Shown one piece after another: positions 1 to 64,000 of a stretch of 64,000 nt of DNA. The translations under genes were made by a program, and so were the position numbers. The notes beneath the pieces were generated by a model, which was not told the origin of the DNA, did no database searches, and worked only from the letters and a program-made list of their open reading frames with translations. The DNA comes from Apostichopus japonicus (lineage: Eukaryota > Echinodermata > Holothuroidea > Aspidochirotida > Stichopodidae): assembly GCF_037975245.1 (NCBI RefSeq), contig NC_092568.1:2976001-3040000 (forward strand). Direction: 5' to 3'. Position 1 is the stretch's first letter, and each line of letters starts with the position of its first letter.

Positions 1-738
1 AATATAGAGTAACTCAAACTGTTTTCTTTTCTTTTGGAACGACCAAATTTAGAAAAATACTCTTTGTTTCATTCCTGTTCCTTTCTTCTTTTTAGAAGCT
101 ACATTTTCTGTTCCATGGTTACTTCTTAATCAGTTTTCAAAGACCACGTAGAACTTAAACATAACTGTACAGCCTTCAGTCTGACATTGATGTAGTTACA
201 AGGGTTGTATTAAAAAGCTGCATTTATGTGGTGATGTAACTTCTGGATGTAATGCTGACCAGATCATGTAGATTTTAACATAGTTGACCTAGCCTTCATA
301 TGTAAGGTCTATTTAGTTGCACCTGTTTGACATACCAATTAGAGAGATGCAAATTTTTCTTCCGTTCAATTTTTGCAACGTTAATCCTCAGAAGTTTAAA
401 TTATTATTTTTGTTATGATAATTTTCATTTGTAACCCTTTCAAGTTAAGCCTTTTTTCATCTTTCCGAGTGTGATGAAAGTGACAACATAGTTCTCATGC
501 ACTGAAATCTTCCTTTAACAGTTGATTATGATCACAAAAGACTGGCAGCAAATTGAGCATAAATTTCTACTTCAAGTCATAGTGTGTTCAGAGATTATTC
601 ATTTCTCTCTTAAAGAGGAAGCAGCTATAATATATTTTCCTTCATTTCTTCATATATCTCAGGTAGCTTTATAAGAGCATAAATCTATGAAAAAGATTTA
701 CCTCAAATATATTAAAATATCTTGCTCTTCGTTTCCAG
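1..738 (+). other. Intronic or upstream DNA of NPHP1, no exon recognised
   Basis: AT-rich sequence leading up to the first recognisable NPHP1 exon. It ends in a plausible 3' splice site (pyrimidine-rich tract then TTTCCAG at 732-738). I found no open stretch resembling upstream nephrocystin-1 sequence, so the preceding exons most likely lie outside the window. Confidence 0.5.
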
Positions 739-3700
739 GGTTACTGATAGAACTTTGTGTGTACTACGTCAGGACAGTAAGTAATCTTTCCACCGTAGTG
801 GTTACACTCAACTGACATGTTTGTCTACTGAAGTGTGTAACAAAAAATTGTTTTTTTACAACAATTTGTAACAATTTTAATATATAAATTTTGTCACCTT
901 CTGAGAGTTAAAATTTTCTTGGGTCACAGTTTAATTGCTTTGAATCAATGTTTGTTGAGGTTAGGATATGCTTTCCTACACTTTGTTTATCTTTGTTACA
1001 TTTAGTTTTATAGGATGTGGGATTTTTTTATGCGGTGTGGGGAGGTCCTGTATGGGGGAGTGGTATTTAACTGCTCAGATTGTTATTAATCCTTCATGTT
1101 TTTTATTTTTTTATTTTTCACAGAAAACTGGTGAAAAGGGAGAATTAAGTTGTGGATGGGTTCATCTTCCTCTCTTTAGTGAAGAGACAGGGGGACCTAT
1201 CATCAATAAGTAAGTTTCCTCTCCGGGTGGACCTATCATCAATAAGTAAGTTACCTGTCCGGGGGGACATATCATTAATAAGTAAGTTTCCTCTCCGGGT
1301 GACCTATCATCAATAAGTAAGTTTCCTCTCCGGGGGACCTATCATCAATAAGTAAGTTTCCTCTCCGGGTGACCTATCATCAATAAGTAAGTTTTCTCTC
1401 CGGGTGACCTATCATCAATAAGTAAGTTTCCTCTCCGGGGGGACCTTTCATCAATAAGTAAGTTTTCTCTCCGGGGGGACCTATCATCAATAAGTAAGTT
1501 TCTTTTCCAGGTGACCTATCATCAATAAGTAAGTTTCCTCTGGGAGACCTACCATCAATAAGTAACTTATCTCTCCGGGGGACCTATCATCAATAAGTAA
1601 GTTTCCTCTCCGGGGGACCTATCATCAATAAGTAAGTTTCCTCTGGGGAACCTTTCATCAATAAGTAAGTTTCCTCTCCGGGGGGACCTATTATCAATAA
1701 GTAAGTTTCCTCTGTGAGACCTACTGTACCATCAATAAGTAAGTTTCCTCTCCGGGGGACCTATCATCAATAAGTAAGTTTTCTCTCTGGGGGACCTATA
1801 ATTAATGAGTAAGTTTCCTCTCCGGGGACCTATCATCAATAAGTAAGTTTCCTTTCCGGGTGATCTATCATCAATAAGTAAGCTTCCTCTCCGGGGGGAC
1901 CTATCATCAATAAGTAGTGTCCTCTTCGTCAAGTCTTTAGACTTTTTACATCAAATGTTATGTATTACCTTCAAGCTGTAGTTATAACTTGCTGAGTATA
2001 CACTGGTAATACTAGAAGGGTTACATTGTTTGAAATTATAAATTAAATTCAGTGTGAATTTTGGCATATTGTGTACTACCTCTGACACATGATTTAATGA
2101 GGGTGCTGAGCGGGGGGGGGGGGGGAGGAGTTGGTAGAGGATAATTGGTATAGAGGTGCTATGAAGTAGTCTTGTTTTCCATGTCCCTGGCATATTGTGT
2201 CCCTGTTTCTTTTACAGTTCTTTCACATTTTGTTAACCATTATGACCACTAAACCTTGTTTACAGTGAACAAGTTATTTTGATATTATGTAATAGGTATT
2301 AACTTATGAAAATCCTGTCAAACTGTCCGTTTGCTTTATAGGTTGTACGAGTTGCAGGTTAATGGTGGGACACCATTTGAACAGGGTGTAGAGGTAGACC
2401 CTTCCATTAGCAGGAAAGGTAAGTCATAATTCATAACCAGTTAAGATATGAGCTGTAAACTTGTTATCCTTAAAATATAAAACTCCAGTTTCAAATGGGT
2501 GTAAAGTGAGTTACTGAATTTGGACCATGAGTGTTAGCACAGAAATGAATGTTGAAATTTTGTAGACAATTAAACCACTGGTATCAGGGCAGGCTGTATT
2601 TCGACACCACTTTCATACTTTAATAAAATGATGGTTTAAGCATTAGAGGCTCATCAATCAAATTGGCTGGAGAGCTTAGTCTAGCAAACAGACCATTCAG
2701 TGAGCTACACAAAAGCAACACAAAGTTTGGTAGAAAGACCAAAGGTTTGCATGGTTTGGAATTGCATGTTTACAATTCATTACAAATATTTCCAGGACAC
2801 ATTGTGTTGGATGTCAACCATTTAAAATGCAGTGTGCGTATTTCGACTCCACAGGTTTTATGTAGTACAGCAGCTATGAGTCATAGATCTAACTGATAAC
2901 TAACATTTTGGATGATTCAAATGTGCGAATTTTTGCCACAAGGAACTGATATGAACTGCAATGTTGTTGTTGTTGTTGCACTATTGCATATATCAACATT
3001 TAAAAATCATACCTCAAGCCATTCTGTAACTTTATATATGATCTTTCGTCACAAATGTCAGTCTTACTTCTCTACATGTAATTTTTAATATTCATAATCT
3101 GAAAAGAAAACTTTCCTTTCCTGCTCTCCTTTCCAGTCTCTACCAGCAAACTCCGATCGATGCTGACAGCCAATAAACAACCACGCCTCCATCTGAAACT
3201 TATTGCTCCAACCAAGGAACAGAAAACTCAGCTCGAGTAAGTATTTGTAAGAAGTAGGTTTGGACCTTAGGAATATGTTTCATTTACTTATCCTAAGTTA
3301 TTTTTTTTGGTCACAATCTAAGATCGATGTACACACACATCATATTGTCTTCAGACATAATCTGTAACTGCATTTCACTAAAATGAGGCAAAACCTTCCT
3401 TAGTTTATAGATTAAATCAGTTTGAATACAGATATTTCAAGAGAACACTTCTGATGGAATATTTAACGCTTTTTAGTCATTTTTCTTTTGTCTGACCCCA
3501 GGACTCTACCCTTTACGATTGTTAGTGTGGCCAGCTACCTACCACTGCTGTCCTTCTACAGAAGAATTCTAGCCGACGCTGTCTTGAGGGACCGGATTGA
3601 CATTCAAAGCACTGGTAAGTCTCTGCAAAATTATTGGAAACTTGTTATCTTGAAAGAAAAACAAGAAAACCAAAAAACACCCTCTGACTTTTGTATCACT

Positions 3701-6620
3701 ATTATGGTTAGATTCATGAAGGTGTTGATAGGATTAAATCTTATGTATTAATGTCCTTGTAACAGTACTCATTCTATCAGGGTTGCCGTCCTATAAATTA
3801 ACAAACTGGTCTTTCATTCAAATGAAAATTAATGTAACGTTTCCAAAGCTGTTTTTAAAGATGGTACGCTGGATATTATAACTTTCCAAGTATCTAAATT
3901 TGTAATATGATAGATATCATTTCTGAGTTTTACATTTGATAAGCTCATTCACTACGATAATGCCAGACATTGTAGCTACATTGTATACTGCCATATACCC
4001 CTGTAGCTGGATTTAGTTTTTCTCACAACCCCCACCCACCCCCGTTTCATTAGTTTTCAGTACATACGCAATTTGGAAACAGCTTATCTTCTTTAAGAGT
4101 GGTATGTTTCCATCTCTCTACAGCTGAAAAATATAGAATGATTTAATTTCTCATTTCAAGACAAGAACTATCTTTCTTTCTAGGTATTGATAAACTGACC
4201 ACTGTTCCTACCAAAACTTGAAACTTAATCAGCTCACTCAAATTAGAGATTTCTTTCCTTTAAGAACAGCCCTTCTTTCCTTGATCCATCAGTAATAGAC
4301 TGATTAATCTCTTTTGTTTCTCACAGAGCTCATACATAGTCCACTTCTTGCCAACTTTCCTAAAGCAGCCAACCTTCCAGATGTAATGGATGGTCTAAGG
4401 GTGAGTCATTCAGGTCTACTGTTCAGGTCTTCTCCAGGCCCGGTGTTGTCAGTATCTTTATAGCTGCCGCGTATCCAAGAATAGTGCCGAGAAAATTTAT
4501 CTGGAATGGGCAGTGGTGGACAGATATAGGGCTTGATAAACATCATTCCATTCCATTGTCCCTGAATTGTGACTTATTTTGTATGGTCCTCTGGGTTAAT
4601 GAAATGTTACTATCACTTTCTACATACTGTAAGTCACAGTTTTCACCTTCTTTTGGTCTCCATAGTTTCTGTATCAAAGAAAATTTCAGACAGAAGTAAA
4701 TGTGGTTAAAAATGAAATTCCTGGAAACATAGTCTGTTACTTCCCTCTCCCCCTTCTCCCAAGATTGTACCAGGGACACAATAAATGCATTAGGTGCGCA
4801 TGTCATGAAACAAAGCAAAATATGAAATTAGTGGGACACAAAATTTGCTGCATTGAACTAAACTGTTGACAATGTGGCTGTATATACCACACATATTTCT
4901 CAGTTAGAGTGAGGGGGTATCCAACTATGTTTCACCCATTGCAAAATACAGCTTTAAATTTGAATTAATCTAAACTTTTATCTCTTTTGGTAAATTTTCC
5001 TCACAGAGTATGTGGAATGAGAAGAAGCGAAGCACTAAGAAATCGGAAAAGGTCAGTATTGAAACGTACCCTTCCAAGTGACCATCCGATTAATGTGCTA
5101 TTCTTAAATCAAAGCTGTGTACGACAGTAACATTTCATGCTTTTTGTTGAAATGTGAGCACAAGATTGTAATACCCTCCTGTAGAAAATGTAACCCAGAC
5201 AGAGTCCACTGTGCATGTTAACCCCTCTGATTTTTATTTACTTTAATCATGAGGGACGATCGAGGAGAAATAATATGAGTGTTTTGCTACGGAACAAACA
5301 CAGTTCTTAATTCAGTCAACATTGAGCTAATCTTGTAAACTAAGGCAATGGGATTTTTGATCATTTTGGTAATGAACTTGCAACTAGAGCTTCTTCAATA
5401 CTGTGTCATTCGTTCTTAGAAGGTCACTCCATTTAGTAAACAGTTGGTGTTTTCACTCTGCTCATAAAGTCAGCCGTGTAACTTGCTTAGAAATTTAAAA
5501 GACTTCTTGGGAAGCCAGACACTTTTGTGAGGTGTGAGAAAAAGGCACATGTAGTGTAGTAGATATTTCATACATTACAGTAATATTTTTTAACCTTTTT
5601 TTAGATGTGGAGGGAGGTGGGAGGGGCAAACAAAAGATTATGTACGAACCCTTCCTGTCTCACTCTCCCATGGCTGTATCTCAATATATATATATTTTTG
5701 AAGTAAATTGCAAAATCTGTATAACACAATCACATTAAGGACAACATTCATAAATTGATACCATTTACCAAGTTTCTGAATGTTCCAAGTTGATTATATA
5801 TCTGTTTATCTCTTTCCTCAGAGGGATGGTGAACAAATGAAAGCATTGTTTATATCTGCTTTCATGGAGAGTGCTTATCCTGTACTGTACTCAGCGACCC
5901 TCCCAGACTACCATTGGCCAGATATCGAATCAGAGCAGGTATGACAACCCACTCCACTCCCCCCCCCCCCCCATATCCTACCATCCCTTCTACTCTCCCT
6001 CCCGTGTCCTGGTATGCTGTTGAAGATTTCTGATCAGCTGTTGTGTTCAAGTTCAGGTTTTTTTTTTATATTTTATAAAATCCCGCAAAAGATTTAGCAA
6101 TTAATGTAAAAATTTCAAACTGTCTACTAAGGTGATTATCAAAACTAGAATTAATGACTTTAATGTGTAAAGAAGTAATGACAGTATCTTTCTGATGTGT
6201 CATAGGAATACCATACACTGTGATTCTTGTGCCTCTATTAACAAGATTGAGATAGTGTTTAAGGGACATTCCCTTGTTCTGTAACCATTGACAACAAGCT
6301 GAGATATATCGGTAAAAGGTTAATTCGATGAACGCTAAGGCACTAAACAGTATTGCCAAACTTTTGAAATGCCTTTAAATTGCATGGGAAGGGATATTTC
6401 ATGCCCTGATGAATTTCCACTGTTTTACTCACCTAAAATTTCAGGTTCATTCTAAAAGACTGTCTCTTTTCAGGTTCGATGGGAGAGTATATCAAACTTC
6501 ACCGCAGCTTCACATCAGAAGGGCATTCTCACAGCATTGTTGAGTCCTGGCAAAATGCATACACCCTTCCACACATCAGAGGTTAGCTTCGATATACTTG
6601 GAGCCTATACAAACAGGTGA
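739..6620 (+). CDS. NPHP1: Nephrocystin-1, C-terminal 264 residues in nine exons (5' end outside window)
   Basis: Exons seen: 739-776, 1124-1209, 2342-2418, 3137-3236, 3502-3614, 4327-4400, 5007-5051, 5822-5938 and 6474-6620. All introns begin GT and end AG, and the joined frame is open to TGA at 6618-6620. The product is the C-terminal nephrocystin homology region. Diagnostic stretches are [32 protein letters not shown], a motif around [15 protein letters not shown], and the ending [15 protein letters not shown]. The family protein is about 730 residues, so roughly the last third is present; the N-terminal coiled coil and SH3 domain would lie upstream. NPHP1 is known to act at the ciliary transition zone and cell junctions with NPHP4 and RPGRIP1L. 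Exon choice rests on splice consensus plus remembered similarity to vertebrate NPHP1. The intron after 1209 is unusual because it carries about 20 further copies of its own splice donor. Confidence 0.9.
1124..1209 (+). CDS. NPHP1: NPHP1 exon whose 3' end seeds a minisatellite
   Basis: Encodes [12 protein letters not shown] through GGPIIN, ending in two bases (AA) of a lysine codon completed by the next exon at 2342. The true donor is AATAA|GTAAGT at 1209/1210. The last ~15 exon bases and the first ~20 intron bases together form the unit repeated to about 1932. The in-frame TAA at 1211-1213 lies immediately past the junction. Confidence 0.85.
1195..1932 (+). repeat. About 35-bp minisatellite made of the NPHP1 exon-intron junction, ~21 units
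   Basis: Unit consensus is GGACCTATCATCAATAAG followed by TAAGTTTCCTCTCCGGG. The first unit straddles the real exon end and the remaining ~20 are intronic. By eye, 18 of 21 units keep a perfect GTAAGT; the exceptions have GTAACT near 1564, GTAAGC near 1880 and GTAGTG at the last unit near 1915. Unit length varies slightly through the G-run and one short insertion near 1725. On the minus strand it is read as a spurious repetitive ORF. Confidence 0.95.
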
Positions 6621-6799
6621 AAGGGAGGATTTGATCAAGAAAAGTGACTGATAACTGCTGAACTTGAGGTTTGATGCTTGGCAGGAAGGTTTGATGCTTG
6701 ATGGGAAGGATCATGAATTTATGATTGGTCATCATCTGGAGAGAATTTGTGAATGATTTGTGACAGCATCACATTCCAGAGTAACATTCCAAGTGATGT

Positions 6800-7630
6800 G
6801 ACACCCTGATGTTACATGGACTGTATGAGAAGTGCCAAGTGGTATTCATCTGGAAGGGTTTCCTGAAGTTTACATCATTTGTTTACAGAGGTATCACACT
6901 AATGAAGATACAAGTAAATCAACAGTCATGCATCTGTAGTTGCATTTACTAGTACATTGGCCGGTATGAGAAATGACAAGTGGCGTTCACCAGGGAAGTG
7001 AATTTCTGAAATAGTTGTGACATCATTGTTTACAGAAGTAAATTCCACCCTGTGTGACATCACAATTTAAGATAACAGTTAATCACCAGTCATAGGTCAG
7101 ATGTTATACTTCTGGTATTGTGGATGGAATGAGTAGTGACAAGTGGCGTTCACCTGGAGGTGAATTTCTGAAATAGTTGTGAGATCATTGTTTACAGAAG
7201 TAAATTCCACAGTGTGACATCACAATTTAAGATAACAGTTAATCACCAGTCATAGGTCAGATGTTATACTTCTGGTATTGTGGATGGAATGAGTAGTGAC
7301 AAGTGGCGTTCACCTGGAGGTGAATTTCTGAAATAGTTGTGACATCCTTGCTGACAGGTCAATTCCACCCTGTGTGACATCACAAGTTAAGATACCAGTT
7401 AGTCACCAGTCATAGGTCAGATGTTATACTTCTGGTAACTTGGATGTCATGAGAAGTGATGTTTGCCTAGAGATGAATTTCTGAAATAGTTGTGACATCA
7501 TTCATAACAGAGGTTAAGTGGTATGTGACAGTATGATTCGGATGTGTAGGATATGTCATAGGATGCTTGCTGTAATACAAGGATTGTATGAGAAATATCC
7601 AAACTGGAGAAAATTTTAAATTTTGAGGTT
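6800..7630 (+). repeat. Tandem repeat of about 160 bp, five to six copies
   Basis: The marker motif ATGAGTAGTGACAAGTGGCG or a diverged form recurs near 6823, 6962, 7126, 7287, 7447 and 7577. Spacing is about 160-164 bp in the core and shorter at the edges. The central copies, starting near 7126 and 7287, are almost identical; the outer ones decay. It lies just downstream of the NPHP1 stop codon and may be transcribed as 3' UTR. Confidence 0.85.
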
Positions 7631-8389
7631 ATGACATCATCAGTTTATATAGCTTAAATCGTGTTTTGTTACTCTTGAATACCTATTATAGTCTTTGGTC
7701 TGATGTTGTGGTAGTGTTGTACCAATGATGGTGTTCATTAGCAGGTTAATGGAAGAGTTGTGACAGCATTGATTATAAGGGTATATGTCACCTTGTTCTC
7801 TCTTTAGTCAAATAGAAACAAACAAATATTGGGACTTAAAACATTCCAAAGCAGATTAATTCAGAATTGCAGGTGTAAAGACGATCAAGAGAAGACATTA
7901 AAACACAGCAATTTAATCTGCCTTTTCTTTATTTTTAATTTGTCAAATTTATATATGTATGCGTGTTACTCGTAAGAGAGTTTAATCAAGAAAATGACCA
8001 AAATTGTAAAATTTTGTAGCAAAACTGTATTCAAATGATACAAACTTCCAAGCTCCAACATCTATCTCCATCTACTGGAAATCAATATCATTCTTTCAAT
8101 TTATTGAAAAACTCGTTCACAAAACAGATACTCTCTGTACAACCAATTTCCAATAAACTTGATTTTATATTTTCCTTTTACATTTTGTAACAAACGTTTA
8201 CCCTGATTTAACCATATTTATTTAAAAAAATATTATAATAAAAAAAAACATTTGAAAGCCTTACACTCAACTTATACATGAAAACACCCAATAAATCCAC
8301 ATCTGATCAGAGCAAAAATACATAGAAAATGTTCTTGTCTGGAGGGAATGAATTCTTTGGTTCATGGAAATGCATTTTATTTCCAATCT

Positions 8390-8640
8390 ACCCTTTAATG
8401 TGGTTAACGCCGGTGCCTTTCAATCATAAGGTCACGATTTCGAGTCACTCCATGATTAATGTATGTCGTCCAGTTACAGATGTGTTGACAATTGACAATT
8501 CATAATCATGGACGTTAAAATATGAATCTAAGAGACTGACTTCGGTCAGCTTGCGGCTTTGATAAGCCAATGAAGGCTTCTTCACGAGGTTCCTGCTTGC
8601 AGGAGGATCTAAAATACATACATACATACAAAATGTATGC
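8390..8640 (+). mobile_element. Probable tRNA-derived SINE
   Basis: A tRNA-like head has TGGTTAACGCCGG (A-box-like, near 8401), an anticodon-arm-like CCTTTCAATCATAAGG, and GATTTCGAGTC (B-box-like, near 8436). A non-tRNA body with small hairpins follows (GCTTGCGGCTTTGATAAGC and CCTGCTTGCAGG). The element ends in a short (CATA)n tail near 8617-8630, typical of a SINE 3' end. I cannot assign a family name. Confidence 0.5.
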
Positions 8641-9840
8641 CTAACTATGATAATAATGTATCTTAACATTATGCATGATATGCATCTCATGATTCAAATT
8701 ATCAAATCACCAAAATATATGCATTTCCCATATTATTCACTTTTCAGTTGTTTTTTTTTGCCCCTCCTGTATCCAAGGCAGTGATGGTCTTTACAAATGA
8801 TATGAGTCTGCACAATCAGCTAAAAACTATGCTAAAGACTTCACATGATGAAGAATTTTAAAATTAAACCTTATATATGCAAATAAGACCATGCCATCAG
8901 CCCAGGAAGACTTTCCCCTTTATTGAATAATTGTTGGCAAGTTTTATTGAAAGAAATGTTTTAATATCATTAACAATGTTATGTTATAAAAAAAATTGCT
9001 GATTTAACTTAACTTTGATAACAATGCACTACTACAACCAGCTACCTTCCACCATAAATTGTAAAATAGCATATTTTTCCAAACTGATTTCATGACAATG
9101 CAGGGAACAATTCAGTGTTTACATTTTGCTTAGAACTTTTGACTGTTGTTTAGTGAGTTCTGTTTACTGAATAACAAAACAGAATTAAGATTTCGTGTAT
9201 ACACAAAAAGTGATACATCTTTGTCGTCGAGCATTTAACAGTTGCATACATTTTGCCCGACAATTTGCAATGTGATACCCGATGAATAAATTCCCTGCTG
9301 TGTACAACAAACCCAGAGAAACAAATTTAGCAGTGAAAATCTGAATGTTTCACCTTGAAAGAATAATTCCATTCAGTGTTAAAGATTAAAAAATAAAAGG
9401 CACCGACTCTGTTATGCATAATGCAGTAGGAAACCACACTCATCACATCATGTAGGAATATGTTGATAAAAATGAGCTATATGTACACTGCAATGATAAC
9501 TGAAATTATTATAGCGTAAATTATTGATTATAGGAAAATAAAAAGAAAACAGCACAAGATAAAAAAAAATATCTTGTTCAGTGTGTGAATACTGCTTTAA
9601 GTCACATTCCATTGTATTTCTTCGGCATGACATGCTAGAAATGATCAAAAAAAAAGGTTGTATGGCGAAGGAATGAAACTATAATTTTAATAAATTGGAG
9701 AGAACATAAAAATTATAACCGAGAAATGGCAACCTTCGGGATAAAATTATTCCACTTCGTTATAATAGGTCTTCAAAACATTTGCGTGGTGTCTAAAAGC
9801 ATTTGACTCTGGACAAGAAGCTCACTCTTTCTGAACTTGA

Positions 9841-10048
9841 TCAGGGTCTTGCATGTAGTTCTCCAACTTCTACGAGAGTATTGGCTGCTGATTGGATGGT
9901 GAAGGCTATCACAGACATGTGCTTTTCCAGTTCAGCCCATTTACTGTCGTTATCCATACCGTTTTCGATGTCGTACATTAGATCCATAATTCCGGGGAAG
10001 ATATCACCAAAGTAACCGTCCTTGCTGCTTGGGGCAAACACAATATGT
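9841..10048 (-). CDS. FOLH1/NAALAD-like: Peptidase last exon, dimerisation-domain end
   Basis: Encodes [20 protein letters not shown] and the terminal helix ending in ARP, then TGA. It aligns without a gap to human APSSHNKYAG: the glutarate-sensor Lys (K699) is replaced by Gly, while Tyr (Y700) is kept. Confidence 0.9.
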
Positions 10049-13000
10049 CTGTAAGAGAAAGAGTGGGACAATTTAACCAAGAGTGAGAATTTCTATGAAA
10101 ATTCGGAAATTGATTGCCTACTGTAACAAAACCCATCAATAAAGAGAATACACCATGTTAGGTTATTTTTGAACTCGACATTTTCATCTAAAACATTATG
10201 TAACTTTGATGATTAACTATTGTCATCCTTCTACTACAGTGGGGAGGTAGAGGGGGAGGATGGGCATGGGAGGGGGTGAGGAGGGAGGAGAGAGAAAGAA
10301 AGGTGGTGGCAGGGAAGGGGAATGGGAGATGGAAAAGGTGGTGGAGAGGGAGGGAGAGAAGTGGTAGGGAGGAAGGTATGGGAGATAGAGGAGAGGGTGT
10401 TGGTGTGAAAAGGTAATACTACCCGTTTAACTGAACAAAAGATGTTTAAAATACATATGTGAAATTAACATGCTAGTTTGTCATCCCAAGAGAACCTAGG
10501 GCTTTATATTAAGAATATGCCAGATTTATTAATTCCCTTGCAATGTAAACAAAGTTATTAAACAATCCATTTATTACAAGATTAACTTTAAGAAGATTAG
10601 CTGCACTACCTGACCAAGGGGCGATTTGGTAGCCCCTGAGGGTCTATGAACGCCCTCTCCATCAACATAAGCTGATCGTTAACCTTTCGGACGGCAAAAG
10701 GGCTGAAACGAAAAGATTGATGAATGTAAACATAGAGAGTTACAAGAGTGGATCGATCAGATGGTATGATTCTTTTCTCCTGTTTGAAAAGAGTACTTTG
10801 TTTACAATCTGACCAAAAAACTTTGTAATATTTACCCTCAAATGTGCAATCCACACAATGTTCATTACCAATTGGTAACGATAATCACTTAACGTACACA
10901 CTTTGACAAACATTTTACAGCCATCCTTAAAACTATTTGAACATTCTGAATTCATTCAAGGATTAATTGAAGGGCAGGATACCCAGTGAAATACATCTGT
11001 AAAAAAAAAATTGCAAGTCAAAACATGCCAACACTTGAGCCTATATATGCTGTTGGCATTTAAACACACTGATCCGCATAATGAATTGTGGTGAAGCGTA
11101 AATCAAAGGTCATATAAATTAATACCTTTTTTAAGTACACAGTTAATTGATTATATTGTACAATTTTCATTCTTTCCCTTTTCTTCTACCAAGACTACAA
11201 TATTAACATCATATATATGCAACCACCTTGCACCACCTCAACCACCATGCACCACCTCTCTGCTGCATTTACCTGTCTCCATATCTTTTGTGTAGGATTT
11301 TAGCCTCGAGAGCCTGACCAGCGGCAGTGAAGTAATTAAGGGCAATATCAATTGCATCTGTAGAAAATAAACAAAGAAATATAATTGAAACAATGTCAAT
11401 CCAGAACTCTGTGCATTTTCAATCAGAGAATAAAAGTCAATGTTATTATTTAAAATAATTATGGAAATTGGAAACAGACCAAAGTTTTCAAAACAATATT
11501 TTTCCAATTTATTTTATGGAATATACTTGATTGTACGGTGCAATGTGTCTCCTTTCCAATTCAAATTCCAATGATATGAAATAAGTTTGCAGTGAAGTAT
11601 GTTAAAACTTCATGAAGCACAGGTAGATGGAGGGAAGCAGTGAGTTTGAAATAATGTCGAAAAACTAATCGATTTCCACAAATGCAAACATCAAACAGAA
11701 TAGTTGCAATTATTCAACATAAGGAACAAAATATTTATTAAACGTTAGCTTTGGCATTTTAATGGAGTAGGAAGAATTCACTCCAATGCAAAACCGGCTT
11801 GTAGCAGAGATCCCAGTGGCATTGGAAACAGTTAAGACTTATAGATTCAAACTACACAAGGCATTTCAGGTTCAGAAAAAAATAAGTCTATCCGGATAAA
11901 TATACTGATCTACTATGTATGCAGACTATAAGACTGATCTTCAATGTAGGAGACACTATACAAATAAATAGACTGACATGCTACGCTCACAGACACTCTA
12001 TTAAAGTAAATAGACTGATATATTATGTCAGCAGACATTCTATCAAGGTCAACAGACTGATAAACTACATAAGCAGATGCTATGTCCAGATAAATTCATC
12101 TACTATGTAAGCAGATGCTATGTCCAGATATACTGATCTACTATGTAATAATATGGAAGACACTCATGGTAATGCAATATAATGTTGATTCCTTATAACC
12201 TACCAAACGATAGTCCACGTGTGGCCATCTTTTCTTCGTAAGCCTCTTTCAGTCCGTCTGGTCCATCCAGGGATCGTCTCATCTTGAAAGCATAATCAGA
12301 CGCCTTGAAGGGAAGAATGAGGGAGTCGGCTAAATTCCTGGCCAATTCCGCACACACCCTGGCAATAACACGGTGATACTCAAAGGAAGGATCTAAGATG
12401 TCGTTCACGAGATAGAACGTCTCGTACATGGAATGGTAGAGAGGATAGCCTGCTAAACCTGATGCCTGCCAAGCAGAAGATAACAAGAAAGAAAATAATC
12501 CCCAAAAAATAATCAATGCCAAAAAACTTGATCTATCTATCACTCAACCCCAGTCCCCTTACTGTACATAAAGATTTTAACCAGTGATTATGACGTTGGC
12601 ACGCCAAGTAAAGTATCATCAGTCCCTTCAAAAGGAGAAATATACTACTAATGATATTGATCAAAGACAAACTATGGCAACAACGATACTTACAGGGTCA
12701 TAAGTATACCTCAGATCCACTGCAGGTACACCAAGTCTGCTTAACAGGACTGCATAGTCACTTCCTGAGCCAACATTGGATATGCTGCGGAAAGTATGAA
12801 ACAGCCTCTTCATCATTAGAAGCAATGTATCCGATTGTGAAAAGTATAAAAATTAAAATATGATGAGACAATAAAACATAGTATAGGTAACATAAGTCTA
12901 TGCAAATTCTGCTTTTAATGAATACCTGAATATACAGCTGTGTATTAGCCCAAATGAATATTTTACGCATCATTTTTACATCATTGCTGTTGTCCACACA

Positions 13001-16000
13001 AAATGATTGGTTATTCTCAACTTTGACACATCCCTACAACACCTATAAAACTACAGTTCTGATGCCAACCCTATGTTGATGGGATTATCTTCATATTCTG
13101 CACACATAAAAATACGTACCCTTGGATATCCTCATTCCATTTAACGACATGTAAATCGTTATTCAACCTGAAACAGCCATTGCACCTGCTACAACCTTTA
13201 CAGTGACAGTGTATGTATCATACATCCCATCCCCTGTGGTTCCTCTGTTCAACAGAGATGGTGAGTGCATGAGTTCTGAAGTCACAAGTCTGTACGACTA
13301 TATGGACGAGACACTTCTAGGAAGGAATCAAAGATTTAACAACAGAGATTTGCATGACAATCAAGAACTTACTATGGCACATTAAGATTGTTATCCTTCA
13401 TTCGTCTCAACCAAGTATCATAAACGTTACTTGAATGACCTTCAAATGGAGCATCAGGAACCTGAAAAGGTAACGAGAAAAGGAATGATGTTAAAACTAT
13501 ACTTTTACTTCCAAGTCTTTATGCTACAACAATTAAGTATCTATCCTGCTTCTACTACCCCTGGCCATCCTTCACCCCTGTATACCCTTCACCCCTACCA
13601 TATGGAGTTACAGATATTTAACATAATGTATGAATTAAGTATCCTCTACCCTAACTCCTATTTCCCATCACCTTCCCCACCCTCTTCTCCCTTTCCCTTG
13701 CCCTGTATCCACAAAGAATGCTTTTACAGATTATTTACACAAAATTAATACATAAATCACTATTAGGATCCTCATCCTGTTTCCAAAACCACCCATCGTT
13801 TACATTAAACTAAGGATTGTTTAACATGATAATGTGTGAATCAATAAGTATCTTCTACACTGAAGGGATATGTCCCTAAATGTCAGATAAGTTGCATTTC
13901 TTGGGGGGGGGGGGGGGTGGGGGCTTACTATAAAGAATTACCCATTATTTTAAAATAAAATTCCTTGAACTACCAGCTGAAGGTTTTAAGGTAAAATAAC
14001 AATCCTATTATACATACATACCGCTTTGGTTGCATCATACAATGCATTGTATAGGTTGGGTGTCGCTTTTCCGCGGAAGGTAAAGTTTCCTTGAACAGCA
14101 ATGTCAATATTGATGTAGGCAACGGCTCTCTCCACTAAAGGCCTTGTAAATTCCTAAAGAGTATATTAGGAGAACAAACAAATAAATACATGATCATCAT
14201 ATTACACTCAAAACGATTACAAACAATCCAATATTTAAGATTATTTATTAACCCCACTTAACTTCAATTTACTTTTCTTCCAAAATTAAGAATTATGCAA
14301 GAATTTGCCCTTTTTACAGAAATAATGAATCCTATACTCTTTCTACCTGTTTTTGTTCTCTTCTGTATTTCTAAGGTTCTTGCACGACTAATATATAACA
14401 TCCGAAGTCATTTTCTTGATAATAATGTTATATTTCATCTGCAAGTTCAGTTTTCATAAAACAAAATTCTACATTTCATGGCTGCCCGCGATATTAGTAC
14501 TTGCTAACTAATGGCCACCCAAGCCTCTCCGGACAAATATCTCCTACTAATGTTAAATAAAGAAAAAATGACCAATCTTTGATTAATCATAAATTAAAAT
14601 TACCCGCTTGGTTGCTTACCTCTACCCACTCTGTAGAGCCGATCAGTCCATACTCCTCGGCCCCCCAGCTGCAAAAGACAATCGTACGACGAGGGCGCCA
14701 TTTGCCTACAAATCAGACGAACAGGTAAAAGCTTTGCGGAATAGAAAGGCTTTAGCAAGTTCAGCACTGAAAATTTTTATCAATTGAAAGAAGATTTTAG
14801 GAATGAATGTTTACTTGCAAAGCAGGAGAAATCATTGATTTCACTATAGAGACCTAAAATATTTTAACGAGACAGATCCACAGAGGGGCAGGGTTAATTG
14901 CTGTGTTAACAAAGTAGTAAAACGATGACCTGATAGTTTTTGGTACCAATCCATTTAGACTCCAAAGAATCTTACGAGTTCTAGATTGAAAAATAACAAT
15001 TGTCAGTCAGACATATTTTATTAATAAAAATAATAAAATGTTGATTAAGAAAAACTAAGCAAAAGAATTATATGTGGTGGAAAATGTATATTTTCATGGA
15101 AGTTTACAACAGCCAACTTTAACTGTATTCAATATATCCATGCCTTTACTGTACCTTCCATAACAAGCTTTGTCATCACCCTGGACAACTCAAGAAGGAC
15201 CGCGGTCCCACTGGATGGATCGACAGCACCAAAAACCCAAGCATCGTGATGGTTACCAATCATCACATAACGATCTAGAAAGACATTTAGGAGTAAATAA
15301 TTATGATATAAACTGCCACATAACCTACAAACAGGAGGGACTTATTGCTAAACCAGAATAACGTCCTTGTGATTCCTCGCCACATTTAATATGAGAATAC
15401 TTAATGTAACACTGCAGACAAGATTTGGCCTCTGCTTCAGGACCAACATGTTTCCTGAACCATGGGTAATTAGCACCCTGATTACACTAATTTGGACCTG
15501 CTTGCACTCATGTGGCCCTGTTTGCACTCACGTGGACCTGTTTTAACTTACATGGAACTGCTTGCACTTATGTGGACCTACATTCATGTGGACCTGTTGA
15601 CACTTATGTGTACCTATTTACACACATGTGGACCTGTTGACACTTATGTGGACCTATTTACACACATGTGGACCTGTTTACCCTCATGTGTACTGTACCT
15701 ATTTACACACATGTGGACCTGTTGACACTTATGTGGACCTATTTACACATATGTGGATCTGTTTACACTCATTAGAATCTGTTTACAAGGTATTCACACT
15801 TTCTCTTGACTTGAAATGGAAACATTACCTTCACAGATAACAACAGGCTTCTTGTATTCACTAAGATGTATACACAAACCTTCTTTGAAGTAACTATAAT
15901 TATGAATATGTATGTTTCCATACCTGGTTCTAGACTGCCTGTGATAGTTCCAATAATATTATATGTGGTGTTCCTCTGTAGTCGGTTATTTACGTCCAAT

Positions 16001-19000
16001 TTTATGTTCCTGCAGAGGCAAGCAAAACATAACAGACATGTTTTCCCCCCAAATGTGTACAACTTAATCTGAAGAATAGCCACAATGCCCAATTTTAAAA
16101 TACAAAAGCCAATTTCACTGTAATTAATAGTAAAACATGTTTCAAAAAGATATCGCAATAAATGGCAAAAGATAAATGTTATACATGCGTTGTCATAGTT
16201 GGACAATATTTAACATACATAATAATTATGGCAAACTCCAAACAACACAACCGTGCCAGAACACCTAGTGGCTGTTAACAAGTTTCTCACAATATATTTA
16301 CAGATAGCACATGTCACATACAATATGGTAACATGCCACTGATAACTAACTACAAGATAAGAAAACTACTTACATTTATTTAATAAAAGCTAATATATTT
16401 ATGGAAACTTCAAGACCGGTATTTGTTTGTGATATTTAAAATAAACACAAAAAGGTAAAGACTTTCACACAAACAAGAGTTGTGAGTTGAATGTCTATTC
16501 TTTCTGTCTTCCTTTATCAGAGCCTGTTAATTAACAAAATAAATATGCATTAGTTAGACGATCATGATGGAACATTAATTAGATATAATAATAAACTTCA
16601 ACCACAAGGGGATATTTCAAACTTTACCTGTTATTGACTAGTCCTGGTCCTAACTTGTACGTCACATTCAGACCACCGCTCCACTCGTCTGGTGCTGCGT
16701 CACCGGCCATCTCCCTAAGAGGTTAATAAAGTCATAGGAAAAAATATCAAACACCAGGCCATCAAAATATGAAAAGAAGGGGGGGGAGGGAGGGGGAGGC
16801 TACCAGGGAATAATTTGTCCAGTTTTGCATTACAAAATGCTCTGTATAATGGTCAAGTTGTGATACAAGTCCAAAGGTCTCTAGCTGTTGTTTTGTTTTT
16901 ACAAAGGAAACCATAGTATTTTATAGGACACAAAAATAAAGAGCCCTTTAAAGCTGATACATAAAATTTGAACACTAAACTATTTCCCTGGCTCCTGAAG
17001 AGGGCTGCGTTTCCAAAGTTGAAGCAAGCCCTCTCAGTTGATGCATAGAGCAGCCCAAATACACTGTATTTTGAGTAATTCCTGTAGCCATTTGATAATA
17101 AAATGCCATCACCATGCTGGAGGGATCACTGTTGTTTTATGCATCGCATTAATACTAAGTGACAAAAGAGTCACGCCAACACAGTTTCAGAACCATATTT
17201 ATAACATTCTGTAATGATCATCCTTTAATGGAAAAAAAAACAGACCTTTTCATTTTCATTTTTAAATTGCAATATTTTTTATTATGTTTACACTGAGTGT
17301 GCCTGCTAACATTTGCTGGATAACAATGACTAATTGCAAAACAGGACGTAAAATCAGTCGGTGATCTCATTTTATACAGAGGCAGATGTCGGGGCCACCT
17401 TCTTGGGTGAACAGACAATGGTTCCTTGAATACTTTATGTCATTTACTAGTACTGTTTGTCTTTGCCATTTCTTTTGCAACCTTTTGAAACACAATTTTT
17501 TTTACCCCCATACCTCAAAATATGTATAGCATCCCCATATCCAATTGGTTGAACAGGAATATTTGGAAGTTCGCTGTCTTCATATTTCTCTCGGAAAGCA
17601 GTCTCTGTTGAAGAAACATAGCAGCAAAGCTTGTTGAACATGATAACACTTTCTAGCATTTTGAAGCACATCTCGGCATAACACCAAACACTTTATGTCA
17701 TGTTACTTCTTAATTGATAACCAAATCAACTGAATGTGACACAAATAACTAAGGTTATTATGCAAGTAAAACCATATGATCCGTACATCATAATGAAGTG
17801 ACAAATCCAATTAATTCCAGCCCATTCTTTAGAACCGTTTCAAGCTGTCAAGCTGAACTTTCAGAAGGACTTCTAGAGCAATAATATCAGCTGGATTTTC
17901 TCTTCAGGGACAAGCAGAAGGTAATATTTCAACCTGTTGTAAGGTGGGCAGCCCATAGACAAGAAAAGGAACTAAACAAATCCTTTTTAGGACAATTTGT
18001 AATAAATCTGACAATAATGTCTATTGGATATGATAATTTGACACCACTTTATGAGGTGGGTTTATATATGCAATCATGTCATAGCTGTGGTAGGATGTGT
18101 TACCACCATATATATAGCAGAGTGGAATACGAAGGACAGTGGCGTAGCTAGGGGGGTCAAGGGAGGGCACGTGCCCCAGGCGCTGGGTTTAGGGGGGCGC
18201 TGAAATGGCCGGGGAATGAGAGTAAAAAAAATAAGCACTTTTTAGAAAAACATAACGAAATTGATGTATGTCGTCAGGCATGAATATTTTCCAGTTACTA
18301 ATAAGAATCTGAACTGAATGTAGTTGTTTTTATTAGCAAATTTATAGATTGTGATTTCTTTTCAGTCCATTACGACCTTTTTCCCCCTTTTTTTTATTCT
18401 GTTCTGTATTCTATGATGACTACATCCACGGAAATTTCAGGTATTTCAGCATACAGTTCCAAGGCAGTAGATTTCGAAAGGTGGAAATACCATAGGCGTA
18501 GGAGCACAATATGATTTGGGAGGGGGGGGGGGGACTGTAACGACTTGCCCGAAAAATTTAACCGCGCAATTTATTTTTCTTTCAGTAGTGGGGGGGGCGC
18601 AATTTTCTACTCTTGCACCCGGTCCCCAAATCCTCTAGCTACGCCACTGACGAATGGATCTTGTATACCTCTGTGATAAGTGCAAGGGATGCACAGCAGG
18701 CCTATCCCTGTTAGGACATGGTGTCTGCACATGACCTTACCCTGGAATACCGATAACCTAATTCAAGACAGCAAGACTGTTTTAATATCTATGCTTGCCT
18801 TCTGTCACAGGCTGGTCTACTCACCCGTGGCCGGATACCCGGGTGTGAGAGGGTCCCCCATAGGACGGAACACAGTACCTCTCTGAATGCCGGAGGGTGG
18901 CATGTACCAAGAGTCCGGGTAGACGGACGATGAGCCCTCGATGGCATAGTCTGCCGGATCTGAATATAATATTAATCCCTTAGCTCCTCGAAGCCAGGCT

Positions 19001-22000
19001 TGGTTTTCCTGAAATCAACATTATCAAAGAGAGTTAAGATAGTAAAATTGTCAGGCAAGTGAGAGTATAAGTAATACTAGGGAGAGGGATAAACATAGAA
19101 TTATGATATCTAATCATTTTTCAACACAATACTTACAGAGGAAGGGGCAAAATGCATTGAGTACCTCTCAATCAAAATACTTGCACCCCGACCCCAGCCC
19201 TTTCATTCCCCCTCCCAACTTGAGGATATCTATCGTAAGTGATAATCCAGACCTTTTTTAATTTTTTAATACCTGAGATCTATCCACCTCCTAATCTTAC
19301 CTTATCGCCTCGGAATATCTTCCCGTATCTTGCAATCACTACCTTGCCAGATGCATTCACACCCAGGTCTTCTAACTGCTTGAAATCCTCTGCTCTAGCA
19401 TAGTTCACATAGACCAATTCTCCCTTCAAAGTTAAAAGACAAAAGAAAACATCAATACCATTATTCTTTTGTCATGCTGAAAGGTACAAATAGGGACCCA
19501 TACAATATCTTTAATACAAATATCATTATGCATCCGTCTAACTGTTGGGGAACTCACAGAGAGAGAAAATTGGAGAATTTTATCCTTTCATACCACTGAT
19601 AAACATTCATGACTTAATACTTGAAAGTTATAGGTCTGGCTCTTTTAAATACAAGTCTGATAGGGAATGGTTTTATGTTAGATATTAAACAGTTTTAAAT
19701 GGCTTTCAAAAACATTTATTCTTTGAAACACATGCTTCTCTACATGTTTAGATTTTAAATTTGAAATCATACCAAAGGTAAAACTATGGGCTATGCAGGA
19801 TAGTAGAACATTGAAGGCTGGATGGGTCTGGACACTCAACCACTCTACAGTTAACAATGTCATGGGTTTCGATCTATATCACAAGTAATTGATACTCTTG
19901 TGGTTTCTTAGTTACATACTTCTCTGCATACTGTTACTGGACGTACACCTACCATTTGGTACATTACATACTAAACCAATGTATCAGTAGTTAAAAGTCA
20001 TCATAGCAAAACAGTCCATGCTCACAGGGAATGTCTTCCTGGAAGGATGCAACATTTTACAGACATTTCTTAAAATTGTGGTAACAACAGCAGATTAAAT
20101 GGATGAAATGTATCATTGAATGAAACCAAATTGATCAAGCTGTATAGTTATCAGCATGTTATTCTTCTCAATAACTAGAGTTCCTCTTACCTCCACCACA
20201 CCTGCAGGGGCATAGGCATTAAAAGGGAACACTGTGTCATTATGTTTGTCACCTTCATCGAGCTTGCTCTCCTCTGGTTGAGACTGAAAGTAGTCAGTTC
20301 CATCCGAATTCAGTATGGTGATCTAAAGAGAAGATGGAAACATAATCTTATTATATACCAAACAGGATATTCAGTGACAGAGCAATGTATTTATGGCTCG
20401 TACACCCCTTTCCTCAGTTTGAGTAAATATATGAAACAGAAAAGTCAAATTCAGTTTATATCGTTGCATTCGGAATTGTACTTTATTAAAGGTGTCAGTG
20501 ATGGACTAGCAGATGGGCAGGGCAGAACTGATGAGGCATGTATATAGGGGCTCCCAAAGTCATGTGAATCCCAAGGTGAACGTTGATCCGAGGGTGAAGG
20601 CACCTCTGTGAACATTTCCAAGCTGGGTCATACCAACTTTCTATTTCGAGAGTGTGCCAGCAAGGCTGAATAAATAGGTAGTGGGGAAAGGTAAGCACAT
20701 TGTAACTTAGCCTTAAAGGGGATTAATCCAGCACAGGATGGTGTGATTCCACTTAAAAGAATTTGTTAGTGGTTGTTGTGGTGGGACTAGTACATGGCTC
20801 TACCAATATCTAATGTGATGCTGTACATGCAAAAGTGGTTTATTTTCTAAACTCAAACTGACTTTTCACAATAGATCCCTACAGTTCAACCCAAGATACA
20901 ATAGTGCATTGTTTTACACTAGTGGTATGAAAACAACCCACAAAGGTGCAACCATGCAGCTGGTGATTTCCACACATCAATGATGATGATGATGATGATG
21001 TTTGTTTATGATTACAATATAGATGCAGGATTAGGTCTACGGACTGTGAAAGTGCATTAGGCTTAGCATAGGCCCCCAAAATGGTGACATCCCTATGTTC
21101 CAACGTCTCTATGTTCCGACGTCTTTATGTTCGGATAAAAAGAAAAAAAATCGGAGCAATTTTTTTTATCCAAAAATTTGTTTGTACCAAGAAAACTAGC
21201 TTTGTGACCCCAATATTTTTGTGACCCAATATTTTTGGGGACTCAATATTGTTTGGACCAACATTTTTTCAGACCAAATTTTTTCACAAAAAAAAATGTT
21301 ACCCAAAGTTTGGTATGACCCAAACAGTGCTTGTGACATTCCTCTATTTTAACTTCTATCTTAATTTTAAAACTGCTATACAAACCAATGCAGATAAGTA
21401 CCCTAGTGTGACTAGTAGGCAAACCACACTACTGTATGTCCTTCATGCAAAGATCTTCTATGCAATAGTGTGGCAGTAGTTGTACTATATATACTTACCA
21501 AATTTGGTTTCTCTGGATCGGGATAAGACAAAAGGACATCATAAGGCACTATTCTGGTTGTTTCCATTCCCTGGGTATCCCAAACGCTTTTGACATAATC
21601 AGCCATCTCTTTATCAGCCTCTGTTCCTGCAAGGTGTGGCTTCTTTGTCAATAGCCTGTTGAGATGATATGAAAATGAACCATTCCATAAAAAAAAAGTG
21701 AGTTTGTGTAATTCACTGGAAGTTTGTTAAGGTCTATGGAATATTGACACATTCTGAAAATAACCCAAAGTTATTACTAAAAGTCTTCAATATTGTCCCC
21801 AGATATGCTAGAAGGTAAAGTTATAATGGTCACTCATGTGACCATAAATGCAATAAGCAATTTGGCCGCCAGCTTTTCGCAAAGCCTCTTTCTTAATACC
21901 TGAGATTACTGTTTGTTAACTCTTCAATTTCTATCATAAGTTGTAGGACCTGAAGTCCTGGAAGTAGTACTGAAATATTTAGCAGGGTTCTTTTCTTTTC

Positions 22001-22921
22001 AAATTCATATACTTCAATGCATATTTTGGTGGCTGGAATTGATTAATTAAAAATTGCTGAAAATTTCCTGTCTTTAGGTCAAAACTACACATCATAGAAT
22101 TTTGTATCAGCAATGTGCAGGATGGATGATGTCATCAGGGCAAGTCAGCTGCAAACGTCTTTTTTTCTCTAAGTAATATTTCAACCATTTTATTTACAGA
22201 GAAAATAATGTACTGCACTTTGTACAAACAAGTTTTGAAGAAATTCTAATAACAATGAACATTGGCAGATAAGCAAACATTTCAATATGTATCACATTTC
22301 AAGCATTAACCAAGAGGATGATTAGAATAAGCCTTAGTAAAGCTTTCGAAAAAACGTTTGCCCACACGACATCAAAGACGACCGGTTTTGATCAGCTTCC
22401 TGGAGTAATTAACGGTGAAGCCAGTCAAAATAGGTTACATACATTCAACCATATCTAGAATTAGGGACAAGATATGGAGGTGGGGTTATCAAATAATGAT
22501 GTGGAATATTTTTTCCTTCAAAATTTGTTTTAAATGGTCCGCCATCAGAATATCCTGTTAAGTACCTGAGATTTTCTCGGATGTTCTCAGGATTGATCTC
22601 ATCAAGTAGCATCTTCGTAACCTCCGCTCCATCCGTTTCTTCTAAGGCCTCTTGCCAAACCTTAAACGCGTCCGAAATCTCCGGATCATTCGGAACAACT
22701 TCCGATGATTTTGAAAACCAACCAATGAGAACACCAACGCCTATGCCGCATGCTGCCACTAAAATTGACGTCAACACCAAGGTTTTGATAGAAACTCTTC
22801 TCTTATAATCCTTGTAGCTGCTAGGATGAATCTCTAATTCTGACTCATCCATGTTGATTTCATTGGTAAACTGGTTGTAACTATCTGCCTTGAAATTTGC
22901 ATCAGGGTCTGCTGTGAAAAC
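9841..22921 (-). CDS. FOLH1/NAALAD-like: Glutamate carboxypeptidase II-family membrane zinc peptidase (M28; FOLH1/NAALAD2/NAALADL1-like)
   Basis: Seventeen exons, in transcript order: 22921-22566, 21655-21499, 20322-20191, 19423-19301, 19008-18825, 17604-17514, 16714-16628, 16009-15924, 15274-15155, 14705-14620, 14153-14022, 13461-13373, 12784-12694, 12465-12204, 11357-11273, 10702-10610 and 10048-9841. All junctions are GT/AG and total length keeps frame to the stop at 9841-9843. Taking ATG at 22852-22850 gives 770 residues, close to the family's ~750. It predicts a type II membrane protein: short cytoplasmic tail, TM helix about residues 24-46 followed by GWFSKSS, then protease-associated, M28 catalytic and C-terminal dimerisation domains. 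Expected zinc ligands are present at H391, D401, E440, D468 and H566, with catalytic base E439. Family members trim acidic or other C- or N-terminal residues from extracellular peptides. The catalytic core ([30 protein letters not shown]) looks NAALADL1-like, the C-terminus more FOLH1-like, so orthology is unsettled. Confidence 0.92.
10235..10400 (+). repeat. Polypurine, G-rich intronic tract
   Basis: About 165 bases almost free of pyrimidines, rich in GGGAGG, GGTGG and GAGAGAAAG, in the intron between exons 10610 and 10048 of the peptidase gene. On the transcribed (minus-sense) RNA it is a long polypyrimidine tract roughly 190 bases before the last exon's acceptor. Confidence 0.8.
11880..12155 (+). 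repeat. Minisatellite of about 45 bp, roughly six degenerate copies
   Basis: Recurring words are AGACTGAT, CTACTATGTAAGCAGA and CACTCTATCAAAGTAAATAG. It lies inside a peptidase-gene intron (11358-12203). It creates a repetitive plus-strand ORF that is not a gene. Confidence 0.8.
12204..12465 (-). CDS. FOLH1/NAALAD-like: Peptidase exon with last zinc-binding His
   Basis: Encodes [15 protein letters not shown] with H566, matching H553, preceded by the pocket Tyr Y565 (human Y552). The rest is the start of the helical C-terminal domain. Confidence 0.9.
12694..12784 (-). CDS. FOLH1/NAALAD-like: Peptidase exon with substrate-pocket loop
   Basis: Encodes [20 protein letters not shown] and LRYTYDP. 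Relative to human GCPII, R536 is kept (R550), but N519 becomes Ser and R534 becomes Asp. Two of the pocket or arginine-patch positions are therefore altered. Confidence 0.88.
14022..14153 (-). CDS. FOLH1/NAALAD-like: Peptidase exon with zinc-binding Asp
   Basis: Encodes [21 protein letters not shown]468 matches zinc ligand D453, and the Arg of TFRG matches arginine-patch residue R463. Confidence 0.88.
14620..14705 (-). CDS. FOLH1/NAALAD-like: Peptidase exon with catalytic Glu pair
   Basis: Encodes [21 protein letters not shown]439 corresponds to the general base and E440 to a zinc ligand (E424/E425 in human GCPII numbering). Confidence 0.9.
15155..15274 (-). CDS. FOLH1/NAALAD-like: Peptidase exon with first two zinc ligands
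   Basis: Encodes [17 protein letters not shown]. The first His (H391) and the Asp of VDP (D401) are ten residues apart, as in H377 and D387 of human GCPII, where the Asp bridges both zinc ions. Confidence 0.9.
15484..15788 (+). repeat. Minisatellite of 21 bp, about 14 copies
   Basis: Unit TGTGGACCTGTTGACACTTA with variants such as TGTGGACCTATTTACACACA. It occupies a peptidase-gene intron (15275-15923). A 21-base period preserves frame, so plus-strand ORFs of repeated DLLT/LHTCGPV run through it; these are artefacts. Confidence 0.9.
18137..18649. mobile_element. hAT-like MITE (513 bp)
   Basis: Terminal inverted repeats CAGTGGCGTAGCTAG at 18137 and CTAGCTACGCCACTG ending at 18649. The flanking 8-mers ACGAAGGA (18129-18136) and ACGAATGG (18650-18657) match at 6 of 8 positions, the size expected for hAT target duplications. 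The interior is C/G-run rich with no transposase ORF. It sits in a peptidase intron. Confidence 0.85.
20980..21001 (+). repeat. (ATG)n microsatellite
   Basis: Seven consecutive ATG triplets in a peptidase intron. Confidence 0.9.
21090..21345 (+). repeat. Degenerate short-period low-complexity repeat
   Basis: Successive variants of CTATGTTCCGACGTCT (three times), then TTGTGACCCAATATTTTT, GGACTCAATATTGTTTGG and TCAGACCAAATTTTTTC. It lies in a peptidase intron and has no coding content. Confidence 0.7.
22566..22921 (-). CDS. FOLH1/NAALAD-like: Peptidase exon 1 (of those seen): cytoplasmic tail and signal anchor
   Basis: It begins after an acceptor-like TCATCAG and is open from its first base. 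The ATG at 22852-22850 has a good context (AACATGG) and puts a hydrophobic segment [20 protein letters not shown] at residues 25-44. The motif GWFSKSS right after it matches the human family member's membrane exit. The 23 codons upstream of this ATG are also open, so a start in an unseen upstream exon is possible. Confidence 0.8.
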
Positions 22922-25900
22922 CTGATGATAAAGACCCACACAATAGAAATGATGAAATTCAAAACCTTTACAGCTAATTAACAGGTGCACTGTTGGATGT
23001 GTAAATTTTATTGCTCAATGGATTACCTTTCACGCTGGAAATTGTAAACAATGTTATATATTTTTTTGCAAGTTCAAAGTATTGATAATATGCTTGCTGT
23101 TATCTATAGTCACAATAGAACAAACAACTGCCTGGCCATAGATTTGCACTGACACAATGTTGACAGAAATTATGTCAATGCTTGGAACTAGTAAATTACT
23201 TAATGATATTTATTTGAGATACTCATCAAGTTGAACTTTATCCTCATTCAAATATATACTCTTCCTGTGTCCCAGAAGTTTGATGAGACCAGAGAATCAT
23301 ACTAGGAAAAGGTTAACAGCTAGCTAGACTTAGCTCAAAGCAAATTGCTGATGGATTAAGAAAGAACTTAGGAGCAGGAAGGGGGATGGATGGTTGGATG
23401 GATGTTTGAAGGAATCATATTGCAAAGGTACATCACACAACAGGACAATGTACTTCAAATTATATTTTTCCAATACTTGTTTGATGGGATATAACCTGGG
23501 AGCTACCGTACTTTGGGTAACTGTTGGACTGCGGAATAACCACAATACTGACGTAAGAAAAACTGTGACGCCAAGAAAAAAATCCCATCTTGAATATCTT
23601 CACTGAGATGTATATATATGATTAAAGCCCACACACTTATTTTCTACTAAATCTATGGAATTAATTAATATTAATTATACCCACTCATCCCCACCCACCT
23701 ATACCTTCCTCCCACAACAAAATATAAATACCATAAAATGACAAATTTTATACAGGTAATGATCAATAGAAATTCAATGTACAAACATGAAATTCGAAAA
23801 ATGGATACTGAAAGAATGGTCTTAATTGGCGGTGTATGAGTTGCAACTTAGACATGAAAGAGAGACGAAAATTAGGGTGCAATATATTAGAGCTCTGTGT
23901 TGTTATCCTGCAGCTGAGTAAAATATTTCCCCTTGAATGGCAACATATCAATTTCAAGGTGACACAAAACCCAACCATCATTATCAGTATATATGACAGC
24001 CATAACTGCCATGAACATCTATCCAAATAGCTGATAAAAATATATTATTCCATTGAGAGATATCACAGAATGTTGAATGTTTCCTCACACAGAAGGCTGA
24101 AGACTTGATCAAGTCTAAGTATATGACATCACCGAGCCACATGTAGTTCAATTTCTTATGTTTTTCTTTATTTATTGCAGTGTTGATTTTTGTAATGGAG
24201 ATGGGGTTTGAGAAAGATAAATCTCAAATATCGAACCACTTATGATCATGACCTATAATGATGGATGACATTGATTTCAGTGTCAATACTAGTTTAACAT
24301 TCTACCTTCAAAATACAATTAGGAAAAAAAAGAGAAAATAACATTTTCCAGATCCTGTAGCAGTATGCCATCACAGATTTACAAAGTGACATCTTCCAAA
24401 CATGACTTTAAACTTGCATATCTCCCAAACAGTACAAGAGTTTTCTATGCTGAGGTGTTTTTTCTTCTCAAACACCTTGAAGGCTTGATCATATTCATGT
24501 TAAGATGGTTGGTTTGGTCTCCTTTAACTTAAGGGCCTAATCAGTTAAACCACATGTCTGTAGTTTGCAGATTACCTGCTGTCAGGTTTAAACCCTGTTT
24601 CTTTGATTGCAGAATATCTAATTTTAAATTAATTTTGAAGGAATATTGTTTCCTTTTAGCTGATTGAGTTGTCTATACTGATGCTAATTCGGTGATCGAA
24701 TGCACGAAATGATCCAATGTGATCTTTAGATGAATGACGACCATACCATGTTATCTTGTGTATGTATTTACTAGTTGTAGTAAAACAGGACGACAGGCTA
24801 CAGTAGGCTATAATAACTCCAAAAGTAGTGTATTACTATAGTATATCCAGACATCAGCAGTCTTCTTAGTTGACAGGGAGGCCTAGCCTTGCACCGAGAA
24901 CGAAAATAATATATTAATTAGGCCCACAGTTGCAGTCAAGCTCAGATTTCAGAAGTTCTATGATGGCTGCCAAAGTCTATGGCCTGATGGAATCCAAATG
25001 AGCACATATCACTTATAAACATCAGATCTTGACCTATGGATCTAGATGCCCAGTATGTATCATAGTTCATAGGTTATGTTATTATGCACCATGTGCATGT
25101 TTCGTCCCATTCACTTGCCAAAGCAGAAATGAGCTGTCGATATTACGTAACATATAGGTGGTAAACAACGGGTCACATATTGGATTCTTGAGGAAAAATG
25201 AAAATATAGAAACAAAACTCTGATCTTTTTTTTACAAACAGGGTCAGGTAATGATAGTTACATTGTCAACATGGAAACAGAAATTCAACATGCACATTCT
25301 GTGGATAGAAATATGAAATCGGGATTTTTTTTCCTCTACTGAGTTGACAGGACATTTACTGAAGGGGTATATTTCATCGTCAAAACAATAAATTGGAAAA
25401 AACATGCTTAAAGCAGAGATAAATGTCTAAAACTTCTTATTCAAGTATTATATTTTTGTTAATATTAATGATTTGTATTTTAACGTTAAAAAGTAATCAC
25501 ATTAGTGGTACTAAAACTATTTTGGTAAAATCGTATACCCTATATGTGAATGTTGTGACCGAGCGGTACCACAGGCATCCAGTTATTTGATCTGCGCGGC
25601 ACTTGCCTAATATTTGAACAGTTTGAACATTGTACGTGTGTTCAACAGAAGTTACGTACGGAACGTAAGCTAGCTGGTAATGTATTTTGTGATATGATCA
25701 TACACGTTTGACTCCACTATAGTAATCCTAATGTTAGTGCACACATCGCTATTGAAAGTATGTGAAAACTGGAGACTTCTGTACATCTGATTCGTATCAA
25801 TGAATGAAAGCTAACGGTCTGTTCAGTCATTTAGATAGATCTCAGCTAGCACTTCAACGTAAGCCAACATGAGAAACCCGTAGCCACTTGACTTAGGCTG

Positions 25901-27540
25901 GGGACCTAATCCTAGTGTTTACCACGTAGGCCTCTAGGCCCAATGTTATCGTTACTGTCAGTGTAAGCCTAGGGCCTAATATAGTATCTGGAAATTATAT
26001 GATTCCAACGAGAACAAGTCTGAGTAGGTTTATTAGGCTCGGGCAACAGTAGACTAGCTTATAATAGTCTACATTAAAAGATCCTTTCCAACAGGCGTTC
26101 CAATGTAAAACTAAATAGGCCTAAGTTAAGCTATTGCAGAAAAGGATACATAAAGATATTCAAAGGACCTCTTGTAGCCTAAAGTAAGGTTATATTACGA
26201 TGTGGTACTACCAATTATGGCACACTTCGGAAATTTCATGAATAAACCATGGCAACAGAAAGTTAGCCAAACTTGAGCTTGAAGTGTGCTCGTACAGTAG
26301 TGCGCCTCTCAGTCTCAATGAGTTTTTAACACAGCTGAAGTCAAACCATGATTTAAATCTTGCAAAGATAAGTCCATGCCCAAATCAATGAAATAATCAA
26401 TATCAAGTCTTTTGTACTACGCAGCTAGCATACTTAGGCTATATCAGCTAGACTTTTGCCTTGTTTATGTGTCCATGGTAAAAAGCAGTCTCCTATTGCA
26501 CCTATTATATATGCTTCAAAAACAAGGTAAGGATAGTATTTTCACTCCTTCAGGGACAACCTAGTGAATTTCATATGCAATCCTCTCTTTCCAGAAGGCT
26601 GTGCCATAATACTAGTTATTGGCTGCAGCACGTTTTCAAAAAGTACTCTCCTGGAGGTCTTTACGTCTCCAAATTGTTCTCAGACATTTGTAAGGAACAC
26701 ACAAGATGACTGATTGTTGCAGTGAGGAAATTCCCTCAAAGGCTGTAACTAAAACAGTTTATGAATTTTGACCAATGGTGACCATATTTGAATATCTAGC
26801 ATATTTGGGGCCAATACAGCATTTAAGTGCGTCACAATTGGTGCCACCATGCTACGTTAAATATAGATTCAGTTGGTCCACAAACTGAAACATTTCGCAA
26901 ATAAATATTTTCACAATTAATCTAGGTCTAGGCTAACTGATTTAGTTGATGTTCCTTTCCGAGGCCCTAGGCTATGGCAATGCAAAAATATTTCAAAACA
27001 TCAGCAATCATGAAAAAAGAGGAAAGAAAGGAACTGCCCAGGGATTTGAAAGATGCACTCAAAATCATGAAAAAATACACTTTTTAAATAAATTTTGCTT
27101 CCAGAGCAAAAAACTTGAAACAAGCTCTTGTTTGATATGATTAAGATACTGTTCAGATTAATGAAATGACGTCAGTGAATTCTAGCAATGCTCACTCAAG
27201 TACATCACAGTCCACTGAGTCTAAGAACTGTTTTATGTGTTACTTTTCTTAATAGGGTACCCAAATTTTCAAATGTCTTCCACCCATTCATATGAGAACT
27301 GAATACATTGCACCTGACTGAAATGTGTTAATTCTGAACAAAGATACTTCCATGGAAAATTTATGTAACATCAGTAGAATTAAGTTTCAGGTTGGTTTTA
27401 GTACATAAGTAGAACTATATCCATCCAATTTAGGAATGGTTTCTTAAGATGATTGATAAATATGGAAATCAAATCTATGTATGTAACATGACACATTTAC
27501 ATTTTGCATTTGAAATACTTTCCTTCTCAGATTGGATTGA
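22922..27540. other. Intergenic region between divergent peptidase and coiled-coil genes
   Basis: No coding exon recognised. It should hold the peptidase gene's 5' UTR exon(s) and the coiled-coil gene's promoter. The CpG-bearing patch near 25550-25690 is the most promoter-like part on composition, but this is weak. An acceptor-like CTTCTCAG at 27524-27531 just before the coiled-coil ATG suggests that gene has an upstream non-coding exon here. Confidence 0.4.
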
Positions 27541-30500
27541 ATGTCCACCAAAACAACTGGCAAGCAAGGAGATCCGTAATTGATTTTAAATATGGCATCG
27601 GGATATCAGACCTTACTCACAAGGAGTACAGAGAAAACCATGAGGTTTGTTACGTACTTGTTGATGTACATTATTGCTAAGGAAATTGTCCATGATGGGA
27701 GAAAGATGGTCACCCATTTACAGCTTGCTTCGCATACTGAAATGTTACGGACTGTGCATTTGACTGGCTAATTTCAAAAGGGTAATTAATACAGTATTTT
27801 ACCATGCTGATCTGTAAACACTCACATCCATACTGTATCATGGTAATGCAATATGTCATAGCCTAGGAGTAACTTACTATATGGAATAAAAGATACATTC
27901 TTACTTTATGGTTACATATTTTGTACCCGATTTCAACATTGCTAATGAACGAGGCGTTTCTTTGCATTTTGCAGCTACAAGCAGCTAAAAAGTGACCATA
28001 GAAACATATTAAAGGAACATGGAGAACTCCAAAATAAACTGAGCAAACAGCAGACACAACTCCATAACGCCAAAGTGAGTATTAGTAGAGCTACTAGTAC
28101 TTTATACATGTAGGCCGGGAGCCCAGAAGATTTATTTAGCCGAAAAGAGACAAAAAGGTTTAATGGGCTGGTTATGTTAGTATACGGTCAAGGTTCAACA
28201 TTATGTATTGCTGCCAGGTCCCAGCCTGTACAAGTGACCTAGGGGGCCAAACTAGGGGCCCCACAAATGCATTTATTTAGCTGAAGAAAGACAAGGACAA
28301 AAAAAGCTGGATATCACTCGTATGGGGGTATTTTTAGTTACAATAGCAATGACAGCAACTTTTACCTGTACAGGACCCAAGAGAGCAGCCCCAAATGAAC
28401 CATATGCGTCAGACTATTGCACTTTCGGATTCACAAGAAATACCAATGACAGCAGCATCCTCCTGTACAGGGCCCTAGACAGCACTCCAAAGGGCCCCAA
28501 ACATGGTATATTCATCCGAAGTGAGACGGGTGGAGCTAACTGAAAAGTACTAGTCATATTAGAACACTAAAACACAGATGACAGCAACTTTGTTCCTCTG
28601 TGGGGTTCCAGACAGCAGCCCCATAGGACCCACCAAAAAGGTGTTATTCAAGCTCATCAAACCTCTTGTCTCTTCGGCTAAATAAATCTTGTGGGCTCCC
28701 GGTCTAATGTGGCACTGCAGACAGATGCAAATTGTTGTCTTATCTCTCCAATAGGGAGGATGAGATATTGTAGAACTTTCCTATGCCAGTTTGCCATAGC
28801 AACAGTTGCCATGGTAATGGTTAATATTCCTGAGTAGCTACTCTCAGGGGGTCACCCATAGTGGGGTACCCCAGGATGACCAGAAGTCCATGACTGGGGG
28901 AGTCTTCAAATCATGTCTGTGTGTGTCCAATTTGTGTCAAAGGTCAAATCAAGTGAAATTTTCTTTTTGGGGGAGCTATAACTCCAAGGGACACTTAATT
29001 GAAATGTCAGGTACCAGCAAACTATGTGGTTGCCATGGGAACGTAGGTGAAGGTCACATGATTAAAGATCAAATGTATATTTTTAGGCTTTTAGTACAAT
29101 TTTTGTCAAAAACTCCTCCTAAACAGCTATGCCAAGTTTCTTCAAACGTTTTGGGTATGACTTGTGTTGAACCAAAAGTCAGAGGTCAAATTAGCTGAAA
29201 ATTGAATGGAATTGACATAGAACTTTCACTTCACAGGTTTAATGAGAATGTCAAGTGCTATCAAAATATGTGGTATCCATGGTAACTGAGGTTGTGTGAT
29301 CTAAGGTCAAATGTATATTTTTAGTGTAGTTTTGCTGGTGATATGATATGCAACTGTGGATTGTCCTCATATTAAACTTGGATTCAGTTGTTTTCAGCAT
29401 GTCTATAAGTAAATGCATCCTTGCTGAGTCAAAATACAGAAGTGTATCATACATTTACATGTATTTTCTGAGTTCCAGGTAGTATTATGAAGGTGCCCAA
29501 GATGGCACCATTTGTTTCTAACATTATTAAATAGCTTTGCCCCCTTGAGTTGGCTAGCAATTTGTTATTCACTGATCGCTTCTTAGGCACTTGTTCTGCC
29601 AAGATTACCTCCTTCACACAATGTCTGTGCATAAGATTATTTACTGGTTGCAGCCTAGCACATTTCACGATCTAAGTACCAATTGTCTCATTATTTATAT
29701 TTGACATATTAAAGTTGTTAGCAGTGAATGCTTTGCAAGTGACCTACTGTACAGAGTAGTCTCCATTGTTTTGTGTTACAGTCTGCAAGAAAGCGATTAG
29801 AGAAAGAAAACCATGAACTCAAGGAACAGATCAGTCAGGAGGAGAGGATGCATAAAGGTCAGGAAAGATAACAATATCTGATGTGTCATCATTTAGAAAG
29901 TAAATTTCCAGATGAAATTGTAATTTTCAACAATGAAAGACGAACATACACTTTGCATCCTGGTGAAATTGGCATGCAATTCTTGCTGATCTATTTCAGG
30001 ATTACAACGTTTCATGTTGACCTGAATTGTTAAATATGTTCCTCTTTCATCAGATCAAAGTAAATTAAGCCCTGGACTATCTTTTTATGTGACCAGTCGT
30101 GGGTGTAGCCTGACACAAATCTTTACGGTACACATTCCTGTCTTTGTCCAGCTAAATATTGCAAAAAAAAATTCACTAACTCTTTGGTGTTTCTTATGCT
30201 AAGATTATTTTCTAGACATATCCTTTGAGAATGGCACAAAAATGTTTGAGTAAACACGAGTGACCACATTTGACTATAAAGCATCTTTTTGGGAAATTGT
30301 ACTATATCCTTGAAATTCAGGTGATAAGTGACATCATGTAGAAATGGCTTTTAATAATTTCAGTTTGAATACTGTACAGAATAAAAAATAAATACAAAAA
30401 AATATTAATTACTCTAGCTTCGGCTCAGCAAGGCTCAAAGGTAGAACATTTTTATTTATGAACTTTCCTTGCATCTTATCCAAAATGTCCAACTGAAGAA

Positions 30501-33196
30501 GAAGCATAAGTATTAGTCAAAGTAGAAACCCCCCTTGTTATGTGTATGTGTACAAGACTCTTAGCATGAGAACGAGTACTAATCAAAGAGGTCGAGTACA
30601 AGAACAGGAAGCTATGCTAGAATAAACACTACGAGATTGCCTCACCGTCAGCTGAGCTCCTTTACAAAAGACTGTCTATTATCTTTCTTGTAGAACATGT
30701 CTACTTTCCACTAACTTTGGACTACCAGCCGATCCTTATTATGCCAAAATCTAAAAGTTCATTTGTAAAGTATTTCTATTCGTCCATTTTAATTTATTAT
30801 ATTTATCGTTACTTGGTTTACATTTGCCTTGTTATATTTTCTGGATGATCTGTGAACTCAGTCTTTTAAGAGATAGTTTAAGGGATTACAGATTCTTTGA
30901 AGTACTAACACTCAACCACAAAACAAGCTGTGTATAGTGCATTATTTGTTTTTCAGGAATGCGCTCCTGCCATGTCTGTAATTATCAGTACAACGATGAG
31001 AACTTAAAGAATTTAAGAAATTTAAAATAAAGATTCTCTTTGATTGTAAATTGATATCTTGCTTATTTGGTTTAGAGTGATTTACTGTAATATGATTATA
31101 ATTAATAACATTAATTCTTTCTTTCCTGTTTTAGAAGCTTTATCAGATGTTTCAGAAAAGTTAGGAGCATCAAATGCAAATTTAGAGAGTAAAGTGTGAG
31201 TACATACAGAATTGACATTTGTGAATTTAACTTAATTTACCAGTGTGTTCAGCAGAGGTCACCTAGGAACAAAATAACAAATGTTGATGAATATTTTCCA
31301 ATCACCAACAGTGATTCAAATGAATCATTCTTGTAATAGTAAATATCCATCAATACCTAAGAGCATAACCACAAATATAATTGTGTCCTGGAGCAGCATA
31401 TTTATACTACACAAGCTCACAGACTTACTTCTTTTGCAAGGTTGACTTCAGGTTCAATATTCAAAATACAAGTCAGTTTCTGTTTATTTGCACTCCTTTT
31501 GCAGAGAGGCTTTTGAAAAAGAATTGGAAAAACTTGGGATTGACCCTGGTAAGTTGTTCATGAATATTCATTAAGTTATTAATGCTATGACAGTTTGCTT
31601 ATCAACAGTTTTCATTTAGTGTTTTCTTATCGTTTCTTGTTTTTTAGTGAAAACCAAATTCAAGTTTAATGTTCATTTTTGCTTGGAATGAAATGCATCC
31701 AGCAGTTTTTGATTTCCCACTTTTTTGGCATTTTAGATAAATTCCTGAGGGATAGGAGGACAGTTTCCCATTCATTTGAGAAAAAGTTGCACTTTTTAAA
31801 ACTGTTAAAAACTTCTAGTTCTGTCAATAAACAACTTTTTTCCTTCTGTCATCCTTTCCGCCCATCCCTCCTTCACATCCATACACCCCTGTCTTAGTCC
31901 TTTAATCTGCTGACAATTTGCTCTTTGCTTTGTCATTTCTCAGTTTCCTTCGAAAAATTACCAGCAGAAGATTCAGAAGAGAAACAGAGAGAAGTGAAGG
32001 TAGTTTTGTTTTCTGTTCCTTAAATCTAAACAAATTTGTTTTTTTTTTGCTTCCAATAGTATTTGAAGTTGAACTATTATATTTCAAGACAGTGTTGAAA
32101 ACTTGGATCAGGAGGAATAACTACATGTACGATTTGTTTGGTAATTAATTAAATATGGAAATATAACTTTCAGTTGCATGCAATTTGCAACTTTGTACCC
32201 AAGTAGCCATGTGCACAGACTAGCCATTAAAGACAGTCGTGGGAATCTTTATATATAACATTTTCACGACACGCTTCAAAGCACATGCATGAACAGTATG
32301 AAAATCATGTTTCTGTTAGATAAATGTTTTGAAACTGTTTATACTGTCAATATGATGGCTTTGAATGATGATATGAATAATTATAATAATGATTATTATA
32401 ATTATATGAATATTTATATTATAATCATCTAGTATGTTAACTTTGTTTCCTCCTGTTATGTTCTATTTATTGCAGATAAAGTTGGACAACCTTATCACAG
32501 ACTTAGACAGCAGCATTATAAAGAATGAGAAGCTCTTAGAACAGTTTCAGGTGAAATATTGTTTGATAGTCTTACCATGCTAACTTTTGTACAAGGGGGG
32601 AGGGGTAGCAGGGGGGTAGCAGGGGGGAGGGACCACTGCAAGATTTCAGCTCCTAATGTCACTATGTAAACATCATGCATTTATAAACATGAATGCTTTT
32701 ACATTTTAGTGTCTCCTAAATGGAATAAGATTTTTCTCAGCTATTGAGAGAGTTGTTCATCAAAATCTTCTCTAGATTAAAAGCTATTTATATCGATTAT
32801 GGTTTAGGTTTACATCTCCTTTGGATGCCATCTTGAACCAATTATCTCTCTATAAACCCCAATATGCTGTCAGTATTTCTTTCTTTTTTTAAAGTAGGGA
32901 ATAGGGCAGGGAAAATGATACTTTACATGATAAAAATAGTTTTGCCTTTGCAGCTTCAAGATTAAGCTCCAGCCGGAACATATAAAAAGCAGAGCTGCTA
33001 CCAACCGTTCCTCTCAATCCCTTTCTAATATCCTTGTGACATGTGTAATTAGATTTCAGGCGTATGAAAATCACAATCCATAACCGTTACTTTGTTTTTT
33101 CCTTTTTCTTTTCCTTTTTTCTTGATTTAGGCTATCGTGGATCAGTGTAAAATTCTCCAAGAAGAAGCTAATGCTCAAACTGAGGTGACTACATGA
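27541..33196 (+). CDS. Small coiled-coil protein, 170 residues, eight exons, family not recognised
   Basis: Exons: 27541-27575, 27975-28074, 29782-29857, 31135-31195, 31505-31548, 31944-31999, 32476-32550 and 33131-33196. Each intron starts GT and ends AG, and the joined frame is open from ATG (MSTKTTGKQGDP) to TGA at 33194-33196. The first donor (GTAATT) is weak, so the N-terminus is least certain. The product is highly charged and nearly all helical. Heptad-like stretches are KSDHRNILKEHGELQNKLSK, KRLEKENHELKEQISQEERM, then a break at LGIDPVSFEKLPAEDSEE, and a second helix KLDNLITDLDSSIIKNEKLL. No signal peptide, TM segment or Cys-rich motif is seen. The charge pattern and exon coherence support a real gene. 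A centrosomal, ciliary or kinetochore scaffold role is possible for such proteins, but I infer no function. Confidence 0.72.
28113..28704. mobile_element. Non-autonomous DNA element with ~50-bp TIRs, TA target site
   Basis: The left arm GGCCGGGAGCCCAGAAGATT, continuing TTATTTAGCCGAAAAGAGAC, is mirrored on the right by GGCTAAATAAATCTTGTGGG then CTCCCGGTC. The arms differ by a few substitutions and a short indel over about 50 bases. TA dinucleotides flank both ends (28111-28112, 28705-28706), as for mariner-like elements. The interior has three degenerate ~100-bp copies around ATGACAGCAACTTT and CAGCCCCA. It lies in the first large intron of the coiled-coil gene. Confidence 0.85.
28916..29325 (+). 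repeat. Two degenerate ~235-bp tandem copies rich in AGGTCA
   Basis: Copy 1 has CAAAGGTCAAATCAAGTGAA, later GGTTGCCATGGGAACGTAGG, then AAATGTATATTTTTAG. Copy 2 has CAGAGGTCAAATTAGCTGAA, GGTATCCATGGTAACTGAGG and the same AAATGTATATTTTTAG end. It is intronic in the coiled-coil gene. Confidence 0.7.
32377..32405. repeat. Perfect 14-bp AT-only inverted repeat
   Basis: ATAATTATAATAAT, one spacer G (32391), then its exact reverse complement ATTATTATAATTAT. It lies in an intron of the coiled-coil gene, 70 bases before an acceptor, within a longer AT-rich tract. Confidence 0.85.
32595..32631 (+). promoter_or_regulatory. Intronic G-quadruplex motif
   Basis: Six G-runs (GGGGGG, GGGG, GGGGGG, GGGGGG, GGG, with A or TAGCA loops) lie 45 bases downstream of the donor of coiled-coil exon 7. 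The sense strand, and hence the pre-mRNA, carries the Gs. Confidence 0.7.
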
Positions 33197-36100
33197 TAAA
33201 GATGCCACCGAAAAGATTTAATTTTCTCTTGTTTCAGGGAAACCTGAACAAAAGACTCAGATAGAACTTAACACTCTATGTGTGCCCTAATTGGTGTAAA
33301 ACAATGTTGCAAATTAATGAAGGGCAAGGTAATTCACATTATGTAATCAGTCAATTTATGTCCCAAGGTATTTCTAACATTTGAAATTGCAAAACTGTGA
33401 ATATTGTTCTTTTCAACTAATAATAGAGATCTAATGACTCGTTGACTCCCTGGTGGTTTTGTTATGATGCAAAACAAACGTGAAAACGTCTCATAATCCT
33501 GTTTTGAAAATAATAACTGTTCGATCAAACCTTATCTTTGGTAGGTAGTATGTTTTCCTTAACACCTTCTATATGTGGTTATGTTGTGATACGATGTGGT
33601 TTTAATCGTGATAACTAGCATGGTTTAAATCCAAGCTGTTGTTTTAACTGAAATTCTTGACATGGAGGATTGTCCAGGTTATGCACCTAGTGTTTTAGTC
33701 ATCAGCAATATAAAGAGTGATTCAAATGGACAACTGAGGGCCAACTCTCATCTTGATTACTTGTTCTATTGATGAGATAAAAAACATTGAAATGTATTCA
33801 TAATTAACAAGACTTCAAAACTGCTCTCATCGAAATTAAGTAAATAAACTGTTTTCATCTTCTGTCTTATATCTCAATTAAAGAACAAGCTCGTGAAACA
33901 GAGTGGTAGTATGATAAGGTGGACTCAAGCTCTGTATTAAACATTTTTGAAATCTCAAACTTTCTTGGTCCCAACCTGTGAGATGTTAATCCATGAGCAT
34001 ATTGATTGAAATTGGAAACTTCATTAACAGGATATTGTGACTAACACAGAGATGATTGGTGTTTGCTAGAACAGAAATAGTTGTGCTTTATGAACCATAA
34101 TTAATAAGAGTTGAATTAGCATTAGACATGCTACATGAGAAATTAAAAATATGAAATCTGTTCTTTTGGGCATAGACGATCACACTATTCAAAATGTGTT
34201 TGGACAATACTGCGTGGTATTTACATCTCATAACAATTAAACAAAATACAGAATTTTGAATATAATTTTCCTTTGCAAGCATGTAAACTGGAAAAATTGT
34301 GAAATTAAAGAAAACTATTTAGTGTCTATCTAATGAATGACTTGAATGTTGAACATGGTAAGAAAAAGATGAAAAGTGAGTGATCGCTGTAACACAGGAA
34401 AGAGTAGTGTCAGTCAATATATGACAATGTATATAGTATATATATGGGTCAGGGGCATCAATCCCAATTGAAAAGTGGCGGGGGGCATTAAGGACTGAAC
34501 ATGGACAAAACTGAAGTGCGCGTTGCGCACACCGAGAGCACCTTGGTGCAAATCCAAAGGAGACAGTCACTAAACCTGGGATTTGGGGGAATGTGATATT
34601 GTGACCCCCCATCCTTCAGAAAGTGGGGTGTCAACCCCCCCTCCCCCCATGATTGATGCTCCTGATCAAGGTGGAAATAAAATACATTTGTAAATTTAAT
34701 TTCCAATCCTGCTTCTTTCTTTTGTTTTTGCTAATAGGTGATTAGTGCTATATTACTTCTAAGTGAAGAGCATCAGTCTAGCTCACAGAGTTAAACCTGT
34801 GAAGGTTTCGTTCTGTACCCCCTCCCCATATTTTTGCAAGAAGAGCCGAGCTCTTTGCCTCACCCCCCCCCCTCTCACTCTTCCACTGACAAAAGGAAGT
34901 ATTTAGACAATTCCCTTCTGTGAAATGGTTTTATGGAAATCCAATTGGTCGATCTTAATTTTAAATAATTTGACTTAGCTTACTTATCATTGCTTTTTTG
35001 GCATCCTTCAGTTCTGAAATTGAAAAGATCTGTAAAATACCTCCAACAAATTTCCAAACTAAAAATGGGTGGTTGTGAGGATTTCACGCACGCCTACTAA
35101 ACTCATCCCCCAAACCCATTGCAAGTTGCTCAGACTGAAAGTATTAAGTAATGTGTGAGGGCAACGTGCAATCATGTTCTTGCTAAACCTTCCTCCCATG
35201 TCATCCTTTGTTGCTAAAACTATCTCAGCAGAACAATGACATTGTCGGTATGGTAAGACGCAGAGAGAATATAGCACTGGACTTGCAAATTCTAAGTTTT
35301 TTTCTTTTTTTATAAGAGTAGGCGAAGAACCACATGGCTCTTTGTTCTTGCAAAATAAAGTTTTCACTTTGTCATGCCAGATAACCTTGTGTCACCCCCC
35401 CCCCAATCCTTGTGACACCCCTCTACTTATTCATATATTCAGTTCGTTTCGGATTGTGGAATAGATCATGATGGCGTCAGCAAAATTCGGTTAATTCAGC
35501 ATTATTTGTTAATTTTATGGAATCGTTTTACGAATTCTAATTTCCCGCTGTGGTATTGTAAGTTGATCAAACTGATGACCTCCATGAACTTTCAAGCCTA
35601 GTAAAATCCAAAACATCTTTGTTTTCTTGACGATGTATTTGTAAATTGAGAGTGCATTTAAAACCCAAAACTTGACATGTAACCTCTGGACTGAAAGCGA
35701 TTGATTTATGATCGATGCTTACCCCTCCCCCAGCCCCACCCCAATGCAATAAATGAAGGGTACTAGTTGAAGTCCTTTCAACAATTCTACCCTCCCTCGT
35801 CCTGCCTCCACTTAATTGGTTTAATGTGACCCGTCACAAACGCTCACTTCATAACTTATGTCACTACCACCGTCGCAATCGGCCGTCCCCAACCTCTTCT
35901 GAATCGTACCCTTTCAACCACCCCCTCCCTTCGCTCTCCCTACCTGAACTACATGCATTGCAACATACTAGCGCGCGAAGTTGAAACTGAAGTTACCTCT
36001 CAGATTGCAAACTTCATATTGTCTAAGCTCTATAACAGGCTATCAATAACTTGTGATTCATGCACACCTCGAACGAGACTTGCGTTATACTTCTGCATAC

Positions 36101-36300
36101 ACACATAGATCATAAACAGTAACGATATTAAAATCAAAGCCAAGTTACGCAGGCGACAATTCCCCTTTTCTTTCTTTTTCTTTTGCACGTACGTAGTATT
36201 ATGTACATATCATATGTGTGGGCAATAACATCGTGCATGTTGCATAGGAATACTACTACTACCCACGCACAATACACGTAACGTAGGTACGTCATGGATT
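33197..36300. other. 3' UTR and intergenic DNA after the coiled-coil gene
   Basis: A candidate poly(A) signal AATAAA lies at 33843-33848, giving a 3' UTR of about 650 bases. Beyond it are a MITE-like element (34450-34664) and several C-runs near 34860, 35390 and 35730. I recognise no exon. Confidence 0.5.
34450..34664. mobile_element. Short hAT-like MITE (215 bp)
   Basis: Left end CAGGGGCATCAATC and right end GATTGATGCTCCTG form a 14-bp TIR with one mismatch. The flanking 8-mers ATATGGGT and ATCAAGGT match at 5 of 8 positions, so the target duplication is poorly kept or misjudged. The interior has C- and G-runs and no ORF of interest. Confidence 0.65.
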
Positions 36301-36564
36301 GCAGTAGCTGGTTGCACTAAGTGTATGTAACACGGTGCGTACTTTTGTGCTGTGTATATCCGTGATCATTTTTGTGGGTACACAAGGAACCGCTGGTTTC
36401 GGGAGTCTGCCGTTCGTCTTTCCCGGAACTGCAAAAAATGATCATTTTTGGGAGAAGAATTCCTCAACGAAGGAAACGCCGACGTTGGTATTGAATGGTC
36501 TCTCGGCTTAACAAGGCCTCCGTCTCGGGGAGACGGTAAGAAAGCGTAAAGCTGATCTCGGGAA
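36300..36564 (+). promoter_or_regulatory. CpG-rich patch, likely promoter and non-coding first exon of the SERTA-domain gene
   Basis: Base composition changes sharply to CG-rich DNA with many CpG dinucleotides (for example ACGCCGACG, CTCGGGGAGACG) amid AT-rich surroundings. Two strong donors occur: GAGACG|GTAAGA at 36535/36536 and CGGGAA|GTAAGT at 36564/36565. The SERTA coding exon at 45981 begins with an acceptor a few bases before its ATG and so needs such an upstream exon. The link across 9.4 kb is inferred. Confidence 0.45.
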
Positions 36565-39169
36565 GTAAGTATCTTATTCAGAATATGGTCTTTCTAGTCC
36601 AGTGTGCAATATTTGGCAGAGACATACCAAATTGTTGCCTTTCAAATACCATTCGTTCGCTGTGGCTTTCTTCCTCGTCAATATTAGAGGGAAGTTCATA
36701 GTAAAATTTGTACAAAAAAATGTCATACATCGTTTACTATCAAATTAATGTGTTAAATGAACGACATCATGTCATTTGACTCGTACTAGTGAAAATGTTT
36801 CTTGGTTTATAACTTGGTTAGCGGGCCGCAAGGCTACAGGTCAGGGTTTCAAGTCGGCACGTATATTAATAAGTGCAGTGTAAACCGGTCGACCCATGCA
36901 CAGTAAATTATTGACCTCGGATTTCACATTCATGTTTATGGCTTACTCATATATCACTGTAAATGCGACTGCAAAATTGATAGTTATATTAGATGTCTGT
37001 CTAAACTAGAAGATCTTTCTGGTTGGCAAACATCTTCGGGACCAGTCGTGAGGCCTACACAGGTCTAACCTAGGCTACTACTAGAACTAGTAACAATGAA
37101 TGACTCATACATTAGAAATAGACCCTGTCCTGTATGAGCTAGTACTTAGTCATTGTGTTTTCAACTGACGCACTGGAAGTATACCCCGCAATGTATAGCT
37201 TTTAAAGGTCATAAAAATTCGAGAAAAGAAATTGTTCTTTATGTATTCTGCTCCTTTTTCACATGTTATGGAAGTTTGACAAGATTTCTATAGGCTTAGA
37301 CCTAGCAGTAATAGAGGGCTTATCTTCTGTTCAGTAGCATGGTGGGCTCATAATCGACACACTTAAGGATTTGGTCAACGATATATATCACAGAAAAGTC
37401 CAAATCACTCAATTGTATGTGTTTTTCATATGTGTAGTTCCTCAGAAATGTAATGATCTCAAAATATTTATTGTTCTGTGCATACGCATTGTACAAATGA
37501 GCAGAATTTGACCACAAAATGTCTGCTGTATCAAATTCTTTCATACCCCGAAATTGACATGTTCGTCGATAAGCTAACTGTAAGTATACATCCATTGACT
37601 CTGGATGCTGTTTGCTTTGCTCTGAGCCTCCAAGTTCAGACAGGTGAGGTCCCAGAGAGTAGTGGTATCATGTTGAGGTAATTTTGCTGTATCGTTGCTA
37701 GTAATATTTGAAGGTGCGCAAATTATGAAAGTGCGTCAAATTTGAAGCCTTTGCTATTTCCTTTACTTAACATGCACAATACCATTTCTCATACTAAATT
37801 GTATGCATGAAGACAGACCTGCCTGCTATGTTCAACAAGAGTTTCTTTATAAGAAATTTATGAACAACAAGGTACAGTTTCTAATGACACAGCTTGAAAA
37901 AATGAATATAGGTGTAGAGGAATGAATGTACAACTCAAAATTCAGGATCAAGTATATAACTAGTACTTCCTAATTTCACACTGAGAAATACATAGTTTAA
38001 ACCAAACAATTTCATCCACCCTCAATTCCATTCCCATAATATTGAGACTATCTAAATAACCAGGGATAATTGGGGTTTTTTTGCTCAAGATATCTTGTGA
38101 AATCACTCTTTCATTGCCCTGCAAGAAAATGCCTAGCAAAAGCCTTATAGCAGCTGATGATATGCACTGTTATTGCATTCTTACACTTGAACACAGATAA
38201 TATGCTGGTACTGTAAAGAAGCCTATCAGTGCATCGATTTTCTACTTTCGTCTTTAATTTAATCATTTTATTTCCTGTTGAATGAAACTTTTATGAGATG
38301 AAATGTCATAAGTTTTTTCAGTTTTGCCAACAATGTAGACTCGTAGAACAGTGTATGCTTTTATAAATTTCCAATTTCTAAATGATCATTGAGATATTAT
38401 TATGATTAAAGATTAAAGATTATGTTTCTTCAAATACAAATGTGTGCAAGTTAAGCTGATACTTGCATTGCATAGCATGATTGATGAAATGAATATATTC
38501 CTCAATTCATGAAATGAAAAACTTTGGAAAGTTTGATACATAGAAAGCTTGAGAAAATTCAGAATTATGTTTTCCTTAAGATTATGTAGTTTTATATGAA
38601 TACAGCTACAGTATCCAAAAGAATTTCTCAAATTATATATCATAATTTCTGCAATGGGTTACATGTTTATTAAAAAATTGTTGAAAGAAAATTGTTGAAA
38701 CTCATGACCATATCATTTTCGGGTTTTCAGGGTGGAAACATCTACTGTTTTTTAGACAATAGTTCACAGTGAAAGGGCTGCACTATATCTGTATCTCTTC
38801 ACGAGAAGTCATTTGCATTTCAACTGAAGGGTAACATGTCATACACTGTGTACTTATCGGAAATTTTATAAACAAAAACGAGGGCGTAGAATCGGGGTGT
38901 GGGGATGTCAACTCCCCCCTCCCCCCTCATAAAATCACAAGTCTGTGTCCTAGGAGATACATTCCTTAGAAATATTTTTTGGGTTTACTTTTCTAACATC
39001 GCTTTGCCAGTCACCAAATTTTGTCCCAAAAAAGCTAGTCAGTATCAATATCGCTAGATACTTGCCCCTCCCTTCTGGAGAATTATTACGGTGTACGCCC
39101 CCTGAAAAAAAAAAACGTTTATTGAAAAAGGAGCATCCACCATATTTTTTATTACATGTTATAAACCCA

Positions 39170-40140
39170 CATTTGTCTTTGCTCAGCACTTATTGGTACT
39201 GTAAGTATTGTGTTGGCTTTGGTTTCAGGATGTTTCTACGGTCTGAAAGTGTAACTTGCCTTACACCAGAATCTTTACATTTATACAATCATCTTATCAT
39301 TATTGCAACACAATACACATTATCACCCACTGAACACAATACAGTTTTTAGAGTATTCTAGCTGTACTTCCCCTTACAAGTCCAAACTTGAGAAGAAATA
39401 CGTGTACTACTGTACTCACTGAATGCCTAAAGTGCAGTCTGTGGTATGATAGGACTTTGTGGTAACCTGAAAGCTTACAACATTTTAAAGTATCACACTT
39501 TGAACTGGGGATAACCTATTTGTACCCACAATTTGCCATTGCTGAGTATTACTCAGGTATTGCTTAAATTGCTTTCAGGATCTATTGACATTCATGTGAC
39601 CTGCCAAACACCCCAATTGTGTAACCCAATAAGAACGATTTATAAATTGAGTAGTGTACACAGTACAGTTTGATTGCTCCACTGGTACTTCCCCTGTAAC
39701 TCATACTGTAACGTAACTGTAACGTCTATCACACCACACTGTGCAGTAATTGCATGTGTGCTCTCTGTGTGGTAACTTGAAAGCTTACAACATAGCTTCA
39801 ATTATTATACTTTAATCTGGGGACATACAACTGTTTATACCACAATACAATAATCTTTTCTGAGCACTTTTCAGGTATATTGCTTTAACTTTAACAGGAT
39901 GTTTTAGCCTACACCCGATGTGTAATCCAATCAACCCATTACTGCAAGAACTATTAATAAATCAGGTAAGGTACTGTACACACACAATACAGTGTGAACG
40001 TACAGTACTTCAATGGTACTTCCCCTTTAGAGACCAGTTAAGGTCAAGACATGTATTGTAACCATTTGTCTATCATACAGTGTGCAGTGTGTTATTCTCC
40101 TATATGGTATAATCACCTGAAAGCCTACAAAATCACTGTT
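39170..40140 (+). repeat. About 330-bp degenerate tandem repeat, three copies
   Basis: Each copy carries, in order, a variant of CTGAGCACTT, TTTCAGGATGTTT, GTAACCCAAT, ACAGTACAGTTTGA, GGTACTTCCCCT and CCTGAAAGCTTACAACAT. Copies start near 39170, 39510 and 39830. Confidence 0.7.
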
Positions 40141-40243
40141 ATATCTAAATAGCTATTGGTCAATGTAGTGTACATATAAACTCACAGCAGCTGGGGCAAA
40201 ATAGTAACAACAAACCTACATGCATAACAAAGACTGTGTGTAA

Positions 40244-40550
40244 TTTTTCCAAAGAACATCCATGCTTTATCACCAAGAAAACAAAATAATAATACCACAG
40301 CATCATAGCATGAACAGTACAATATCTACTGTACATAGCCTACTTAGTAGCCTAGTCTACTTTGTACACAAGAATCGTAGCAGACGTTGGCAATTGTTAG
40401 CAACTGTTGAGGCTTAATTACCAGCTAGTTTAACCTGCCTTTTTTTAGTTTTAGCAGGAGAAGACTTTCTATAGTTTGTAAAAGATCATGGTATGATAGA
40501 AACTTGAGCGTTCTTGCAGAATATGGCGGTATGAATAGCAACCAAGTGAA
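40244..40550 (+). repeat. Duplicated segment, copy 1
   Basis: Shares long stretches with 43412-43680 in the same orientation, such as GAACAGTACAATATCTACTG, GAGGCTTAATTACCAGCTAG and ATGATAGAAACTTGAGCG, with small indels. Confidence 0.85.
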
Positions 40551-41089
40551 CCAAGTTCTACTTTTCAGTACAGTCTAGTACCTGGGAGGATTAATGTACT
40601 ATCATGTAACTTAATACTGTATCCAAGATATAGCTCATCCACCTGTTTTATGACAAGGCAGTTACTGTTGTACTCCACAGGTGATATTAAGTACTAGACT
40701 GCAACTTTGTAATGTGCAAACCAATATCGAGAACAAGAGCCCTCATTTCGTGAGAGGATGTCAAGTCCAACAACCATTATCTTGTATTGTGATCAGCGTG
40801 TACATTTGAAACATGTATGCATTGTTCTTGAGGCAGATTTTAACAAATTGCATTTTCACTTTCATTTTGAGCATTTCATTTGCTTACTGAACAGTTTATT
40901 AACTGTACGTGACTTGCTGACTTGCGTGTCATTGTTTCGACTACAGGTACATACAAATGTTTGGCACAAAAATTGCTTATCACACAATTTTCACTTTTAG
41001 CCAACGAAATTTAGGAAATAGTATAGTTTGGTAATGACTCACTCATCCTGATGACGATATTTCTCAATGGCTGAAACATTCCTGTTGAT

Positions 41090-41525
41090 TTCAGCTAGGG
41101 ATACCCGGATATATCCTGTCCATCCAAACTATCCGCCCGGATAATGAAAACTCATCCGACCAGACCTACAAAAGAAATCTTTTTTTTATATATACACAGT
41201 ATATCTGCCCAAAATTATCTTTTCAGAAGCTGTTCGTAGTAAATTAAATTTGTGGTCATTGAGTATGTTTTTCCGACAAGTATGAACTTTCTACTAAGCA
41301 ATGTAAACAATGCATGCAAACCTAAATTTCCTCTTTTGCTACAGTCTGAGTATTTCTTCACAAGTTGTGGATAAAGGAAGAGAAGTTTGCGACAGGTTTT
41401 TTTGTTATTGTTTTCTCTGATTTCATTACCTCTTGGAAAAATCTGGTCATGGTCATCTGGTCTGGTCATCCAGTCCAGCAAACCAGATTTTGTGACGGAT
41501 CCTGGCCGGATCAAAAAATTTGATC
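41090..41525. repeat. Possible degenerate TIR element
   Basis: The left part has CTCATCCGACCAGACC near 41150; the right part has GGTCTGGTCATCCAGT near 41458, imperfectly inverted (13 of 16). Both ends are rich in CCGGAT. No target duplication is clear. Confidence 0.3.
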
Positions 41526-43411
41526 TTGTGATTGTCCATTTGTGACATTCAGCAAGTATTTAGAAGAAGTGCCCCTCCCCTCCCCCTCTCCTCCAAACGA
41601 GATGCTTTGTGATTGTATTGATTAAATAATACAGTACTGTGCATACTGTAGCTGCTTTCAAGAGGATTACGGACGAGTAGTCATTCTAGAAAAGAACACT
41701 CGGAGTACGGTATCACAAGAAAAGCTGAAAATGACCAATATGGCACCAGGGGACAATGTGGTGCATCATTGCAACTATGCAGCTCATTAAAAAGCAAAAT
41801 TTGATTTCAGAATAGAAAATTGTGCCATTTTGTGAACCTCTAAAATCAAACGCTAAAACATTCCATGTTCATTTACCTTTGATTGTTAGTTTAGTACCCA
41901 ATGACTCATGTGGGTATGTTCAGAGAATAATCATTTCAGTTCTGTTTGACCACTGAACAATTTAATGGAATACATTTTCTTTTTTCCTTTTTTCTGTGGA
42001 CCATTGATTGTTTTAAGTTATTTAGCCTTTTGACACTATATTCAATGCATTACAGCACTTTGGTTACAATAATGGTGCCAGTATTAGGTTTTGTGGTTTT
42101 GTCCATACACCATGCATATATTATAAATGCATCCCAGGTTTTTTCCTTGCTCAGTGCTGTATTAAAGCATTTAGTGCACATGGGGCTCTGGAGTTGAATT
42201 TCAACAGTCAGTTCCTGTAGTGCTTATTCATGCTGTGCACACATGTATCTAGTAATACCAGTAATCCTTGTAATTCTGAATACCTGTGCAATAGAGACCA
42301 TACTAGGCCGCAAACCTGTTCAATGTAATGTACCTTGAACCCAAGTGTTAGTAGAGCCAAGAACCCATCATGTATACATACAGTACTTGTTTAGTACTGA
42401 CAAAGCTCACAACTGCACAACAATATGTATAAACTATACAAACATATATAGTATAGTACTGTACTGTACATTATCGTACAAGTGAACTTTGTGATGTGCA
42501 CATTTAACAGTTATTTATAGCATATTTTGCAGCTCTCCCCCAAAGGTTTCTCCTTTAGTAATGTATGATATTGTGCATTAAGACCCCAGGCTCTCACCTT
42601 ACTCCACCCCCCACCCCTCCCCTTCACCAACCAGTGGAAAAAGTAGGACTGTATGAGATTCTCGTTTTTCCATGGGGGATCATCAAAACTCTTACCAAAC
42701 TATAAACTATACACTGTGTTCCATTCTTGGGGGTTATATTGTAATTGTTGAAGTTAGCCATCATGGGTGGAGGAAGTTACCTTCTTAGTTTTGGCCAGGT
42801 GCCCAACTTCCACCAAACAATTAAAAATTCCATCCAAGCTCAAAATTGTTTATCACAAAATTGCTCTTAAAAGAAACTTACTATTTTAATGCTACCGTCC
42901 ACCCACATAACTTCTCAGCCATACACTGTTAAACATCATTGCCTTTAAATCTGTAACCCTCTAGATTAAACTGATAGATGTTTTTGCTGTTATTTCTGTT
43001 AAGGTATTTCTCCATTGATTCATTCCATAATTTCTGTTTGAACAATAATCCCCCAAAAAGTTCACATGATCTCCATCGATTCATGTGACAAAACATGTCA
43101 GAGCATGTTTAAGATACTGTACAGAGTCAGTATGAAAGGAAATGACTTCCTTATGTGCAGGGCTTAATACCAGGATGACCTCTCATGAGTCAGGAATTTC
43201 TATGGCTTGATAATCATTTACTGTTTAGAAAGCATATCAATTCAAATATTTTGTGCAAGTGATAGTATATAAACTGTCACTAAGTTTGTTAATTTTCATA
43301 AGATAGGACCTTAACTTCAGTATGCTAGCACAGAGAGACCGCCCCACAGACTATGGGGCGCGACCCACTATTGGATCACAGGATTTGTCCAGACGTCTGA
43401 AAATTTGTCTG

Positions 43412-43680
43412 TACTTTTTCAAATAACATCCAAGCACAAAAAAAAAGTAATGGTAACATGAACAGTACAATATCTACTGTAGCCTACTTATAGTAGCCTA
43501 GTCTTTTTTGTACCCAAGAATCATTGTCAGTAACTGTTGAGGCTTAATTACCAGCTAGTTTAACCTGCCTCTTGTTTTTAGTTTTAGCAGTAAAAGACTT
43601 GTTTGTAAAAGATCATCGTATGATAGAAACTTGAGCGCTCTGGTAGAATATGGTGGTACTTATGCAAAGCAACCAACTAA
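43412..43680 (+). repeat. Duplicated segment, copy 2
   Basis: Second copy of 40244-40550. A third fragment (GTCAGTAACTGTTGAGGCTT) follows at about 43718-43745. Confidence 0.85.
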
Positions 43681-44962
43681 TGTACAGTACAGTACAGGCA
43701 GGGCAGAAGTTGGCATTGTCAGTAACTGTTGAGGCTTCATTACCAAAATCGATCTAGGTTTTTTGTTACATGGAATCATCAGGTCTAAGATACCTTTTGT
43801 GCATTCTGAGCATTGACATCCAGTGCCGGGGGAGGGTCTGGGGGGTGGGGGTTATGACTCAGTCCCCATGGCCATGGGCCTAAAAGATTGCTGACTGATG
43901 CTGGCAAACATTTCCACTGCAGAGAGTACAGTAGAACTCACTATGTAATAGTCACCTGTGCCGACATTTCAAGAAACATTGTTTCTTTCATTCCCAAAAA
44001 ACTTAGCTCATTAGAGCCATGTAATATTAAAAAAATAATTAATACGTCATTTATATAGTGCTAAATCACAAAACGTATCAAAGCACTTCACAAAAAAACA
44101 AAAACCTAGTAGTAAGGCTTGAGACTAGAGTACTGTAGCATGCCACAATTGAAATAATTTGGTGGATTTGTATTTTGGACTGCCAGGAAAGAACTTTTAA
44201 AAACTTTCAATGACTTTTAGCATGCTAATTGTAAGTATTGTTTGACACTTGTATATTATACTGCACATTGCTGACCAGTTTTAGCCACTCACAGTACAGT
44301 GTCTTGAGTGTGATAAATATCCCAAAAATGTCCATCTTTCAAACACTAACAGTGCCTCGTTTTACTTGGAGAAACAACGGAAATCAGCAGTGAAGCAATT
44401 GTTAATGTGACTGTTCGGTCAAAATTGTTGACGGAGTCATTAGAAGATGAGGGATGATGTTCGACAGTGTCGAAATAGTGCTTGAGTTGTTTTACCCATA
44501 ATACTTGCATCTATCTTAGATAAGTGCTGAATTTGCACATCTAAATTTTTTTGCTAAAATATTCTCTAGATAATTAGCAATTACTGCTGCAACTGGCAAT
44601 TCATTGGTAACATTATTTTTAATTTCTTTCATGCACAAATTAATGGGAAAGTGGGAAACTAAGACCTTCCCCACTATTAAATTGTAGCACTTGGCAATAA
44701 TTCCAGAATGGGTAAACCGTGAAACGGTCATTCTTTTGGTCTATTATATAATAATTACAGTCTTGTTGGGCAATAGAAATTTTCTCGACGTTGTGCAAAT
44801 GAACACCACCAGTCTCTTTCACGTTTGATACATTCGCTCCTGATGTACAGACAGACCCTCCCGTATTGTTTAATCTTGAAGGAAAAAAAAAAAATTAAAT
44901 TAAAATTTTTGAAAAAAGAGCAATGAAACTAATGCCGTTAGTTGCTCGCCACCAACGTAAGT

Positions 44963-45042
44963 GCTGGATAGCCCAGTTGGTAGAGCGGTAGAGCGCTGGG
45001 CCTGTAACTCAGAGGTCAGTGGTTCGAATCCCATTCCAGCCA
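44963..45042 (+). tRNA. tRNA-Thr(TGT)-like sequence, probable pseudogene or SINE head
   Basis: GCTGGATAGCCCAGTTGGTA begins a tRNA-like fold. The acceptor stem pairs GCTGGA with TCCAGC, and the anticodon stem pairs CTGGG with CTCAG around loop CCTGTAA, giving anticodon TGT. The T-loop TTCGAAT is present and CA follows the acceptor. Against function: the D-arm region carries an exact 8-base tandem duplication (GTAGAGCG twice), the T stem has mismatches, and position 33 is C rather than T. Confidence 0.6.
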
Positions 45043-45342
45043 TAAAGTTATTTTCTCTCTTCCACTGTCTAAACTTTCCACGTCAGTTTTCCATTATTCA
45101 TGTACTGTATTTACTACAATTTTTTTTTTCAACTTGCCTGACAACCGGCTCTACTGTTTGAAACAACATTACTGTAGAATAGCAGTCCTGTTTTGCATAT
45201 ATATCATAGGGGGTTTAGGTTGTGATGACTAGTATAGACAGGTATTGGAGGATAAGTTGTAGCTGTGTGCACCATTACAATGAAGTGAAAGGAAGTACTC
45301 CATATGGTAGCAACAGTGAGTGACATTGCCCATCAGAAGCTG

Positions 45343-45510
45343 GTTTTAACCAAACAGGAAGTGAACAAACAGTACTACCATCTATTAAAAATTGCTGTTA
45401 ATGAATCCAATCCAGCTATTTCTGCTTACATTTGCAATATTTGTTTTAACCAAACAGGAAGTGACATGATTCTTTCATCAAATGTTGCTGAATCCAAACT
45501 ACAGTACTGT
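45343..45510 (+). repeat. Exact 22-bp direct repeat, 100 bp apart
   Basis: GTTTTAACCAAACAGGAAGT plus GA occurs at 45343-45364 and 45443-45464, with diverged flanks (AATGAATCCAA versus GCTGAATCCAA). This suggests a 100-bp tandem duplication. Confidence 0.85.
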
Positions 45511-45984
45511 AGCTGCGTAAATGTACTCACAAATATTATTACAGTGCAATACTTTGCACCGCCGTAGATGATACCGTACAAGGTACACAGTAGGCCGGCC
45601 TACAGAGCTTCACATGTGACATCTTCATGATGCACTGATAAATTCTACCCTTTTCACTGACTAGCTACTGTAAATTTGCTGAGTCCTTGCTTTTGATTTG
45701 GAATAACAGTACAAATACTGTAATGTCTTTCAGGGTCAATGAACTCCAAAGTGGGAGAAAACTCAGTCCGGTTGCATACATATTACATCCACACACTACT
45801 TTCATATTTTGTCATCTTTCTAATACCCAATCCTCATCCAATTCATCCCTCCCCCCACCCCCATTTCGATATTTTGCATCATCAGCTTGTCATGTGTTCA
45901 TGCATGATATCACATTAAGTTTGCAAATTTATCATTTTCTTAGTATGAAAACTTTTTTCTCCATGTTTTTGTCCCGCCAGAAAA

Positions 45985-46848
45985 ATGCTGGGCCAAAGTA
46001 GCACTAGCCCAAAGAGAAATTGTGATGAATTCCAAGAAGACAGAGTAGACGAAGATGGCAAGACCAGCTCCAGTAAGTGCCTCTACGACAGCGAGAGACA
46101 GGGAGTCGTCGAGGTCTCCCTGAACAAGCTGCAGGGGAGTCCCGACCATCTCATCAAACCCTCCCTGCGTCGATTTGTCCTTATCAGCAACACCTTGCGG
46201 CACATCAAGGTCGAACTCAGCTCCGAGGGTAGAGTGTACGACTCGGAGAGACTCGGTACGATCATAGACACCCAACTGGTTCCAGAGGAGAGCCCCTTTC
46301 TGGAATTTTTTGGAGCCACAGACGTAGGAAGGGTCTGTGTGGACCACATATGCAAACTCGAGAGGGGCAGCTTTGCCGATTTTGTCAGGGAACCTAGAGC
46401 GTCCAAGGTTGTGGACTTTACATATGCAAGGACCGACGACGGATGGGAGGAGGCAATCGCAGGGGAGAACCACGACAGAACTTCTTGGAGGTGCGGATCG
46501 TACACTCCTCAAGCTAATTGCTTTATGTCTCCCTCTGTGTCGTCTCTGTCAGGCTTAGTCGCATCGCCCTCACCGTACGGATTACAAGAGTCTTTGAAAC
46601 CCTGTCTGCCCATCTCGGAGCAGACCTCACCTTTGGATATACCCGATTTGGACGTGGAGATGTTCGGGGACGTCGACGTGTCGCAGTACGACTTCGATGG
46701 TACCGACTGGTCGCTCCCTTCCACCAACCCGAACCCAAAGTCCCCAACACAGGAGTCGGTCGAGGATTGGCTCTTCAAACTTCAAGCCGAAAATTGCATG
46801 TCCAATTTTACCTCGGATACCGCAGCCACTGGTCAAGTCACCTGTTGA
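45985..46848 (+). CDS. SERTAD-like: SERTA domain-containing protein (SERTAD/CDCA4 family), 287 residues
   Basis: An intronless coding region starts four bases after an acceptor (GTCCCGCCAG, 45971-45980), implying a non-coding first exon. The SERTA motif spans about residues 36-79: VVEVSLNKLQGSPDHLIKPS followed by LRRFVLISNTLRHIKVEL. The spacing of hydrophobic residues and the LxKPSLRRxVLIxNTLRxI signature fit the family. A KR-rich N-terminus and an acidic, Ser/Pro-rich C-terminal part (DIPDLDVEMFGDVDVSQYDF) resemble the transactivation region of SERTAD1 and SERTAD2. Family members are nuclear co-regulators of E2F/DP1-dependent transcription; here that is inferred. The exon is GC-rich and codon-biased compared with its surroundings, which produces long but meaningless antisense ORFs. 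The exact paralogue cannot be decided. Confidence 0.85.
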   Translation: MLGQSSTSPKRNCDEFQEDRVDEDGKTSSSKCLYDSERQGVVEVSLNKLQGSPDHLIKPSLRRFVLISNTLRHIKVELSSEGRVYDSERLGTIIDTQLVPEESPFLEFFGATDVGRVCVDHICKLERGSFADFVREPRASKVVDFTYARTDDGWEEAIAGENHDRTSWRCGSYTPQANCFMSPSVSSLSGLVASPSPYGLQESLKPCLPISEQTSPLDIPDLDVEMFGDVDVSQYDFDGTDWSLPSTNPNPKSPTQESVEDWLFKLQAENCMSNFTSDTAATGQVTC

Positions 46849-49800
46849 TACGAAAAGAAAACTTGCCTAATTTATGACATCACGACAAAAACAAAATTTT
46901 GTCTCGATTTAATATCATATTATCGTCATTTTTCTTATTTAAATGGTTTTCCTTAAACGCCAAGTCATGCAGTTGATTGTTTCTCATTGTATAGAATTTC
47001 AATGTGTTGTTCCGTAACAGTTTCTGTAAGTGCTTTCTGTTTTATAACAGGGCGTTTGGATTTATACAGTTCTGTTTGAAGGGAAATGGTGCAATCTTTA
47101 GAGAAGGGCCTGATCAAGAGCAACTTTGGTCCTTTTTCATTGGGAAGCTCTCCCAGGCTTTTTTTTTTCATTTCTTTTCTTTTAAAGGCCTCGACGGTAA
47201 GCCTTACGAAATATCCAAGTCTCATTCACCACAAGATTCTTAGATTCGGTATTTGATCAGTTTTGGATCGTTTATCAGTATCTGATCAGATTCAGATTGT
47301 GATTGGACGTGAATAATATCATCAACAATTTTACAATCAACTCTGTCAAAGCTGAATTGAATCACATTGGAGTCTACCATCTTGTCGATCAATTCATCCG
47401 CGCTGGTGAAAAAAAAAGAAGAAGTCGCTGCATCTCGTATCGTTTTGCAAACACCGTCTTTAAAGATAGAAAAGACAGATTTCATTTTTCATGCAGATTA
47501 AGTTAATACAGGAGGATTTTATACCAAAAAGACAACCTTTATTATCCTACCAAATAAATGTCCAGGCTGTCATTTTGGAACTTTCATGTATTTCTGTGAA
47601 AGCTTTTGGAAGAGGTTGCATAATCTGCCTTTTTTCTCTGTTATATCTGTACTGTCAGTTTGAGAACAACAGAGAGGTACTACAAGGGGACAAATGTTGC
47701 CATCCAAGTGAGATTGCCAAAACGTTATTCGATAGACAAAGCCTTCAACTTGCCTGGAGTCTGTATCCTTGTGTTTTTTTTTGTTTTTTTTTGGAATTGT
47801 CATCCAAGTTTTGAAAAAAGGTAAAGATATTCTGTCTGTACCTCTGACTTTTGTATGAAATCTTAATTGTCAGGAAGAACCCCCCAAAAATATGACATTG
47901 AAGATAATTTCTGGTGTTACGTATGGAAAAATAGGTTCAAAGAAAAAACAAAGACAAAACAAGACATACCTCCAATCTCACCGTTACATTTTTGTAAACG
48001 ACTTAAAAATGTATTACTAAAACGGTCACACTTTTTTTTTCTTTTCTTTTTTGTTGTTGATCTGTATTCTTTCATTTTCTGTATGATTATTTGAAAATAT
48101 TTAAAATTCCTTAAAAAGCCATGAAAATACAAAAGAAAAAAGAATGACCACCATGAAAATATTGAAAATAATTGTTCATAATTATTCACATTTTCTATTT
48201 AGTATTTATTTTTATAACAAAACACAAGAAGATCAAACCACAGTACACTAAAGACGTTTTTTTGCAATTATCAAACAGTTTGAAGTATTAATCATTGAAG
48301 ACTGCTCATGTAATAGTATTAGGACATATAATAAAAAAAAAAATTATAAACATGAATTATGAAATTGATGAAAGAAGCGTTACATGAGAATACTAATTTC
48401 AAGTTTATTTTCTTGGTGTTTGAGATGAAAAATGTTTATTACAAAAAAACAGTTCTATGGATATTCTCCCTGTCGTTACCTTGCGGTGCATTAGTGTGTG
48501 CCTTTGTATACAGGTGAGTGTCTTAATATTTCTTGAAAATGAAATTCATCTCTGAGGAGTTTCAACTCATACTCTACAGCATCTCATGAAAAATAAAAAA
48601 TATTTGGATGGCAAGAAGTATGTAAAGATTTTATAACCATTTGTTTTGTTTTTTTTTATTGTTTTTTTCTTAATTTTTTTTATTATTACTCTACAACTAG
48701 ATTTTAGAGCATTTTATACATATCTGTTGGCTTGAAATATTGTACAGAAGGGGGAAAAGAATTGTTTAAAAGATGTTTATAATGTAAAAGCGAGATTTGT
48801 TTATATCGTCCTCAAGGCTAAGATTGTTAATTTCTTTTTTACAGTTCAAGTCATGTGGTTGTAATATGACATGCATGGTTGTGTTTGGTAGGGTGACAGA
48901 GGAAGGGGGTGGGTCGGGTAGAAAGGTAGGAAGTGAAGAGAAGGAGGATGAGAATGGGGGGGGGATGTTCTTGTACTTTTGTATCTTAGGATCACTGCTG
49001 GTAGCTAATGCTTTGAAAAATCATTCTTGGAGTGTTACCATCAAAGATACCAAAGTAAGAATAGAATAGCATTGGATAGTATTGTCTATCACATCACACA
49101 GACACACTGATTTTATGTTGGTCTGACCTGTCTTTTGTTGTTTGTATTGGTTTGGCCTGGAGGGCACTTTGGACTTAAATTAGAATGCTTTCCCTCCATT
49201 GCTATCCAATTGTATTAAGTTCTAGACTGATCATTCAGATTTCAATCCAATTTGTTACAAAGAATCCAATCGCTGGATTGAAAAGAACACCAAGTTTTCT
49301 TTCTATGTAAATGTTTTCAATCTGCAAGTGGAATGGAGGGTTTCTTTATGTTCACATGTATGAACAACATTACATGTTTTCTCTTTAAAAAAAAATGAAA
49401 TGTAAAAAAATTTAATTTAAAAAAGAATTTGAGTTGGTTCCAGATGAAATCTTAGAATCAACACAGTGGAAAAAAGTAACAATTTTGAAAATGGAAGAGG
49501 GATTGAGTTGATAGTTCTAAATTGTATCAAAATATTACACAAATACTTGTCATTTATAAGGAATTGAAGGAAATTTTATTGTTGGTGCAATATACAATCA
49601 TTTTGGTGTATGTTTTTGATAGTGAAAGCATTGATACTGTACACAGTTATAATAGAGTAATAGAATGGGGCTTTCTTAAAACCCTTTTGAAACGTTGCAT
49701 CAGATAAAGTTACTTTCATTATCGATTGGAAAAAAAAAACACAGAAAAGTTTGGGTCCAAAATTTTTATGAAGAACACATATTTTTTGTGTCACTTTACA

Positions 49801-52800
49801 AATTTCCTTTAATGAGGTTTGAAATCATTCAATCTATTTCCCAAAACTCATCTCTCAACTCCTATTGTGTTTGTACATACAGTACAGTAATTCCATCACT
49901 GGTTTGAACAATGACCAATTATTTGTGGTTTATACTGAAGTACCTAAGTTGTTTTTTTATCAATTTTTTTTCCCTTTCATATATATTAAGAACCAATCCT
50001 CTTCTGTTAAATCATGATTGGTGAAGATTTGTAGAATCTGGATGTTGGTATTCACAGCATAACGTTAGTCATATTTATGCTATGTTTACATTTTGTATTG
50101 TTTTCTTAATATTATTTTATTGTATTATGATTTTTTTGATACTATAGAACATTCATTTTTGGGGGGGGGGTCAAACCGCTGCAGTTACATAGGATATGTA
50201 TCTACAGTAGTAAGATGCTACGGTCTGCCTTTGCTGCCGTGCAGCTTGCACGTGACCTATTTTGGGACTTTCATCAGACTTGTGCTGGGAGCCAAAAACT
50301 CCTTGACCTCCTCCGTATTGAGATTTCCAAAAATTGACCCCACTGATCATTTTCCACCTCTGATTCAGATCCAGGATTATTTATTTATTTATTTGTATTT
50401 CTTTTCAAAGATTTCTTGGGATAGATTCTTCTTATCCCCTAACACCCTCTCTTTCCAGTTATATTGCATAGCATAGAATGCCATCAGTATTTGCCTCTTT
50501 TTGAATTTCATATTTTAAAAATGCTAAAAGTTGCTCTCTTTGGAAAGTATAAAACATCCAAAATTTACAGCACTTCTCACTTACTTGTCTCCACTTTCCT
50601 CATGCACTCTGCTATCTGCCCGAAATTGATAACATTGTAACCTTGGCCGGAAGAGGAAGTGGGCTGTCAACCATTAAGTGGATCAATGAGGGTTCAGTGC
50701 TACCAACCTTGTCGATTTTATTGGCAGGTCGGATAGATTCCAGAGTGCATGGTTATGTGGGGACAGGTAAGTATGGAACCATTGAGTTTTGGATGATCAT
50801 TCCCAATTGTTGAGTAGTCTTATTAAATTAGGGAATAGAGTATCTCAATGAGAAAGATATTCAGAGAGGGAACATTTTTTCAGAACTTTTTAACATGTAT
50901 GACCAGTTTTGACTTTCTAGCATATTAAGGAGAAGAAGAAGAATTGTTTTTTTTATTTTATGAACTAAAGCAGATTATCAACTCTTAAACCACTTGACAA
51001 GGTTCTGTAAACCTCTGCACATTCTAGAATCGCTTGATTTGCCTATCTTCTTACGAAGCAATGATCGGTTCAATTCAAGTTCTTTGGACACTGGCAATGG
51101 TCTATTGATGTGTTTCCTCTAATGATCTTTCCTAAAATGGAAATATATTTTTAAAATTTTACAACTTTAACAACCACAAAGTTGCACTGTGGTGAATGAA
51201 ATTTGACAGTGAGTCTGAGAAAGAGTCTCATGTAGGAGTCGGTGGATCTCGGTCAAAGAGTTTATAATTTATTAACCAAATTGTAAAAGTTACCTTGTGT
51301 ACAGTGAGGAGGTATAAATGTACATGTCTACACCAATCTGATTATCACTTATGTTACAGCCAAATAGCAGCAGACTGTCTCTTCCAAAACATTTGTGAGT
51401 TCATTGAATATGGATTATTTCAGCTTTGGGCTCTGAGTCTCGAAGATCGTCAAGGTGTCAACTTTTGTCTTTTGCGTGGCATAAAAAACTTAGAATGAGG
51501 AACATGTTAGGATGTCTTGTGAAACCAGAATATTTCACATATAGTGACAGTAACTGCTTGTCATATAGTATCAGTTTCTTTAAACTGTGCTTGATATTAA
51601 TATTTAATATAGTTAATATTACACTGCAGCTAATTCGACCTATCAACTCTCTTCCAGTAATACTTTGACTGATCACCTGGTGCTCCAACTTACCCTATCC
51701 TGTCTGCAGACTGAATAATCTATTGTAGTATTACTTGATAGCCTTGCCTGCCTCTCCCTCCCCTCCCACCTACCCCCCCCCCATATCGTACACCTTCCCA
51801 ATCTCTACCCCATTTGGTTTCTTTCACAAAGTATGTGCAAATTGTATATTCAATATATTCAATATCCAAATGGTGACTGTACCAGCAGTCGGTTTGTTTC
51901 CAAACTTTGAATAATGCTTTTAAAAACCTTACAATCAGAGAGGTATGGAATTGCAAAGACTAAGTTATTTTTATTTTCAGTTTTCCTTACAGTTATTTTT
52001 TTTTTTTTTTTAGGGGGGGTGGGGGTAATAATCATTGATTTATTTTTGCTCACGGTTAGTAATTGTCATTTCATATCTTTATTACCATTGTTATTAATAT
52101 AATTACAATGTGATGATTTAAGTTTTCACTAGGTTTTTTTCATTTTCCTGTTAGTTTTCCTTTGATCCAAGCCTCCGTTTACTACTGTTTGTCTTCCCAA
52201 AGAGTTCCTCTATATGATAGTTATATTACCTCTTCATATTTTCTGTCCTTCTTCATTTTCTTCTTCTTCTTCTATTTCCCCCTTATTTTCTCGAGTATTT
52301 TCTTTCTAAGCGGTGCTAGTGGGAATTTGTAGCGACTGTATGAGAAATGATAATTTATATTATGATTATTCCAATTCTGATTGGTCGTTTTCACTGATGA
52401 CGACATATCCACCTAAATGCTGCATTTGCATGGAAAAACTTATGCAACTGAGAGTTTTGGGGCTCAGTATTTTTAGAAGGAATCATTGTACAAATAAAAC
52501 TATTTATGTCACACATTGAAATATATTTATAAAAATCCGGTGGTCATTCGCCGCCAGTATGTAAGTGAATCACGTCTTTTGTACAAGTTGAAAGCTTTTC
52601 ATCAAGTTTTCATCCATGTTTAAGTCACCTTTCGACAATATGACAAATTTCTTCTTCTTTTTTTTTTCAATGTAAAAAAAAAAATCTTCCTTTGTCTCTG
52701 TAAAGTATTGTTAAAAGAGCAAGATATTTTGATGGATTGTCCTTTTATTCCTATGAATAATAATTTTTATATGAATGATGTTGAAGGCTCTGTCCAATCA

Positions 52801-53700
52801 TGCATGGATTAAGATAATTTGGGGGGTTAGCTGGGGGATTGTGTTTGTGGAATTGTTGTGTTGTACGTAATTCAGTCAACTTGTGTCGTAAATGTTTCAT
52901 CAACATTCTCATTTCATCTAGTTATAAATGAAACAGTAATCTCGATAGAAGTTTCTGTTTTGCTTTTGTATTTGTATTTTTTTTTTTTTTAAGGTAGGTG
53001 AAATCTCAAATCGAATGTTTTATTCTCCCTGTATTCTTCCTAATATGACAACGATGACATTTTAGTTTGCCACTTCTATAATATTTAATTTAATTTAATA
53101 TAATAAAATTTCAATAGGTGGCTTTTTTGGTGTGGGGGATGCGAGGGGGGGGGGGTAATTGGAATTCGGTAATTTGACGTTATGTGAATAGTAGTCAGAA
53201 ATAATTTAAAGCCCATATTGATAATTAATAGCTGAAAGAATTTTGCGTTTTTATTACATTTCAAATGAGATGAATGTGCATGCCTTAAAGATCATGCAGT
53301 GTGTGCGAGAGAAGCACGGGCATTGTTTTGTCATTGGGGGTTGAAGTTTTATGCTGGCATATGAATCATACTTTCACATAAACGTGGCATTTTCATATGT
53401 TCAAAAGTATAAATTCTACTTCCTCATGAAAGAATCCTTCCTCATCGATGACATTGAAGTGTAACGTTGGTCCTGATAATATGTCCGACATTACGTCACA
53501 GTTTACCTGCTGTTTTCCGGCCTGATCCGGCGGTGTTTGTGTTAGTCTGTTGTCATAACCGGTTTGTGTTACTTATGAAGGTTTTTGAGCTATATTGTAA
53601 TAGTTGGAACAATGGAATGTACTTATTCAGTAAAATGTCCTAAAACCCTCACTAGCTGATAAGATTGTTCACCGACCACCTTACTTGATATCACGCGAGT
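46849..53700 (+). other. AT-rich region, probable long 3' UTR of the SERTA gene then intergenic DNA
   Basis: No coding exon recognised. There are many T- and A-runs and an ATTTATTTATTTATTT AU-rich element near 50379-50398. AATAAA-type signals lie near 48330, 48594 and 52493-52498. How far the transcript extends cannot be read from sequence alone. Confidence 0.4.
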
Positions 53701-56700
53701 AAAACATTATAACCAAAATTTTCACTTTGTAATCAATTTTTTTTTTTTTTAACGTGGGCAAATGTGACTCAGAGAGAAGAGACAAACAAATAAATCCTGC
53801 CTTCTTTAGACGACTATCAGTGATGAAGTTAAATCCCACGTAAATAGGTTTTCCGCATTGAAAGGTCTCTTCCCACACAGAGACTGAAAATGCAAGTTTA
53901 TAATGTTAGTCGTGCTTCCGCTAACATTCGGTTTGACGTACCGGGTAGTGATATCATTCCGATGCTATAACCATACACTATCGTTGGCGTTTGAACGCGA
54001 ACGGCTTTTAATTACAGTGAAATTATAGTTTCTTTGTCAGGTTGTGAAAGCTGTTAACTTTTTTTTTGTGCTGCATTAGGTAACTGTGTGTCACATTGAC
54101 GTTTTTTGTTTTTTAATATCATTTATTTCCGTTGAGATATCAGCAAGTCCTCGATGCTTAAACTGACAATCATGTAACATGCTGGTAGTATACCACTGAT
54201 TGGAAAGATAACATCTACACACAGTAGAATACCACCGGCATATTGTGCATACGTCCTGGAACAGTTCCGAATCATTTTTCAATTCAACTGTTTGGTGGGA
54301 TACTATATAGTATCAGTATATACATGAGTTTATATCAGTGTGTACGTATGTATATATATGCGCGTGTGACAAAAGAACGTTTTACAACATAGGAAGGTCA
54401 AGAGCCATCAGAGCGTGATCTGTGTAGTCCTACATCTTGAAGGGCTTCAAACATTTCATAATTTGAGTGGAGGCTAATTAAAGAAAAGGCAATGACAATT
54501 ACCTGTCTCCTCGCGATGTGTCAAAGAAAAGATGATTGTAGTGTCGGAAAAACACCAAAGTGTTCAAGCTGGAGTGGATGTTTTTCAAGAGACGCTGCAT
54601 TTAAAGGTTGAGTGTTTGATGTATCTTGTTTATCAAATGCAATTGTACTATGGTGGATATAGGTAACACGAAGGAGTGGTGGGTTGGCGGGGGAGGCGGG
54701 GGGCGTGGGGATTTCATTACTAAAATAAACGGACTCCTTTTGAAAAATCAAATTTAATATTGAGTTTAAATGAGAGGAGCGAATTAATTTCGTGATTTGT
54801 GCCACGGTATGCAATAGCGTAGTATCTAAGTCGTGCTCATGCTCATGCGTGGAATTTGAGTTTTGTCCCCAAAGTCATCCGTTATTTTGCCTTGGTCTTT
54901 TTTCACTTTGTGAAAGATGTTTTGTAAATATATGTTCCATTTTAATATCAGTTAGTGAATTTTTGTAATATATTCATACAGAGCAAGTACTTTTTTTCGT
55001 TGTTATTTTTGTAACTGATCCCAGAGCTTGAGGTGTGGAATAACTATGTCAAGGTCACATGGCCTCCCCTCGACCACCCCCCCCCACCTCACCCCAGTAA
55101 CACCAGCAGGATGTTTCACTAGCAACGCCCAAGAGTATTTATTATCCGATGTTTGTCTACTAAGCTCGGAGAACAATCTCCCTCTTCCCTTCCCCTAATA
55201 AGCCATTTGTTTACACTGCAGCTGTGGAACAACAAACACCCCGCCCTACCCCTTCCCCACCCTCATTCGCCTCATTTACTACCAGTGCCTGATGGTCGAA
55301 CTTGAACCTCAGTGCTTGGGAACAACTGGAAGGACTAAAACATGGAAAATGTATTTTTCGAAACTTTGGGAGGGAGAAGAATTTACATTTGGGTAAGAGC
55401 GGTGAGAAAGGGGAGGGGGGCGTGGAAACTAGTCACATGAGCTTTAATCAGAGTTACATCTTGACAAGGCAAACCAGACAAAGGAAACCACAATGAGAAT
55501 TTCGTATCATATTCTTTTAACGCAAGAAACCGTTGAGACTGGTTGAACTATGGAAAAGAGAACATGGAATGAAAAAAGAGAAAAGAAACAGCTAGCCTAA
55601 CAGGTAACGAAGCGTGACCTATACCACAATGGATCAGATTACCCGCTCATATTTAATTGCCAACATTTTGAGTTTTATATTTGAATGCAGTTTAAGACTC
55701 ACGTTGTCATCATTCATTTATAGGCAGTTTTACTCTCTTAAACGACAATTATTAGTTTAACAAAATTGATTTTCTATGGCTATATTGATATGATTTCTAT
55801 TCTCCATGAAATGAAACCCAGTTTCATCACCGTCGCACCAAACTCTTATTAAAGATTTCATCAATGCGTTTAAAGCATTCGACAGGAACGTTTCTAAATC
55901 GATGTTCTGACGTCATAATGACCACATATTTCTTGCGTCAGGTACAGAAATAAAATCGATAACGTGGAAGAGCATGTAATTATTATACTTCAAATTTCGA
56001 TGTTGTCGTGTGAACTATCCCCAATCTTTTTTTGTATAATAATAATCTGACTAGGGTTTTGATCATTGGAATAGGCTTCTGCAGTCACTTTAATGAAAAG
56101 AGAAGACTTTTTACGTTTAGACCCCCACCTCCCCCTTCCCCCAGGCCTCGATCGAACATACATACGACTGTATTGAAAGTACATTATGAAAATGATTCCT
56201 CTCAAACAGAACTTTATTTTCTACAGCTGTTTAGGGAGAGTTGATTTTTTTCATGAAAGATGACATTTTGCACGAAATGAAGCTAAAGTTTATATATAGA
56301 TACACGCGACAACAAGTGCTGATAGTCTAGAAAATGGTGCCAAGAGAAACTTTATATAAGCAAGTCCTTTCTTCAAATTTCCCGACTTCAGTCACCTTGT
56401 GACCGATATTCGTTCTTCTCTAGTATAATAAGGTGATTCAATTCTGGTCTGATTTTTAAAGTTTGATGCGAAAGTCAAACATTTGGTAATAACTTAATAT
56501 AGTTTTAATTAAATCAGAAGGAATATAAATGTATGAAAGATATTTCTGTATTGAATGTATTCTATACATACAACTGTGCGTTACAGCAGTCTATCATGTT
56601 ATTTGATGCGTAGCGAAAAGAAGTATTGCTATTAAGTTTTCAGCTTAATACATGGAAACTGAAAAACGTAAAACGATTTTTGTTCATCTTCACACGAAAA

Positions 56701-56927
56701 ACTGGTTCTATGAAAACTTGTACATATAGGCCCATATGTGTAAAGTATAAAAACAAGGCTTAATAACAGAGAAAAACTTTCAAAGGTCTTTGTAATAGAA
56801 ATGTATCTAACATTCATCTAAATTTTTCTAAATTTGCGCTTGAAAAGAAGGAAACTTCAACGGAATACCAATGGAAATTACTAACAGTAAGAAATAAAAC
56901 CCATCGGTGTTGTTGTACCAGCTATGA
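53701..56927. other. Intergenic DNA before the galectin 3' end
   Basis: No exon recognised. It contains a G-quadruplex motif (54681-54710), C-runs near 55078, and a TTTATT at 56213-56218 that could be the minus-strand galectin poly(A) signal. Confidence 0.45.
54681..54710 (+). promoter_or_regulatory. G-quadruplex motif
   Basis: Four G-runs (GGG, GGGGG, GGGGGG, GGGG) with loops of 3-5 bases, in an otherwise AT-rich intergenic stretch. Confidence 0.65.
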
Positions 56928-59900
56928 TTACTCAATGCGAACTGCCACGGGGCGCACAGCACCAGCGATCAGCAAATGGGTAACGTCTTCACATGGACAA
57001 CGGTGCTTGAATTCCATCATGTGAGTGCCATTGACGGCCACTTTGTAGCAATCCTTCTCGCAAGAGAATACCACCTACAAAAGGAAAAAAGGAACACAAT
57101 GTTAGGCTAGCAGGCATTTATTTTGTGTATGTATAGGGGAGGAGGGCGGGGGTTGAGGGCTGCTCCGTTGGGGAGGCTTTTTGTGGTTCGGTTACATAGG
57201 CTATTAAAAAGGGTCTCATGAACAGTCAATTGCGCCAGCTGCTATCCATGTACCATGGAAACATGCGCGCGCGGTTTTAGAAAGAAATTTGCTTTAGATA
57301 TGAAAATGTCATCACCTTACTGATTGACCTTGTCTGGCCTCATAACTGTAACATTAAAACTTTTGCAAGTTTTCATTATGTATACTTCGGCCAATATGAC
57401 TTTCTCCCCCTGAACTCTTTGATAATAGAAATTATCAAACGTTCAGAATTATTTTGACGGCAAGACTGACGACAATCAATTTGAAAGGGAACTTGGAATG
57501 AAAATGAATTCAGGAAATAACGTCTGGTTTCGTGACCAGACTAATTAATTTAAAATTTTAATAAAGGTTCGTGGAAAAGAGACTTATATTTGCAAACACA
57601 TTTTGTGGGGAAAAAAGTGTTTTCTTTCAATCTTCGTATTGTTATGCACGTACCTCAACGTAACTATTCAATTCAGCACAATATAGCGCCCTCTATTATA
57701 AAATGCTAACAGAATTCATGCATTGGTCTGCTAAATGACAAAATTGGTTTCGAGGGCACTGAAAAGTCCCAATTATCCCCAAAACGATGATTGCAAATTT
57801 AAATATCAATCGTTGACAACATTGTACACTGGTGATAACGTGGGGGAGGAAGTGGATGAATGCAGGAAGGGAAACGGGGGAGGTGTATCGGTATAGAGGA
57901 GATGTTTTCCTGTATTCGGGTCTTGCTGTAAGGGAGTGGGGTACGAAGCAGGGGGTGGGGGTGTACACGGCCCAGGCAGAGATTTCGAGGTCACCTCGTA
58001 CTGACATTGCCAAAGAATAAAGATTTAACCTAGCCCATGATGTTGGATGATTTAAGAATTTCTGAGGATCCTTCTGCTGCATTTTCTATTAAACTAATCT
58101 GAACTTCAGAATAACCTAACCTTAACTAAACTAAGCTATATGCATCTTCAGAGGCATCCAATAACCGACGTGCATCAGTTCCATACACTCCGTGCTCGGA
58201 TACCCTTATACATAACACTCTGTTACATTTTACCTGAAAGAAACAGTTAGGCTCAAATGGGAAATCACAGTCCAGGTCAGTCTCTCTCTGCTCTTTGTTC
58301 CACTTATTGTCGACCTTATTGTTACGTACAACCACACCCTTACCGAATCGAGGGTTAAAGTGAAACGCAACGTTGCAATCGTCGTCATCTCCACATTGCA
58401 AATTGATGTGGAATCTGGAAAAACAAAAACGTCAGAGAGACAGTCATATATATAATATAGGAAAAGTTTCATTGCAATCCACGCATGTATTTTGGAAGAG
58501 AAGGAGGAATTTTGGAACAAATGTTTATTTCAAAATACGGTAACCAGAAGAATATATATGCGTGTAACTTTGTATGTGTAGTAATGGAAACACATAATAA
58601 GAAATGTGACCATCTCAACCGCCCCACCCTTCACTTTTTGCATTGTAGGGTAATTTTCTTACCTGTCTGGGTCTTCATTAACCAGCCCACTCACACTGAT
58701 CATCATTCCCTCACTCATCTCCTCAGGAAGAGGAATACACATTGGTACTTCCTACGATATGAAGAAAAAAATCAAATAGTGACGTCAAGGGAAACATTCA
58801 ACTATGTACGTGCACAGTATAGTTAAGTACCACAGATAATATACCCCCCGTCCCGTGAGGAAAATAAACGATGTGTCATATAGGATGAGCTCGATAGTGC
58901 CAACAGGTAAGTCCCCCCCCCCTGCCCTTCTCAGTGGCGGAGCGTCCATACAGTCAGGGGCGGATGCCCCCCCCCCCTCCTGACGGACTCAAATGGACTG
59001 CTGGCGCCTTTTTCAGCTTTTTACCACTTTTTACTTATTCGCGATTATGACTTTTTTATTGCGCTCCCATCTACCTATTGACATTAGTCACATTTTGTTG
59101 GCGATGACACCTATTCTTCGTTTATCTGCAAATTAGCAAGGCCTGGAAAGGGTCATTTCCGGCGAACTAGGGAGTATCTTTACTCAAAAATTTTGGTACG
59201 CTCCGCGCCAACCCGTGGTGGCGCTCCGCTTAGATAGTGTCGGAAGCGCCCCTACAGACCATTCTCGCCCCCCTTGACCAATACCCCTAGCTCCGCCACT
59301 GGTCCTTCTCCCTCACACCACCATATGCATAGCAATGTAACAAAATCTATGTTAATTTGAAAGTGAGAAATTATTTTGAGGACAAATGCACGGTTCGTAA
59401 CCATTGGCAACTGTATACGTCAAATTCATAGGATATTTATTATAGTACGTGCGAAAATATTTAACAGTGGACTCGGTCTAACTGGGTAAACTTGGGAGCA
59501 AAAATCGTTCAAGCATAGTGTAATAAAATATATGTTTACCCCTCCAAGGAAAAAGGAACCATCACGCCAAGGCATCACGTGGAGTTTCTATTATAGGAAA
59601 CAAAGACAAGTTTGGTCATGATTAATTTGTAAGAGACAATCAAAAGGGATCGTCTGAAGTAATGTTACATGTTTAGCAAAGCTTCCCTGCGTATAGTGAC
59701 ACATTACATTGTAACAATAGCTACTTGACAATGACTGTACGTGCAAAATTAATTTTTCCTCTTGTAGATGACTAAGAATTACTGCTATATCAGTCCAAGT
59801 GGTATATCAATTTTTTTTTGGGGGGGGGAGGGGAGAGGGAATGACCCTCCAAATTTCTGGTGCTCTTCAATTAAAGTGCCTGGAACACTAAGTCTAGCTT

Positions 59901-62900
59901 ACATAACATTTAGTCAACTTCTCAGATGCAACCCGAAACTCGATTGGAAACAAGCTTTTATAGGGTCTTAAACAACATATTTTCAATGGATTTACAAACT
60001 TAGCAAAGATACATGGTGTTAAATGACATCTAAGGGTGTTCTTTTCCTTTATATGATGTTATAGGAACATGATTTAATTTAGGAATTAGGATTTATAAAA
60101 CAATCTGCTAACATTAATATTTAGGTCTTGCACGCGATCGAGAGACCAATGTCTTCGTCAAGTTAGCCTCAAAGGAGCATCCCACAAATGTAGCATATTT
60201 TATAAATTTGTCTCATTTGCTGAACCGTATGACATATCTAGACTAACATTCATCCGTTATAAAAGAAAGACCAGTTTCGCATGAAAAGTACAAAGCAGAA
60301 GACAGACAGCCTTTTTAACTCACGCTTCTCTTGAATTAAAAAATGCACCTGATCGGAAGAGACTGTGTCCTTTAATGACTTAGCGGTTCTCTTTACTTCT
60401 TAAATGTATTTTTGAGATACTTTATTAACTCTCTACATGTGACAGTGACAGATATTTCAAGGATGTGATATGATACTTACGCTTTTCTCTTGAAGATAAA
60501 CAGAATACACGTCGACATCTCCTTTAATGGAAATGTTATCAACGCTGGAGACGTCTTCTATACGATGATTATAAGTACAGAACTGCTTGCTGTTGACAAA
60601 TATCTTTACGTGAAGAAATAAGTTTATCGGTGAATTTTAGAAGGTGTGTATGTGGGGGGCGGGGGGGTATATGTTCGCAACCCCTCCTGCAAACCTTCCA
60701 ATCCTTGCAGGTGTTGTGGGCCTGTATATATTCTCATTCAACACACCATATTGTTTGAGGGCCTCTATATATATTCTCATTCAACACTCCAGATTGTATC
60801 TGTCGTTTACGTTACCCTTGCACGGGAAAACTTCTATAAAACATGATATGAAAAATTAAACGACGGACGGACGGACGGAATTACTTCATTGCCATGGTAA
60901 CAATAAAAAAAAGGTGTAAATTGAATGTGATCTAGTTCGACAGCCAACATAAGCCATGGTTCTATCAAACAGGGCAAGGAAGTGGTGGAGAAGCGAAGGG
61001 GAAATATAGAGGCATGACTCAACTGCTTACAAAGAGAATAACACATGGAATAACAACATTGTATGGTCACCTTCTTTTCCTTACACATATATGCTGTGAA
61101 CCTTGAAACTATCCACACGTCTTTTGGGGCATGCCTATTATCACGTTTTCCTTTTTAAATCTTTCTCAATTTCCTACTTTTGGAATTCTCAACGCAAGAT
61201 CCACAGAATGGAACGAAAGTTTGAAACAAAATTTCAATTTAATATATTCTATTACTGTTACATACCATTGACAAGAAAAATATATGCTTCCGAGTAAAAT
61301 AGAGTGACCTCCCGGAAGCTAAAATAGAGGGAGCTTATATATGCTGGTTTTCCTTCATGAGATATTTGTTGCTAAACACGTCTTGCAGAAAAGTAATTAA
61401 AAGTGACCATTTACCAAGTCCAGTTATATACCGCATATGATTATATCATCAGATAAACAAAACAAAAGAGGTTTCACTGACCTGGAATTTCTTCTTGCGA
61501 CACAAAATAGCGATTTCAAACATTTCTCCAGCCTTGAAAGGAAAGTCGTCCTGTTCTTTGTCCTCCTTGCCCCATCCTCCTTGCTTAGTATTTCGGACGA
61601 CTACTTGTCCTCCGAATCGAGGGTTAAAATGAAGGGCTATGTCATCACCTGCCATGAGATTCACGTGGAACCTTCAAAGAGATGAAACAAATTCACCAAG
61701 ACTCATGAGGATTGGCTGAACAAGTTCATGAAGATCATACATATGCAACGATCCTTTAAAAAGCTCACCCAGTTTGAACGAATATCGCACATGCTTAGCA
61801 GCGGGAAAAACACGTAGATTTGGTGCTGGAAAGCTTTGGGTGGCGTAAAACCTATGGATTCTCGAGAGGACGAGGGAAGACAAGGGGTGGGTGTTGGTGG
61901 GAAAGGGAGGTTTTTTTTGGGTATAGTATAAGGTATAGGGGGCGGTATGATTGTATCTATGAATAGTTCAAACTTTAGATCACTGACGCGACTTTCACGG
62001 TTAGAAATATATTGGGCTTATCATCCCAAATTATTGAAGTTCCGTACAGTTCAACTTGCAAGAGTATAACAAGTTATATAAATATATATATATATTTTTT
62101 TCCCTTCTAAATCTCTATATTAAAATTTTAAGTTAGTCAATACTTTTGTCATACGATCATGTCAAAACTATAAGAGAAAAATTTACTTGTCGTATTAATC
62201 TTTAGTATATATTTATTTAACAAGCATTTGATGCTGCTTAAATCACCTATTTCTGATTCCATGACATTTTGAATTTAAAAATATAATTTCTTGATAATCA
62301 TGGGAACGCGAAGATGTAAGAATGTTAGTCATAGTCGTAAGCTATGTAGAAAGAATTGCATATGTACAAGAAAACAGGTAAGAAAAGATTAATGTTAATT
62401 AATCTATCTATCTATTACAAGATGGTTATTCTTCATAATTATTCATATCTTGAAGAAGTAAAAAAAAATTTGATTTTTACCTATCTGCGTCTTCCTTGGC
62501 CTGTCCTTGTACTATAACCTTGGAGCCAACCCGCAGGTTACCGAAGGGGATTGCCTTTGATACTGGAACTTCCTGCCAATCAAAATAATTTGTACCGATT
62601 TGATTAATTTCGTTATATAATTAATATTTCTAATTTTGCGATGTTTTTCCCCTTTTTCTATGTGCATCTGATTGCCTATATACATTATGTACTATGACAT
62701 ATGAGCAAAGCGTTTGGCACAATTATTTGTGCATAGTTTATATAAAGAATATAAATGGAAAAATTATATGCAAAGAATGAGTGCATGATATAAATAATAT
62801 TTCAATTTTTGTTCTTGTTTTTTTTTATTTTTTTTATTAGACTGACATATCTGGGCCTACGACTAACAAAATATGCCAATCACTGATAAGTATTGCATGA

Positions 62901-63096
62901 TAACAAGTTCAAAGCAAAAAACGAGATCAAAATTATCACAGGGATGAAAAGTTGCGTTTACATTTATTAATAATGTTTAATTATTATACTGAACTACATG
63001 ACTGCGATATGAGGCAAATATAAGATAAACGAAACATGGTTCACTCACCGGTCGGCATATGATATCGTGTGGTTTATTGTATGGATACTCCAAGTA
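56928..63096 (-). CDS. LGALS-like: Tandem-repeat galectin with two carbohydrate-recognition domains (5' end not seen)
   Basis: Exons in transcript order: 63096-63049, 62572-62481, 61671-61482, 60603-60481, 58751-58663, 58414-58234 and 57074-56928. All are GT/AG bounded and keep frame to TAA at 56928-56930, giving 289 residues. The first exon seen (YLEYPYNKPHDIICRP) starts in phase 0 with no Met, so a further 5' exon exists. Each CRD is built from three exons broken at equivalent places (after ...D-R and after FQ), showing internal duplication. CRD1 has RFHVNLMAGDDIALHFNPRF, VVVRN and WGKEDKE; CRD2 has RFHINLQCG, AFHFNPRF, VVVRN and WNKEQRE. These are the galectin beta-galactoside-binding residues H, N, R, N, W, E (and R in CRD2). 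Galectins lack signal peptides and act in the cytosol and outside cells; in invertebrates many bind microbial glycans. CRD2 is unusually cysteine-rich. Confidence 0.9.
58234..58414 (-). CDS. LGALS-like: Galectin CRD2 core exon
   Basis: Encodes FHINLQCGDDDDCNVAFHFN then PRFGKGVVVRNN and KWNKEQRE. The full ligand-binding signature is present including the final Arg. Four cysteines occur in this exon alone. Confidence 0.9.
58932..59301. mobile_element. hAT-like MITE (370 bp)
   Basis: TIRs CAGTGGCGGAGC at 58932 and GCTCCGCCACTG ending at 59301. The flanking 8-mers GCCCTTCT and GTCCTTCT differ at one base, a good hAT-size target duplication. There is no transposase ORF. It lies in a galectin intron (58752-60480), and its ends resemble the MITE at 18137. 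Confidence 0.9.
60717..60802 (+). repeat. About 45-bp direct duplication
   Basis: GGGCCTGTATATATTCTCAT with TCAACACACCATATTGT is followed by GGGCCTCTATATATATTCTC with TCAACACTCCAGATTGT. It lies in a galectin intron. Confidence 0.85.
60861..60880 (+). repeat. (GGAC)n microsatellite
   Basis: CGACGGACGGACGGACGGAA in a galectin intron. Confidence 0.85.
61482..61671 (-). CDS. LGALS-like: Galectin CRD1 core exon
   Basis: Encodes HFNPRFGGQVVVRN, WGKEDKE and FPFKAGEMFEIAIL. The sugar-binding His, Asn, Arg, Asn, Trp and Glu are all present. The final canonical Arg of W-x-x-E-x-R is Lys here. Confidence 0.9.
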
Positions 63097-64000
63097 CTGA
63101 ATGAGAAAAACAAAACAAGAGGTAAAGTAGGAAGGGAAAGTTAATTATCCAACTCAATACTGATCGAGAGCGACAGAATATTAAAACAAAACAAAAATGG
63201 CAATAACATGGTAACATCGAAATTATTCATTGGTTACCGTCCTCATTTCATTTTATTCGCTTTCGGAGAAAAACCTAGAGGGGAGGGAGGCCGGGGGGGC
63301 ATATAGAGGGCGTCTTCAGCACGAGAAACAGTCGAAGGAAATCGTTACAATTCTGGTACATTGCAAGTTATTCCACCGAAAACGTAAATGACAGCAATCA
63401 TGAAGTGATGTGATGTAATTATCTAAGAAAGGCTCTAATTTTCCAACACTTTCAAAATTAAAATATCCATCATGGATATAATCATTTGGGGCTCCTCCCT
63501 CTGAGCGAGTTATTTCACATATAATACAGACAATTTAGTGAGAACGTAAAAATGACATTTTTCGTAAAACAATACATTTTGGATTTTATGTGTTACTCTA
63601 TCATGATAAGTGTGTTGCGAATTTGTTGATATAAAGTTTTCAAGAGCCTAAGGCCTAACTTATCTCTTCTTTGAACGGCCGAACATGCATGGTGTGACCA
63701 TTTTGTGGCAAATGTAAATGCCAGATACTGTTTGAAAACAGACTATTCTGAGTCGTCGCAGTTCAGAGGATAATAGTAGTACCCGACGTTACATCATTAA
63801 ACGAATACGGATAACAAGATTCGATTGCGAGTAAACGAATCTAAGCGATCGCTGAATATATCAACACAAAAGATTTCCATAGTTGTGAGCTACAGAAACG
63901 AGATTCCATACAAGGGCAAAGAAAAATACATTCATGCAAGGTGTGTACACACTCTGCTTCATACGGAAAAAAAGTTATTAGCGCTGTGAAACACCGACTT
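63097..64000 (-). other. 5' flank or intron of the galectin gene
   Basis: AT-rich DNA with one G-rich patch near 63281-63299. No exon with a Met start and matching phase-0 donor could be picked with confidence. Confidence 0.4.

Follow-up and report, generated by a model that had tools for sequence, protein, structure and literature searches.

In the echinoderm Apostichopus japonicus, an intron of a nephrocystin-1 (NPHP1) gene opens with 20 tandem copies of its own 5' splice junction. With a probability of roughly three in four, we read this array as a minisatellite of the kind known as a mirage: a neutral duplication of an exon-intron junction, tolerated because the first donor is the one used. 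The anatomy of the array, its copy number, its private unit, the retention of donors and the predicted stop after every extra donor can be read directly from the sequence. The array is real but ordinary in kind, and its recurrence in an echinoderm is the interesting part. We see its value in being one among roughly a dozen probable junction arrays in a single genome, and the finding suggests that mirages, known from amphioxus, also occur in another deuterostome group.

The array lies in an NPHP1 gene

We analysed a window of 64,000 nt (C8:2976001-3040000) from a 671.6-Mb genome in 35 contigs; the locus occurs once in the assembly. The features on which the argument turns are the following, in window coordinates.

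1124..1209, plus strand: NPHP1 exon of 86 nt, acceptor tttttcacag/AAAAC; its open frame is spliced in frame into 7 further exons
1190..1925, plus strand: minisatellite array, 21 units of 33-38 bp (Tandem Repeats Finder, donor-anchored cut and alignment)
1210..1215, plus strand: authentic 5' splice site TAA/GTAAGTTT, the sole donor of 21 that keeps the frame open to the exon at 2342
1210..2341, plus strand: host intron of 1132 nt, 716 nt of which are array (exon ends of the manual model)
1246..1919, plus strand: 20 extra donor copies, with GTAAGT in 17 of the 20
1246, 1282, 1317, 1352, 1387, 1422, 1458, 1494, 1529, 1562, plus strand: GT of the first ten extra donors
1597, 1632, 1665, 1701, 1739, 1774, 1809, 1843, 1878, 1914, plus strand: GT of the last ten extra donors
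2342..2418, plus strand: next NPHP1 exon, G/TTG TAC GAG ..., acceptor tgctttatag/GTTGT; frame preserved from 1209
3137..3236, 3502..3614, 4327..4400, 5007..5051, 5822..5938, 6474..6621 (stop), plus strand: remaining 3' NPHP1 exons (manual model)

The eight exons of this manual model have usable acceptors and donors and form one open frame of 252 residues, with a stop at 6621. The exon at 1124-1209 begins in codon phase 0 and ends ...PIIN K(AA/G), in phase 2. The 252 residues encoded by the model gave no Pfam or PDB match; presumably they resemble the C terminus of human NPHP1. Within the 10 kb upstream of the window, two same-strand exons, joined by eye, encode an SH3 domain for which the best of 202 PDB matches is 1s1n, nephrocystin-1 (5.2e-13). 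From the SH3 match we accept the host as NPHP1, the identity that the original prediction had given it. A 160-bp tandem repeat (window 6966-7502; 3.4 copies by Tandem Repeats Finder) lies just 3' of the NPHP1 stop, and exon-like frames of a glutamate-carboxypeptidase-like gene, recognised by eye, adjoin NPHP1 on the minus strand (window 9841-19471).

The repeat unit spans the exon-intron junction

Tandem Repeats Finder places a single array at 1190-1925 (period 35, 20.9 copies, 86% matches, 4% indels, score 1079); its rows with periods of 142 and 177 represent the same array. Cutting this stretch at the donors yields 21 units spaced 33-38 bp apart, 20 of them beyond the authentic donor, which bears out the expectation of about 20 extra tandem copies in the intron. 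The array begins 20 nt within the exon, so the repeat unit is indeed the junction itself. Each unit corresponds to the final ~20 exonic nt (1190-1209) and the initial ~15 intronic nt, the reverse of the ~15 coding and ~20 intronic bases first proposed.

The same cut leaves the hexamer GTAAGT intact in 18 of 21 copies and AATAAGTAAGT intact in 17 of 21, the authentic copy being included in both counts; the earlier figure of 18 perfect AATAA/GTAAGT donors thus stands for the hexamer and becomes 17 for the full 11-mer. The deviating copies read AATGA/GTAAGT at 1809, GTAACT at 1562, GTAAGC at 1878 and GTAGTG at 1914. The 64-kb window contains 36 plus-strand GTAAGT hexamers, 18 of them inside 1124-2341, and their density at the array is far above chance. 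Within the array there are two YAG triplets only (1508 and 1915), so the copies would not be easily usable as exons.

The unit is private to this intron

When the units are aligned, mean pairwise identity stays at 0.83-0.85 for all lags between 1 and 10. Such even identity fits an older, shuffled minisatellite rather than a simple assembly duplication. Of all units, the last differs most from the first (0.67 identity); its identity to the others is 0.51-0.74, as expected for the edge of an array.

A genome search with a 21-bp unit core, allowing up to 3 mismatches, returned 43 sites, of which 20 belong to the array and 23 are scattered (one with 2 mismatches and 22 with 3), against 31 for a reversed control. 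At this tolerance the unit core was not found beyond control level elsewhere in the 671.6-Mb genome. An introner or other dispersed intron element is rejected on these counts, 23 sites outside the array standing against the control's 31.

Conservation of the 11-mer AATAAGTAAGT, which 17 of the 21 copies have intact, exceeds that of randomly chosen column sets (p = 0.0017). Such an excess might mean selection, which would count against a neutral reading. The best-kept 11-mer window is ATCAATAAGTA (19 of 21 copies), three bases upstream and off the donor core, and in our reading the variation outside the donor is inflated by G-run and CpG columns. Selection on the extra donors is suggestive only, and we do not claim it.

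Every extra donor is predicted to lead to a stop

Joined to the exon at 2342, all 20 of the extra donors give an in-frame stop right after the 29 codons ending ...PIINK, because the phase-2 junction reads AAG TAA; the position of this stop is variously given as codon 29 of the exon's frame or one codon past the exon. Full-length protein would therefore need the first donor.

The authentic donor and 17 of the 20 extra copies share one predicted U1 duplex energy, -5.6 kcal/mol; the remaining three copies lie between -4.0 and -4.5 kcal/mol. Values for the other six scored NPHP1 donors run from -7.2 to -10.6 kcal/mol, so the array consists of mediocre rather than perfect donors, and its authentic donor has the weakest U1 pairing of the seven.

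The array resembles known junction minisatellites

Mirages, minisatellites that lie across an exon-intron boundary, are described from the amphioxus Adh3 and globin genes (PMC3087553), and the lancelet troponin C and PGBD5 genes are described as carrying them too (PMC3902484). Unit lengths of 10-72 bp are quoted for Adh3 mirages in PMC3087553, a range that includes the 35-bp NPHP1 unit. Like the amphioxus mirages as portrayed there, the NPHP1 array is a tandem repeat whose unit spans the exon-intron boundary and whose intronic copies, here 20 extra ones, in many cases carry AG/GT splice signals (GTAAGT in 17 of them). Judged from anatomy alone, it is a mirage. The two differ in host and position: the NPHP1 array has 21 copies at a donor in an echinoderm, whereas haplotypes of the cephalochordate gene BflGb6 are reported with mirages of 3 and 6 units at an acceptor (PMC3087553). 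Regular splicing is reported to be undisturbed by amphioxus mirages bearing splice signals (PMC3087553, PMC3902484).

The human gene IFI6 (6-16) offers a second likeness, in that several splice donors at the end of one exon come from a minisatellite (Turri et al. 1995, NAR 23:1854, as related by papers that cite it). Two of the downstream units there reportedly serve as donors and give isoforms (PMC4526556), whereas in NPHP1 all 20 extra donors would lead to a stop; with translation ending at codon 29, downstream units would not give longer proteins here. Intron gain by tandem genomic duplication, as it has been described, likewise turns a duplicated gene segment into intron sequence, but it creates a new intron where the NPHP1 array lengthens an existing one.

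The original prediction had regarded the array as unusual in kind, a view that the amphioxus mirages, human IFI6 and the 11 of 24 other donor arrays that seem to lie at exon ends (see below) do not support. We found no report of a mirage in any echinoderm in the literature searched, which is weak evidence of absence, as subscription journals fell largely outside its coverage.

We propose that a segment across the NPHP1 exon-intron junction underwent tandem duplication, and that slippage or unequal exchange later expanded and shuffled the copies. With the exon forming the 5' edge of the array, the copies would be intronic and the protein unaltered. The spliceosome would mostly commit to the first donor, which is transcribed first and lies beside the 86-nt exon's own enhancers and acceptor; we infer this preference because the NPHP1 protein is needed and because of the amphioxus reports. 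Leakage to later donors would yield mRNAs with an immediate stop, probably degraded, and the extra copies would therefore be nearly neutral, retained rather than purged. In keeping with this, the extra donors are not eroded, 17 of the 20 retaining GTAAGT, contrary to the outcome expected from purging of decoys. Where 5' splice sites are duplicated, the downstream copy is often favoured, and this counts against use of the first donor. By analogy, the downstream units reported as used in IFI6 (PMC4526556) would also speak against it.

Alternative readings of the array

The extra donors might instead form a regulatory decoy, competing for U1 as the original prediction proposed and diverting a share of NPHP1 pre-mRNA to degraded isoforms carrying a stop, so that repeat number would tune output. 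A stop does follow each extra donor, U1 pairs weakly with the authentic donor and no better with 17 of the 20 copies, which have an equal score, six of the extra donors would give exons of a plausible size (122-298 nt), and splicing from repeat units is reported for human IFI6 (PMC4526556). We nevertheless consider a decoy unlikely: read-through of a phase-2 GTAAGT gives TAA (G/TAA) anyway, so the stop needs no special cause, and amphioxus mirages are reported as normally spliced (PMC3087553, PMC3902484).

We think it very improbable that the array is a protective platform, its early-intron U1 sites suppressing premature cleavage and polyadenylation or raising U1 density for a weak donor. Among the seven NPHP1 donors scored, the weakest is the one at the array, and the intronic part of the array has 18 runs of at least three G, nearly one per unit, G runs being a splicing-enhancer motif; against this, the core U1 match per site, judged by eye, is the six bases GTAAGT, and the predicted duplex is weak. 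An assembly artefact or a haplotype-specific array is scarcely credible. Mirage repeat number is reported to vary (PMC3087553), but the ~740 bp of array hold many distinct unit variants and fall well inside long-read length, and the locus is present once in the assembly. We reject recursive splicing and an intron in the making, in which units would act as acceptor-donor ratchets or new microexons: mirages have been proposed as a route of intron gain in the amphioxus globins BflGb6/BflGb9 (PMC3087553), but AATAA rather than AG precedes the donor GT (AATAA/GTAAGT), and YAG occurs only twice in the array.

Similar arrays lie at other probable exon ends

We scanned the genome for three copies of AGGTAAGT at 16-46 bp spacing and obtained 14 arrays from the 100 matches listed out of 152; all 14 were examined. 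Adding three of the nine arrays listed by a scan with AAGGTGAGT and seven from a scan with AAGTAAGTB gave 24 arrays, a sample drawn from the matches listed, out of 152 (AGGTAAGT), 309 (AAGTAAGTB) and 165 (AAGGTGAGT). The 24 do not include NPHP1, six G-rich AAGGTGAGT arrays or the arrays formed by a dispersed 46-bp repeat.

At 11 of the 24 arrays (L003, L004, L005, L006, L007, L015, L066, L068, L069, L070 and L072), an apparent coding exon ends at the first donor, or 38 nt (L005) or 69 nt (L015) before it. Protein homology lies beside seven of these 11, and the matches are to TIL (1.1e-9), glycosyltransferase 21 (1.3e-10), tyrosine phosphatase (6.2e-10), the serine palmitoyltransferase family (1.1e-5), gephyrin (3.4e-15; Pfam MoeA_N 6.5e-9), Yju2 (2.8e-12) and SID-1 (2e-8). 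Those to gephyrin, Yju2, SID-1 and the phosphatase extend to the final residue before the donor. L007, L069, L070 and L072 showed no homology in the searches made, and their exons were called by eye. Runs of GTRAGT donors in the exon-end arrays number from 3 to 65. Eight of the 11 have a stop ahead of the second donor; L005, L007 and L068 have none, and use of the second donor would thus not end translation within the added piece there.

At L068 (C12:69000-72500, minus strand; C12:65220-69424), the last 36 nt of a SID1-like exon and 7 intronic nt form a 43-bp unit. The stretch examined holds 65 GTRAGT donors, Tandem Repeats Finder counts 69.7 copies with 96% matches, and matches go on towards C12:65220. 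L007 (C2:13554400-13556400, minus strand) is a 33-bp donor array in phase 0, stop-free to +207, where an in-frame, 11-residue VSHESVQIVTK-like unit would be gained with each of four extra GTAAGT donors. Donor choice could alter protein length there, or the array could be a plain coding repeat.

Where near-identical donors stand beside an authentic one, they form a natural experiment on the choice that the spliceosome makes between equal 5' splice sites. A single array is a curiosity, but the matches listed here supply about a dozen candidates that vary in unit length, copy number, donor strength and reading phase. More tentatively, and with more doubt than belief, exon-donor junctions may be preferred birthplaces of minisatellites in this genome. 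Transcription- or splicing-linked breakage would then seed arrays, tens of genes would carry 3 to at least 65 near-identical 5' splice sites, and in some of them, such as L007 with its in-frame unit of 11 residues, the length of the protein could depend on the donor chosen.

Enrichment at exon ends is suggestive

The arrays were located by way of donor octamers, and a share of such octamers will be real donors in any case. For a base rate we took 40 isolated AGGTAAGT sites on C1. By eye, exon ends were called at 11 of 24 arrays and at 7 of 40 isolates (L025, L026, L029, L042, L052, L055 and L057; p = 0.02), or at 11 of 40 when the doubtful L036, L037, L046 and L049 are added (p = 0.18). Pfam matches at E<1e-3 were found for 6 of 24 arrays and 4 of 40 isolated octamers (p = 0.16). 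Accepting Pfam or PDB raises the arrays to 7 of 24 against 4 of 40 isolates, for which the criterion differs in being Pfam only (p = 0.08). Pfam was run on 18 of the 24 arrays, with several peptides trimmed by eye, and on 27 of the 40 isolates as untrimmed frames, a difference that may favour the arrays. Sites without a Pfam run (no frame, or mostly short ones) were scored as misses, and matches to Cyclin (0.0093, L074) and Ras (0.087, L026) were left uncounted.

A coding score of at least 3, a threshold not fixed beforehand, was reached by 8 of 24 arrays and 4 of 40 isolates (p = 0.025); thresholds of 5, 8 and 10 gave p = 0.06, and a rank test p = 0.044. The score is weak, since its training set of 599 codons contained NPHP1, and it misjudged exons: the NPHP1 exon scored 1.8, L003 -19.7, and the Pfam-confirmed isolates L042 and L057 -0.9 and -99.

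Arrays of an acceptor octamer were exon-linked by eye in 0 of the 8 cases listed, against 11 of 24 donor arrays (p = 0.03). Past the last copy, four of the eight carry open frames 20-77 residues long, and two frames of the acceptor array L062 gave a best Pfam value of 0.032. The excess of arrays at exon ends over isolated octamers is suggestive, and a moderate preference of arrays for donors is possible.

Whether donor-like arrays are an over-represented class received no consistent answer across patterns. Three copies of AGGTAAGT gave 152 matches against 400 for the reversed control, and the acceptor pattern TTTTCAGG gave 35 against 106. The reversed control was exceeded by AAGTAAGT (3,668 against 2,588, the matches listed being swamped by one AAGT microsatellite), by AAGTAAGTB (309 against 155) and by AAGGTGAGT (165 against 21, the matches listed coming mostly from one C12 array). 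These three-copy counts are of matches rather than arrays, so that a few long arrays decide the outcome. Taken singly, the octamer AGGTAAGT occurs at 27,121 sites and its control at 40,132.

The scans also brought up repeats of other kinds. A dispersed family of 46-bp tandem repeats with AAGTAAGTTTAACTATTCGTA-like units lies at C3:22605302, C4:13515808-13534930 and C9:26689201-26855444, and a dispersed G-rich family with AAGGTGAGTG... units contains donor-like sequence at C3:30949681, C3:31252134, C5:1467535, C5:1917549, C7:3893533 and C7:5470220. In two arrays, C1:2433338-2434863 and C1:2475062-2477975, AGGTAAGT recurs about every 76 bp, beyond the spacing of the scan. A long COX1 match on C35 translates well under the echinoderm/flatworm mitochondrial code, with AAA standing where asparagines are conserved, and it resembles a sea cucumber sequence. 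Further pieces of COX1 lie on the minus strand at C29:14745-16086 and 30842-31219; the C29 pieces are either nuclear mitochondrial DNA or part of an unplaced mitochondrial contig.
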